Below, one piece after another: positions 1 through 43,205 of a stretch of DNA of 43,205 bases. Source of the DNA: Bacteroidaceae bacterium (lineage in GTDB: Bacteria; Bacteroidota; Bacteroidia; Bacteroidales; Bacteroidaceae); NCBI GenBank assembly GCA_017547205.1, contig JAFYQH010000064.1, forward strand, positions 1 through 43,205, read 5' to 3'. The notes under the pieces are model-generated. The model was not told where the DNA came from and did not search any database. It was given only the letters and a program-made list of their open reading frames with translations. How positions within the stretch are numbered: position 1 is the first letter of the stretch; every line of letters begins with the position of its first letter. The position numbers and the translations under genes are program-made.

Positions 1-1
1 A

Positions 2-316
2 AAATCACCTCTTGGCATTGAGTACAAGAACGATACAGAGTTCTACATTTTGAACGGTTCACAGTACTTCAAGGTTGGCCCTGTTGACGGTGACGCGGAT
101 AGCTATTATCCATACTGCGACGCTCCATTGAGCATGGCTGAACTTTGGACATTGGAACCTGTTGAGAACGAAACCGGCATTGAGAATGTAGATGACAATG
201 TAGAATGTGAAAACGTTAAAGTAAAAGGCATTTACGATTTACAGGGTCGCAAGATAGAGACAATTACAGATTCCGGTATCTACATAATCAACGGTAAAAA
301 AGTTTTAGTTAAATAA
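2..316 (+). CDS. Secreted protein, C-terminal fragment with sorting-type tail
   Basis: The reading frame is open from the first bases of the window, so this is the 3' end of a longer gene whose start lies outside. The last 30 or so residues (GIYDLQGRKI ... GIYIINGKKVLVK) are nearly the same as the end of the protein at 40507-42012 (GIYDLTGRRI ... GIYIVDGKKVLVK). The similarity continues upstream through a YFKV ... YPYCDAP ... W-LE-V-NETGI stretch. Such tails are common on exported Bacteroidales proteins and resemble type IX secretion C-terminal signals; that role is inferred. What the missing N-terminal part does cannot be told. A strong terminator follows directly. Confidence 0.8.
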   Translation, partial: KSPLGIEYKNDTEFYILNGSQYFKVGPVDGDADSYYPYCDAPLSMAELWTLEPVENETGIENVDDNVECENVKVKGIYDLQGRKIETITDSGIYIINGKKVLVK

Positions 317-332
317 ACACATTTGCATTCTT

Positions 333-369
333 AATAGGTCTACATCGCTGATGTAGACCTATTTTTTTT
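333..369 (+). terminator. Rho-independent terminator
   Basis: A perfect 14-bp stem (333-346 with 350-363) and a 3-base loop are followed by eight T residues at 362-369. It lies 17 bases after the stop of the partial secreted-protein gene and ends that transcript. Confidence 0.9.
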
Positions 370-392
370 GTATCTTAGCAAAAAAAATAGGT

Positions 393-535
393 AATAATAT
401 AGCAATTGACCCACATACTAAAAACGCGTTGATGTCATATCGAACGAACGTGAGATATCTCGTATATTGTTGCTAGAGATCCCTCGTCGCTTTGCTCTGT
501 CGGGATGACATTGCTGGGTCAACATCTATATTATT
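393..535. repeat. Imperfect palindromic intergenic repeat, full copy
   Basis: The outer arms at 393-413 and 515-535 are inverted copies matching at 18 of 21 positions. Inside them a second, looser inverted pair runs from 433-460 to 475-510, starting TGTCAT and ending GATGACA. The inner left arm matches 43154-43181 near the window end at 23 of 28 positions, so this is a dispersed element. No open reading frame is present. It resembles the GTCAT-type palindromic repeats scattered between genes in many Bacteroidetes, but the family name cannot be assigned from sequence alone. Confidence 0.75.
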
Positions 536-636
536 GCTAAAAAATATTAAAAGATGTAACGTTCACGTTTTTTTTGCGTCCTATAAATATGGGGATGGAA
601 AACCAAGAACGAAAATACAATACTAAAAGCATTCAT

Positions 637-3600
637 ATGAGAAGAATAGCGACCTTGTTTGTGCTCATTGCAGCTTTCGTTACAACAGCCATTGCGCAGA
701 GCAGGATTGACAGCGTTGCATACCGTGCGCTGCAGGTGGGAAAAGTGATGCAGCAGGAGCGTGTTTACCTGCACTTCGACAATACGGCATATTACCTTGG
801 CGAGACTTTATGGTTCAAGGCCTATGTGTCGTTCGGTCTTAACGACAGGCCGAGCACGCTCAGCAAGGTGCTGTATGTGGAGTTGGTGGCTCCCGAAGGA
901 TACGTTGTTGAAACAAAGAAATACAAACTCGACGAGAAGGGAAGCTGCCACGGAGAGTTCGAACTGAACCCGTTGTTGCTGTCGGGATACTACGAAGTGC
1001 GTGCATACACACGCTACATGCTCAACTGGGGCAAGGATGCGGTGTTCAGCAGAGTATTCCCGGTGTTCGACAAGGTGAATGCCGACAACTGGGACTTCAA
1101 GAACATGCTCGACCGCAGGAGAGGATTCAACGAGAAGGGCAAATGGGTATCGGCCGAACTGCCGGAGGCTACACTTGACTTCTTCCCCGAGGGTGGTAAC
1201 CTGGTGGCCGGGTTGGAGAGCAAAGTAGCATATGAACTGCGCGGGAATGACGGCCTGTTCGGCGAGGAGAAAATTACGGTCTACGAGAACGGGAATGTGC
1301 TGCTCGAGAGCAAACCTGCACACATGGGAAAGGGGGTATTCACCATCACCCCGAAGAAGGGTGCCGAATACCGTGCCGAAACCAGCATGAAGAACAGCAA
1401 AGGCAAGATTGAGAAGTTCACGTTCAAGCTGCCCGAAGTGGAGGACGAGGGTGTGGTGATGAGCATTGACGAACGTGGCGACAGCATTCACGTGACTATA
1501 ACAAACAATATTGAGAAGGATAGTACTCTTGGATTTGCCATACTCTACCGTGGCACCATGGGATTCTACAAGAAACTGGAGACCGGAACACAGGTTACTC
1601 GCTATGCGATTGCAAGGAACAGCCTGCCCGAGGGTGTGAACCGAGCCGTACTCTTTGCCGATGAGACATTGCCGCTGGCCGAGAGGCAGTTCTTTGTGCA
1701 GCATGAGGAGCTACAGAACAACGGTAGAGGGACAGTGAAGCTGCATGTGACGGCAAACGGCTACCACGTGCATAACCTTGATGCCAAAGCCAACGAGAAG
1801 ATTACACTGAAACTAACACGCGAAGACGGGAAACCAATCCCCGACGGCAGCGACCTGTCACTGACCATTGGTGATGCCATGGGCACGCAGAGCACGTCGT
1901 ACAAGTACAATATGTACAGTTACCTGTTGCTCGGGTCGGAGCTGAAGGGATATATACCCGATGCTGCACAATATTTTGACCCGGAGAACACAAGCCGCAA
2001 GGAGCAGCTCGACTTGCTGATGCTGACGCACGGATGGACCTCGTATGACTGGCACATGCTTGCGCGCAAGGAGATTGAGGACATGCAGCCCATAGAGCGC
2101 GGCATCACTGTAAAGGGCAAGTTCTTCCAGAAGCACAGGAAAACGGTAAATGGGGACAAGAAAACCAGTGTAGTACCGCAGAAATACAACCTCACACGCC
2201 TTGACATAGCTACGGACGGGAAGAATGTGACAACAACTACGTTCCGCACCGACAGCACCGGCTCGTTCGTGCTTGAACTTGACGATTTCTACGGCACACG
2301 TATCGCATCGATGCGCCCGCAGACAACATTCAAGCATAGCGCGAACATCTCATACCAGTTCGCGCTCGACCGCTACTACTCGCCGGGGTTCCGCCTATAC
2401 GACTATTGGGAACGTCACCTCGGCGAACCAATGAGCCAGAGCATGGCCGACAGCCTTGTGAAAATGAACCCGTTCGAGTATATGCTGTCGTCGCTGGAGG
2501 TGGTGGCCGACAGGAAGAAGGAGATGAACGGACGACCACCACATAGCGAAATGCGGTTCAACTACCTGGACGAGTGGGAGTATGCGCAGGATGTGACATA
2601 CCTTGACCAGTTCAACACATACGAGGACCAGCTGTTCAGGGATGCAGTGGATGACATGCATATACTGGAGAACAATGTAGGTGACACCGACATGGAGAGC
2701 GGGACTACCGACCAGGTGGCAAACGGAGCCTTTGACGTGAATGAGATTATCGAGAATGGCGAGATAATGTCGGTTCCGCTGAAAGACTCGACCATGAACT
2801 ACGAGGTGATAAAGTATATCGGTAGCATGCGAGTAAGCAACGAGAGCAGGACACTCACTGTAAAGCATGAGTATGACCACACGCTCACCGCAAACGATGT
2901 AGTGCTGAGCGCGATGAGACGCCACAATTACGGTTGGGCTTACTGGGTGCAACTGATGGTGGTGCTGGGCAACTACAGCCCGGACGGAGTGCCTGCTCCC
3001 GACATGGAGTACCTGAGAGGAATACCCGATGTGGACAAGATGACGAACTTCAAGGAGTTTGTGATAAGGAGCGACGAGAAGACACGACTGCAGTTCGAGA
3101 ACAGGGATATACACTGGACACCGCTGGGACGAATGATGGACAACAAGATTCCTGTACAAAAGTTCTACAAGGGTTTCCTGTCACAGAGCTACCTATTTGC
3201 AGGAGAGGATGTGGACGACTGCCCGAGCAGCCGCATATTCTATGACCGCATAGAGATGAGGAACGGACTGGCATACCCCATGAACCCTAACTACGTGGCA
3301 TGCATGATACCTTATACCGCCGAAGAACGCGCCAGCGGCGTTGTTCCCGAGTTTGCGGCTACGGGCAGTTCTATGCGCTATACATCGGTGCAGGGATACA
3401 GCGAAAGCAAGAAGTTCTACTCGCCCGACTACAGCAGCATGAAGCCGCAGGAAAAGGATTACCGCCGCACGTTGCTGTGGGTTCCCGAGATTGAGATAAA
3501 GGAGGGTGAGGCGACAATCGAACTTTACAACAGCAGCAACTGCCGCAACATAAACGTTACTGTTGCCGGACGTGACGGAGAGGCGATATACAGCAACGAC

Positions 3601-4491
3601 GAGGGGTTTGCCACACGACTGCACAAGGAGAAGAGGGCCAATGCACCGCAGCAGCCCGGCAACACTGCCGGAGCGGACAAAACTGACCCTGACAGCGACG
3701 GACAGTATATTAACGTGGAGATGGACCCGACACTAAAGGCTCAATGCGCACACGAGCATGAGAAGGGTGTCATATACTACAACCAGAAGAAGTACAGGAA
3801 CGCCATTACAATTTTTGCCGAACTTGTACAGTACAAGTATGCCCCTGCGATGTATTATGTGGGAATGTGCTACAGGGACGGAACCGGACTGGCCGTAAAC
3901 AACGGACTTGCGGTAAAGTTCTTCATGGAGGCTGCCAGGAATGGTGACGCAAAGGCACAGCATGACCTTGCCGTTATGCTCGACGAGGGTGCTATTGTGG
4001 AACGTGACACGGCTGAGGCACATGCATGGTTCCGCCGTGCTGCCCTGCAGAAGGAGCCGCGTGCAATGGTGGAGATGGCACGGCGCTACAAGAATGGCTA
4101 CATTGTAAACAAGGATATGGCCGAATGCGAAAAGCTTCTGACAGAAGCTGCAGAGCTCCAATATCCCGAAGGGTTGCATGCCTATGGCCTGTACATGATT
4201 GAGAACGGCAAAGAGGGTGTTGAGTACATAAGGGCCGCAGCACAGCAAAAACTGGAGGATGCAATGCTGTATATGCTCGAACATGAGCACAATGCAGGTA
4301 ACTTCAAGGTGGCTTACGAATATGCCAAGGAACTGTCCATGAAAGGCAACCATAATGGTACAAAGCGCATGGCCGACTACTACTACGATGGCAAAGGCGT
4401 GGGACGCGACAAACAGTTGGCAAGGGACCTCTACCGCGAGGCTGCAAACGCAGGAAACGAAGAGGCTACAAAAATTCTGAAATATCTATAA
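637..4491 (+). CDS. Large exported protein: MG2-like front, Sel1 repeats at the end
   Basis: The protein has 1284 residues. I chose the ATG at 637 because it begins a clean signal peptide (MRRIATLFVLIAAF ... AIAQ); frames upstream open only at a TTG (574) or at ATGs (589, 595) that give a charged, non-signal leader. Residues about 30-170 (ERVYLHFDNTAYYLGETLWF) look like the macroglobulin MG2 domain found in large Bacteroidetes envelope proteins. Around 486-560 a stretch resembles a carboxypeptidase-regulatory-like beta domain. From about residue 1036 to the end the protein changes to helical Sel1-type repeats (YAPAMYYVGMCYRDGTG; ADYYYDGKGVGRD). An acidic, Pro- and Gly-rich linker (about 1010-1030) joins the parts. 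The substrate or partner is unknown; a periplasmic or outer-membrane assembly role is a guess. No clear promoter or terminator was seen. Confidence 0.85.
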   Translation: MRRIATLFVLIAAFVTTAIAQSRIDSVAYRALQVGKVMQQERVYLHFDNTAYYLGETLWFKAYVSFGLNDRPSTLSKVLYVELVAPEGYVVETKKYKLDEKGSCHGEFELNPLLLSGYYEVRAYTRYMLNWGKDAVFSRVFPVFDKVNADNWDFKNMLDRRRGFNEKGKWVSAELPEATLDFFPEGGNLVAGLESKVAYELRGNDGLFGEEKITVYENGNVLLESKPAHMGKGVFTITPKKGAEYRAETSMKNSKGKIEKFTFKLPEVEDEGVVMSIDERGDSIHVTITNNIEKDSTLGFAILYRGTMGFYKKLETGTQVTRYAIARNSLPEGVNRAVLFADETLPLAERQFFVQHEELQNNGRGTVKLHVTANGYHVHNLDAKANEKITLKLTREDGKPIPDGSDLSLTIGDAMGTQSTSYKYNMYSYLLLGSELKGYIPDAAQYFDPENTSRKEQLDLLMLTHGWTSYDWHMLARKEIEDMQPIERGITVKGKFFQKHRKTVNGDKKTSVVPQKYNLTRLDIATDGKNVTTTTFRTDSTGSFVLELDDFYGTRIASMRPQTTFKHSANISYQFALDRYYSPGFRLYDYWERHLGEPMSQSMADSLVKMNPFEYMLSSLEVVADRKKEMNGRPPHSEMRFNYLDEWEYAQDVTYLDQFNTYEDQLFRDAVDDMHILENNVGDTDMESGTTDQVANGAFDVNEIIENGEIMSVPLKDSTMNYEVIKYIGSMRVSNESRTLTVKHEYDHTLTANDVVLSAMRRHNYGWAYWVQLMVVLGNYSPDGVPAPDMEYLRGIPDVDKMTNFKEFVIRSDEKTRLQFENRDIHWTPLGRMMDNKIPVQKFYKGFLSQSYLFAGEDVDDCPSSRIFYDRIEMRNGLAYPMNPNYVACMIPYTAEERASGVVPEFAATGSSMRYTSVQGYSESKKFYSPDYSSMKPQEKDYRRTLLWVPEIEIKEGEATIELYNSSNCRNINVTVAGRDGEAIYSNDEGFATRLHKEKRANAPQQPGNTAGADKTDPDSDGQYINVEMDPTLKAQCAHEHEKGVIYYNQKKYRNAITIFAELVQYKYAPAMYYVGMCYRDGTGLAVNNGLAVKFFMEAARNGDAKAQHDLAVMLDEGAIVERDTAEAHAWFRRAALQKEPRAMVEMARRYKNGYIVNKDMAECEKLLTEAAELQYPEGLHAYGLYMIENGKEGVEYIRAAAQQKLEDAMLYMLEHEHNAGNFKVAYEYAKELSMKGNHNGTKRMADYYYDGKGVGRDKQLARDLYREAANAGNEEATKILKYL

Positions 4492-4506
4492 TTGGGCTTG
4501 ATGCTC

Positions 4507-4538
4507 TTTGAAAGGAGATTGTTTTTTTGTTATTTTGC
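4507..4538 (+). promoter_or_regulatory. Putative Bacteroidetes promoter for the GH109-like gene
   Basis: TTTG at 4507-4510 is followed after 19 bases by TTATTTTGC (4530-4538), one mismatch from TAnnTTTGC. It lies between the stop at 4491 and the ATG at 4560, so the downstream gene can be transcribed on its own. Confidence 0.5.
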
Positions 4539-4559
4539 AATGACAATAGCAGTAAGCCG

Positions 4560-5789
4560 ATGGAGAGAACAAAGGAGATAGAGGCTAATGGATGTGCACT
4601 GCAGTTGCAGTGTGAACCTATAGGATGCGTACGCATAGGCTTTGTGGGCCTGGGAGTGCGTGCCAAGCGTGCCGTGCACCGCATGATGCACATTGAAGGA
4701 TGCCGCATAACAGCCTTGTGTGACCTTGTCTGTGAAAACATTGACGAAGCTGTAAGAATTGTCACAGATGCAGGAGGTGAATTACCGGAGTGTTTTACCG
4801 GCGAGAGTGGTTGGAAAGAGCTTTGCTGCAAGGAGAATGTAGACCTTGTATACATTTGCACTGACTGGACCAGCCATGCCGGCATTGCCGTGTATGCGAT
4901 GGAACAAGGGAAGCATGTGGCAACAGAAGTACCTGCTGCTACAACCGTGGCCGACTGCTGGAGACTGGTAGATACGGCAGAGACTACCCGCCGCCATTGC
5001 ATTATGCTCGAGAACTGCTGCTACGATGAGTTTGAACTGTGCACACTGAATATGGTGCAGAAAGGCATGTTGGGAGAGATTGTACATGCCGAGGGCTCGT
5101 ACCTGCACGACCTGCGCGAGCGTATAGAGACCAACGATGAAGGGGGACGCAAATGGAGCAACTGGCAGGTGGAGTTCATGAACAGCCACAACGGGAACCC
5201 CTACCCCACACACGGGCTTGGACCTATTGCACTCGCAATGGGCATAAACCGCGGTGACAGGATGAAGAGCATTGTTTCGTGCTCGTCGAAGCCTGTTGGC
5301 AACGGTACACTGCGTGGTAACATGAATAGTTCTATTATAACGACGGAGAAAGGGCATACCATACTTGTGCAACACTGCATGACATTGCCGCGCCCTTACA
5401 GCCGCTCGTTCCTCGTAAGTGGTACGGAAGGGTTCGCGCAGAAATACCCCGTTCCAATGTATGCGTTCGCACCGGACAGCGACAATGCGATAATGGGAGA
5501 TGAATGCCGCGTCATGATGGACGAACAGTGCCACCCGTTCGTTGCGGAGTACAGGAAACGTGGAATGGAGTTGTGTGGCAGACGATGGATCGACTATGCC
5601 ATGGACAGCCGCCTGATACATTGCCTCAACAACGGCCTGCCGCTTGACACGAATGTGTATGATGCTGCACTATGGAGTTGCCTTGTGGAGCTTACGGACA
5701 CATCGGCAAGAGGTGGCGGAGTTCCTGTTGAGATCCCGGACTTCACTCGTGGCCGTTGGAGCAATAATGAGAAAAAGACTTTTTCGTAA
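4560..5789 (+). CDS. Gfo/Idh/MocA oxidoreductase, GH109-like
   Basis: The protein has 409 residues from the ATG at 4560; the frame also opens at a TTG (4527), which would put the start inside the promoter. Residues 28-36 (GFVGLGVRA) form the Rossmann NAD-binding loop. The middle matches the glycoside hydrolase 109 subfamily: EVPAATTVADCW, MLENCCYDEFEL, then YPTHGLGP with Tyr215 and His218 in the active-site segment. GH109 members such as alpha-N-acetylgalactosaminidases use bound NAD for a redox-assisted hydrolysis. Most characterised members carry a Tat or lipoprotein leader and are somewhat longer. This one has no visible leader and is probably cytoplasmic, so it may act on an imported glycoside or be a plain dehydrogenase. 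It ends at a strong bidirectional terminator facing cstA. Confidence 0.85.
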   Translation: MERTKEIEANGCALQLQCEPIGCVRIGFVGLGVRAKRAVHRMMHIEGCRITALCDLVCENIDEAVRIVTDAGGELPECFTGESGWKELCCKENVDLVYICTDWTSHAGIAVYAMEQGKHVATEVPAATTVADCWRLVDTAETTRRHCIMLENCCYDEFELCTLNMVQKGMLGEIVHAEGSYLHDLRERIETNDEGGRKWSNWQVEFMNSHNGNPYPTHGLGPIALAMGINRGDRMKSIVSCSSKPVGNGTLRGNMNSSIITTEKGHTILVQHCMTLPRPYSRSFLVSGTEGFAQKYPVPMYAFAPDSDNAIMGDECRVMMDEQCHPFVAEYRKRGMELCGRRWIDYAMDSRLIHCLNNGLPLDTNVYDAALWSCLVELTDTSARGGGVPVEIPDFTRGRWSNNEKKTFS

Positions 5790-5806
5790 AAGGTAAAAGG
5801 ATACAT

Positions 5807-5842
5807 AAAGAGTATGGCGGCCAAATGGCCGCCATACTCTTT
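5807..5842. terminator. Bidirectional terminator between convergent genes
   Basis: A perfect 17-bp stem (5807-5823 with 5826-5842) has a 2-base loop. Both strands run into T-rich sequence. It serves the GH109-like gene on the plus strand and cstA on the minus strand. Confidence 0.85.
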
Positions 5843-5894
5843 ATATTAACATGGAAAAGGAGTTCATGGCTTGCAAAACAATCAAGCGATTCCA

Positions 5895-7355
5895 TCATTC
5901 AAAATTCCTTGCCTTGAAGTGAACTGCGACTGCTATAACAAGTGTCAGCACTCCACCCAGCACATAGGCCAAAATGCGGTTATCCATCCCGCACATCATG
6001 GGCGACACGAATATATATGACGAGCAGACATATGTCATGAACAGTGCGGGAACAAGACCTATCACAATCGGTTTATTCATACGGAACAGGTAGCTGGTTA
6101 TGCACCACAGGGTTATAACGGCCAACGTCTGGTTACACCATGCGAAGTAGCTCCATATTGTCTGGAAAGGCAAGCCGAAGATAATGAACAGCGCAATGGC
6201 GAAGAGGGGCACCGAAACCGCCACTCTCTTGATGAACCGCTTCTGCCCTATAGCGAACATATCGGAGACAATGAGTCTTGCACAACGGAATGCTGTATCG
6301 CCCGACGTTACGGCACATCCTATCACACCAACGAGTACACATGCTGCGACAACTGGACCAAGAGTCGTCTCCGTTATCACATTTACCATTCTTGCAGTAC
6401 TGCCGCCATACTGGGCTATGGCATCGTTGAGCCCCTCTACGCCACCCCAGAAGGCCATGCCTATGGCTGCCCAAATGAGGGCTATGATGCTCTCGGCTAT
6501 CATTGCGCCGTAGAAGATGCTGCGCGACTGGCTTTCGGATGTCATGCAGCGTGCCATCATGGGCGACTGCGTTGCATGGAAGCCCGATATGGCCCCGCAG
6601 GCAATGGTGGTAAAGAGCATGGGAACTATCGGGAACTTTTCGGGGTCGGCAATGCAGTTCCTCAAGGAGGTTAGTTCGGGAATAACATAGGTACTGCTAT
6701 GGAAAAGAAGAATATAGAGGATGCTGAATGCCATAATCAGCAACGCAAAGCCGAATATCGGATAGAAGCGTCCGATAATTTTGTCAATGGGTAACAGGGT
6801 TGCCAGTATGTAATACACTAGTATAACACCAAGGACAAGAAGCAGTTCCCATGTGGTGTTACCGAATGCGACTGACTCGAGAGCAGGAAGTGTGACGTTT
6901 GCTGCTACAAGCTCGGCCGGCTGGGACATGAACACCGCACCTACAAGTACCATGAGCAGGACCGAGAAAACACGCATGAAAGCTCTTGTTCCGCCACCAA
7001 GGTACTTGCCTATGATTTCTGGGAGGCTCGTACCGTTCTCCTTAAGCGATATGACACCGGCTACAAAGTCGTGCATGGCACCCATGAAGATACCGCCCAG
7101 CGTTATCCAAAGAAAAGCGACCGGGCCGTAGGCAGCACCGAGAAGAGCACCGAAGATGGGACCGAGACCGGCGATGTTAAGCAACTGTATGAGAAAGACC
7201 TTCCAGCGCGGCATGGGTATGTAGTCGACCCCGTCGTACATGGTGTTTGACGGCACCGGGTTTGAGGCATCTATGCCACAGACCTTCTCAAGGTATTTTC
7301 CATAGGTAAAATATGCCGCGACAAGTGCGGCAAGGCATAAAAGGAATGTTATCAT
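5895..7355 (-). CDS. cstA: CstA family carbon-starvation membrane transporter
   Basis: The protein has 486 residues and many hydrophobic segments. The N terminus matches CstA: MPRWKVFLIQLLNIAGLGPI, then GAAYGPVAFLWITLGGIFMG and GAMHDFVAG. CstA-type proteins take up peptides or pyruvate across the inner membrane under carbon limitation. This is the shorter form found in Bacteroidetes and other groups; the E. coli protein is about 700 residues. The ATG lies only 4 bases after the recQ stop, so it is the last gene of the recJ-recQ-cstA operon and is probably translationally coupled. The substrate cannot be told from sequence. Confidence 0.92.
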   Translation of the reverse strand: MITFLLCLAALVAAYFTYGKYLEKVCGIDASNPVPSNTMYDGVDYIPMPRWKVFLIQLLNIAGLGPIFGALLGAAYGPVAFLWITLGGIFMGAMHDFVAGVISLKENGTSLPEIIGKYLGGGTRAFMRVFSVLLMVLVGAVFMSQPAELVAANVTLPALESVAFGNTTWELLLVLGVILVYYILATLLPIDKIIGRFYPIFGFALLIMAFSILYILLFHSSTYVIPELTSLRNCIADPEKFPIVPMLFTTIACGAISGFHATQSPMMARCMTSESQSRSIFYGAMIAESIIALIWAAIGMAFWGGVEGLNDAIAQYGGSTARMVNVITETTLGPVVAACVLVGVIGCAVTSGDTAFRCARLIVSDMFAIGQKRFIKRVAVSVPLFAIALFIIFGLPFQTIWSYFAWCNQTLAVITLWCITSYLFRMNKPIVIGLVPALFMTYVCSSYIFVSPMMCGMDNRILAYVLGGVLTLVIAVAVHFKARNFE

Positions 7356-7359
7356 AGCA

Positions 7360-9258
7360 TTATCTTTTGTTTATTACTATCTTACTGTCTACAATTGTTA
7401 TTTTCTCCTCATCGCAGAGAGAGCGCAAAAGGGCCGACATGGCCTTGCGGGTCAGTTTCATGGCATCGAGTTCATCGAGGGAATGAGGCTTGCCGTCGGA
7501 AAGGAGCTGCATGACCCACGAGGCAGGGGCTGTGACATCGGGCTGCTTGCCGGCAGCACGCACAGCGACACAAACGTCGCAGCTGCCGCATGGTGCAGTG
7601 CCCTTCTCGCCGAAATACTCGAGCAGGATGGAGCTGCGGCATTTGTCCTCGCGTGTCGCATAGCCCAACATGGCATTGAGACGGTCGGCAAAAATAGCCT
7701 TGCGCTCATCGTAGACCTCGCTTGCAAAACGGAGCTCGCTGCCCAGCACGCGATGGCGGGTGAATGTTATTATGGGACATTTCTTCGACGGGGCATATGC
7801 TACAAGCCCCTTGCTGGCAAGCGAAACGAGTATCTCGTACATGCGGTGACGGGTGAGCTTGGTTATGCGGGACAGGTAACGCTCGTCGATGAAGACATTG
7901 TCGGTGAAGAGACCGCTGTAGTTGCGCAATATGGCGTTTACAAGCAGTTCGTAGTCGGCCGGGAGGCCACGGAAACGGTAAAGGGCATCCTTGTCGACGA
8001 TGAAACGAACACGGGAGGCGTACTCCATCTCCTCGACATACTCGAGGTAGCCCATGCGTGTGAGTATTCTCAACGCACTGTCGGTCTGCAGTGTGGGACG
8101 GTGGTATTTCTTGCAGAAATCGCCTAAAGAGAACTCGAAGGTGCAGTCAAGACCGTCGCCTAGTGCCATGCTGTAATAGTAGCACACCTCGTCGTAGACC
8201 CCACGTATAAAATCCTGTGGCGGAAAATTGTCGGACAGGCGGCGCGATACCACCCTGCTGTCGCCATTACCGAAAAGCGTAACAGCGTAGGCCTTGTTGC
8301 CGTCGCGGCCTGCACGGCCGGCTTCCTGAAAATAGGCCTCGACAGAACTCGGCAGGTCGACATGGACTACAAGACGGACATCGGGCTTGTCGATTCCCAT
8401 CCCGAAGGCATTGGTTGATACCATGACACGTGAGATGCCGCTCTTCCAGGCCTGTTCCTTGGCGTCCTTGACATCGGGCGAGAGACCTGCATGGTAGTAT
8501 TCAGCGGTAATGCCGTTGGAAATGAGGAAGTCGGCAACCTCTTTTGTCCTGTTGCGGTTGAGAGTGTATATTATGGCTGAACCGCCAATGCGGTTCAGGA
8601 TGTGAAGCAGTTCCTTGGCCTTGTTTTCGGTACGGCGCACTACATAGACAAGGTTGCTGCGCCTAAAGCTCATGCTGTAGCAGTTCTCCTCGCGGAAGGC
8701 AAGCTGCTGCTGTATGTCCTTTACCACCTCGGGGGTGGCGGTTGCCGTCAGTGCCAGCACCGGAACTGTCGGGAACATGCTGCGCAGATTGCATATCTGG
8801 CGGTATGCGGGACGGAAGTCGTGCCCCCACTGGGAGATGCAATGGGCCTCGTCAACGGTTATGAGCCTGACCTTTACACGCTGTATCTTCTTTAGGAATA
8901 GGTCGGATGAGATGCGCTCTGGAGAAATGTAGAGGAACTTGTAGTCGCCAAAGATGCAATTCTCGAGAGCGGTAACAATTTCGCTTGTGCGCATGCCGGA
9001 ATATACAGCAGTGGCCTTGATACCGCGAGAGCGCAGGTTGGCAACCTGGTCCTTCATCAGGGCTATCAGAGGGGTAACGACTATGCATAGGCCGTCACCG
9101 GCAAGCGTAGGAACCTGGAATGTTATGCTTTTACCGCCACCGGTGGGCATGAGACCGAGAGTATCGCGCCCGCTGCCGATACTATCTATTATTTCGCGCT
9201 GTATGCCGCGAAAGTCATCGAATCCCCAATACTCCTTTAGAATACCGCGGTAGACCAT
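7360..9258 (-). CDS. recQ: ATP-dependent DNA helicase RecQ
   Basis: The protein has 632 residues. It shows the superfamily 2 helicase motifs: Walker A at 38-44 (PTGGGKS), DEAH at 136-139 followed by CISQWGHDFRP, TATATPEV, and QEAGRAGRDG (motif VI). After these comes the RecQ zinc-binding cysteine set (CRSSILLEYFG ... CGSCDVC) and a winged-helix region. The last 60 residues form a short helical tail rather than a recognisable HRDC domain. RecQ unwinds DNA 3' to 5' in recombination and fork repair. Spacing is 5 bases to recJ upstream and 4 bases to cstA downstream, which fits one transcript. RecQ and RecJ act together in end resection, so the pairing makes biological sense. Confidence 0.96.
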   Translation of the reverse strand: MVYRGILKEYWGFDDFRGIQREIIDSIGSGRDTLGLMPTGGGKSITFQVPTLAGDGLCIVVTPLIALMKDQVANLRSRGIKATAVYSGMRTSEIVTALENCIFGDYKFLYISPERISSDLFLKKIQRVKVRLITVDEAHCISQWGHDFRPAYRQICNLRSMFPTVPVLALTATATPEVVKDIQQQLAFREENCYSMSFRRSNLVYVVRRTENKAKELLHILNRIGGSAIIYTLNRNRTKEVADFLISNGITAEYYHAGLSPDVKDAKEQAWKSGISRVMVSTNAFGMGIDKPDVRLVVHVDLPSSVEAYFQEAGRAGRDGNKAYAVTLFGNGDSRVVSRRLSDNFPPQDFIRGVYDEVCYYYSMALGDGLDCTFEFSLGDFCKKYHRPTLQTDSALRILTRMGYLEYVEEMEYASRVRFIVDKDALYRFRGLPADYELLVNAILRNYSGLFTDNVFIDERYLSRITKLTRHRMYEILVSLASKGLVAYAPSKKCPIITFTRHRVLGSELRFASEVYDERKAIFADRLNAMLGYATREDKCRSSILLEYFGEKGTAPCGSCDVCVAVRAAGKQPDVTAPASWVMQLLSDGKPHSLDELDAMKLTRKAMSALLRSLCDEEKITIVDSKIVINKR

Positions 9259-9263
9259 ATGCT

Positions 9264-10988
9264 CTAACGGCTATGCCTGGTGTGTATGCTCTCTATCAGG
9301 AGCTGCACCTCGCCATGCTTGTAAACATTGTCCTCAAGGGTATAGCATATGTCGAACAGCTGCTTAGACTTTATGTACTTTGCCTGACGGCTCTGACCGA
9401 AGGCTATACCGTTGAGTATCGTGTTCGACATGTTGTCGACCAACTCGAGCTTAATATGCTCCTGACGGCGGCCTACGACCTTGCTGGCACCGTAATCGCA
9501 CACGTTATGCGTGCAGAAGACCGGCTTGGGGTTGTCGGGACCATGAGGAGCGAACCTCTTGAGATCGCTGAAGAACTTGCGGCTTATCTGGTGAAAGTCA
9601 ATCTCGGCATCGATTTCAATTACAGGGGCTGTCTGCTCTGGAAGTATGTTCTCGGTAACGAACTCCTCGAAACGTGCAGCAAAGGCTTCGACATTCTCAA
9701 CCTTCATGGAGAATCCGGCAGCATAGGTGTGACCGCCGAAATTGTCGAGCAAATCACGGCAGCTTTCCATGGCCTTGTATACGTCGAAACCGGTTACGGA
9801 ACGCGCGGAGCCTGTCGCTATGTCACCTGTACAGGTTATGACCACTGCGGGACGGTGATAGACCTCGGTGAGACGCGATGCGACTATGCCTATGACACCG
9901 CGGTGCCAGTCGGGGTTGAAGATTACTATGGCACGACGTTCGTCGAAGCTCTCAAGACCTTCGACAATGGTGTTGGCCTCCTCGGTCATGCTCTTGTCAA
10001 GTTCCTTGCGGGTCTCGTTCATCTCGTTGATTCTGTGGCTGAGTTCAAGAGCTGCAGGCAACTCGTTCTCGATGAGAAGGTCTACAGCGACCTTTCCCTG
10101 CATGACACGACCCGAAGCGTTGATGCGGGGGCCTATCTTGAATATTATGTCATTTATACCGACCTCCTTCTCCTCGAGACCGCAGACCTGTATGATTGCC
10201 TTGAGACCTGTACTTGGGCTATGGTTTATCTGCTTTATGCCATGATATGCCAATATGCGGTTCTCGCCCATGATGGGAACAAGGTCCGATGCGATGCTCA
10301 CCGCAACAAGGTCGAGCAACGGATAGAGCTGTTCCGGCGGTATGGCATTGTCCATGGCAAAGGCCTGCATGAACTTGAAACCTACACCGCAACCCGAAAG
10401 ATGCGGATAAGGATAGGTAGAATCGGCACGCTTGGGATTGAGGATAGCAACAGCACACGGGAGCTCTTCATCTGGCATATGGTGGTCGCACACGATGAAA
10501 TCGATTCCCAAAGACTTGGCATAGGCTATCTCCTCTATTGCCTTTATGCCGCAATCGAGCACAATTATCAATTTAACGCCTGTGGAATAGGCATAGTCGA
10601 CACCTCTTTTGGAGATGCCGTATCCATCCTCGTTACGGTCGGGAATATAGTAGTCTATATTCGACGAGAAGTGTTGCAGAAACTTATAGACCAAAGCAAC
10701 GGCTGTTGTGCCGTCAACATCGTAATCGCCATACACCAGTATGCGCTCCTTCTTGCCCAGCGCCTTGTTCAGACGTTTCACGGCAATGTCCATGTCCTTC
10801 ATGAGGAACGGATTATGGAGATGGCTCAGTTTGGGGCGGAAGAAGTTCCTGGCTTCTGCAACAGAAGTTATACCTCGCTTCACCAACAGACCGCACAGCA
10901 CCGGGCTCATGTCGAGTTCAGCCGACAGAGTATTGGCGGTTATAGCCTGTTCGTTTGTGGGAGGCTGAAATTTCCATTTCTGTCCCAT
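9264..10988 (-). CDS. recJ: Single-stranded-DNA exonuclease RecJ
   Basis: The protein has 574 residues, the usual RecJ length. The DHH phosphoesterase motifs are clear: DYDVDGT at 88-94, LDCG near 145, and DHH at 168-170. The DHHA1 part follows (GPRINASGRV; GIVASRL; GGHTYAAGFS). RecJ degrades single-stranded DNA 5' to 3' with Mn or Mg. It is the first gene of the recJ-recQ-cstA unit. A candidate -7 sequence on the minus strand near 11160 (TATCTTTAC, one mismatch) would give a 5' leader of roughly 150 bases. The 580-residue open frame on the opposite strand of this gene is a shadow. Confidence 0.96.
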   Translation of the reverse strand: MGQKWKFQPPTNEQAITANTLSAELDMSPVLCGLLVKRGITSVAEARNFFRPKLSHLHNPFLMKDMDIAVKRLNKALGKKERILVYGDYDVDGTTAVALVYKFLQHFSSNIDYYIPDRNEDGYGISKRGVDYAYSTGVKLIIVLDCGIKAIEEIAYAKSLGIDFIVCDHHMPDEELPCAVAILNPKRADSTYPYPHLSGCGVGFKFMQAFAMDNAIPPEQLYPLLDLVAVSIASDLVPIMGENRILAYHGIKQINHSPSTGLKAIIQVCGLEEKEVGINDIIFKIGPRINASGRVMQGKVAVDLLIENELPAALELSHRINEMNETRKELDKSMTEEANTIVEGLESFDERRAIVIFNPDWHRGVIGIVASRLTEVYHRPAVVITCTGDIATGSARSVTGFDVYKAMESCRDLLDNFGGHTYAAGFSMKVENVEAFAARFEEFVTENILPEQTAPVIEIDAEIDFHQISRKFFSDLKRFAPHGPDNPKPVFCTHNVCDYGASKVVGRRQEHIKLELVDNMSNTILNGIAFGQSRQAKYIKSKQLFDICYTLEDNVYKHGEVQLLIESIHTRHSR

Positions 10989-11439
10989 TATATATTATTT
11001 TTTATTTTTGCATAGGCAAGCGAGAATCACCTTCATTAACAAAAGCAACACCAATCCCGTTCATCAACATACCGCACTAAACATCTATCGCAAAACGACA
11101 AAACGAGAAAGGGCGATGCAAACATGCCATATTTGATGCAAGATAATTCTCTCAATTTGTAAAGATACAGAAAAGTGTTATAAAAAACATTGATTCCAGA
11201 AAAATTTTCATGGAATCAATGTTTTTTAAGTATTACATGCCATTGTATCTGCACATGAGCCAAACAACAAAGTTGACAACTGTCCGTCAATCATACAAAC
11301 AGACACCAATCCACAACTTCATCTTCACAAAAGGGTCAAACGCACACATTTTTCCTGCATTTATCCATACTGCAAAGGGGACGCGAAATTTGTACCGCAC
11401 TTGCGCGATACAAATGAACCAGCCGAAGCGGTCACATGA
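10989..11439. other. Intergenic region between recJ and the ABC/STAS operon
   Basis: These 451 bases hold no convincing gene. Visible items are a probable recJ promoter near 11160 on the minus strand, a terminator hairpin at 11182-11227, and a smaller hairpin at 11389-11414 (10-bp arms with one mismatch). A 113-codon plus-strand frame crosses this region but runs antisense into the STAS gene and looks like chance. Confidence 0.6.
11182..11227 (-). terminator. Terminator downstream of the ABC/STAS operon
   Basis: A perfect 17-bp inverted repeat (11182-11198 with 11211-11227) has a 12-base loop. Read on the minus strand it ends in TTTTTT. It lies about 210 bases after the last stop codon of the operon, leaving an unusually long 3' region. 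Confidence 0.75.
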
Positions 11440-11742
11440 CTATTCTATTGTAAGAATTCGGGAAAAACCTGTTAAATCAAAGACTGAACGTACATCTTTG
11501 GAAAGATTACGAAGCACAAACTTGCCGCCATTGGAAACAACAGATTTATAAGATGAAAGAATAACACGGAGCCCCGAGCTGCTGACGTATTCCATACCTT
11601 TACATTCGAAGATAACAGTCTGGGATTTTTCGGCAAGCAAAGGAGCAATACTCCTTTCTAGCTCAGGTGCGGTAACCGTATCAAGGCGACCATCAATCAC
11701 AATCACCTGGGCATCACCCTCATTCAACATATTGACTACCAT
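11440..11742 (-). CDS. STAS-domain anti-anti-sigma-like protein (second of two)
   Basis: The 100-residue protein is a single STAS domain, as in SpoIIAA and RsbV. The segment GMEYVSSSGLRVIL (about 50-63) holds the serine cluster at 54-56; the family is phosphorylated at this position by a cognate kinase and dephosphorylated by a PP2C/SpoIIE phosphatase. Both partners are encoded next door: the gene starts 13 bases after the stop of the SpoIIE-kinase fusion. An ATG four codons in (11730) is an alternative start. It is the last gene of the six-gene operon. The target could be an anti-sigma factor elsewhere or the kinase-like domains of this operon. Confidence 0.9.
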   Translation of the reverse strand: MVVNMLNEGDAQVIVIDGRLDTVTAPELERSIAPLLAEKSQTVIFECKGMEYVSSSGLRVILSSYKSVVSNGGKFVLRNLSKDVRSVFDLTGFSRILTIE

Positions 11743-11755
11743 AATTATTTATTTT

Positions 11756-14101
11756 TCAGATTTTTTTACTCATAACAAGAATGTTTTTCCCTCCATTGCG
11801 TCGATATTCAACAGAATCCATAATCTGCCTTATGAGGAATATTCCAAGCCCTCCTATACGCCTCTCCTCTGCCGGCAATGTTACATCAACATCGGGCACC
11901 ATAGTCGGATCGAAAGGCTTACCGGAATCGGAAATAACAAACGTAACACTACTGCCGTCACACTTGGCAACAATTTCTATGGAACCGCACTTGCCTTCGG
12001 GATAAGCATACATCACGACATTGGTAACTGCCTCCTCGAGTACTAAATTAAAGTTAAAAACAGACTCTTCGGAGAAATTGAATTCCGACGCGAATTCACC
12101 TACCAGGAGAGGCAGTTTAGCTATTTCGGACAATTCGTTTACCAAATGAAGTTCCTTTTCGACCTCATTTACGCAATTATCCGTAGCATTATATTTCAGA
12201 CACAAGATTGTGATATCATCACTCTGTTCTGTACCGGCAGCATAGGTATCGACACTGGACTTGACACCCTCGACAACATCTCTTGCATTACCACAAGCAA
12301 TTGCAAGCACATCCTTAAGACGCGCATCGGAATAGAGTTCTTTTGACGGATTCTCGGCCTCGGTCACGCCATCGGTGTATAGGAACAGCATTGTCCCCAT
12401 CTCAACAATAATCTTCTGAGCCACATACGGGAAACCGCCGATGACGCCCAATGGCAGATTGGGATTCACATCGAGAGGTTTAACACCACCATCCGGGGCA
12501 ACAAGCAACGGCGCATTGTGTCCGGCGTTGCAATAGTGCAGCTCACCGCTCGGCAAATCAAGTATTCCGAGAAAGAATGTACAGAACATGTTGCTTTCGT
12601 TAGACTCGGCCAATGCATTGTTGAGAGAAGCAACAATCTCTGACGGATCACTGACATGCGATGCAACAGTCCTGAATAGTCGACAGGTTACAGCCATCAC
12701 AAGTGATGCCGGTATGCCCTTGCCAGAGACGTCGCCTATAATAAAATAGAGTTTCTCATTCTCAATGAAAAAATCGTACAGGTCGCCACCTACCTCTTTT
12801 GCAGGAACAAGCATGGCATAAAGGTCAACGTCTTTTCTGTCAGGGAAAGGGGGAAACATCTTGGGAATCATCCCCATCTGTATTTCACGCGCAATACGAA
12901 GTTCGCTCTCGATACGTTCGTTGTTTGCAACGGTTGTCTTCAACTCCTCGGTATATTTAACCAAAGACCTCTGCATATAGTAGAAAGAGTCCCTGAGCAT
13001 TCTCATTTCGTTCCGACTCCTCACACGCGGAAGGCGTGCCGAGAAATTTCCATGTGCAATATCATTGGCAGATTGGGCAAACTGTACCAATGGAGATGTA
13101 AGCCGGTATATTGTCACATAACAGAGAACAGCCATTATCAGCAACACAAAGAATGCAATCCAAAACATATTGCTCCTCATACTGTCAACACCGGCAAACA
13201 CTTCGGAGTAAAGGCATGATACAGCAACAGACCAACCGGTAGTCTTTATTGGAGCATAGACGAAATAGAACTCATGCCCATCACGTTCGAATGTAGCGAC
13301 ACCACTCTCACCGGCCTGCATCTTATGTCCGACTTCCTTGAAGCGGCTGACGTTAATGGCTGAATATGAGGTAAAGATGGTTTCATTAAGCACGGCATCC
13401 TTGTCATAATGAACAATAAATGTTCCTCCTCGGCTTATCATTATGTTAACAGAATTCTCATAGGGGCGAATACAGTTCACCTGCTCGGCAAACCACTCCA
13501 AAGAGACATCGGCAGTAAAGATGGCAAACAGTTTTCCTTCAGCGTCAAATAGCGGGAAAGAATATGTAGTCATCATGATATCTGCACCGCCTTCGTCGAA
13601 ATAAGGTTCACTCCAATATGGCTTTCCAAGAATCTTTGGAATCTGATACCAATCATCGTAATGATAATCATACTCCTCACGCCCCAATTGCTTGTTATGA
13701 ATACTATCACCGACACGATAAGAGTAAGGAGAGAAATATAGTCCCTTTTCTTTAAAATAGTTCGGCTCGAATGCCACAGCACTTCCACTGATGAAGGGAT
13801 TGTCAACGAGCATCATTCTCGTGAGTTTATACATGCTCTCAGGGTCATCACAGCCTTCAGAAACCACCCATGACATATTCTTCACAGCTGTCTCTACGGA
13901 GTTGAGGACATTGTCAATTTTCATAACAGCCCCATCGATAGATGCCTGGACACGCTCAACAGCCTCGTTGGAAACAAAATCGCGGGAAGTCCTGTAATTC
14001 CACACAAAACCAGTCACAAAAACTAACACCACTACAAGCAGTATATACAAACTAAGTTTTGTAGAGAACGAATGTATATATTTACCTAAGCGAATCTTCA
14101 T
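11756..14101 (-). CDS. Cache-HAMP-SpoIIE phosphatase fused to RsbW-like kinase
   Basis: The protein has 781 residues. TM1 lies near 16-34, a periplasmic dCache-like sensor at 36-305, TM2 near 312-332 and HAMP at 333-385. A PP2C/SpoIIE domain follows at about 405-636 with metal-binding aspartates in GGDLYD (Asp440), GDVSGKG (Asp457), YTDGVTEA (Asp577) and QSDDIT. Residues 650-781 form an RsbW-type ATPase/kinase fold with N-box EEAVTN (689-694), DSGKPFDP and GGLGIFLI. Phosphatase and opposing kinase therefore sit in one chain. The start overlaps the binding-protein stop by 4 bases (ATGA), so it is co-translated with transporter genes. The likely role is to sense a periplasmic ligand and set the phosphorylation state of the STAS partners. 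Confidence 0.9.
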   Translation of the reverse strand: MKIRLGKYIHSFSTKLSLYILLVVVLVFVTGFVWNYRTSRDFVSNEAVERVQASIDGAVMKIDNVLNSVETAVKNMSWVVSEGCDDPESMYKLTRMMLVDNPFISGSAVAFEPNYFKEKGLYFSPYSYRVGDSIHNKQLGREEYDYHYDDWYQIPKILGKPYWSEPYFDEGGADIMMTTYSFPLFDAEGKLFAIFTADVSLEWFAEQVNCIRPYENSVNIMISRGGTFIVHYDKDAVLNETIFTSYSAINVSRFKEVGHKMQAGESGVATFERDGHEFYFVYAPIKTTGWSVAVSCLYSEVFAGVDSMRSNMFWIAFFVLLIMAVLCYVTIYRLTSPLVQFAQSANDIAHGNFSARLPRVRSRNEMRMLRDSFYYMQRSLVKYTEELKTTVANNERIESELRIAREIQMGMIPKMFPPFPDRKDVDLYAMLVPAKEVGGDLYDFFIENEKLYFIIGDVSGKGIPASLVMAVTCRLFRTVASHVSDPSEIVASLNNALAESNESNMFCTFFLGILDLPSGELHYCNAGHNAPLLVAPDGGVKPLDVNPNLPLGVIGGFPYVAQKIIVEMGTMLFLYTDGVTEAENPSKELYSDARLKDVLAIACGNARDVVEGVKSSVDTYAAGTEQSDDITILCLKYNATDNCVNEVEKELHLVNELSEIAKLPLLVGEFASEFNFSEESVFNFNLVLEEAVTNVVMYAYPEGKCGSIEIVAKCDGSSVTFVISDSGKPFDPTMVPDVDVTLPAEERRIGGLGIFLIRQIMDSVEYRRNGGKNILVMSKKI

Positions 14102-15039
14102 CTTGGGCCTCCTTTCATCTCTTCATAACCAACACTTCTCCTAAGAATGCCTTTTTCAAAAGCAACGGAATCGAGACGTTGGAAATCCTTTTTGTCCAAC
14201 TTGAAAGTAGGAGCATCGCAGCCGTCGGGACATTGCAATTTCAGAATCTCTTCCAACATCCATTTCTGCATTATATAACTGGTTGCAATATTCTCTTTTT
14301 TGGTATATTTGAGCACTATATCAACAGTTTCATCAACATTTTCCCGCGCCCACTCCCAACCGCGACGCGATGCTTCTATAAAAGCATCGACACTCTCTTT
14401 GTTCTTTTCATAATAGCTACGTGTCGCATACAACCCATCATCGGGGAAGTCATAGACAGTACCCGCAAAAGAAATAACAGACACATCATCAAAACCCGCA
14501 GCCTTTATTTTGAGAGCTTCACCGTAGCTCATGGCCAAAGTAGCATCAATAGCCCCTGATATGAAGAGATTGATATTCTGTATGAACGGTACCCACTCGA
14601 TTCCAAGATTCATGTCGAAATTGGGCATCTTCGCAAGTTCACCATAGCCACCCTTCCATATACCGACACGTTTTCCACGCAAATCGGCGAATGTACGGAT
14701 ATTCTTATCCTTTGAAACAACCTGCAAACCTGAGTGTTGTGATGTCTGCATGAGATTCACGAGTTCAAGGCCATTGCTAACTTCGGACATAGCATTCAGG
14801 AGTTGCATTGAAACGATGTCGCTTGAACCATCCTTTATACGATTCACAGCCGGAGACGATACCGACGGGTGGACAATCTCCACATCAAGACCGGCACCTT
14901 TATAAAACCCTTTCTCAAGAGCGACATAATAGCCCGCGAACTGGCTTTGGGCTGTCCATTGCGGAGTGAACACCATGCGGGTCTGAGCCGAAATTTGTAA
15001 AGGCAACAGGAGCAGCAAGAATCTTAAAAATAGCCTCAT
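14098..15039 (-). CDS. ABC transporter substrate-binding protein, NMT1/SsuA type
   Basis: The protein has 313 residues from the ATG at 15039, which starts a signal peptide (MRLFLRFLLLLLPLQISAQ). A TTG four codons upstream overlaps the stop of the ATPase gene and is less likely. Family features include VFTPQWTAQSQFAGYYVALE, GFYKGAGLDVEI and the DLRGKRVGIWKGG segment. NMT1/THI5-like proteins bind small organics such as thiamine precursors, sulfonates or riboflavin. The sequence has no lipobox and should be soluble in the periplasm. It lies between the ATPase and the SpoIIE fusion, and could either feed the permease or present ligand to the Cache sensor. The ligand is unknown. Confidence 0.88.
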   Translation of the reverse strand: MRLFLRFLLLLLPLQISAQTRMVFTPQWTAQSQFAGYYVALEKGFYKGAGLDVEIVHPSVSSPAVNRIKDGSSDIVSMQLLNAMSEVSNGLELVNLMQTSQHSGLQVVSKDKNIRTFADLRGKRVGIWKGGYGELAKMPNFDMNLGIEWVPFIQNINLFISGAIDATLAMSYGEALKIKAAGFDDVSVISFAGTVYDFPDDGLYATRSYYEKNKESVDAFIEASRRGWEWARENVDETVDIVLKYTKKENIATSYIMQKWMLEEILKLQCPDGCDAPTFKLDKKDFQRLDSVAFEKGILRRSVGYEEMKGGPR

Positions 15040-15047
15040 AACAATCG

Positions 15048-16142
15048 TCAATTCATTTCTTTAAGTTGGAAACGGACACGTAAACGGAGTGATGAGGGAT
15101 CCCCCTCCAACAATTCATCGACTCCATCACACAAGCCTCTTACAATACTCATGCCTATCTCATCCGGTTCAAATTCCGATGCACCGAATATAGCAGTTAC
15201 CCCTTGCGGCATGAGCAGTTCAAGAGATATAGAACCATTCTTCCTGGAGTAACGCAAAGAAAGTTCCACTGTGCCGAGATCCAATGGAACAATATTCAAG
15301 ACCTCTTCGGCTAGCAACTGGACGCGAAACTGTACCTCCTTGCCAAGAGAATGACGCTTGCAGAACTGTATCATTCCAGCCTGCAGTTCATAAAGGTCAT
15401 ACCTACGTGAATGTATCCGATAACTATAGTCGAGAATTGTATTTACAAAAATATTTGTCTGTTCCTTCTTGGGAGAATCGAAAACCTCCTCAGGCGTTCC
15501 CTGCTCATAGACAACACCTTCGTTCATAAAAATCACATGACTTGCGACCTCACGTGCAAATTGAAGATCGTGTGTTACAATAATCATTGCCATCCCCCTC
15601 TTGGAAAGATCTCGCACAAGACATTGCATCTCACTCACCATCACTGGATCAAGAGCCGATGTCGGTTCATCTAAAAGTAACAACGATGGTTCCATTGCAA
15701 GACAACGGGCTATAGCAACACGCTGGCGTTGCCCGGCAGAAAGACTCTCTACATTAGCCGAAGCCTTCTCAGCAAGACCAACCTGTTCAAGTTTTTCAAC
15801 AGCCAGTTCCTCAGCACTCTTTTTCGACAAGCCAAGGACACGTACAGGAGCAAGCATCACATTATTCAGAACATTGAGATGCGGAAAAAGATTATAGGAC
15901 TGAAAAACCATGCCTATACTATGTCTGCCCCCTTTGGACAGGAGTCTGCGAGGGTCGCCATCTATGTTCACACTACCCGAATCGGGCTCCTCAAGACCTG
16001 CGATACAACGCAACAAGGTACTCTTTCCACACCCCGTAGGACCGACCACACATAGCGTATCGTGTTCCTTCAAGGTAAAGGAGACACCGTTGAGAACAAT
16101 TCTGCCACCGAATGTTTTTTTCAGATTCGATACTTCAACCAT
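15048..16142 (-). CDS. ABC transporter ATPase with kinase-like C-terminal tail
   Basis: The protein has 364 residues; the ATG at 16142 is chosen over a TTG two codons upstream. Residues 1-238 form a polar-amino-acid type ABC ATPase: Walker A GPTGCGKST (34-42), Q-loop Gln81, signature LSAGQ (134-138), Walker B LLLLDEP (154-160) and His191. Residues 240-364 are extra. They resemble a degenerate HATPase/RsbW fold: LLAEEVLN (277-283) keeps the ExxxN spacing of the N-box, and EIGMSIVRGL (328-337) resembles the G-box, with the matching helix and strand order of the SpoIIE fusion's kinase domain. The DxGxP motif is absent, so ATP turnover by the tail is doubtful. The start overlaps the permease gene by 8 bases. 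Confidence 0.88.
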   Translation of the reverse strand: MVEVSNLKKTFGGRIVLNGVSFTLKEHDTLCVVGPTGCGKSTLLRCIAGLEEPDSGSVNIDGDPRRLLSKGGRHSIGMVFQSYNLFPHLNVLNNVMLAPVRVLGLSKKSAEELAVEKLEQVGLAEKASANVESLSAGQRQRVAIARCLAMEPSLLLLDEPTSALDPVMVSEMQCLVRDLSKRGMAMIIVTHDLQFAREVASHVIFMNEGVVYEQGTPEEVFDSPKKEQTNIFVNTILDYSYRIHSRRYDLYELQAGMIQFCKRHSLGKEVQFRVQLLAEEVLNIVPLDLGTVELSLRYSRKNGSISLELLMPQGVTAIFGASEFEPDEIGMSIVRGLCDGVDELLEGDPSSLRLRVRFQLKEMN

Positions 16143-17208
16143 GAACAAATAGTTTTTTGTACAACCAATACAACAATTCTGTTATTGCCCATGAAAGGAA
16201 CAGATATAGTAGCGAAACCACAAACAATGGTATAAAGGCCTCCAAAGTATCAGTTTGAATGGCATCGGCAGCCTTTACAAGATCCTTCTGCGCAATGTAG
16301 CCTGCATAAGATGTGGAACGGAGAAGCAGTTTGAGTTCACCGGCCATCAAAGGCATAGAACTCTTGAGAGCCTGAGGGAGTATCACATAATGGTAGGCCT
16401 GCCTCTCCTTTAGACCAAGCATGAATGCCGATTCGCGTTGCTCCTTACCCACCTGCATTATATGTATCTTGAAAATCTTATAAAGACTCCCCGAAGTATA
16501 TATACCAAGAGCTATTATGGAAACTACTACTCCACTGAGCCCCGATGAAACAAACACAACGTAGTAAAAGAACATCATGAGCACAACGGGAGGAATATCG
16601 TGCAACACAGATACCATCCAACTCAACGGCTTATATACACACAGCCACTTGTGCTTTATCGCCATGTAGGTGAGTAAGGCAGCAAGCAGCACAGCAAATA
16701 TCGCAGCAAAAAAGAATATTACTATTGTTGTATAAAGACCTTTTAGCAAAAGAGCCGCAGCATCACTATTCAGCAATCCCCTCTCGAGCCTCATTTTCCA
16801 GTTTCTCCACCAACCAAGAGAAGTAATGCCATATTGCTCACTGTGCCCACATCTGCTTTCGTGAACAACTGCATAGTAGCATGTACCGCAGACATTTCCG
16901 ATAAGTACATATTCCGAGTTCTTGCCAGTAGCCTCGGCGGCCATGACACTGTCAACAACGGCAGCATCACATCTACCGGCACTCAGGTCAAGAAACAATT
17001 GCATAAACTTCCCGTACTCCTTAAACTCAGCACCAGGCATTATATCAAGAAGCGAATCCCGTGGTAGTTCTACATTCAGCAACCCCACGTTAGCAGCGGC
17101 GAGATCTTCGGGTGTACTATAGAGTTCTTTATCGGAACACGCCGACAGCACTCCACTACAAAACACACAAAGGAGCAGAACCTGTAATATATCACGCAAT
17201 TTAGACAT
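16135..17208 (-). CDS. ABC permease fused to a lipoprotein-type binding half-domain
   Basis: The protein has 357 residues from the ATG at 17208; the frame also opens at a TTG four codons earlier. It starts with a lipoprotein signal (LLLCVFCSGVLSACS, lipobox LSAC). Residues about 25-125 look like half of a family 3 solute-binding protein (LSAGRCDAAVVDSVMAAEA). From about residue 150 it is a polar-amino-acid type permease with hydrophobic segments and the EAA-like loop (ESAFMLGLKERQAYHYVILPQALK). A lipobox followed by an integral permease is unusual; the front part could be processed as a lipoprotein or act as a signal anchor. It starts 12 bases after the first STAS gene and overlaps the ATPase gene by 8 bases. 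Confidence 0.85.
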   Translation of the reverse strand: MSKLRDILQVLLLCVFCSGVLSACSDKELYSTPEDLAAANVGLLNVELPRDSLLDIMPGAEFKEYGKFMQLFLDLSAGRCDAAVVDSVMAAEATGKNSEYVLIGNVCGTCYYAVVHESRCGHSEQYGITSLGWWRNWKMRLERGLLNSDAAALLLKGLYTTIVIFFFAAIFAVLLAALLTYMAIKHKWLCVYKPLSWMVSVLHDIPPVVLMMFFYYVVFVSSGLSGVVVSIIALGIYTSGSLYKIFKIHIMQVGKEQRESAFMLGLKERQAYHYVILPQALKSSMPLMAGELKLLLRSTSYAGYIAQKDLVKAADAIQTDTLEAFIPLFVVSLLYLFLSWAITELLYWLYKKLFVHG

Positions 17209-17220
17209 GAGAAAAACCAA

Positions 17221-17520
17221 TCACTCCTCTATATTGAAAATATGACTGAAACCGGACATGTCGAACACGCTCTTCACAAGCGGATGCAGACCTCTGATAA
17301 TCATCTTACAGCCTTTTGCTGCAGTATCATGGTAAAGCTTAAGGAAGAAGCGGAGCCCTGAGCTGCAGATATACTCCATACCCGTGCAATCCACAACCAC
17401 AACATCGCCTACAGCAAGCTCCAACGACCCTAGGCTTCCTTCCAGTTCCTTGAGGCCTGAAGCATTCAAGGAATAGTCTATATACACTTTGTGTGTCTTA
17501 AAATTATCGTTTATACTCAT
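17221..17520 (-). CDS. STAS-domain anti-anti-sigma-like protein (first of two)
   Basis: The 99-residue protein is a single STAS domain. GMEYICSSGLRFFL (about 48-61) carries the serine pair at 53-54, the expected phosphorylation site. It is related to, but clearly different from, the STAS protein at 11440-11742 (shared VKSVFDMSGFSHIF versus VRSVFDLTGFSRIL). It is the first gene of the operon, directly behind a consensus promoter, and the permease starts 12 bases after its stop. The two STAS proteins bracket the operon, so each may pair with a different kinase-like domain. Confidence 0.9.
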   Translation of the reverse strand: MSINDNFKTHKVYIDYSLNASGLKELEGSLGSLELAVGDVVVVDCTGMEYICSSGLRFFLKLYHDTAAKGCKMIIRGLHPLVKSVFDMSGFSHIFNIEE

Positions 17521-17551
17521 ATGTAGTCATTCGTTATTATATTATTAATTT

Positions 17552-17585
17552 GCAAATATAGTCTTTTTTAGGATTAAAAGACAAA
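17552..17585 (-). promoter_or_regulatory. Consensus Bacteroidetes promoter of the ABC/STAS operon
   Basis: On the minus strand TTTG (17585-17582) is followed after 21 bases by TATATTTGC (17560-17552), a perfect match to TAnnTTTGC. The expected transcript start is near 17545, about 25 bases before the first STAS ATG. It is the only consensus promoter I see for the six genes. Confidence 0.8.
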
Positions 17586-17770
17586 TCAAAACACTACTCT
17601 TGGAATTTTTGTAAAAAATTCCGGAGAAGAACAACAAAACTCAAAAAGCGATAGATAGAAACAACAGATGTATAAAGAAAAGTATACACAAACATGCCAA
17701 ACACGCTTTTACGCAGAAACACGTACAAAGTTGACAACCTGAAGAACCGTCACCAGACAGATTGATATAT

Positions 17771-17801
17771 AAAAAACGCGGGTGACCAATGGCCACCCGC
17801 G
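17771..17801 (-). terminator. Terminator of the C1 peptidase gene
   Basis: An 11-bp stem (17777-17787 with 17791-17801, one G-U type mismatch) is followed on the minus strand by six T residues. It lies 20 bases after the peptidase stop. The rest of 17521-17820 holds only the ABC/STAS promoter and AT-rich sequence. Confidence 0.85.
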
Positions 17802-17820
17802 CTATTTTCGAGTAATATCA

Positions 17821-19014
17821 TTACTTGATACCAAGTTTCTTGCGGATATCCTTGGGGAGAGCGTCCTTATGAACAACGATATTCATTGTCTTGTAACGTG
17901 CAAATGCCTTTGACGCATACCAAATACCCTTGTAATCACCGGCCTCACCCCATGAGTTCTTCACCATGTAGTACTCTACGCCGTCCTTGTCCTTTGCGAT
18001 ACCATAGATCTGCATGCCATGGTCGTCTGTAGTCTCCCAGTTGTCATAAGCCTGTTGACGCTCCTCCTGAGTGCACCACTTCTCGGTTGAAGGCTTCGGA
18101 GTGTTCTTCTTCTCCTCTTCGCTCAACTTGAGCCACTTAGCCATGTCGGAACCCTGAAGGTCGCCCTTCTTCTCGTCGGTCATCACAGCCTTACCCTTGC
18201 GATCGAAGCCTGTCTCGCTGACGTCACTTCCCCATGCAATGGTGTAACCCTCCATGATAGCGTTGTCAAAAACCTTCATAAACTCGTCGATAGGCAGGTT
18301 ATATGATTTTGCCCAACGCCAGTTGTCCTGAATCTCAAGAACAAACGACTCATAGAAAGGATGATGTGTATATGATGTCAATGATACATAGTCATCTGCA
18401 TTCAGGCCAAGTGACTCATAGAATGACTGCGGAGTATACTCCTTGCCATTGTAAGTAAACTTCTCGGGACGTACGCCAAGATAGATGTCGTGGATAGAAG
18501 CTATAGCCTTTTTCCAAAGAGGCTGGCCGTCTGTACCAACCTGCAGACTGCGGTGCTTGCCCTCGGCAATAGCCTTTACAACAGCCTCGCTGACTGCTGT
18601 AAGTTCGTTGTGGTTGCTCAAAGTCTCACCATACATCACACCCGGACGCATCTCGGCCTCGGGAACAAGACCGAACTTCTCCATACCATAGAGAACATCA
18701 TAGAATGAGCCTCCCTGTGAGAAAGAGACATCTCCGTGAGTACGGACAGCCTTGTCTGCGCGATCGAGATATGTATTATGAACGATGAACATCTCAGAAA
18801 GATCATACTCGCCCTTGCCCATACGGATGAGCTCTGACTCGATGAATGCGAGTGAAGAGTAGCACCAGCATGTACCGGCACGGTTCTGGTTCTTGATACT
18901 TGTAATAGGATTCTCCTTCACGACTGTAAAATCGGGAGCCGCAGCAGCCTGCTCCTGAGCGAAAGCGCCAAGGCTTACGAAGGCCAGCGCTGCAAACAAA
19001 ATTGATTTCTTCAT
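17821..19014 (-). CDS. Secreted C1-family peptidase, bleomycin-hydrolase-like
   Basis: The protein has 397 residues from the ATG at 19014, which begins a signal peptide (MKKSILFAALAFVSLGAFAQ). The frame extends 25 codons upstream but without a plausible start. Catalytic residues of the papain clan are visible: Gln43 and Cys49 in NQNRAGTCW, His332 in DDHGMQIYG and Asn353 in VKNSWG. Spacing and internal motifs fit the PepC/bleomycin hydrolase branch, though cytoplasmic PepC proteins are usually longer and lack a leader. It is expected in the periplasm or outside, trimming peptides. It lies 49 bases after recA with its own terminator. Confidence 0.9.
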   Translation of the reverse strand: MKKSILFAALAFVSLGAFAQEQAAAAPDFTVVKENPITSIKNQNRAGTCWCYSSLAFIESELIRMGKGEYDLSEMFIVHNTYLDRADKAVRTHGDVSFSQGGSFYDVLYGMEKFGLVPEAEMRPGVMYGETLSNHNELTAVSEAVVKAIAEGKHRSLQVGTDGQPLWKKAIASIHDIYLGVRPEKFTYNGKEYTPQSFYESLGLNADDYVSLTSYTHHPFYESFVLEIQDNWRWAKSYNLPIDEFMKVFDNAIMEGYTIAWGSDVSETGFDRKGKAVMTDEKKGDLQGSDMAKWLKLSEEEKKNTPKPSTEKWCTQEERQQAYDNWETTDDHGMQIYGIAKDKDGVEYYMVKNSWGEAGDYKGIWYASKAFARYKTMNIVVHKDALPKDIRKKLGIK

Positions 19015-19063
19015 AGTATTTAATTTAACATTGTCTTTACACAAAAAACTGACGGGCGCGGGG

Positions 19064-20101
19064 TTACTCGGCACCCTCCTGGGCATCACCCTTCATAGCC
19101 TCGAATATTCTAGCCTCGAGTTCCTCGGCCAGTTCGGGATTGTCGGCAATGAGAGCCTTTGTACGGTCACGTCCCTGCGCGAGCTTGGTATCGTTGTAAC
19201 TGAAGAACGAACCGCTCTTCTTGATAATGCCATACTGAACACCCAAATCGACGATTTCGCCCGTACGGGATATTCCCTCGCCGAACATGATGTCGAACTC
19301 GGCCTTGCGGAACGGAGGAGCGACCTTGTTCTTCACCACCTTCACACGAACTTGGTTACCGATAGCCTCCTCACCGTCCTTGAGCTGACTCACACGACGG
19401 ATGTCGAGACGTACCGATGCATAGAACTTGAGCGCGTTACCACCGGTCGTCGTCTCGGGATTGCCGAACATAACACCAATCTTCTCACGCAACTGGTTGA
19501 TGAAGATACATGTCGTCTTTGTCTTGCTTATTGCCGATGTAAGCTTGCGCAATGCCTGTGACATAAGACGCGCCTGCAGGCCTACCTTATTGTCACCCAT
19601 TTCGCCCTCTATCTCGGCCTTCGGCGTAAGCGCAGCCACAGAGTCGATAACGATTATATCGATGGCCGACGAGCGGATAAGCTGCTCGGCTATCTCAAGC
19701 GCCTGTTCACCACAGTCGGGCTGTGAAATGAGCAGATTGTCGATATCCACGCCAAGCTTCTGTGCATAGAAGCGATCAAAAGCATGCTCGGCATCGATAA
19801 TGGCAGCAATGCCACCCATTTTCTGTGCCTCGGCAATAGCGTGTATCGCAAGTGTAGTCTTTCCCGAAGACTCGGGACCATATATCTCAATTATTCGGCC
19901 ACGAGGAAAACCTCCGACACCAAGAGCAGCGTTCAAGCCTACAGAACCTGTAGGAATTACATCGACATCCTCGAAGTTGTCATCACCGAGCTTCATAATG
20001 GAGCCCTTGCCGAAACTTTTCTCTATCTTGTCCATCGCCGCCTGCAAAGCACGCAGTTTCTCACTGCCGGCGATATTATCCAATTCTTCTTTCTTTGCCA
20101 T
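19064..20101 (-). CDS. recA: Recombinase RecA
   Basis: The protein has 345 residues, normal for RecA. Walker A GPESSGKT lies at 75-82; [20 protein letters not shown], the L2 region [20 protein letters not shown] and [12 protein letters not shown] are all present. RecA forms the filament that drives strand exchange. No LexA-type operator or consensus promoter is evident in the 81 bases before the ATG, which instead hold a tandem 9-base repeat. recA may be read partly from the carboxyspermidine dehydrogenase gene upstream. Confidence 0.98.
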
Positions 20102-20113
20102 TTAAATTTTTAA

Positions 20114-20158
20114 ATTACTAGGATAACTAGGGTAACTAAGATTACTACGGTTACTAAG
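20114..20158. repeat. Five tandem 9-base repeats upstream of recA
   Basis: Five consecutive units of the form RTWACTARG (ATTACTAGG, ATAACTAGG, GTAACTAAG, ATTACTACG, GTTACTAAG) fill 20114-20158, directly upstream of recA and downstream of the dehydrogenase stop. Confidence 0.8.
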
Positions 20159-20182
20159 TTGACGCAATAACAGAAGCTACAA

Positions 20183-21415
20183 TCAAAGCTCCAAATCCTT
20201 GTCAAACTCCTCGTGCCATGGCAGACCATGCTTGTTGAGCTGCTCCATGAACGGATCGGGATCGAACTGCTCCACGTTCCACACGCCCGGTTTGCTCCAT
20301 ATTCCCTTGAGGAACATCATTGCACCAATCATAGCCGGGACACCTGTTGTGTAGCTTACACCCTGCATACCAGTTTCCTTGTATGCCTCCTGATGACTAC
20401 AGTTGTTGTAAACGTAGTATGTATGCTCCTGACCATCCTTGATACCACGGATGCGGCAACCGATTGAAGTCTCGCCCTCGTAGTTCTCGCCCAAATCCTG
20501 TGGATTGGGAAGAACCGCCTTGAGGAACTGCAGAGGAACAATCTTTACCACCTCTTCACCAGTACCGTCAGCCTTGGGAGCCTTATACTCCACCTCGTCG
20601 ATACGGCTCATGCCGATATTCTGAATTACATCCAGATAGGTCAGATACTGCTGACCGAAAGTCATCCAAAAACGGGCACGCTTAATGGTCGGGAAGTTAA
20701 TTACAAGACTTTCAATCTCCTCGTGATGCAAGAGATAGCTTTCACGAGGGCCTATATTGGGATAGTTCAATGGCTGATGAATCTCCATCGGTTCAGTCTC
20801 AATATACTTTCCATTCTCGTAGTAAAGTCCCTTCTGTGTGATTTCACGGATATTGATTTCGGGATTAAAGTTGGTCGCGAACGCCTTGTGGTGATTACCC
20901 GCGTTGCAGTCAACAATATCGAGATAGTGTATCTCATCGAAATAATGCTTTGCAGCATAAGCTGTAAACACACTGGTCACACCCGGGTCGAATCCGCAAC
21001 CCAGAATGGCACAAAGACCGGCCTTCTCGAAGCGCTCACGATAAGCCCACTGCCAACTGTATTCGAAATGTGCCTCATCCTTTGGCTCATAGTTGGCGGT
21101 ATCCATATAGTTGCAACCGGTTTGCAGACAGGCCTCCATGATGGTGAGATCCTGATAAGGCAAGGCTAGGTTCATCACAATATCGGGCTTGTATGCGCCA
21201 AGCAGTTCCACAAGCTGTTCCACACTATCAGCATCCACCTGTGCCGTCTGTACGTTTGTTCCGTACTTCTTGTTCAGCACCTCAGCCAATGCATCGCACT
21301 TCTTTTTTGTGCGGCTGGCAATCATTATTTCGGTAAACACATCCGTATTCTGGCACACCTTATGTGCCGCAACAGTAGCCACGCCTCCGGCTCCTATAAT
21401 CAGAACTTTTCCCAT
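20183..21415 (-). CDS. Carboxynorspermidine/carboxyspermidine dehydrogenase
   Basis: The protein has 410 residues from the ATG at 21415 (MGKVLIIGAGGVATVAAHK), a Rossmann start; an upstream extension of 22 codons lacks a good start. It belongs to the saccharopine dehydrogenase fold. The ILGCGFDPGVTSVFTAYAAK segment, the DCNAGNHHKAFATNFNPE segment, the YNNCSHQEAY motif and the FDPDPFMEQL ... GLPWH ending resemble Vibrio carboxynorspermidine synthase rather than lysine-pathway enzymes (from memory of the family). The enzyme condenses aspartate semialdehyde with putrescine or diaminopropane using NADPH, a step of the alternative spermidine route used by many Bacteroidetes. The partner decarboxylase is not in this window. 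It has its own promoter near 21510. Confidence 0.85.
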   Translation of the reverse strand: MGKVLIIGAGGVATVAAHKVCQNTDVFTEIMIASRTKKKCDALAEVLNKKYGTNVQTAQVDADSVEQLVELLGAYKPDIVMNLALPYQDLTIMEACLQTGCNYMDTANYEPKDEAHFEYSWQWAYRERFEKAGLCAILGCGFDPGVTSVFTAYAAKHYFDEIHYLDIVDCNAGNHHKAFATNFNPEINIREITQKGLYYENGKYIETEPMEIHQPLNYPNIGPRESYLLHHEEIESLVINFPTIKRARFWMTFGQQYLTYLDVIQNIGMSRIDEVEYKAPKADGTGEEVVKIVPLQFLKAVLPNPQDLGENYEGETSIGCRIRGIKDGQEHTYYVYNNCSHQEAYKETGMQGVSYTTGVPAMIGAMMFLKGIWSKPGVWNVEQFDPDPFMEQLNKHGLPWHEEFDKDLEL

Positions 21416-21508
21416 TCTCTTAAAACGATTAAAAGTTGATAAATATCTTATATTTTTATTTTGACCACAAGCACACCACACAGCACAAACCGCGCAGCAT
21501 ACGTTTTA

Positions 21509-21516
21509 CAAAAGTA
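21509..21516 (-). promoter_or_regulatory. Putative -7 element of the carboxyspermidine dehydrogenase gene
   Basis: On the minus strand TACTTTTG matches TAnnTTTG exactly. About 19-20 bases upstream there is a TTG-containing -33 candidate. The 5' leader would be about 85 bases. Confidence 0.5.
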
Positions 21517-21612
21517 ATATAAAAAAAAGAGAAATGCAACGGAAGCTAGCATTTACAAACAACAAAAAAAATCCAAACAGCGCAAACACAACAGTCACAA
21601 AGACAACACGCA

Positions 21613-21637
21613 TGACACAATGTCCGACATTTTGTCA
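21613..21637. promoter_or_regulatory. Palindromic operator candidate upstream of dnaK
   Basis: A 25-base palindrome, 12-base arms around one centre base with few mismatches, reads TG-ACAnAATGTC-n-GACATTnTGT-CA. It is not the CIRCE element (TTAGCACTC-N9-GAGTGCTAA). It lies about 90 bases before the sigma-54-like box. It could bind a heat-shock regulator; this is inference. Confidence 0.45.
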
Positions 21638-21703
21638 CATCACAGTGGCACAAAACCGACAATAACGCATGATTTGGCAAAGTGGCATGCTTCAAAAACC
21701 CTT

Positions 21704-21719
21704 TGGCACACACTTTGTT
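21704..21719 (+). promoter_or_regulatory. Sigma-54-like -24/-12 box upstream of dnaK
   Basis: TGGCACACACTTTGTT fits TGGCACR-N4-TTGCW except that the C of the -12 GC is T. GG and GT are separated by the required 10 bases. The transcript would start near 21730, giving a 60-base leader to the dnaK ATG. No perfect TAnnTTTG box is visible on this strand between 21416 and 21790. Confidence 0.45.
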
Positions 21720-21790
21720 CTATATCTTGCGGAGACGCAAATTCTCCAGACTTACATTTTCGACAATAACAAATAAAAAAAGATAGAATT

Positions 21791-23686
21791 ATGGGAAAGA
21801 TTATTGGTATTGACTTGGGTACAACAAACTCATGTGTATCGGTTTTTGAGGGCAACGAGCCCGTGGTTATCACAAACAGCGAAGGCAAGCGCACTACACC
21901 TTCGATTGTCGCATTCGACAACAACGGAGAGCGCAAGGTAGGTGACCCCGCAAAGCGTCAGGCTGTAACAAACCCGCAGCGCACGATTTTCTCAATCAAG
22001 CGTTTCATGGGAGAGAACTGGGCGCAGGTAAGCAAGGAAATTTCACGCGTACCGTACAAGGTTGTTGACGAGAACAACATGCCACGCGTCGACATCGACG
22101 GTCGCAAGTACACTCCGCAGGAGATTTCAGCAATGATTCTCCAGAAAATGAAGAAGACAGCCGAGGATTTCCTTGGACAGGAGGTGACAGAGGCTGTCAT
22201 CACAGTTCCTGCATACTTCAGCGACTCACAGCGCCAGGCAACAAAGGAGGCCGGCCAGATTGCAGGTCTTGAGGTAAAGCGTATCGTCAACGAGCCTACA
22301 GCAGCAGCACTCGCATATGGTGTTGACAAGGCCAACAAGGATATGAAGATTGCCGTATTCGACCTCGGTGGCGGTACATTCGATATTTCTATTCTCGAGT
22401 TCGGTGGCGGAGTATTCGAGGTTCTTTCTACCAACGGTGACACTCACCTCGGAGGTGACGACTTTGACCAGGTTATCATCGACTGGCTCGCCAACGAGTT
22501 CAAGGCCGAGGAAGGTGCAGACCTCAAGGCTGACCCGATGGCATTGCAGCGTCTGAAGGAGGCTGCAGAGAAAGCAAAGATAGAGTTGTCATCAACAACA
22601 TCTACCGAGATCAACCTCCCTTACATCACTGCTGTGAACGGCATGCCAAAGCACCTTGTGAAGACTTTGACACGTGCGAAGTTCGAGTCACTTGCACACA
22701 ACCTCATCCAGGCGTGCCTCGAGCCTTGCAAGAAGGCTATGAGCGACGCAGGTCTCAGCAACGCCGACATCGACGAGGTTATCCTCGTGGGCGGTTCAAC
22801 ACGTATCCCTGCAGTACAGCAGATTGTTGAGGAGTTCTTCGGCAAGGCACCTTCAAAGGGCGTTAATCCCGACGAGGTTGTTGCAGTTGGTGCAGCCATC
22901 CAGGGTGCCATCCTTAACAAGGAGGGCGGCGTAGGCGACATCGTGCTGCTCGACGTAACTCCATTGTCAATGGGTATCGAGACACTCGGCGGCGTAATGA
23001 CAAAGCTCATCGACGCGAACACTACTATCCCATGCAAGAAGAGCGAGACATTCTCTACTGCAGCTGACAACCAGACAGAGGTTACAATCCACGTTCTCCA
23101 GGGCGAGCGCCCCATGGCAAACCAGAACAAGTCTATCGGCCAGTTCAACCTTACAGGCATCGCACCTGCACGCCGCGGCATACCGCAGATTGAGGTTACA
23201 TTCGATATCGACGCGAACGGTATCCTCAAGGTGTCGGCCAAGGACAAGGCTACCGGCAAGGAGCAGGCTATACGCATCGAGGCATCATCGGGCTTGAGCA
23301 AGGACGAGATCGAGCGCATGAAGGCCGAGGCCGAGGCTAATGCCGATGCAGACAAGAAAGAGCGCGAGAAGATTGACAAGCTCAACCAGGCCGACTCAAT
23401 GGTATTCCAGACCAAGAACCAGCTGAACGAGCTTGGAGACAAGATTCCCGCCGACAAGAAGGCTCCTATCGAAGCAGCGGTACAGAAGCTCGAGGAGGCA
23501 CACAAGGCTCAGGACCTCGCAGGTATCGACGCCGCAACAGCCGAGCTCAACAACGCATGGCAGGCAGCAAGCGCTGAAATGTATGCACAGAGCGGTGCTC
23601 AGGGCGCACAGGGCGGCCAGCAGCAGAGCAACAACCAGCAGGACAACAGCGACGTACAGGATGCTGAGTTCGAGGAAGTGAAGTAA
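21791..23686 (+). CDS. dnaK: Hsp70 chaperone DnaK
   Basis: The protein has 631 residues. It starts [18 protein letters not shown] (phosphate-1 loop) and contains [17 protein letters not shown], the [16 protein letters not shown] phosphate-2 loop, [15 protein letters not shown] and the peptide-binding domain [10 protein letters not shown]-type region. It ends in a Gln/Gly-rich linker and EFEEVK, close to the usual acidic tail. DnaK folds and refolds proteins with DnaJ and GrpE, neither of which is next to it here. Codon use is strongly biased, as expected for a highly expressed gene. A long-loop hairpin separates it from the DUF4250 gene. Confidence 0.98.
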
Positions 23687-23706
23687 TAAGTAATTTAGAC
23701 AACTCC

Positions 23707-23761
23707 TATAGCAAAGAGGGTGATGATAAGTTTCACGACTTACAACACCCTCTTTGCTATA
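23707..23761 (+). terminator. Hairpin after dnaK, partial terminator
   Basis: Arms of 16 bp (23707-23722 with 23746-23761) match perfectly around a 23-base loop. No T-run follows, only ATAATTTATAAAT, so some read-through into the DUF4250 gene is likely. Confidence 0.65.
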
Positions 23762-23776
23762 TAATTTATAAATATC

Positions 23777-23953
23777 ATGGAACTCCCAAATGACCCAATG
23801 ATGCTGTTCAGCACCGTAAACATGTACCTTCGCGACCGATACGGATCGCTTGACGAATTGTGCGCCGACTTAGGCATTGACCGCAGGAAACTCGAAGAAA
23901 AACTGCTGCAGGCAGGCTTTGAGTACAGCGAAAAATACAATAAGTTCTGGTAA
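23777..23953 (+). CDS. DUF4250 small protein
   Basis: The protein has 58 residues: it begins MELPNDPMMLFSTVN and ends YSEKYNKFW. The pattern of a short N-terminal ELPNDP, a helix with MYLRDRYGSLDEL, then CADLGIDRRKLEEKL and a closing GFEYSEKYNKF fits the DUF4250 family of about 60-residue proteins. The family has no known function; the middle looks like a small helix-turn-helix fold. It starts 90 bases after dnaK behind the partial terminator and is followed by a good terminator at 23971. It could therefore share the dnaK transcript. There is no signal peptide or membrane segment. Confidence 0.88.
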   Translation: MELPNDPMMLFSTVNMYLRDRYGSLDELCADLGIDRRKLEEKLLQAGFEYSEKYNKFW

Positions 23954-23970
23954 CCGGAACATTATAACAG

Positions 23971-24004
23971 AATAAAGCAGACCCGCAAGGATCTGCTTTA
24001 TTTT
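23971..24004. terminator. Bidirectional terminator after the DUF4250 gene
   Basis: A stem of about 13 bp with one G-U type mismatch (around 23971-23984 and 23989-24002) ends in TTTT on the plus strand. It also lies downstream of the minus-strand zinc-ribbon gene (stop at 24066). Confidence 0.85.
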
Positions 24005-24065
24005 CATTCGTGACAGCAGTTGCCGGCATCATGCATCAGCAACGGACAACTGCCCTTTATTATTT

Positions 24066-24569
24066 TCAGTTGGGGTTTGCGCCATATTCGTTATCACCCT
24101 CCTGACTTCTCTGACAAAGCAGGACAAGGAGCCATATTGCACCCACAATAGGTATAAGAGTTATAAAGAACCAGAAGCCGCTTCTTCCGGTATCATGCAG
24201 ACGTCTTACAAGTACTGCCAATGACGGTATGAGCGTTACGAGCCATGAGAAGAGATTCACGACCGGAATCATGCCCAACAGGAATGTGAAAAGCCACCAC
24301 CACCAGTATTCGCTTCTGTTGGCACGTCCGCTGAACGTCGCATATTTCTTGAAGCATGCTGCGATTGCACCACCGAACGAATCTACCGGATCTGAAGCGG
24401 AAGGAGCCTTGCCCAAAGAGCATCCACATTTCACACATACTACAGCATCGGGATTTGAAGGTGCCCCGCAAGAGGGACAGAAACGATTTCCGGTACCGGC
24501 CTTTACACCACATTTAACACAAACAACAGCATTGTTGTTGATTTCGCTACCACAATTCTTACAATACAT
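24066..24569 (-). CDS. Double zinc-ribbon DUF805 membrane protein
   Basis: The protein has 167 residues from the ATG at 24569 (MYCKNCG). The frame is open far upstream, but MYCKNCG is the usual start of such zinc ribbons, and an ATG at 24587 is the only close alternative. Two CxxC pairs form each ribbon: Cys3/6 with Cys17/20, and Cys31/34 with Cys45/48. Residues about 70-165 match DUF805, with hydrophobic helices and the typical RRLHDTGRSGFW loop. Members are inner-membrane proteins of unknown function. It has a leader of about 180 bases behind a consensus -7 box. It stands alone between the SDR gene and a terminator. Confidence 0.88.
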   Translation of the reverse strand: MYCKNCGSEINNNAVVCVKCGVKAGTGNRFCPSCGAPSNPDAVVCVKCGCSLGKAPSASDPVDSFGGAIAACFKKYATFSGRANRSEYWWWWLFTFLLGMIPVVNLFSWLVTLIPSLAVLVRRLHDTGRSGFWFFITLIPIVGAIWLLVLLCQRSQEGDNEYGANPN

Positions 24570-24751
24570 AATGAAATTGTTTACCATACCCGCACCACAG
24601 TATGGAGTTAAAAAAACAGGCATGGTGCCGACAATCCCACAAACGGGACTCATGCTTTCTTTTAAAATCCAATCAATACACCCACTATGTTCCCGCACAA
24701 TACCAACCAGGGAAACCCGGCAGCACATTGCTGCAGAACAACGCGTGTTCC

Positions 24752-24760
24752 GCAAATTTA
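24752..24760 (-). promoter_or_regulatory. -7 element of the zinc-ribbon gene
   Basis: On the minus strand TAAATTTGC matches TAnnTTTGC exactly. The -33 side is only AT-rich. The resulting 5' leader is about 180 bases with no obvious structure. Confidence 0.55.
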
Positions 24761-24837
24761 TGATATTTTTCTTTTCTTTACATATTTTTTGTAAAAAAAT
24801 TAGAACATTTTTCAGTACAGATATTCCAGGCTACAGA

Positions 24838-25731
24838 CTACATATGAACCGAACCGCCAATCTCGGCAAATATCCTGAGCCCATCCATAGTAGTGCTGAA
24901 ACAGATTGTACCGCCTGATGCGCGAAATATCTTGTCTGGCAACATCGAAAGGTTCCTCTCATGCACCGGGTAACGTTCATAATCGGGGTGAAGCAGAGGA
25001 CCGGATTGCAGACCTACCAGCATCTCGCAATAACAGCATGCCGTCTCATATGTATCCTTATCGTTCGGTGCTCCATAGTTGTACACCCCGCCGGCAAGGT
25101 TGAAAGTGGCCGGAAGGAACTCGACAGCCTCACGCACCCACGTAATTCCACGATATTCGCGCACGGGCAGGATCAATGGAGCACGTTCCTTTATGGCCTT
25201 CGCGATATTAATGACAAAATTGGCATGCGTCGGCATTCCCGGGCGTTCATTGTCATACATCCAGGACGCACGCAATGCAACAGCCGTGGGACATATCTCA
25301 AGAGCGCGTTGCTCGGCCTCTAGCTTGTGGCGACCGTACACATTCTCGGGTGAAACAGCAATATCCTCGGCCAGCAGACCGCTCTCGCAGTTACCGTTAT
25401 AGACCTGGTCACTTGAAAAGAAGACAAATTTTATTCCGTTACGCGATGCCGCAGATGCAAGATTGCAGACACCTATGACATTCACGCTGTAGCTCTCGTC
25501 GGGATGCTGCTCGCAATACCACGTATTGGAGAGCGCGGCAAGATGAACTATCACCTGCGGTGAATTTTCAAGCACATAACGTTCAACCGACACAGCATCG
25601 GTAATATCCATTTCGGCATGCGAGGGGGCAAGAACTGTGTATTCGTTCCTCCATCTTTCCACGAAGCGGCTGCCTACAAAACCGCTCGCTCCTGTTACAA
25701 GTATCTTCTGCATAAAATCGGGCATTTTCAT
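24838..25731 (-). CDS. Extended SDR, RmlD-like nucleotide-sugar reductase family
   Basis: The protein has 297 residues. The N terminus holds the NAD(P) loop VTGASGFVGSRF; later come VIVHLAALSNTWYCEQHPD, FFSSDQVYNG and YGRHKLEAE (the YxxxK catalytic pair). This fits the RmlD (dTDP-4-dehydrorhamnose reductase) branch of extended SDR proteins. ATGs at 25725 and 25713 are alternative starts; 25713 would begin MQKILVTGASG, the usual SDR form. It starts 27 bases after the TonB receptor stop and may be the last gene of that operon. The actual substrate is not predictable; no sugar-nucleotide genes are nearby. Confidence 0.82.
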   Translation of the reverse strand: MKMPDFMQKILVTGASGFVGSRFVERWRNEYTVLAPSHAEMDITDAVSVERYVLENSPQVIVHLAALSNTWYCEQHPDESYSVNVIGVCNLASAASRNGIKFVFFSSDQVYNGNCESGLLAEDIAVSPENVYGRHKLEAEQRALEICPTAVALRASWMYDNERPGMPTHANFVINIAKAIKERAPLILPVREYRGITWVREAVEFLPATFNLAGGVYNYGAPNDKDTYETACCYCEMLVGLQSGPLLHPDYERYPVHERNLSMLPDKIFRASGGTICFSTTMDGLRIFAEIGGSVHM

Positions 25732-25758
25732 GCGAATATAGCCAAAAAGCCCACAAAA

Positions 25759-27963
25759 TCAAAAGATATATGTCATGCTTGCCGTAAAATTCCGTCCGGG
25801 AGCACTTATGCCGCAGCTGTAGGGGCGATAACGCCTATCAGCAACATTCTCCAGTGTCACATTAATGAAGAGACCCCTCGCGAACTTGTATGATGCGCGG
25901 AGATTGAACGTCGCCCATGCCGGAGAATATGCATTGCCGTTGGCGTCGAGCGCATAAATTTCGGTTTTCTCTTTCTCCTCCTCGGGCATATCCCCGGCAC
26001 TGCACTCCGCCTGGAATGAGCTGTAGGCCTCGACACATAGCCTGCCATTGTCATAACCCAAAGAGAACGTGCCGAACATGGGAGCTGCATGGCGCGAAGG
26101 CGATGTCCCGCCATTGTCAAGTTCCTCGCGGCCGCGTTGCCAGCTTGCACGCGCCTTGGCATAGAGAGACCGCGCTAACCGTGCATCGGCCGTCACCTGT
26201 ACGCCCCACACATTTGCAACTGCTGCATTCTGTAGGGCCTGTACCCTGCATTCAGTTCCTTGGTACGGCATCGTCGGTTTACCGTTGAACAGCCAGTCAC
26301 GCCTTACGATTGCATTGTCAAGACGTGTATAGTATGCTGTCACGCTAGCCTCAAGAAAACTGCCGAAGTGCTTTGCGACACCGACCTCGATATTGTCGGC
26401 ATATTCGGGTTCGAGTGACGGGTTCGGCACCGTCACGCAGCCGTCAACGCTGTCGAAGAGCTTGCCCATGTCATCAACATTCGGTGCACGGAAGCCTCGG
26501 GCGTAGTTGATACGGAAAAGCCATCCTGATACAGGCCGCCAGTTGAGCCCCACATTGCCGCTTACACTACCGGCTGCCGCACTCTGCCGGGGAGCAAAGG
26601 GAACTTCGTAACCGGCTGTGGAAAAATCGCTCTCTATACGGTAATGATTGTAGCGCAGACCGGCCGACAGATTGAGTCTCCTGGTCACATGCCATTCGGC
26701 CTGTGCATAAAGCCCAATGCTGTACCATTCTGCAGTCGGATAGCGCGATGCCACTACCGACCTCTCACCAGTAACCACATTAAGACCGCTACCCTTAGAA
26801 TGCACATTGTTCTGCACATATTCGGCACCATAAGTAAGGACCATACCGTCTGTCAGACTCTTCAGCAGGTCCACATTCACACTACAGGCATCGACCTTCT
26901 CTCTCTGGGTCTCGCGCACGGGCTTTCCGAGGTCGCGGCTGATACGGCTCTCCTCAAAACGCTGCAGGGCAAGGTTCACACGAAGGGAATCATATATGAA
27001 GCCACCGTAGGCATGCTCCACACTCAAATGGTTCATAATCCATTTCTGAGGACCGTAGTTCCACTCGGCATATCGGGGCATGCCGTCGCGCATGCGCTGG
27101 TGACGGTCGTAACGCGCATATTCCGACGTGCGGCTAAAATGAAAGGCATATTCGAGATTCCACCCGCCGCCGGGTGCATAGCGCAGCTTCTGCATGAAAT
27201 TCATTTGCGAATAGCCGCTCGGTGACTGCCGGCGCACATCACCATTCTCAACCACACGGTCAAAAACACCCTCCTTATTATAGTCGGAAACTACCATGTA
27301 TGGCATGATATATTTTGCCGGGCCATGCCTGCCCTGCTCAAGATCATCAAAAGAAGACCTGGAAAAACTCGTAAGCAGTCCCCATCGTCCCCAACCTGCA
27401 CCGGCATGCGCATGCAGGGTCATCTCATTTGACGCCGTTGCCGTACGGGCCGTTACCGAGCCGTAGAGAACAGGCTTGCCCGAAGAGGAGAGCCTTGGGG
27501 ATAGCGTGGTAAAGACCATCGCGCCCCCGATAGCGTCGCTGCCATAGCTCACTGCGCCGGGACCGAACAGGACCTCGGTACCGCTAACAGCAAAAGGGTC
27601 TATAGAAATCACATTCTGTATATTTCCGGCACGGAAGATTGCACTGTTCATGCGCACGCCGTCAATGCTGTAGAGCAGCCTGTTCGTAGCGAACCCGCGT
27701 ATCATCGGACTGCCGCCTCCATACTGGCTTTTCTGGATGAACACCTCACCTGTAAGCCCCAGCAAGTCGGCTGCAGTCTGCGGATTGTAAACATTAGACT
27801 CCTCAAACTCAATGCGCGCAATCTTTACCGGCTGCATCTCCCTCTCCTGACACCAACGGCTGGAGGAGATGACAATTTCATGAAGATCAACCGATAGGGT
27901 ATTCTGGGCATTCGCTCTGGACAAGGCTATGGCAAGCAACAATAGCAGAGGAATGTTTTTCAT
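25759..27963 (-). CDS. TonB-dependent receptor, haem/haemoglobin-receptor-like
   Basis: The protein has 734 residues with a signal peptide (MKNIPLLLLLAIALSRANAQ). The plug follows, with HEIVISSSR in the TonB-box position, GGGSPMIRGFATNRLLYSID and VLFGPGAVSYGSDAIGG. A 22-strand outer-membrane barrel is expected and the chain ends in Phe (SMTYIF). A GFRAP segment and an NPSL segment appear in order, as in haemoglobin/haem receptors, but the stretch between them has no histidine, so haem specificity is uncertain. It starts 21 bases after the second BNR protein and is probably in the same operon. Confidence 0.92.
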   Translation of the reverse strand: MKNIPLLLLLAIALSRANAQNTLSVDLHEIVISSSRWCQEREMQPVKIARIEFEESNVYNPQTAADLLGLTGEVFIQKSQYGGGSPMIRGFATNRLLYSIDGVRMNSAIFRAGNIQNVISIDPFAVSGTEVLFGPGAVSYGSDAIGGAMVFTTLSPRLSSSGKPVLYGSVTARTATASNEMTLHAHAGAGWGRWGLLTSFSRSSFDDLEQGRHGPAKYIMPYMVVSDYNKEGVFDRVVENGDVRRQSPSGYSQMNFMQKLRYAPGGGWNLEYAFHFSRTSEYARYDRHQRMRDGMPRYAEWNYGPQKWIMNHLSVEHAYGGFIYDSLRVNLALQRFEESRISRDLGKPVRETQREKVDACSVNVDLLKSLTDGMVLTYGAEYVQNNVHSKGSGLNVVTGERSVVASRYPTAEWYSIGLYAQAEWHVTRRLNLSAGLRYNHYRIESDFSTAGYEVPFAPRQSAAAGSVSGNVGLNWRPVSGWLFRINYARGFRAPNVDDMGKLFDSVDGCVTVPNPSLEPEYADNIEVGVAKHFGSFLEASVTAYYTRLDNAIVRRDWLFNGKPTMPYQGTECRVQALQNAAVANVWGVQVTADARLARSLYAKARASWQRGREELDNGGTSPSRHAAPMFGTFSLGYDNGRLCVEAYSSFQAECSAGDMPEEEKEKTEIYALDANGNAYSPAWATFNLRASYKFARGLFINVTLENVADRRYRPYSCGISAPGRNFTASMTYIF

Positions 27964-27984
27964 AGCATCATTTATAAAGCAGTA

Positions 27985-30900
27985 TTACTTCACCAGCAAC
28001 TTGCCTGTCTTCTTATACCCGGCCTCATCAACAAGCATGTAGAAGTATACACCCGGAGCAAAACCGTTTGTAGAAACATTGACAGCTGCAGTGCTGACAG
28101 CATGGAACACAACAGTTCCGTTCGAGCTGTAGAGTTTGATGTCCATACAGCCCGCAATGCCACGCGGCACAAAGACAAAATCCTCACCGGCCGCGACCAT
28201 ATTGCCCGACGTAAGCATAACATCCTTGCCTAACGGCAACGCTTCGACAGAGGTCTCGAAAACAGACTTGCTACCCTTTATCATTCCACGTACGAGTTTA
28301 GTATTGCTTCCGCTCGGGGTTTTTACAGTAAGTGATACGTCATATGTCTGGTCGGGTTCAATCGTTATCACCGGATTTCGTACATCGGCAGCACTCATTG
28401 ACAGCGGTGCGGGAGTTATCTCCCATTTCCACTCAGCCCCGTTCTGGTTGACGATACTGTAACTGTCGAGTTTTATTTCACGCGGATAATTGCTTTGAGT
28501 ATTATCACCCGAGCCTGCATTGAGAATCATTGGCTGTGCGATAGGCTCGAAATGCGGGTCAACAAGTTCGCGTTCCCAAATACCATTGTTAGTTGCAAGG
28601 CGTATCACACCCTCCTTGTAGAACGGCAACATACGGTTCAGGTTCACCACCTTTGGCAAGCCATCACTGATGTTTATCCAACCATCGGTCGTATCATCAC
28701 GATAAAGTACCCTACCGCGCGTAGTACTATAACTCTCATTCAGATAGCCCAATGTAAAAGCAATAGCATAGGCAGCATTCTTCTCGTTACCGGTGAGGAA
28801 GAAACGCCCCACGCTGTGTGGCACCATCTTGCCTTCCCAGTTCAGGATAGTGAGACCATCATCCAGTTTTTCCCAACTCTCTCCATTGTTTATAGTTCGC
28901 CAAAAACCGCCGGCATTGCCATCGCTCACCCAAATCTCGTTCTCATTGGTAGGATGTATTGCAATCTTGTAACTGATGCTATAGGTCATTTCGTCGGGGA
29001 TAAGATACTCTTCAAAGGTTGCTCCGGCATCGAGTGAATAGTATATACGTCCCCAAGTAGCTGCCACAATCTTATCAGGGTTTGAACGCGACACTGCAAT
29101 TGCGCTGATAGGGTCATCGAATGTATATACCGAAGAGAATGAAGCACCATCATCGCGTGTACGCCATAGTATGTTGGCATCTACACGGTCGCTCTCCTGC
29201 ACGATGTAGAAACACTGTGCATAACGCGGGTCGAACTCAAAATAGAAACCATGCTGTGACGACTCTTTAGGATAGGTCCAGAAGTCGAGGAACGGTACAA
29301 ACTCATCGCGCCAATCATCGGGCATTATCACATTCTCGGAATCACTGAAGGCAATCTTACGCGGGTTAGAGAGGAATACATAACCTGTAGGGCGCTCCGA
29401 GCCACGCATCGAGAGCGTCACACCATTGTAGCGGTCAATTTGTGACATATTGCCATTATGATTGCGCCCGCCAACCATTACATCCTCGTTCCATCCTTGG
29501 TCAAAGCCCCACATCTCACTTGCATAGAGGCCGTTGAGCTTTGGTTGCGCATCGGCAAGGAAGAAGTCGTTGCTGTATATGACACCGCCATCGGTCGAAA
29601 GCCAAGTATCACCGGCTCCATTAGTCTGGATGGACTGCATATCGCAATGCAGGTCGAAACGGCCATAGTAACCGCCTATATTCTCAAACGTCTTGCCACC
29701 ATCGGTCGAACGATAAAGTTGTATTATACCCACCAGCAGAACCTCGGGATCGGTTGCCGACGCCGTGCATACGAGGTCATAATATCCCTGGCCGCCGTTC
29801 CTGTCGACAGCCTCCATCTGCGGTGTCGGGTCGGTGACTGTGAATGTTGCACCTCCATCGGTACTCTTATAGAGCAATGCAGGGCCACTGAAATAGAGAG
29901 GACCGGGCTGTGAAAGATGATTTCGGCGACATGCCCAAAGATAAACATAATCCTCACCACCGGGAGCTTCGCTCAAACCTATACGGGCACTGATGAGCGG
30001 CTGCCCGTCGAGCGTAAGCAAATTCCATGATGCGCCACCATCCGTACTCTTGTACATCTTCACAGTGTTCTCCTGCTCAATGGCTACATAACAGACATCG
30101 GGGTTATGCACCGAATATTTTATATCGAACACCATACCGCCAAGCATCCACTCCCATGACTTGCCACCATCGGTTGAGCGCCACAACTGGGCACGATCGC
30201 CCGCAAGGATTATATTATCGTTGGCCGGATGGAAATAGGCAGCACTGGTGCGTGCGTATGTCGCCTTTGCCGGGGTGATGTTATCCCAATTCTCACCACC
30301 GTCATTGCTTATCCAAAAGACACCACCGGCACCAACAAGCACACGGTCAGGATTGGCGTTGCTTATATCTATGGTTGTGATTTCACCCGCCATCCACTCT
30401 CCATCGTTGCACGGTTGCCACGACTCTCCCTTGTCCGTTGAGCGGAAAACAAGACCTGTCTCCGAACCGCAATAGAGTACATTTGGGTTGGAACGGGATG
30501 CCCTCAAACGCTGTATATTCGACTGCGCCGGAGAGATCTTTTTTGTGAGATAATCGTATGTAATTATTGGAGAAATCACGTTCCACTCCACTGGCGTTGC
30601 GACATCGCGGCTGGCAGCACGTTTGCGTGCACGCTCCTGACGCACCTCCTCGGATGCATTATCAACGTCATTGTGATACACACTTGCCAAAGGTAATCTG
30701 ATTATACCATCTACCTGCACAAATGGAAGATAGGCTTTTTGAAAGCGACGGAAGTGGTTGACCACCTGTTTTGTGTCGCGCGATTTGTATCGCGCACCGG
30801 GAGTTTTGCTGAGATATACCTCGAAACTATCGACCATTGCATTGTAGTCGAGCCCTTGCGGATTGGCCAGTTGCGCCATCCAGACTGGCGAACCGGCCGG

Positions 30901-31011
30901 CAGATAGTTCAATTTGTAGGGTGTAAAATATTTGTCATTTTCGACATTCTCCTGCGCTGTCACGCAAAAAAGCAACGATGCGCAAAGCAGTGAAAGTATT
31001 ATTTTTTTCAT
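27985..31011 (-). CDS. Asp-box (BNR) repeat surface protein with type IX tail, copy 2
   Basis: The protein has 1008 residues and begins with a signal peptide (MKKIILSLLCASLLFCVTAQ). At least eight Asp-box repeats are visible (FRSTDKGESW, WISNDGGENW, WRSTDGGKSW, YKSTDGGASW, YRSTDGGKTF and others), as in sialidases and Vps10-type beta propellers. Near the end is a PKD-like domain (DQTYDVSLTVKTPSGSN). The last 80 residues form a type IX secretion sorting domain (GVYFYMLVDEAGYKKTGKLL). It should be secreted and attached to the cell surface. It is a paralogue of the gene just upstream, 5 bases away. The ligand or enzymatic activity is unknown; no sialidase RIP arginine motif was noticed. Confidence 0.9.
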   Translation of the reverse strand: MKKIILSLLCASLLFCVTAQENVENDKYFTPYKLNYLPAGSPVWMAQLANPQGLDYNAMVDSFEVYLSKTPGARYKSRDTKQVVNHFRRFQKAYLPFVQVDGIIRLPLASVYHNDVDNASEEVRQERARKRAASRDVATPVEWNVISPIITYDYLTKKISPAQSNIQRLRASRSNPNVLYCGSETGLVFRSTDKGESWQPCNDGEWMAGEITTIDISNANPDRVLVGAGGVFWISNDGGENWDNITPAKATYARTSAAYFHPANDNIILAGDRAQLWRSTDGGKSWEWMLGGMVFDIKYSVHNPDVCYVAIEQENTVKMYKSTDGGASWNLLTLDGQPLISARIGLSEAPGGEDYVYLWACRRNHLSQPGPLYFSGPALLYKSTDGGATFTVTDPTPQMEAVDRNGGQGYYDLVCTASATDPEVLLVGIIQLYRSTDGGKTFENIGGYYGRFDLHCDMQSIQTNGAGDTWLSTDGGVIYSNDFFLADAQPKLNGLYASEMWGFDQGWNEDVMVGGRNHNGNMSQIDRYNGVTLSMRGSERPTGYVFLSNPRKIAFSDSENVIMPDDWRDEFVPFLDFWTYPKESSQHGFYFEFDPRYAQCFYIVQESDRVDANILWRTRDDGASFSSVYTFDDPISAIAVSRSNPDKIVAATWGRIYYSLDAGATFEEYLIPDEMTYSISYKIAIHPTNENEIWVSDGNAGGFWRTINNGESWEKLDDGLTILNWEGKMVPHSVGRFFLTGNEKNAAYAIAFTLGYLNESYSTTRGRVLYRDDTTDGWINISDGLPKVVNLNRMLPFYKEGVIRLATNNGIWERELVDPHFEPIAQPMILNAGSGDNTQSNYPREIKLDSYSIVNQNGAEWKWEITPAPLSMSAADVRNPVITIEPDQTYDVSLTVKTPSGSNTKLVRGMIKGSKSVFETSVEALPLGKDVMLTSGNMVAAGEDFVFVPRGIAGCMDIKLYSSNGTVVFHAVSTAAVNVSTNGFAPGVYFYMLVDEAGYKKTGKLLVK

Positions 31012-31016
31012 AGCTG

Positions 31017-34000
31017 TTATTTTATTATGAATTGTCCAAAGAATTTTTGTGTAGCACTCCTTATAGAGTAGATGTATACTCCGGGGGTAAGGTCATTCAC
31101 CGCCACCGTCACACGTTCCTCACCTGCAGATAGTTGTGCACTATGCAGCAATTCGCCCTTCATCCCGTGCACAGTAAAAGTGGCATTCTCGGCAAGACCG
31201 GAAGCAAGCACCACAAGCGGTTCGCCGGCAGCAAGCAGTGCGCGTTCAATTCCCACTTCGCCCACCTTGGTTTCATCAATGGCTGTAGCGTTATCAATGG
31301 TTATCATATCTCTGATTGTGCGCGATGATGTGCCTGCCGGTGTAGTCACTGTCAATGTAACATCGTAGTCCCCAGGGTTACCAAAGACCACAACCGGGTT
31401 GCGCACCGTTGCATCACTTACATATTGCGGTTGAGGCGAGAAACTCCACTGCCAACGTGTATTCTCATCCTGACGTACAATGCTGTAACTGTCGAGCTGA
31501 ACACTCTTTTGAGGGTTTGAAGTCAGGTCTCCACTGCCAAGATTCAATGCCATCGGCTGTGCTACAGGAATAAAGTCCTGGTGATATAGGGGTGCTTCCC
31601 ACAATCCCTGGTCAGTAGCCATACGCAACACGCCACCTTTGTAGAAAGGCACTACCTTTGAGATGCGCGCACCGGGACTCAAGCCACTTGAATAATCAAT
31701 GAACTCACTCATCGTATTGTCGCGGAAGTAGACACTCGCACCATCGTAGCTTGTGACATAGGTGCTATTATATTCATCTCCCACAAGGATAATCTGGTGT
31801 ACACGTTTATCAGCGATGTTTGCAAGGTCATACGCACTCCAACTGCTACCGCCGTCAAAGCTCTCGCTCACAGCACCGTAACGGTCGTTGCATATCACAA
31901 GCAGGTGATTCTCGTCGTTGGGGTCAACAACAACCTTTGTATAATGTATGTAGTCATCGGTAATGGGGAACGGTTGCGTACATTCGTAAAATGTCAGGCC
32001 TCCATCGTCGGAGCGCCACACATTCCAACAGCCCGATATATACACCCTGTCGGGGTTAGAGCGCGCAAACTCATAACTGTAGAACTCCTCGCCATCACTG
32101 TCGAACACTTTCTGGAACGAAGCTCCCTCGTCATACGATAGATAGCCGCCCCAGGTATCTGTCATATCCTGCAGGAACACCTTGAGGGCATAGCGTGGGT
32201 CGGTTGCAATCTCGCCGTTTATGCGCAACGCTTCGTATGGTTTCTTGTCCGAGAACCAGGTGCGGAAATCCTCGCCTATCGTGCCGTCCATCTCGCGTGG
32301 CATTATGCGCGTAGAGGCATCAGTAAAGTAGACCTTCCAAGGATTACTTTTCATCACATAACCTGTTGCAATTTCTACACCGCCAACGTGTACAGAGTTA
32401 CCCTCGCCATACGTAGCCGCGTGTACCACATCACCGTTATGCCAACGGCCTGCCGCCATAACGTCCTCATTCCAACCCACTCCAAGCCCCTGATAATCCG
32501 ACGCATAAACGCCATCGTGCCTATCCTCACCCTTTGTCTCAAAGAAATCGCTAGAATACTTTATACCACCGTCATTGCAAATCCAAGTATCGCCACAAGG
32601 ATGTATGGCGATATCCTGTATATCGCAGTGCATCCAATCGCTACGCTGATAACCGCCGATGGCATGGTTACGGTAGTTTGCCACACCCTCTGCCGTTGAA
32701 CGGTAAAGCGAAGTGAGGCCAAAGAGTACATGCGCGGGGTTCTGCGCAGATGCACCAATCATCATATCAAAGAAACCCTGCCCGCCGGCAGCATCCATAA
32801 TTGGCGAGAATGTAACATCATAGTATTTACCACCTTTATCGGTCTGGTCTTCCCAAGTGATACCGGCATCCTTTGACATAAGAATATGAGGTGTTCCTTT
32901 TCCACCCTGTGGCCCGGCATCATATCCCCATGAGTCACAGGTCACAAGAGCATAGATGTAATCCTCTCCACCTGGTGCCTCGCTCACTGCCAAACGGCCG
33001 CAAATCATCATGTCGACAGGGAGTTCCTGCTGTCTCCAACTCATTCCGGCATTGTCCGAGAGATATATACCCGCCCAAGGCCCGGCCTCGCGACGCACAA
33101 GATATATCCTGTCTGGATTGCCTGGTTGCAGTTCGTGGTCGAAGCATATCCCGCGTAGGGTACATGAAAAGCTAGTGCCACCATCGGATGAGATAAAGAA
33201 ACCTGCTGCCGAAGTTCCCTCATTTTTGCTGCCAACCGAGGCGGTAATGTAATCGGTATTGTCGGGATTTATTCTTATTGAATTCACGCGATTACTGATG
33301 CCACCGCATCTGTTCCAGGTTTCACCGCCATCAGTACTTTTCCAAAGCCACGGGCCGCCACCTACATAAACGGTATTCTTGTCAGTGGGATGCACAGCGA
33401 TACTGAATATAGAACCGCCGAAATTGTGTTGCGGTGCACAGGGCTGCCAACTCATTCCGTGGTCGGTAGTCTTGAAGACCACACCCGACTCTGTTCCGCA
33501 ATAAAGTGTTGCGCTGTCACTGAGTGCAACAGCAATGCGAAATACGCATACTTGTGAATCCTTGCGTTTCAACTCGCCATTCTCGTTTGAATATGTGCGG
33601 TTAGGGCCTATATTGCGCCAAACGGGTTCAGTGTCGGCAGCCCACGCTGCCGCAACCTTGCGGTTCATAGAATCCACCCTTGCCGCATACAGTTCCATTG
33701 ACGGCAGTTCTATTGTACCGTCTTCGGCAACAAAATCACGGTATGCAGCCATCCAACGGCGATAGAAATTATATGCAGGCTTATGCTCCACCGTCTTTAC
33801 ACGGACATTCACATCACTTGCTTTCCAATCATTGAAAAGCAGCTGCATCTCATAAAAATTGACACCAGAAGGATTATCCGAAATACGCTTCATCCATTCC
33901 GGAGCCGTAAGAGGAAGCGGCTCTGCCATGTAAGGGTCATATAACACTCTTTGATTCCTAATCGCACCCGATGCAGTGCCGATTGCAGACACGGCCGTAT

Positions 34001-34064
34001 CCTGCGCATGAATGGACAGGAACGAGAATAATCCTGCCACAAATAAAAATTTTCTTAGTTTCAT
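31017..34064 (-). CDS. Asp-box (BNR) repeat surface protein with type IX tail, copy 1
   Basis: The protein has 1015 residues from the ATG at 34064 (MKLRKFLFVAGLFSFLSIHAQ, a signal peptide); a 31-codon upstream extension is discarded. It has the same plan as the next gene: an N-terminal helical part with a W-M-..-NP-G pattern, Asp-box repeats (FKTTDHGMSW, WKSTDGGETW, LSDNAGMSW, WRSDDGGLTF), a PKD-like domain and a type IX tail (GVYIYSIRSATQKFFGQFIIK). It is the first gene of a probable four-gene operon with its paralogue, the TonB receptor and the SDR gene. A promoter candidate (TGTCTTTGC, one mismatch) lies about 150 bases upstream. Confidence 0.9.
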   Translation of the reverse strand: MKLRKFLFVAGLFSFLSIHAQDTAVSAIGTASGAIRNQRVLYDPYMAEPLPLTAPEWMKRISDNPSGVNFYEMQLLFNDWKASDVNVRVKTVEHKPAYNFYRRWMAAYRDFVAEDGTIELPSMELYAARVDSMNRKVAAAWAADTEPVWRNIGPNRTYSNENGELKRKDSQVCVFRIAVALSDSATLYCGTESGVVFKTTDHGMSWQPCAPQHNFGGSIFSIAVHPTDKNTVYVGGGPWLWKSTDGGETWNRCGGISNRVNSIRINPDNTDYITASVGSKNEGTSAAGFFISSDGGTSFSCTLRGICFDHELQPGNPDRIYLVRREAGPWAGIYLSDNAGMSWRQQELPVDMMICGRLAVSEAPGGEDYIYALVTCDSWGYDAGPQGGKGTPHILMSKDAGITWEDQTDKGGKYYDVTFSPIMDAAGGQGFFDMMIGASAQNPAHVLFGLTSLYRSTAEGVANYRNHAIGGYQRSDWMHCDIQDIAIHPCGDTWICNDGGIKYSSDFFETKGEDRHDGVYASDYQGLGVGWNEDVMAAGRWHNGDVVHAATYGEGNSVHVGGVEIATGYVMKSNPWKVYFTDASTRIMPREMDGTIGEDFRTWFSDKKPYEALRINGEIATDPRYALKVFLQDMTDTWGGYLSYDEGASFQKVFDSDGEEFYSYEFARSNPDRVYISGCWNVWRSDDGGLTFYECTQPFPITDDYIHYTKVVVDPNDENHLLVICNDRYGAVSESFDGGSSWSAYDLANIADKRVHQIILVGDEYNSTYVTSYDGASVYFRDNTMSEFIDYSSGLSPGARISKVVPFYKGGVLRMATDQGLWEAPLYHQDFIPVAQPMALNLGSGDLTSNPQKSVQLDSYSIVRQDENTRWQWSFSPQPQYVSDATVRNPVVVFGNPGDYDVTLTVTTPAGTSSRTIRDMITIDNATAIDETKVGEVGIERALLAAGEPLVVLASGLAENATFTVHGMKGELLHSAQLSAGEERVTVAVNDLTPGVYIYSIRSATQKFFGQFIIK

Positions 34065-34375
34065 AGTCAGTGGGAGTCTCCCCAATTTTAGTTTTTTCCA
34101 TATTGTTTTTGCAATTTTACATAAAGATCTCAAAAAACTCATTTTTTGCATACACAATTTATGTTAACAGAAAACTAATTTTAACATTCTTGATTAAACT
34201 GATTGCAAAGACATCACTTACAGCACTGTTGCATATTTATGGTTATTTGTGAATAACCATGTGCCAAAGATTAGCTTAATTCACTTTAAAGCATTATTTT
34301 CGCATTCGGAACAGGCCGAGAACAGAGCAACAGCATGTTCCACAAGCGGAAAAACAAAAAAAGAACCATAAACAG
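34065..34375. other. Divergent intergenic region between the BNR operon and sdaA
   Basis: These 311 bases carry no gene. A clean hairpin with 9-bp arms and a 4-base loop lies at 34239-34260. A one-mismatch -7 box for the minus-strand operon is near 34210 (TGTCTTTGC). A plus-strand promoter for sdaA is not obvious. Confidence 0.55.
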
Positions 34376-35629
34376 ATGAAATCATTACGTTCACTCTTTA
34401 GGATTGGCCTTGGCCCTTCCAGCAGCCACACTATGGGCCCTAACCGGGCAGCAAACATATTTGCAGAGCGATGTCCTAATACAGATTCATACCGCGTAAC
34501 ACTTTACGGTAGCCTTGCAGCAACAGGCGAGGGCCACATGACCGACAAGGCAATATTGTCGGTTCTTGAGCCTATTGCCAAGACTGAACTTGTATGGAAG
34601 CCTGACACATTCCTGCCGTTCCACCCCAACGGTATGCTCTTCGAGGGCATAAAGGAGGGCAAGGTCATTGACAAGTGGACAATATACAGCATTGGTGGAG
34701 GCGAACTTGCCAACGAGGAGACAACAAAGAACGAAGAGGACATATACCCGCTTACGACCATACATGAAATAATGGATTGGTGCGACGAGACGGGATGTAC
34801 ATTCTGGGAGTATGTCGAAAAGTACGAAGGCCCTGGCGTGTGGGACTTCCTTACAGAAGTATGGGAGACCATGAAAAGCACTATAAGCCGTGGACTTGAG
34901 AACGAAGGCGTCCTCCCCGGAGGACTTGGACTGCAGCGAAAGGCCAACACCTACCTCAACAAGTCAATGTCGTACAGCGCGGCTGTCAGCAGCAAGGCAA
35001 AGGTATATGCCTATGCCCTTGCCACATCGGAAGAGAATGCGAGCGGAAGTACCATTGTAACAGCACCCACATGCGGCTCGAGCGGCGTACTGCCGGCAGT
35101 GCTGTACCACCTTCACACATCACACAACTGCTCCGACATACGCATTCTGCGCGCCCTTGCCACAGCCGGATTGTTCGGCAACGTAGCCAAGGAACACGCA
35201 TCGATTTCGGGAGCTGATGTAGGTTGCCAAGGCGAGATAGGCGTTGCATGCGCCATGGCCGCAGCGGCAGCCTGCCAGTTGTTCGGCGGAACCATAAACC
35301 AGATAGAATATGCCGCAGAGATGGGGCTTGAGCACCATCTGGGACTTACATGTGACCCCCTTTGCGGACTGGTACAGGTACCATGTATAGAACGCAATGC
35401 CATTGCCGCATCGCGCGCCCTTGACGCATGCACATATTCGGCATTGTCGGACGGCAAGCACAAGATAGACTACGACCGTATAGTTGAGGTAATGAAAGAG
35501 ACCGGACACGACCTGCCCAGCCTCTACAAAGAGACCTCTACCGGCGGAATAGCAAAAATTGACATAAGCAAACGGCGTGGATTCCGTAAGATACTCGACA
35601 CGTTGCACATAAAAAAGAAAAAGGAATAA
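34376..35629 (+). CDS. sdaA: L-serine ammonia-lyase, iron-sulfur type
   Basis: The protein has 417 residues. It starts with the beta domain (FRIGLGPSSSHTMGPNRAAN) and continues to the alpha domain with TAPTCGSSGVLPAV, GADVGCQGEIGVACAMAAA and EHHLGLTCDPLCGLVQVPC. The cysteines in these motifs bind the [4Fe-4S] cluster. The enzyme converts L-serine to pyruvate and ammonia and is oxygen-sensitive, which fits an anaerobe. It is a single-chain form, slightly shorter than E. coli SdaA (454). A weak hairpin follows and the S9 peptidase starts 60 bases later, so the two may be partly co-transcribed. Confidence 0.95.
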   Translation: MKSLRSLFRIGLGPSSSHTMGPNRAANIFAERCPNTDSYRVTLYGSLAATGEGHMTDKAILSVLEPIAKTELVWKPDTFLPFHPNGMLFEGIKEGKVIDKWTIYSIGGGELANEETTKNEEDIYPLTTIHEIMDWCDETGCTFWEYVEKYEGPGVWDFLTEVWETMKSTISRGLENEGVLPGGLGLQRKANTYLNKSMSYSAAVSSKAKVYAYALATSEENASGSTIVTAPTCGSSGVLPAVLYHLHTSHNCSDIRILRALATAGLFGNVAKEHASISGADVGCQGEIGVACAMAAAAACQLFGGTINQIEYAAEMGLEHHLGLTCDPLCGLVQVPCIERNAIAASRALDACTYSALSDGKHKIDYDRIVEVMKETGHDLPSLYKETSTGGIAKIDISKRRGFRKILDTLHIKKKKE

Positions 35630-35641
35630 ACCGGCAATCTG

Positions 35642-35664
35642 ACGGCTCCCATACCAGGAGCCGT
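35642..35664 (+). terminator. Short hairpin between sdaA and the S9 peptidase gene
   Basis: An 8-bp GC-rich stem (35642-35649 with 35657-35664) is followed by TAAATTTC. It is a weak terminator at best and may only reduce read-through. Confidence 0.5.
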
Positions 35665-35689
35665 TAAATTTCAACAAACACAAAAATGT

Positions 35690-38191
35690 ATGAAAAATTT
35701 ACTTTCACTCACAATTCTCTCTTTACTTCTCATCGTGACAGGCTTTGCACAGGAGAATGAAAACAGTATAAAACCGAACTATGCACTTGCCGAGCGCTTC
35801 TCGCCAAACAAGATTGCAAGAATGGTAAAACAGACAAAGGTGCAGCCCACCTGGTTTGCCGATGGCAAGCGGTTCATATACTCATGGAAAGATACCGACG
35901 GAACAAAGTTCTACCTTGTAGATGCTGTCAAAGGCAGCAAAAGAGAGCTATGGGACATGGACTGGATTGCCAAGGAGATTACGCTGCGAACCGGCGACCC
36001 TTATGATGCCGACCACGCACCCATAAAGATAAACAAGAACATACGCGAAGACCGCTATGTAAGGTTCGATGTAGCGTCGAAGAAGGAGGTTCCGCGCGAA
36101 CTGCCGCGTCACGAGCGCAACGACAGCACCAAGATAAAAGCGAACAAGGGCAAGAAGATGGAAAAGACCTTCTATTTCGAGTATGACATTGTGAGTGGCA
36201 AACTGCTTGAGCGTACCAAGGACGAAATGGAAGACCTCTACCCCACTTACCCCGCATGGGCAAACGTTTCGCCTGACGGCAAGTACGCGATATATGAAAA
36301 GAACTACAACCTATGGTACATGTCACGCGAGGAACTTGAAAAGTTGCGCCTTTGGGACAAGGACAGCACCGTGGTGGAGCACCAGCTTACTTTCAATGGG
36401 CGCCCCAACTGGTGCTATGCACGCCATTCGTTAGATGAGAAGCCCGACAGCACAAAAAGGCATCGCGTATACGCGCTCTGGAGCCCCGACTCCCGTCATT
36501 TCGTAATGACACATCGCGCCGACTCTATCCTCTCAAAAATGTGGGTCATCAACTCATTGAGCACTCCACGTCCAAAACTTGAGACATACTACTACCAGAT
36601 GCCGGGTGAGGAGACACCCAAGACTACTGTCGAACTGTTCGATTTTGAGAACAAGACAAGCAAGACTATCAATGTAGAGCGGTTCAAGCAGCAACGCATA
36701 GGCATGTTCAGTAAGTCCGCCACACACCTCACACGATACGAGAACCCACGAAAAACTGTTTGGCTTGGCGACGACAACGGATTCTACTTCGAGCGCATCA
36801 GTCGCGACATGAAGAAGATTGAGGTATGCTATTACGACTTGAGCCTTGACTCAACAAAGATGCTTGTACACGAGGAGATGAATACAAGCATCGAGAGCAA
36901 GCCTATACGCATAGTCAACAACGGCAAGCAGTTCATCCAGTGGTCGGAGCGAACAGGTTGGGCAATGCTCTACCTTTACAATGCCGACGGCACACTCGTC
37001 AACCCTATCACTGATGGAGCATATCACGTTGAGGATGTAATAGCTGTAAACAACAAGGAGAATAAGATATACTTCACTGCTTGCGGCTACAATAAGAACG
37101 AGAACCCATACTACATGCACATGTATAGCGTAAACTTCGACGGAAGCGGATTAAAACAGATTGATGAGAGCGACATGAACAGCTCATTCCTCCCCGCAGC
37201 CGACGGAGAGGCATTCATTGTGACATCATCACGTGTAGATACGGCTCCCGTTAACTATGTTTACAGCAAGAATGGCAAGAAAAGCATAGAACTTGGCACA
37301 ACCGACCTTTCACAGCTATTTGCTGCCGGCTACAAGTACCCGGAGCGTTTTACAGTAAAGGCTGCCGACGGTGTAACCGACCTGTACGGAGTAATGTATA
37401 AGCCTTTCGACTTTGACTCGACAAAGTGCTATCCTCTTATAGAATATGTATACCCCGGTCCGCAGACCGAAGCCGTAAACGAGAGCTGGTCGAGCGGCAT
37501 GAACCGCATCGATCGCCTGGCCCAGATGGGATTCATAGTCGTGACAGTGGGCAACCGCGGCGGACATCCCAACCGCTCGAAATGGTACCACAACTTCGGC
37601 TACGGCAACCTGCGCGACTACGGACTTGCCGACAAGAAGGTTGCAGCCCAGCAGCTCATCGCACGCCACAAGTTCATCGACGGGAACAACGTAGGTATCC
37701 ACGGACACTCGGGCGGAGGATTCATGTCAACAGCAGCCATACTCACCTACAACGACTTCTTCAAGGCTGCCGTATCATGCGCCGGCAACCACGACAACCG
37801 CATATACAACAACTGGTGGAGCGAGAAGCACCATGGTATCAAGGAGAACATCAATGAGAAGAGCGGCAAGGACGGGGTTGTTGAATGCGACACTACATTC
37901 TCATACAGCATAAGCACCAACCAGGAGCTTGCAAAGCGTCTGAAAGGACACCTGCTGCTCGTTACCGGTGATATGGACAACAACGTGCACCCGGCAAATA
38001 CCACACGCGTGGTAGATGCCCTGATACGCGCCAACAAGCGTTTTGAAATGCTGATACTGCCCGGCGACCGTCATGGATTCGAGACCAAGGACGAGTACTT
38101 CTTCTGGAAGATGGCCGACTTCTTCAGCAAGCACCTGCTGGGTGATGCAAAGGAAAGCGAAGTCGACATAAAGGAGATGAACAACGACTGA
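35690..38191 (+). CDS. Secreted S9 family prolyl peptidase (DPP-IV-like)
   Basis: The protein has 833 residues with a signal peptide (MKNLLSLTILSLLLIVTGFAQ). The first two thirds form a DPP-IV type beta propeller with TW/WF/YSW blade pieces. The C-terminal alpha/beta hydrolase carries the triad: Ser674 in HGHSGGGF, Asp763 in DMDNNVHP and His795 in GDRHGF. Usual family members have G-W-S-Y-G-G at the nucleophile; here it is G-H-S-G-G-G. It removes dipeptides, probably after proline or alanine, from peptides in the periplasm. With the C1 peptidase, serine lyase and alanine dehydrogenase it points to peptide use. Confidence 0.93.
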   Translation: MKNLLSLTILSLLLIVTGFAQENENSIKPNYALAERFSPNKIARMVKQTKVQPTWFADGKRFIYSWKDTDGTKFYLVDAVKGSKRELWDMDWIAKEITLRTGDPYDADHAPIKINKNIREDRYVRFDVASKKEVPRELPRHERNDSTKIKANKGKKMEKTFYFEYDIVSGKLLERTKDEMEDLYPTYPAWANVSPDGKYAIYEKNYNLWYMSREELEKLRLWDKDSTVVEHQLTFNGRPNWCYARHSLDEKPDSTKRHRVYALWSPDSRHFVMTHRADSILSKMWVINSLSTPRPKLETYYYQMPGEETPKTTVELFDFENKTSKTINVERFKQQRIGMFSKSATHLTRYENPRKTVWLGDDNGFYFERISRDMKKIEVCYYDLSLDSTKMLVHEEMNTSIESKPIRIVNNGKQFIQWSERTGWAMLYLYNADGTLVNPITDGAYHVEDVIAVNNKENKIYFTACGYNKNENPYYMHMYSVNFDGSGLKQIDESDMNSSFLPAADGEAFIVTSSRVDTAPVNYVYSKNGKKSIELGTTDLSQLFAAGYKYPERFTVKAADGVTDLYGVMYKPFDFDSTKCYPLIEYVYPGPQTEAVNESWSSGMNRIDRLAQMGFIVVTVGNRGGHPNRSKWYHNFGYGNLRDYGLADKKVAAQQLIARHKFIDGNNVGIHGHSGGGFMSTAAILTYNDFFKAAVSCAGNHDNRIYNNWWSEKHHGIKENINEKSGKDGVVECDTTFSYSISTNQELAKRLKGHLLLVTGDMDNNVHPANTTRVVDALIRANKRFEMLILPGDRHGFETKDEYFFWKMADFFSKHLLGDAKESEVDIKEMNND

Positions 38192-38269
38192 CATTCGCAA
38201 TACAGTAATATACAGCTACAGGAGTTATACATTCCATTTTTACAAACGCATTATCAACCGTACAATAAC

Positions 38270-39160
38270 ATGACAACACTGAACAGGATCTTTTTGGCAT
38301 TGGCCATTGCGATGTGCATTCCAGCCATAGCATCGGCTCAAAAATATGAGACCGGACAAATAGTCACGATTGATGGACTCAACTGCGTAGTCGTGGATGT
38401 TGACAGCACTGGCGAACATGGCCTGGCAGCAGGCCCACCAGTCGCTTTGTACGATAACAAGAAGTATTCACCGCAAAAGTTCGTTTTAAAAAAATTCAAG
38501 GCAAAGGACAAGTCACAGGACCCCATGAGTTTTTTTGAGAGAAAAAGATTCTATTGTGTTCTTATGGCCGACCTGAAAAAGAAAGAAGAAGAAAAATACG
38601 TTGAGCCGGTCCTTGAGCGCCTGACTTCAAATTCAGGAGAAGAGGTCCAAAAAATAATTGCAGGATATTGCGAACAGAACAATATTGACATGAAGACATA
38701 TTTCCCGGAACACGCCTGGGTACAATCATTGGGAGAAGGATGGTTCTTGGGAGGTTGGAATGAAATATACATGTACAAGGAGAGAATCAGCCTATCCAAG
38801 GAATATGCCGATTCACTAAATGAGAAATCGGCAAGCGAAGGATACAGATATTTCTACCCGCTTAACCTGCACAGCACAACCAGGGAGAAGTTCCACGGCA
38901 GAATGTGCAGATTAGGGATGTTGTGGACTTATAATTTCCAGAAGTATTGGGACTATGAATACCGGTATAACGTACAGAGAAAGAGAAACGAACAGGTGCG
39001 TGTAGAGAAAAAAAGATTGATAAGCGAGAATTATAGCAGATGGCACATAGGAGCAAACCTTTTAGGTTCTATAATGCAGAGTGGTGACAGCAGCCCTTAC
39101 TACGGCCCCGACCACATATGGCAGAGATACAACTATCTTCTTTCCTTCAAAAGATTTTAA
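38270..39160 (+). CDS. Secreted protein of unknown function
   Basis: The protein has 296 residues with a signal peptide (MTTLNRIFLALAIAMCIPAIASAQ). The mature N terminus (YETGQIVTIDGLNCVVVDVD and EHGLAAGPPVALYD) resembles the opening of short beta domains common in Bacteroidales exported proteins. The middle is Lys/Glu-rich and helical; the end is rich in Tyr, Arg and Trp (SRWHIGANLLGS ... YNYLLSFKRF). I do not recognise the family. It starts 78 bases after the S9 peptidase with no terminator in between, and ends at a strong terminator. Confidence 0.75.
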   Translation: MTTLNRIFLALAIAMCIPAIASAQKYETGQIVTIDGLNCVVVDVDSTGEHGLAAGPPVALYDNKKYSPQKFVLKKFKAKDKSQDPMSFFERKRFYCVLMADLKKKEEEKYVEPVLERLTSNSGEEVQKIIAGYCEQNNIDMKTYFPEHAWVQSLGEGWFLGGWNEIYMYKERISLSKEYADSLNEKSASEGYRYFYPLNLHSTTREKFHGRMCRLGMLWTYNFQKYWDYEYRYNVQRKRNEQVRVEKKRLISENYSRWHIGANLLGSIMQSGDSSPYYGPDHIWQRYNYLLSFKRF

Positions 39161-39184
39161 AGATACAGGGAGTGTTACTTCAAT

Positions 39185-39212
39185 AAAAAAGGTGGCCGTG
39201 GCCACCTTTTTT
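39185..39212. terminator. Bidirectional terminator between the unknown gene and ald
   Basis: A perfect 13-bp stem (39185-39197 with 39200-39212) has a 2-base loop and A6/T6 ends, so it works on both strands of this convergent pair. Confidence 0.9.
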
Positions 39213-39233
39213 AATTGAATATTGCATTGACAT

Positions 39234-40340
39234 TTACCACTCCAACGGCTCGAACGGTAAATCCCATGCCTCGGCCACCTCTTTATAAACCACCTTGCCC
39301 TCGACAACGTTGAGTCCCTTGCGGAGTTCCTCACTCTCGGCACACGCCTTGCGCCAGCCCTTGTCGGCAAGCTGAATGGCATACGGCAATGTTGCATTGG
39401 TAAGCGCGAGGGTCGATGTATAAGGTACGGCACCGGGAATGTTGGCTACGCAGTAGTGCAGAATGCCGTCGACATAGTATGTAGGCTCCTCGTGCGTTGT
39501 GGCATGCGAGGTCTCGAAACAGCCGCCCTGGTCAATTGCAACATCAACAAGCACGCTGCCCGGTTCCATGAGCGAAAGCATCTCGCGTGTGACAAGCTTC
39601 GGAGCCTTGGCTCCTGGCACAAGAACCGAACCCACTACAAGGTCTGCGGTTTTCAGTTCCTCGCGTATATTGTACTCCGATGACATAAGAGTCTTTACGT
39701 TGCGCGGCATGACATCGGCAAGATAAGCCAGTCGCGGCAGGGATATGTCACATATTGTAACATCGGCACCCATGCCCGCAGCCGTACGCGCCGCAGCCGT
39801 ACCCACGACACCTGCGCCTATGACAAAGACCTTGGCAGGTTTCACCCCTGGAACACCACCCATGAGCTTTCCCTTTCCGCCACGCGGACGCTCAAGGAAG
39901 TAACATCCCTCCTGGGTCGCCATGCGGCCGGCAACTTCGGACATAGGAGTAAGCAACGGCAATGAGCGGTCCTTGCGCTCCACCGTCTCATAGGCACAAC
40001 AGACAGCCCCGCTATCTATCATCGCTTTTGTTAGAGGCTCGCTCGAAGCAAAATGGAAATAGGTAAATACCAACTGCCCCTTGCGCACAAGGGCATACTC
40101 GCTTGAGATAGGTTCCTTTACCTTTACAATCATATCGGCAATGGCATATACCTCCTCTATTGTTGGCAGAATCTTTGCACCGGCAGCGGTATACACCTTA
40201 TCGGTAAAACCGCTGTTCGCACCGGCAGAAGACTGCACATAGACAACATGACCGCGACGGGTCATCTCCTGAACACCTGAGGGTGTCATTCCGACACGGT
40301 TCTCATTGTTCTTAATCTCTTTTGGAACACCGATAATCAT
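39234..40340 (-). CDS. ald: Alanine dehydrogenase
   Basis: The protein has 368 residues, normal length. It starts MIIGVPKEIKNNENRVGMTP, has the substrate-domain part KVKEPISSEY and FTYFHFASS, and the NAD loop VIGAGVVGTAAARTAAGMGA. The dimer contact FETSHATTHEEPTY and the closing VANIPGAVPYTSTLAL are typical. It interconverts L-alanine and pyruvate plus ammonia with NAD. As a neighbour of serine lyase and peptidase genes it fits amino-acid fermentation. Its own promoter is not clear; a CCTTTGC near 40405 on the minus strand is a poor match. Confidence 0.96.
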   Translation of the reverse strand: MIIGVPKEIKNNENRVGMTPSGVQEMTRRGHVVYVQSSAGANSGFTDKVYTAAGAKILPTIEEVYAIADMIVKVKEPISSEYALVRKGQLVFTYFHFASSEPLTKAMIDSGAVCCAYETVERKDRSLPLLTPMSEVAGRMATQEGCYFLERPRGGKGKLMGGVPGVKPAKVFVIGAGVVGTAAARTAAGMGADVTICDISLPRLAYLADVMPRNVKTLMSSEYNIREELKTADLVVGSVLVPGAKAPKLVTREMLSLMEPGSVLVDVAIDQGGCFETSHATTHEEPTYYVDGILHYCVANIPGAVPYTSTLALTNATLPYAIQLADKGWRKACAESEELRKGLNVVEGKVVYKEVAEAWDLPFEPLEW

Positions 40341-40446
40341 AGTCGTAATATTTTAGGATTCGACATTTACGAGAGTGAAAGTAGAGAATAAATGAAGAAA
40401 AGCAAAGGATTGTTCCTTAAATTTCGCTAAATAAGAATATAAAAGC

Positions 40447-40477
40447 AGGGTGGCCCAAAGAAAAATCGGGCCACCCT
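40447..40477 (-). terminator. Terminator of the secreted-protein gene
   Basis: A 10-bp GC-rich stem (40447-40456 with 40468-40477) has an 11-base loop and leads on the minus strand into GCTTTTATATTC. It lies 30 bases after the stop at 40507. Confidence 0.75.
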
Positions 40478-40506
40478 TAATGATATTGTCGCTAAATATC
40501 AGTTCG

Positions 40507-42012
40507 TTACTTGACAAGTACTTTCTTGCCATCAACGATGTAGATACCGGGTGCGGTTATCTCATTAATCCTGCGGCCGGTTAGATCGTATATACCCTTT
40601 GCCTTTACGTCATCGGGAGTCACATCACCAATTCCTGTTTCATTGGCGACTTCCTCGAGGACCCATGTCGCGGCAGCCGATGCAGGTGCATCGCAGAAAG
40701 GATAAACTACACCGCCTACATTCTCGACCTTGAAATAGCCGTTTGCATTGGTTATTCGGAAGCGTGTATCGTCAATATAATTAAATGTCAGAGCACTTTT
40801 CTGCCCATCGTTGCATGCATCGACATTCCATGGGCGGCAGACAATGTAATAGCCGCTCTGCGACAGGAGATAGCATGAGCCGCCTGCAGCCTCCTCCATC
40901 ATGAATATCTGGTCGGCAGACTCACGCTTTGCCGACATTATTACCGAACCGGTAGGACCTGTAGTATTATTGGCATTGTATGAATTTATATGCAGGAACT
41001 TGCCGCTATTCACATCCTTTATGCGGTAGACCTTTGTACCCTCGGGAAGCGCCTTGCGCAGAACGACATTCTCATAATATGCGAGAGTCTTGTTCCCTTC
41101 GGGGCCAGAAAGTATCAACGAGAAATTGTCTACAGATATTGTACCGTTGGCATTCACTACCAGATTAATATCCGAGGTGCTGGCATTCATGTCCATCATC
41201 ATCATATATGATGTTCCCTCCGAAAGCGTCTGCAGATAGCCACCGGCCCCTAGTGCCGCTGTCATTCCGTTATTGCCGGGAGAGAGCAGAATGCCTCCAT
41301 AGTTCAAGGCGGAAATATCATTGCCCATGAATTCGGTAACCAGATAGACATCGCCCGCAGCATTGTACTCCACCTTTACATCAAAAGAAGAGGGATATTC
41401 GTCACCGCTGTACGAGGTAACCTTGGATGAGAGGCTATATACACCGGCCCAATCAAAACCTTCGTCACCGGCATCGGTAACAGGAGCAATCTCCACATTG
41501 GTATATTTTGCAATTATCGTTGCCTTTTCAGCATTATAATCGGTCACCCTCACAACCGAGAAATCGGGGACAGAAATAACCTTGGTCTCAGGGTCGTAGC
41601 TATACTTCAACGAACCATAGAATGGAATTTTCCACCCACCGTCAGCAAAAACGCCATAAGGATTGTCGCCGTTTATATTGGCAAGCACAATATCGTTCCA
41701 CAGCTGAGGGTTGTTCGGGTTATCGACCTGCAGGATATTGCCTCCGGTATCAATGCCCGATATTTTATGCGCGGTCAGCGAGCCTGCAAAACCGATGATT
41801 TCGGCAAGGCAGTTGGAGTTGGCACCACTCCTTATCTCAACATCAGACTCAGCCTTGAGCACGCTCTTGTAGCTATTGCCGGCAGCCGTGAACTCAACAT
41901 CAGCCGTAAACTTGTACTTGCCGTAGAAATCGGCAATGCCCGACACCTGTGCCTCTGCAGGGGCAAGCAGCACAAACAGCATCGACAGCAACAGAAAGTA
42001 GATTCTTTTCAT
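40507..42012 (-). CDS. Secreted multi-domain protein with sorting-type tail
   Basis: The protein has 501 residues with a signal peptide (MKRIYFLLLSMLFVLLAPAEAQ). It seems to contain two related beta domains (YGKYKFTADVEF at about 30, and WAGVYSLSSKV at about 200). A beta-trefoil-like part follows (KVYRIKDVNSGKFLHINSYN ... YIVCRPW). The tail GIYDLTGRRI ... GIYIVDGKKVLVK is shared with the fragment at the window start. A surface or secreted binding protein is likely; glycan binding by the trefoil part is a guess. It has a consensus -7 box at 42040 and a terminator after it, so it stands alone. Confidence 0.82.
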   Translation of the reverse strand: MKRIYFLLLSMLFVLLAPAEAQVSGIADFYGKYKFTADVEFTAAGNSYKSVLKAESDVEIRSGANSNCLAEIIGFAGSLTAHKISGIDTGGNILQVDNPNNPQLWNDIVLANINGDNPYGVFADGGWKIPFYGSLKYSYDPETKVISVPDFSVVRVTDYNAEKATIIAKYTNVEIAPVTDAGDEGFDWAGVYSLSSKVTSYSGDEYPSSFDVKVEYNAAGDVYLVTEFMGNDISALNYGGILLSPGNNGMTAALGAGGYLQTLSEGTSYMMMMDMNASTSDINLVVNANGTISVDNFSLILSGPEGNKTLAYYENVVLRKALPEGTKVYRIKDVNSGKFLHINSYNANNTTGPTGSVIMSAKRESADQIFMMEEAAGGSCYLLSQSGYYIVCRPWNVDACNDGQKSALTFNYIDDTRFRITNANGYFKVENVGGVVYPFCDAPASAAATWVLEEVANETGIGDVTPDDVKAKGIYDLTGRRINEITAPGIYIVDGKKVLVK

Positions 42013-42039
42013 AACCAGTGTTTTGAATTATAATATATT

Positions 42040-42048
42040 GCAAATGTA
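42040..42048 (-). promoter_or_regulatory. -7 element of the secreted-protein gene
   Basis: On the minus strand TACATTTGC matches TAnnTTTGC exactly. A TTTG lies 16 bases upstream, a little close for -33. Confidence 0.6.
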
Positions 42049-42130
42049 ACAAGATTATTGCAGACAAAAGGCAATAACACTTTTTATATTAAAAAAAATT
42101 ATAATCTCTTTCCCGTTTATGACAAATGAA

Positions 42131-42139
42131 TAACTTTGC
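42131..42139 (+). promoter_or_regulatory. -7 element of the thioredoxin lipoprotein gene
   Basis: TAACTTTGC matches TAnnTTTGC exactly. The transcript should start near 42145, which rules out the upstream ATG frame start at 42126 and supports the ATG at 42168. Confidence 0.65.
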
Positions 42140-42167
42140 ACATATGAACCGAAAAAATACAATAACC

Positions 42168-42797
42168 ATGAAAAAGATTTTTTATACCATTCTTTGCGCA
42201 GCTGTAATGCTGTCATGTGGCGGGAACAAGGCAAAGCAGGAAAGCTGCAACGGAGATAATGGACATTGCACAGAGCAGCACGAGGGGTGTAGCGGTAACC
42301 ACGAAGGATGCACCGGTGACCACGAGAACTGCACAGGCAACCATGAGGGATGCACCGGTGACCACGAAGGATGCACGGGCGACCATGAGGAATGCACCGG
42401 TGGCCACGAAGGATGCACAAAACACGCGAGTGAAGCCAAAACCGGCAGTATAAAGATTGACACCGACACATTCATAAAGAACGTTGCCGATTTCAACAAT
42501 CCCGAGTGGAAATATCTTGGTGACAAGCCTGCCATTGTTGACTTTTATGCCGACTGGTGCGGTCCCTGCAAGCAGATTGCCCCGATACTTGAAGAAATTG
42601 CGAAGGAGTATGACGGAAAATTGTATGTTTATAAAGTGAATGTTGACGAGAATAAGACCATTGCCGATGCATTCAAGATAAGTGCCATCCCTACTCTTCT
42701 TTTCATCCCCATGCAGGGAGAGCCCAAGACCGAGGTGGGAATGACCACAAAAGATAATCTCGAGAAAATCATCAAGGAGAATCTGCTGAAGAACTGA
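42168..42797 (+). CDS. Lipoprotein thioredoxin with Cys/His heptad repeat
   Basis: The protein has 209 residues from the ATG at 42168. A lipoprotein signal ends at LSCG (Cys17). Residues 27-83 are a repeat of seven, TGDHEGC-like, in which cysteines fall at 27, 34, 41, 48, 55, 62, 69, 76 and 83, exactly seven apart, with His two to four residues before most. From about 95 the chain is a thioredoxin domain: YADWCGPCK with Cys131 and Cys134, and cis-Pro175 in SAIPTLLF. It would be a periplasmic, membrane-anchored disulfide or thiol protein. The Cys/His/Glu repeat suggests metal binding or a redox tail; neither is proven. It has its own promoter and terminator hairpin. Confidence 0.9.
   Translation: MKKIFYTILCAAVMLSCGGNKAKQESCNGDNGHCTEQHEGCSGNHEGCTGDHENCTGNHEGCTGDHEGCTGDHEECTGGHEGCTKHASEAKTGSIKIDTDTFIKNVADFNNPEWKYLGDKPAIVDFYADWCGPCKQIAPILEEIAKEYDGKLYVYKVNVDENKTIADAFKISAIPTLLFIPMQGEPKTEVGMTTKDNLEKIIKENLLKN
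42249..42416 (+). repeat. 21-base tandem coding repeat
   Basis: Seven clear 21-base units (42270-42416) plus one degenerate unit before them (42249-42269) encode the seven-residue Cys/His repeat of the thioredoxin lipoprotein. Units differ by several bases, mostly without changing the His, Glu and Cys codons. Confidence 0.9.
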
Positions 42798-42822
42798 TAC
42801 AATACTCCATAGTATATGGATA

Positions 42823-42861
42823 AAGAGGCCGGGTCAAAAAGTGTTTTTGCCCCGGCCTCTT
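42823..42861 (+). terminator. Terminator-like hairpin after the thioredoxin gene
   Basis: An 11-bp GC-rich stem (42823-42833 with 42851-42861) continues after one mismatch with six A-T-rich pairs around a GTG loop. It lies 25 bases after the stop codon. No T-run follows. Confidence 0.65.
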
Positions 42862-42905
42862 GTGAACAAAGAAAGACAGGACTTCCCGTGTGCCGGGGCT
42901 TTTTG

Positions 42906-42930
42906 CAACTTTTTGGCCGCCAAAAAGTTG
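42906..42930. repeat. Perfect inverted repeat
   Basis: Arms of 11 bp (CAACTTTTTGG and its complement) around a 3-base loop CCG form a stable hairpin between the thioredoxin terminator and the window-end repeat. Its T-runs lie inside the stem, so it may be a second terminator or a dispersed element. Confidence 0.6.
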
Positions 42931-43153
42931 GTAAAGAACGACAGCAACAAAATAAACACAAGACAACAGTAGTAGGGTTAAAAGCGGGAGAGTTTTCTTG
43001 GAACACGATGCAGGACTTTCCAACTGTCCTCCTTTTCAAAGGGGGACGGCAACGCGGGGGAGCGTTGCTTGCGACGACTGAACCTTTAGGTTTACGAAGG
43101 AGTGCCGTATGGCTAAGCGGCAGTTTCGGAGGGAGTTAAAACACAGCCATTCC

Positions 43154-43205
43154 TGTCATGTCGAGCGAATGCGAGACATCTCTGTTTTGTATGTTACAGA
43201 TGTTC
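43154..43205. repeat. Palindromic intergenic repeat, partial copy cut by window end
   Basis: TGTCATGTCGAGCGAATGCG and the bases after it match 433-460 at 23 of 28 positions. The right half lies beyond the window. Confidence 0.7.

Follow-up and report, generated by a model that had tools for sequence, protein, structure and literature searches.

A putative partner-switching circuit coupled to an ABC importer in a Bacteroidaceae operon, with a predicted RsbW-fold pseudokinase behind the transport ATPase

The window analysed here, a stretch of 43,205 nt from a Bacteroidaceae gut bacterium (GCA_017547205.1, contig JAFYQH010000064.1, positions 1 to 43,205 of the forward strand), carries on its minus strand, from 17520 to 11440, six tightly packed genes, each found as an open frame at the coordinates given below. 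They run in the order STAS1, permease, ABC ATPase, NMT1 binding protein, PDC-HAMP-SpoIIE-kinase sensor and STAS2, for which Pfam (NCBIfam was also run) returns STAS, BPD_transp_1, ABC_tran, NMT1, PDC-HAMP-SpoIIE-HATPase_c_2 and STAS. A reading made earlier from the letters of the DNA (hereafter the sequence-only reading) had described an operon of six genes on one strand with gaps of 13 nt or less and several overlaps, and this is borne out: measured on the sequence with likely ATG starts, STAS1 and the permease lie 12 nt apart, permease and ATPase genes overlap by 8 nt, the ATPase and NMT1 genes are separated by 8 nt, NMT1 and SpoIIE genes overlap by 4 nt and STAS2 follows 13 nt later. The operon is real. 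The consensus promoter of that reading fared less well. TTTG-N21-TAnnTTTG, which we take to be the Bacteroidetes promoter consensus, does occur at 17553..17585 (minus strand), 32 nt upstream of STAS1, as the sole exact match in 43 kb; yet 34 of 100 shuffles hold at least one match, so the pattern is weak on its own and the site stands as a candidate. Scans of the window for E. coli-type promoters (21 against 16.0 in shuffles) and for terminators (5 against 6.6) gave about what chance would give. Upstream of the operon, after the preceding gene, a terminator-like hairpin with a 13-pair stem and T-run lies at 17775..17803 (minus strand), of a kind no commoner in the window than in shuffles, and 3' of STAS2 a terminator-like inverted repeat with a T-run (11181..11228, minus strand) has 24-nt arms that are 92% complementary.

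The transport half of the operon begins with the second gene (16135..17220, likely ATG 17208), which encodes a HisM/EhuD-type (polar amino-acid) permease (BPD_transp_1 4.2e-9 in Pfam; EhuD 3.9e-18 in NCBIfam). The sequence-only reading had called it a permease fusion; the N-terminal binding-protein part is indeed present, but it is fragmentary and of the amino-acid type (at 29-108 by NCBIfam). The third gene (15048..16148, likely ATG 16142) encodes an ABC ATPase whose GlnQ/EhuA-like nucleotide-binding domain (ABC_tran 3.5e-35 in Pfam; GlnQ 8.8e-71 over residues 3-236 in NCBIfam) carries a GPTGCGKST Walker A and an LSAGQ signature. Sequence alignments also support both assignments. GlnQ-type ATPase and HisM-type permease together fit a type I ABC importer of the polar amino-acid family, these being the best NCBIfam models, with scores below their equivalog cut-offs. 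The ATPase exceeds 350 residues, as the earlier reading had anticipated, and the excess length is a C-terminal RsbW-like domain.

This extension of 126 residues (15051..15428) is predicted, from hhalign, AlphaFold, Foldseek and motif comparisons, to be a pseudokinase of the RsbW/SpoIIAB/SiaB fold. Aligned against an RsbW-type profile by hhalign, the tail profile reached 73.4 over 107 columns, against a maximum of 19.2 among 60 shuffled decoys. An AlphaFold model of high confidence (pLDDT 93.2) has the beta-alpha-alpha-beta-beta-alpha-beta-beta order of a Bergerat-type fold, and its best structural matches by Foldseek and VIA are UsfX, SpoIIAB, SiaB and RsbW; matches to histidine-kinase catalytic domains were weaker, and that identity was set aside. 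Two other results count against the reading: when profiles of only nine sequences each were compared, the probability was low, at 28.7% (32 columns), and Pfam found no HATPase match among nine single tails. Sequences in the PDB, searched with the tail profile, gave no match. The residues that hold ATP are largely gone, the G1 aspartate being kept in 3 of 48 tails, the G1 glycine in 7 and the G2 glycines in 0, 1 and 0. The tail is thus a relative of the RsbW/SpoIIAB family and not a kinase, which rules out an active second kinase.

The switch half comprises two small STAS proteins and a large membrane sensor. STAS2 (100 aa, 11440..11742; STAS 3.3e-20), the core STAS of the system, has the acceptor motif YVSSSGLR and is nearest to the STAS that follow SpoIIE in relatives, and STAS1 (99 aa, 17221..17520; Pfam STAS 2.7e-12), with signature CSSG and its acceptor serine kept, forms a separate lineage in a clade of its own with three other pre-permease STAS (support 100/100). 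All 32 STAS compared, both of these included, have the acceptor serine two places before the glycine. The sensor (11756..14101) joins by Pfam a PDC/Cache domain (MCP-like_PDC_1 3.1e-28), a HAMP domain (3.9e-7), a SpoIIE phosphatase (449-637; 3e-51) and an RsbW-type kinase (656-779; HATPase_c_2 1.2e-26), and the seven residues checked in the N, G1 and G2 boxes are intact in 28 of 28 RsbW domains, this one among them. Against the SiaA model of NCBIfam it scores weakly, at 57 bits for a cut-off of 700. Within the PDC domain W151-Y152 and D198 are spaced as are F188-Y189-D235 of PctD (PMC10104139). At W-2 the domain does not have the amino-acid motif's arginine, and we make no claim of an amine sensor because the upstream motif residues are unmatched.

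Between ATPase and sensor sits an NMT1/SsuA-type periplasmic binding protein (14098..15051, likely ATG 15039; NMT1 9.7e-33), which the sequence-only reading had taken to complete the importer. The permease and ATPase of that importer stand; the assignment of NMT1 as its own binding protein is not supported, since NMT1 tracks SpoIIE. It lies directly 5' of SpoIIE in 19 of the 28 SpoIIE frames listed (three of the other nine are at sequence edges), and these pairs include one locus where no transporter gene was found (L068) and two where the ABC gene is more than 4 kb from NMT1 (L119, L123). L119 has SBP_bac_3 proteins besides NMT1, L107 has permease, ATPase and SpoIIE without it, and by NCBIfam the families are mismatched, amino-acid type for permease and ATPase and SsuA type for NMT1. 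NMT1 therefore probably works as a partner to the SpoIIE sensor, binding the ligand for it. That it instead serves the importer, in place of the decayed fused domain, is a tentative and somewhat unlikely reading, compatible with all others considered here; in its favour, the fused domain is fragmentary in the window and the permease is only 232-267 aa long in L057, L107 and L118, which may call for a separate binding protein.

Taken together, these parts could make up a self-contained phospho-switch that gates an ABC importer, a reading to which we assign a probability of roughly 0.55. A ligand would be read by periplasmic NMT1 and the PDC sensor, and the acceptor serine of STAS2, perhaps that of STAS1 too, would be acted on by the sensor's SpoIIE phosphatase and RsbW-type kinase. 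Unphosphorylated STAS would then choose between two partners of RsbW fold, the sensor's active kinase and the ABC ATPase tail with its lost ATP site, and docking on the tail would alter ATPase coupling or stability and so open or close uptake.

How far do such loci reach? The operon core recurs in Bacteroidales metagenome-assembled genomes of other genera and families, where 15 of 18 loci carry herbivore-gut names, and green sulfur bacteria have it in a different gene order. This recurrence in distant lineages rules out chance clustering, and the check proposed with the sequence-only reading, whether homologues lie scattered with no order kept, did not refute that reading. Permease searches matched 12 of 198 genomes at the order level, the window's own included and the others 28-37% identical, and 15 of 201 at the family level, where identity outside the window was at least 50% only in G374 and G346 and 24-36% in other places; of the low-identity places, the two inspected, in G332 and G346, proved to be clusters of a tailed ATPase and a fused permease of full length. 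Viral contigs scanned with the ATPase and permease held no relative. The scan of genome contigs used one peptide pattern from Bacteroidales tails, with green-sulfur tails beyond its expected reach. Gene picking dropped frames that overlapped a better frame by more than 60 nt (NMT1 in L102 and STAS in L124 were recovered separately), and repeating the STAS, RsbW and SpoIIE search without it on L071-L100 and L128-L138 left the counts unchanged. Some loci bear two ids (L046=L102, L047=L105, L054=L101, L056=L112, L057=L116, L058=L109, L065=L103, L070=L106).

Recurrence also bears on whether the switch touches the importer at all. The genes could be co-transcribed without contact between their products, in which case the switch would drive something unrelated, for example gene expression or a second messenger, while the tail acts as a generic regulatory or dimerisation domain. 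Consistent with this, and against the gating model, 18 of 26 green-sulfur loci have a tailed ATPase with no STAS within short flanks (for L072-L100, ~0.8 kb on the upstream and ~1.5 kb on the downstream side), and the 11 STAS-less loci viewed over 11-17 kb all lack a STAS, separate RsbW or SpoIIE; tailed ATPases by themselves are common in that family, which gives the tail a function even where no switch is linked. Tail-to-ATPase divergence in the family is similar with a linked STAS (2.39) and without (2.58). In one genome the pieces of the module lie apart (L047, L068, L070). Correlation of STAS and tail distances is mixed, with a partial r of 0.65 (p 0.001) over all 24 loci and 0.14 (p 0.067) over the 17 Bacteroidales loci, where STAS against the ATPase domain, at 0.35 (p 0.001), exceeds the value for the tail. 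Against a lack of contact, the association recurs in distant lineages despite differing gene orders, the closest structural kin of the tail are RsbW-kind anti-sigma and STAS-partner proteins, and the window genome has no detected sigma-B/F-type factor; we judge a switch without contact to be unlikely.

That genome, in an assembly that is 83% complete and could thus be missing a target, offers the switch no other detected one. The one SpoIIE found in it, the one RsbW-type kinase to pass the cut-off and the two free STAS all belong to this operon, and it has one Sigma70_r3 match, as expected of a housekeeping factor alone, which rules out a sigma-factor output for the genome as assembled. Relatives are less clear-cut: G374 and G346 have two region-3 sigma matches each and G332 three, and green-sulfur genomes have further STAS, RsbW or SpoIIE genes elsewhere, so the argument from lack of other targets is best, among the genomes checked, for the window genome and G420. 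The same census weighs on a reversal of the proposed flow, in which the transport state would make the tail take or release STAS, so that flux sets STAS phosphorylation for some other client. This would need the same parts, and other clients are conceivable given that SpoIIE and STAS flank a CitMHS-type permease at two loci (L066, L067) and that RelA_SpoT-family genes adjoin the module at four; we consider it improbable, as no other STAS client was found in the window genome and the sensor already owns a PDC domain with a paired NMT1. That a partner switch is wired to the importer, as the sequence-only reading proposed, is well supported through conserved clustering, the RsbW-fold tail and the absence of another detected target, and we infer that STAS docking on the tail would be the point of contact.

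Several known systems resemble parts of this arrangement. SpoIIE phosphatase, GHKL kinase and STAS with acceptor serine recall RsbU/RsbV/RsbW and SpoIIE/SpoIIAA/SpoIIAB, of which this would be a non-sigma variant, given the lack of a detected sigma-B/F-type factor, with the ABC ATPase tail as proposed second RsbW-fold partner. SiaABCD and HsbRAD likewise combine a sensor-HAMP-SpoIIE protein, a kinase and a STAS with a non-sigma output, and SiaB is structurally close to the tail; their output is a diguanylate cyclase, whereas here it is probably the importer, and kinase and phosphatase are fused in one protein. MetN-type ATPases also have a regulatory domain fused behind the nucleotide-binding domain of an importer, but their C-terminal tails bind substrate, whereas this tail has the RsbW fold. 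In MlaFEDB a small STAS protein, MlaB, associates with the ABC ATPase MlaF; binding and a requirement for stability are reported, and a phosphomimetic Thr52Glu weakens the association (PMC7367683). The same study states that MlaB phosphorylation has yet to be demonstrated; its authors came across no second STAS-ABC pair in the PDB, and their work did not settle if a STAS on an ABC ATPase becomes phosphorylated, or by what route (PMC7367683). The MlaF tail, at ~25 residues, has no RsbW-fold domain, and Mla is a lipid system, while the window encodes an importer of amino-acid type with a phosphatase-kinase set in its operon. Among the matches listed for the six proteins none is to MlaE or MCE, the permease being BPD_transp_1 and HisM-like, and STAS1 meets the NCBIfam MlaB model at 0.0087 and 16.5 bits for a cut-off of 90.

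Partner switches are best known for the control of gene expression, and to our knowledge the post-translational regulation of ABC transporters is not well understood. The present layout is described in no title or abstract start found by a literature search, with most subscription papers and bioRxiv outside its scope. Since phosphatase, kinase, STAS and a proposed matching dock on the ATPase lie in one operon, the phosphorylation question raised by MlaFB becomes directly testable. It is an even bet that these loci, in lineages as far apart as green sulfur bacteria and the Bacteroidales of herbivore guts, represent a new class of ABC importers gated after translation, in which an RsbW-fold pseudokinase fused to the ATPase is the second partner and STAS phosphorylation sets import directly, not transcription. 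If true, partner switching would extend to membrane transport, and this could explain the free STAS and SpoIIE genes of bacteria without sigma-B-type factors.

The six-gene set on one strand that the sequence-only reading had described is present in full on the minus strand of the window, with family matches in agreement: STAS1 (17520-17221; STAS), a permease (17220-16135; BPD_transp_1), an ABC ATPase (16148-15048; ABC_tran), an NMT1 protein (15051-14098; NMT1), a fused sensor, SpoIIE phosphatase and kinase (14101-11756; PDC, HAMP, SpoIIE and HATPase_c_2) and STAS2 (11742-11440; STAS). The claimed packing, with gaps of at most 13 bases and several overlaps, likewise stands: counted from the likely ATG starts, neighbours either share 4 or 8 nt or lie 8-13 nt apart. 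As for the single consensus promoter, a match to TTTG-N21-TAnnTTTG does lie 32 nt upstream, but at least one match also occurs in 34 of 100 shuffles. Both flanks carry terminator-like hairpins. The operon's parts are known protein families, and the gene set and the predicted RsbW fold of the ATPase's C-terminal extension (the tail) are secure. Upstream lies a 422-aa C1-type peptidase frame (17821-19089); in the related genome G420 this position holds no more than a short frame that matches the peptidase's C-terminus (L054:2527-2775). Both carry a recJ-like gene 3' of the operon, and a 580-aa open frame antisense to it in the window (9273-11015, plus strand) is probably a composition effect.

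The gene-order search proposed by the earlier reading found the order conserved in two further genomes, G420 (identical order, 86-94% identity) and G422 (L057), each with all six genes, and the core recurring in Bacteroidales. The SpoIIE protein occurs in 5 of 44 genomes of the window's genus, its own counted (E 1e-30 or better), and in 6 of 15 of the related genus g158 (1e-60), where three carriers (G374, G332, G346) also have a tailed ATPase, in two (G204, G253) SpoIIE and STAS enclose a CitMHS-type permease, and in one (G272) STAS accompanies a split SpoIIE. A scan with a single tail-derived peptide pattern through 84,980 species, one genome each, gave 18 loci, all titled as metagenome-assembled genomes of Bacteroidales groups, 15 of them named after the guts of herbivores (yak, sheep, goat, roe deer, water buffalo). 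The permease immediately precedes the tailed ATPase in all 18; STAS is found in 16, SpoIIE with RsbW, fused or separate, in 15, and NMT1 in 14 (counting L102, whose NMT1 is seen in L046, the same contig). SpoIIE is missing from L105, L106 and L117; the first two belong to one genome, G346, which carries NMT1-SpoIIE-RsbW on a separate contig (L068), and the contig of L117 also bears a full cluster (L104) about 22 kb away. STAS1 stands 5' of the permease in three scan loci (L101, L107, L116) and the window, and these upstream proteins form a separate clade (support 100/100). At E 1e-8 the tail was found only in the window's own genome among 395 sampled genomes of the class, which marks the system as rare and patchily distributed in Bacteroidia.

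Within the window's own genome, 2.2 Mb long and 83% complete, no further target of the switch was detected. The single PF07228 match is the operon's SpoIIE, the one PF13581 match above cut-off its kinase (another falls below, at 20.7 bits), and two of three PF01740 matches are STAS1 and STAS2, the third, a 571-aa frame, being likely a SulP transporter judged by its length; Sigma70 region 3 has one match. Counts in G420 (92% complete) are equal, without the weak PF13581 match. The picture is less clean in the other genomes checked: Sigma70 region 3 matches number two in G374, two in G346 and three in G332; four green-sulfur genomes have one each, with extra STAS or RsbW genes elsewhere.

We favour, at a probability of roughly 0.55, a partner switch of which the importer would be the second partner. 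The sensor protein would phosphorylate or dephosphorylate STAS, which in one phospho-state would dock on the RsbW-like tail and there gate the ATPase. MlaFB is a precedent for a STAS protein seated on an ABC ATPase (PMC7367683). In distance comparisons STAS tracks PP2C (r 0.94) and RsbW (0.89) over 20 loci, the values for 16 Bacteroidales loci being 0.79 and 0.63; parts of a single module would be expected to behave in this way. The suggested wiring of switch to importer gains from recurrent clustering. A specific STAS-tail signal appears over all 24 loci (partial r 0.65) but not within the 17 Bacteroidales loci (0.14, p 0.067; STAS vs ATPase domain 0.35).

There is also a distant version. The tail occurs in 32 of 296 genomes of the phylum (E 1e-5), 28 of them in one family outside the class, f136, which we take as green sulfur bacteria because the FMO protein family PF02327 is found in all five members tested and in none of three tested from the other two families. 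There the set runs in another order: NMT1, SpoIIE, binding proteins, binding-protein-permease fusions, tailed ATPase, STAS and RsbW, entire in L119 and, but for an NMT1 truncated at the edge of the locus, in L120 (SBP_bac_3 in the tested proteins of both); L121 and L122 start inside SpoIIE, L123 has no RsbW, and L127 combines a tailed ATPase with STAS and RsbW but lacks SpoIIE and NMT1. One single-contig genome, G504, holds two almost identical copies, L120 (~1.19 Mb) and L121 (~0.98 Mb), about 206 kb apart. In L124, from family f135, STAS and SpoIIE precede binding proteins, permease and tailed ATPase, with RsbW absent nearby. STAS is absent from the short flanks of the tailed ATPase in 18 of 26 f136 loci, and 11 of these (L128-L138), read over 11-17 kb, show neither STAS nor a separate RsbW nor SpoIIE; such solo tails weigh most against any obligatory link.

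The position of NMT1, directly before SpoIIE in 19 of the 28 SpoIIE frames listed, suggests that it serves the sensor, though it could instead have replaced the permease's decayed binding domain. Three of the other nine frames lie at sequence ends and two are fragments of a single split gene (L069); in L066, L067, L107 and L124 NMT1 is absent from the SpoIIE strand within the stretch examined.

A RelA_SpoT-family gene (290-291 aa; E 2e-14 to 1e-12), suggestive of an alarmone synthetase, adjoins the module in four loci (L104:4723-5595, L106:6843-7715, L118:10452-11324, L110:5560-6435), between tailed ATPase and NMT1 in L118 and on the opposite strand in L110. In two relatives SpoIIE sensor and STAS flank a CitMHS/TrkA_C-type permease in place of an ABC importer (L066:7122-11709, L067:4840-9356); a switch of this kind may thus have another transporter as its client. 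A STAS-APH-type phosphotransferase fusion lies inside the cluster at L111:10710-12796 and L058:2678-4758, followed 3' by a Y_phosphatase3 protein (family match checked in L111 only). A xanthine/uracil-family permease comes after the RsbW or STAS gene in a green-sulfur locus (L121:8781-10481) and a Bacteroidales one (L103:14007-15299). An alpha-acetolactate decarboxylase gene converges on the module in L122 (5973-6698) and L119 (5972-6679), and a frame with a similar N-terminus adjoins it in L120.

The earlier reading knew of no described system with this layout, and our search of the literature, which covered few subscription papers, found no account of an RsbW-fold-tailed ABC ATPase or of the present gene cluster. 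We take the operon as a form of partner switching whose probable output is an importer.
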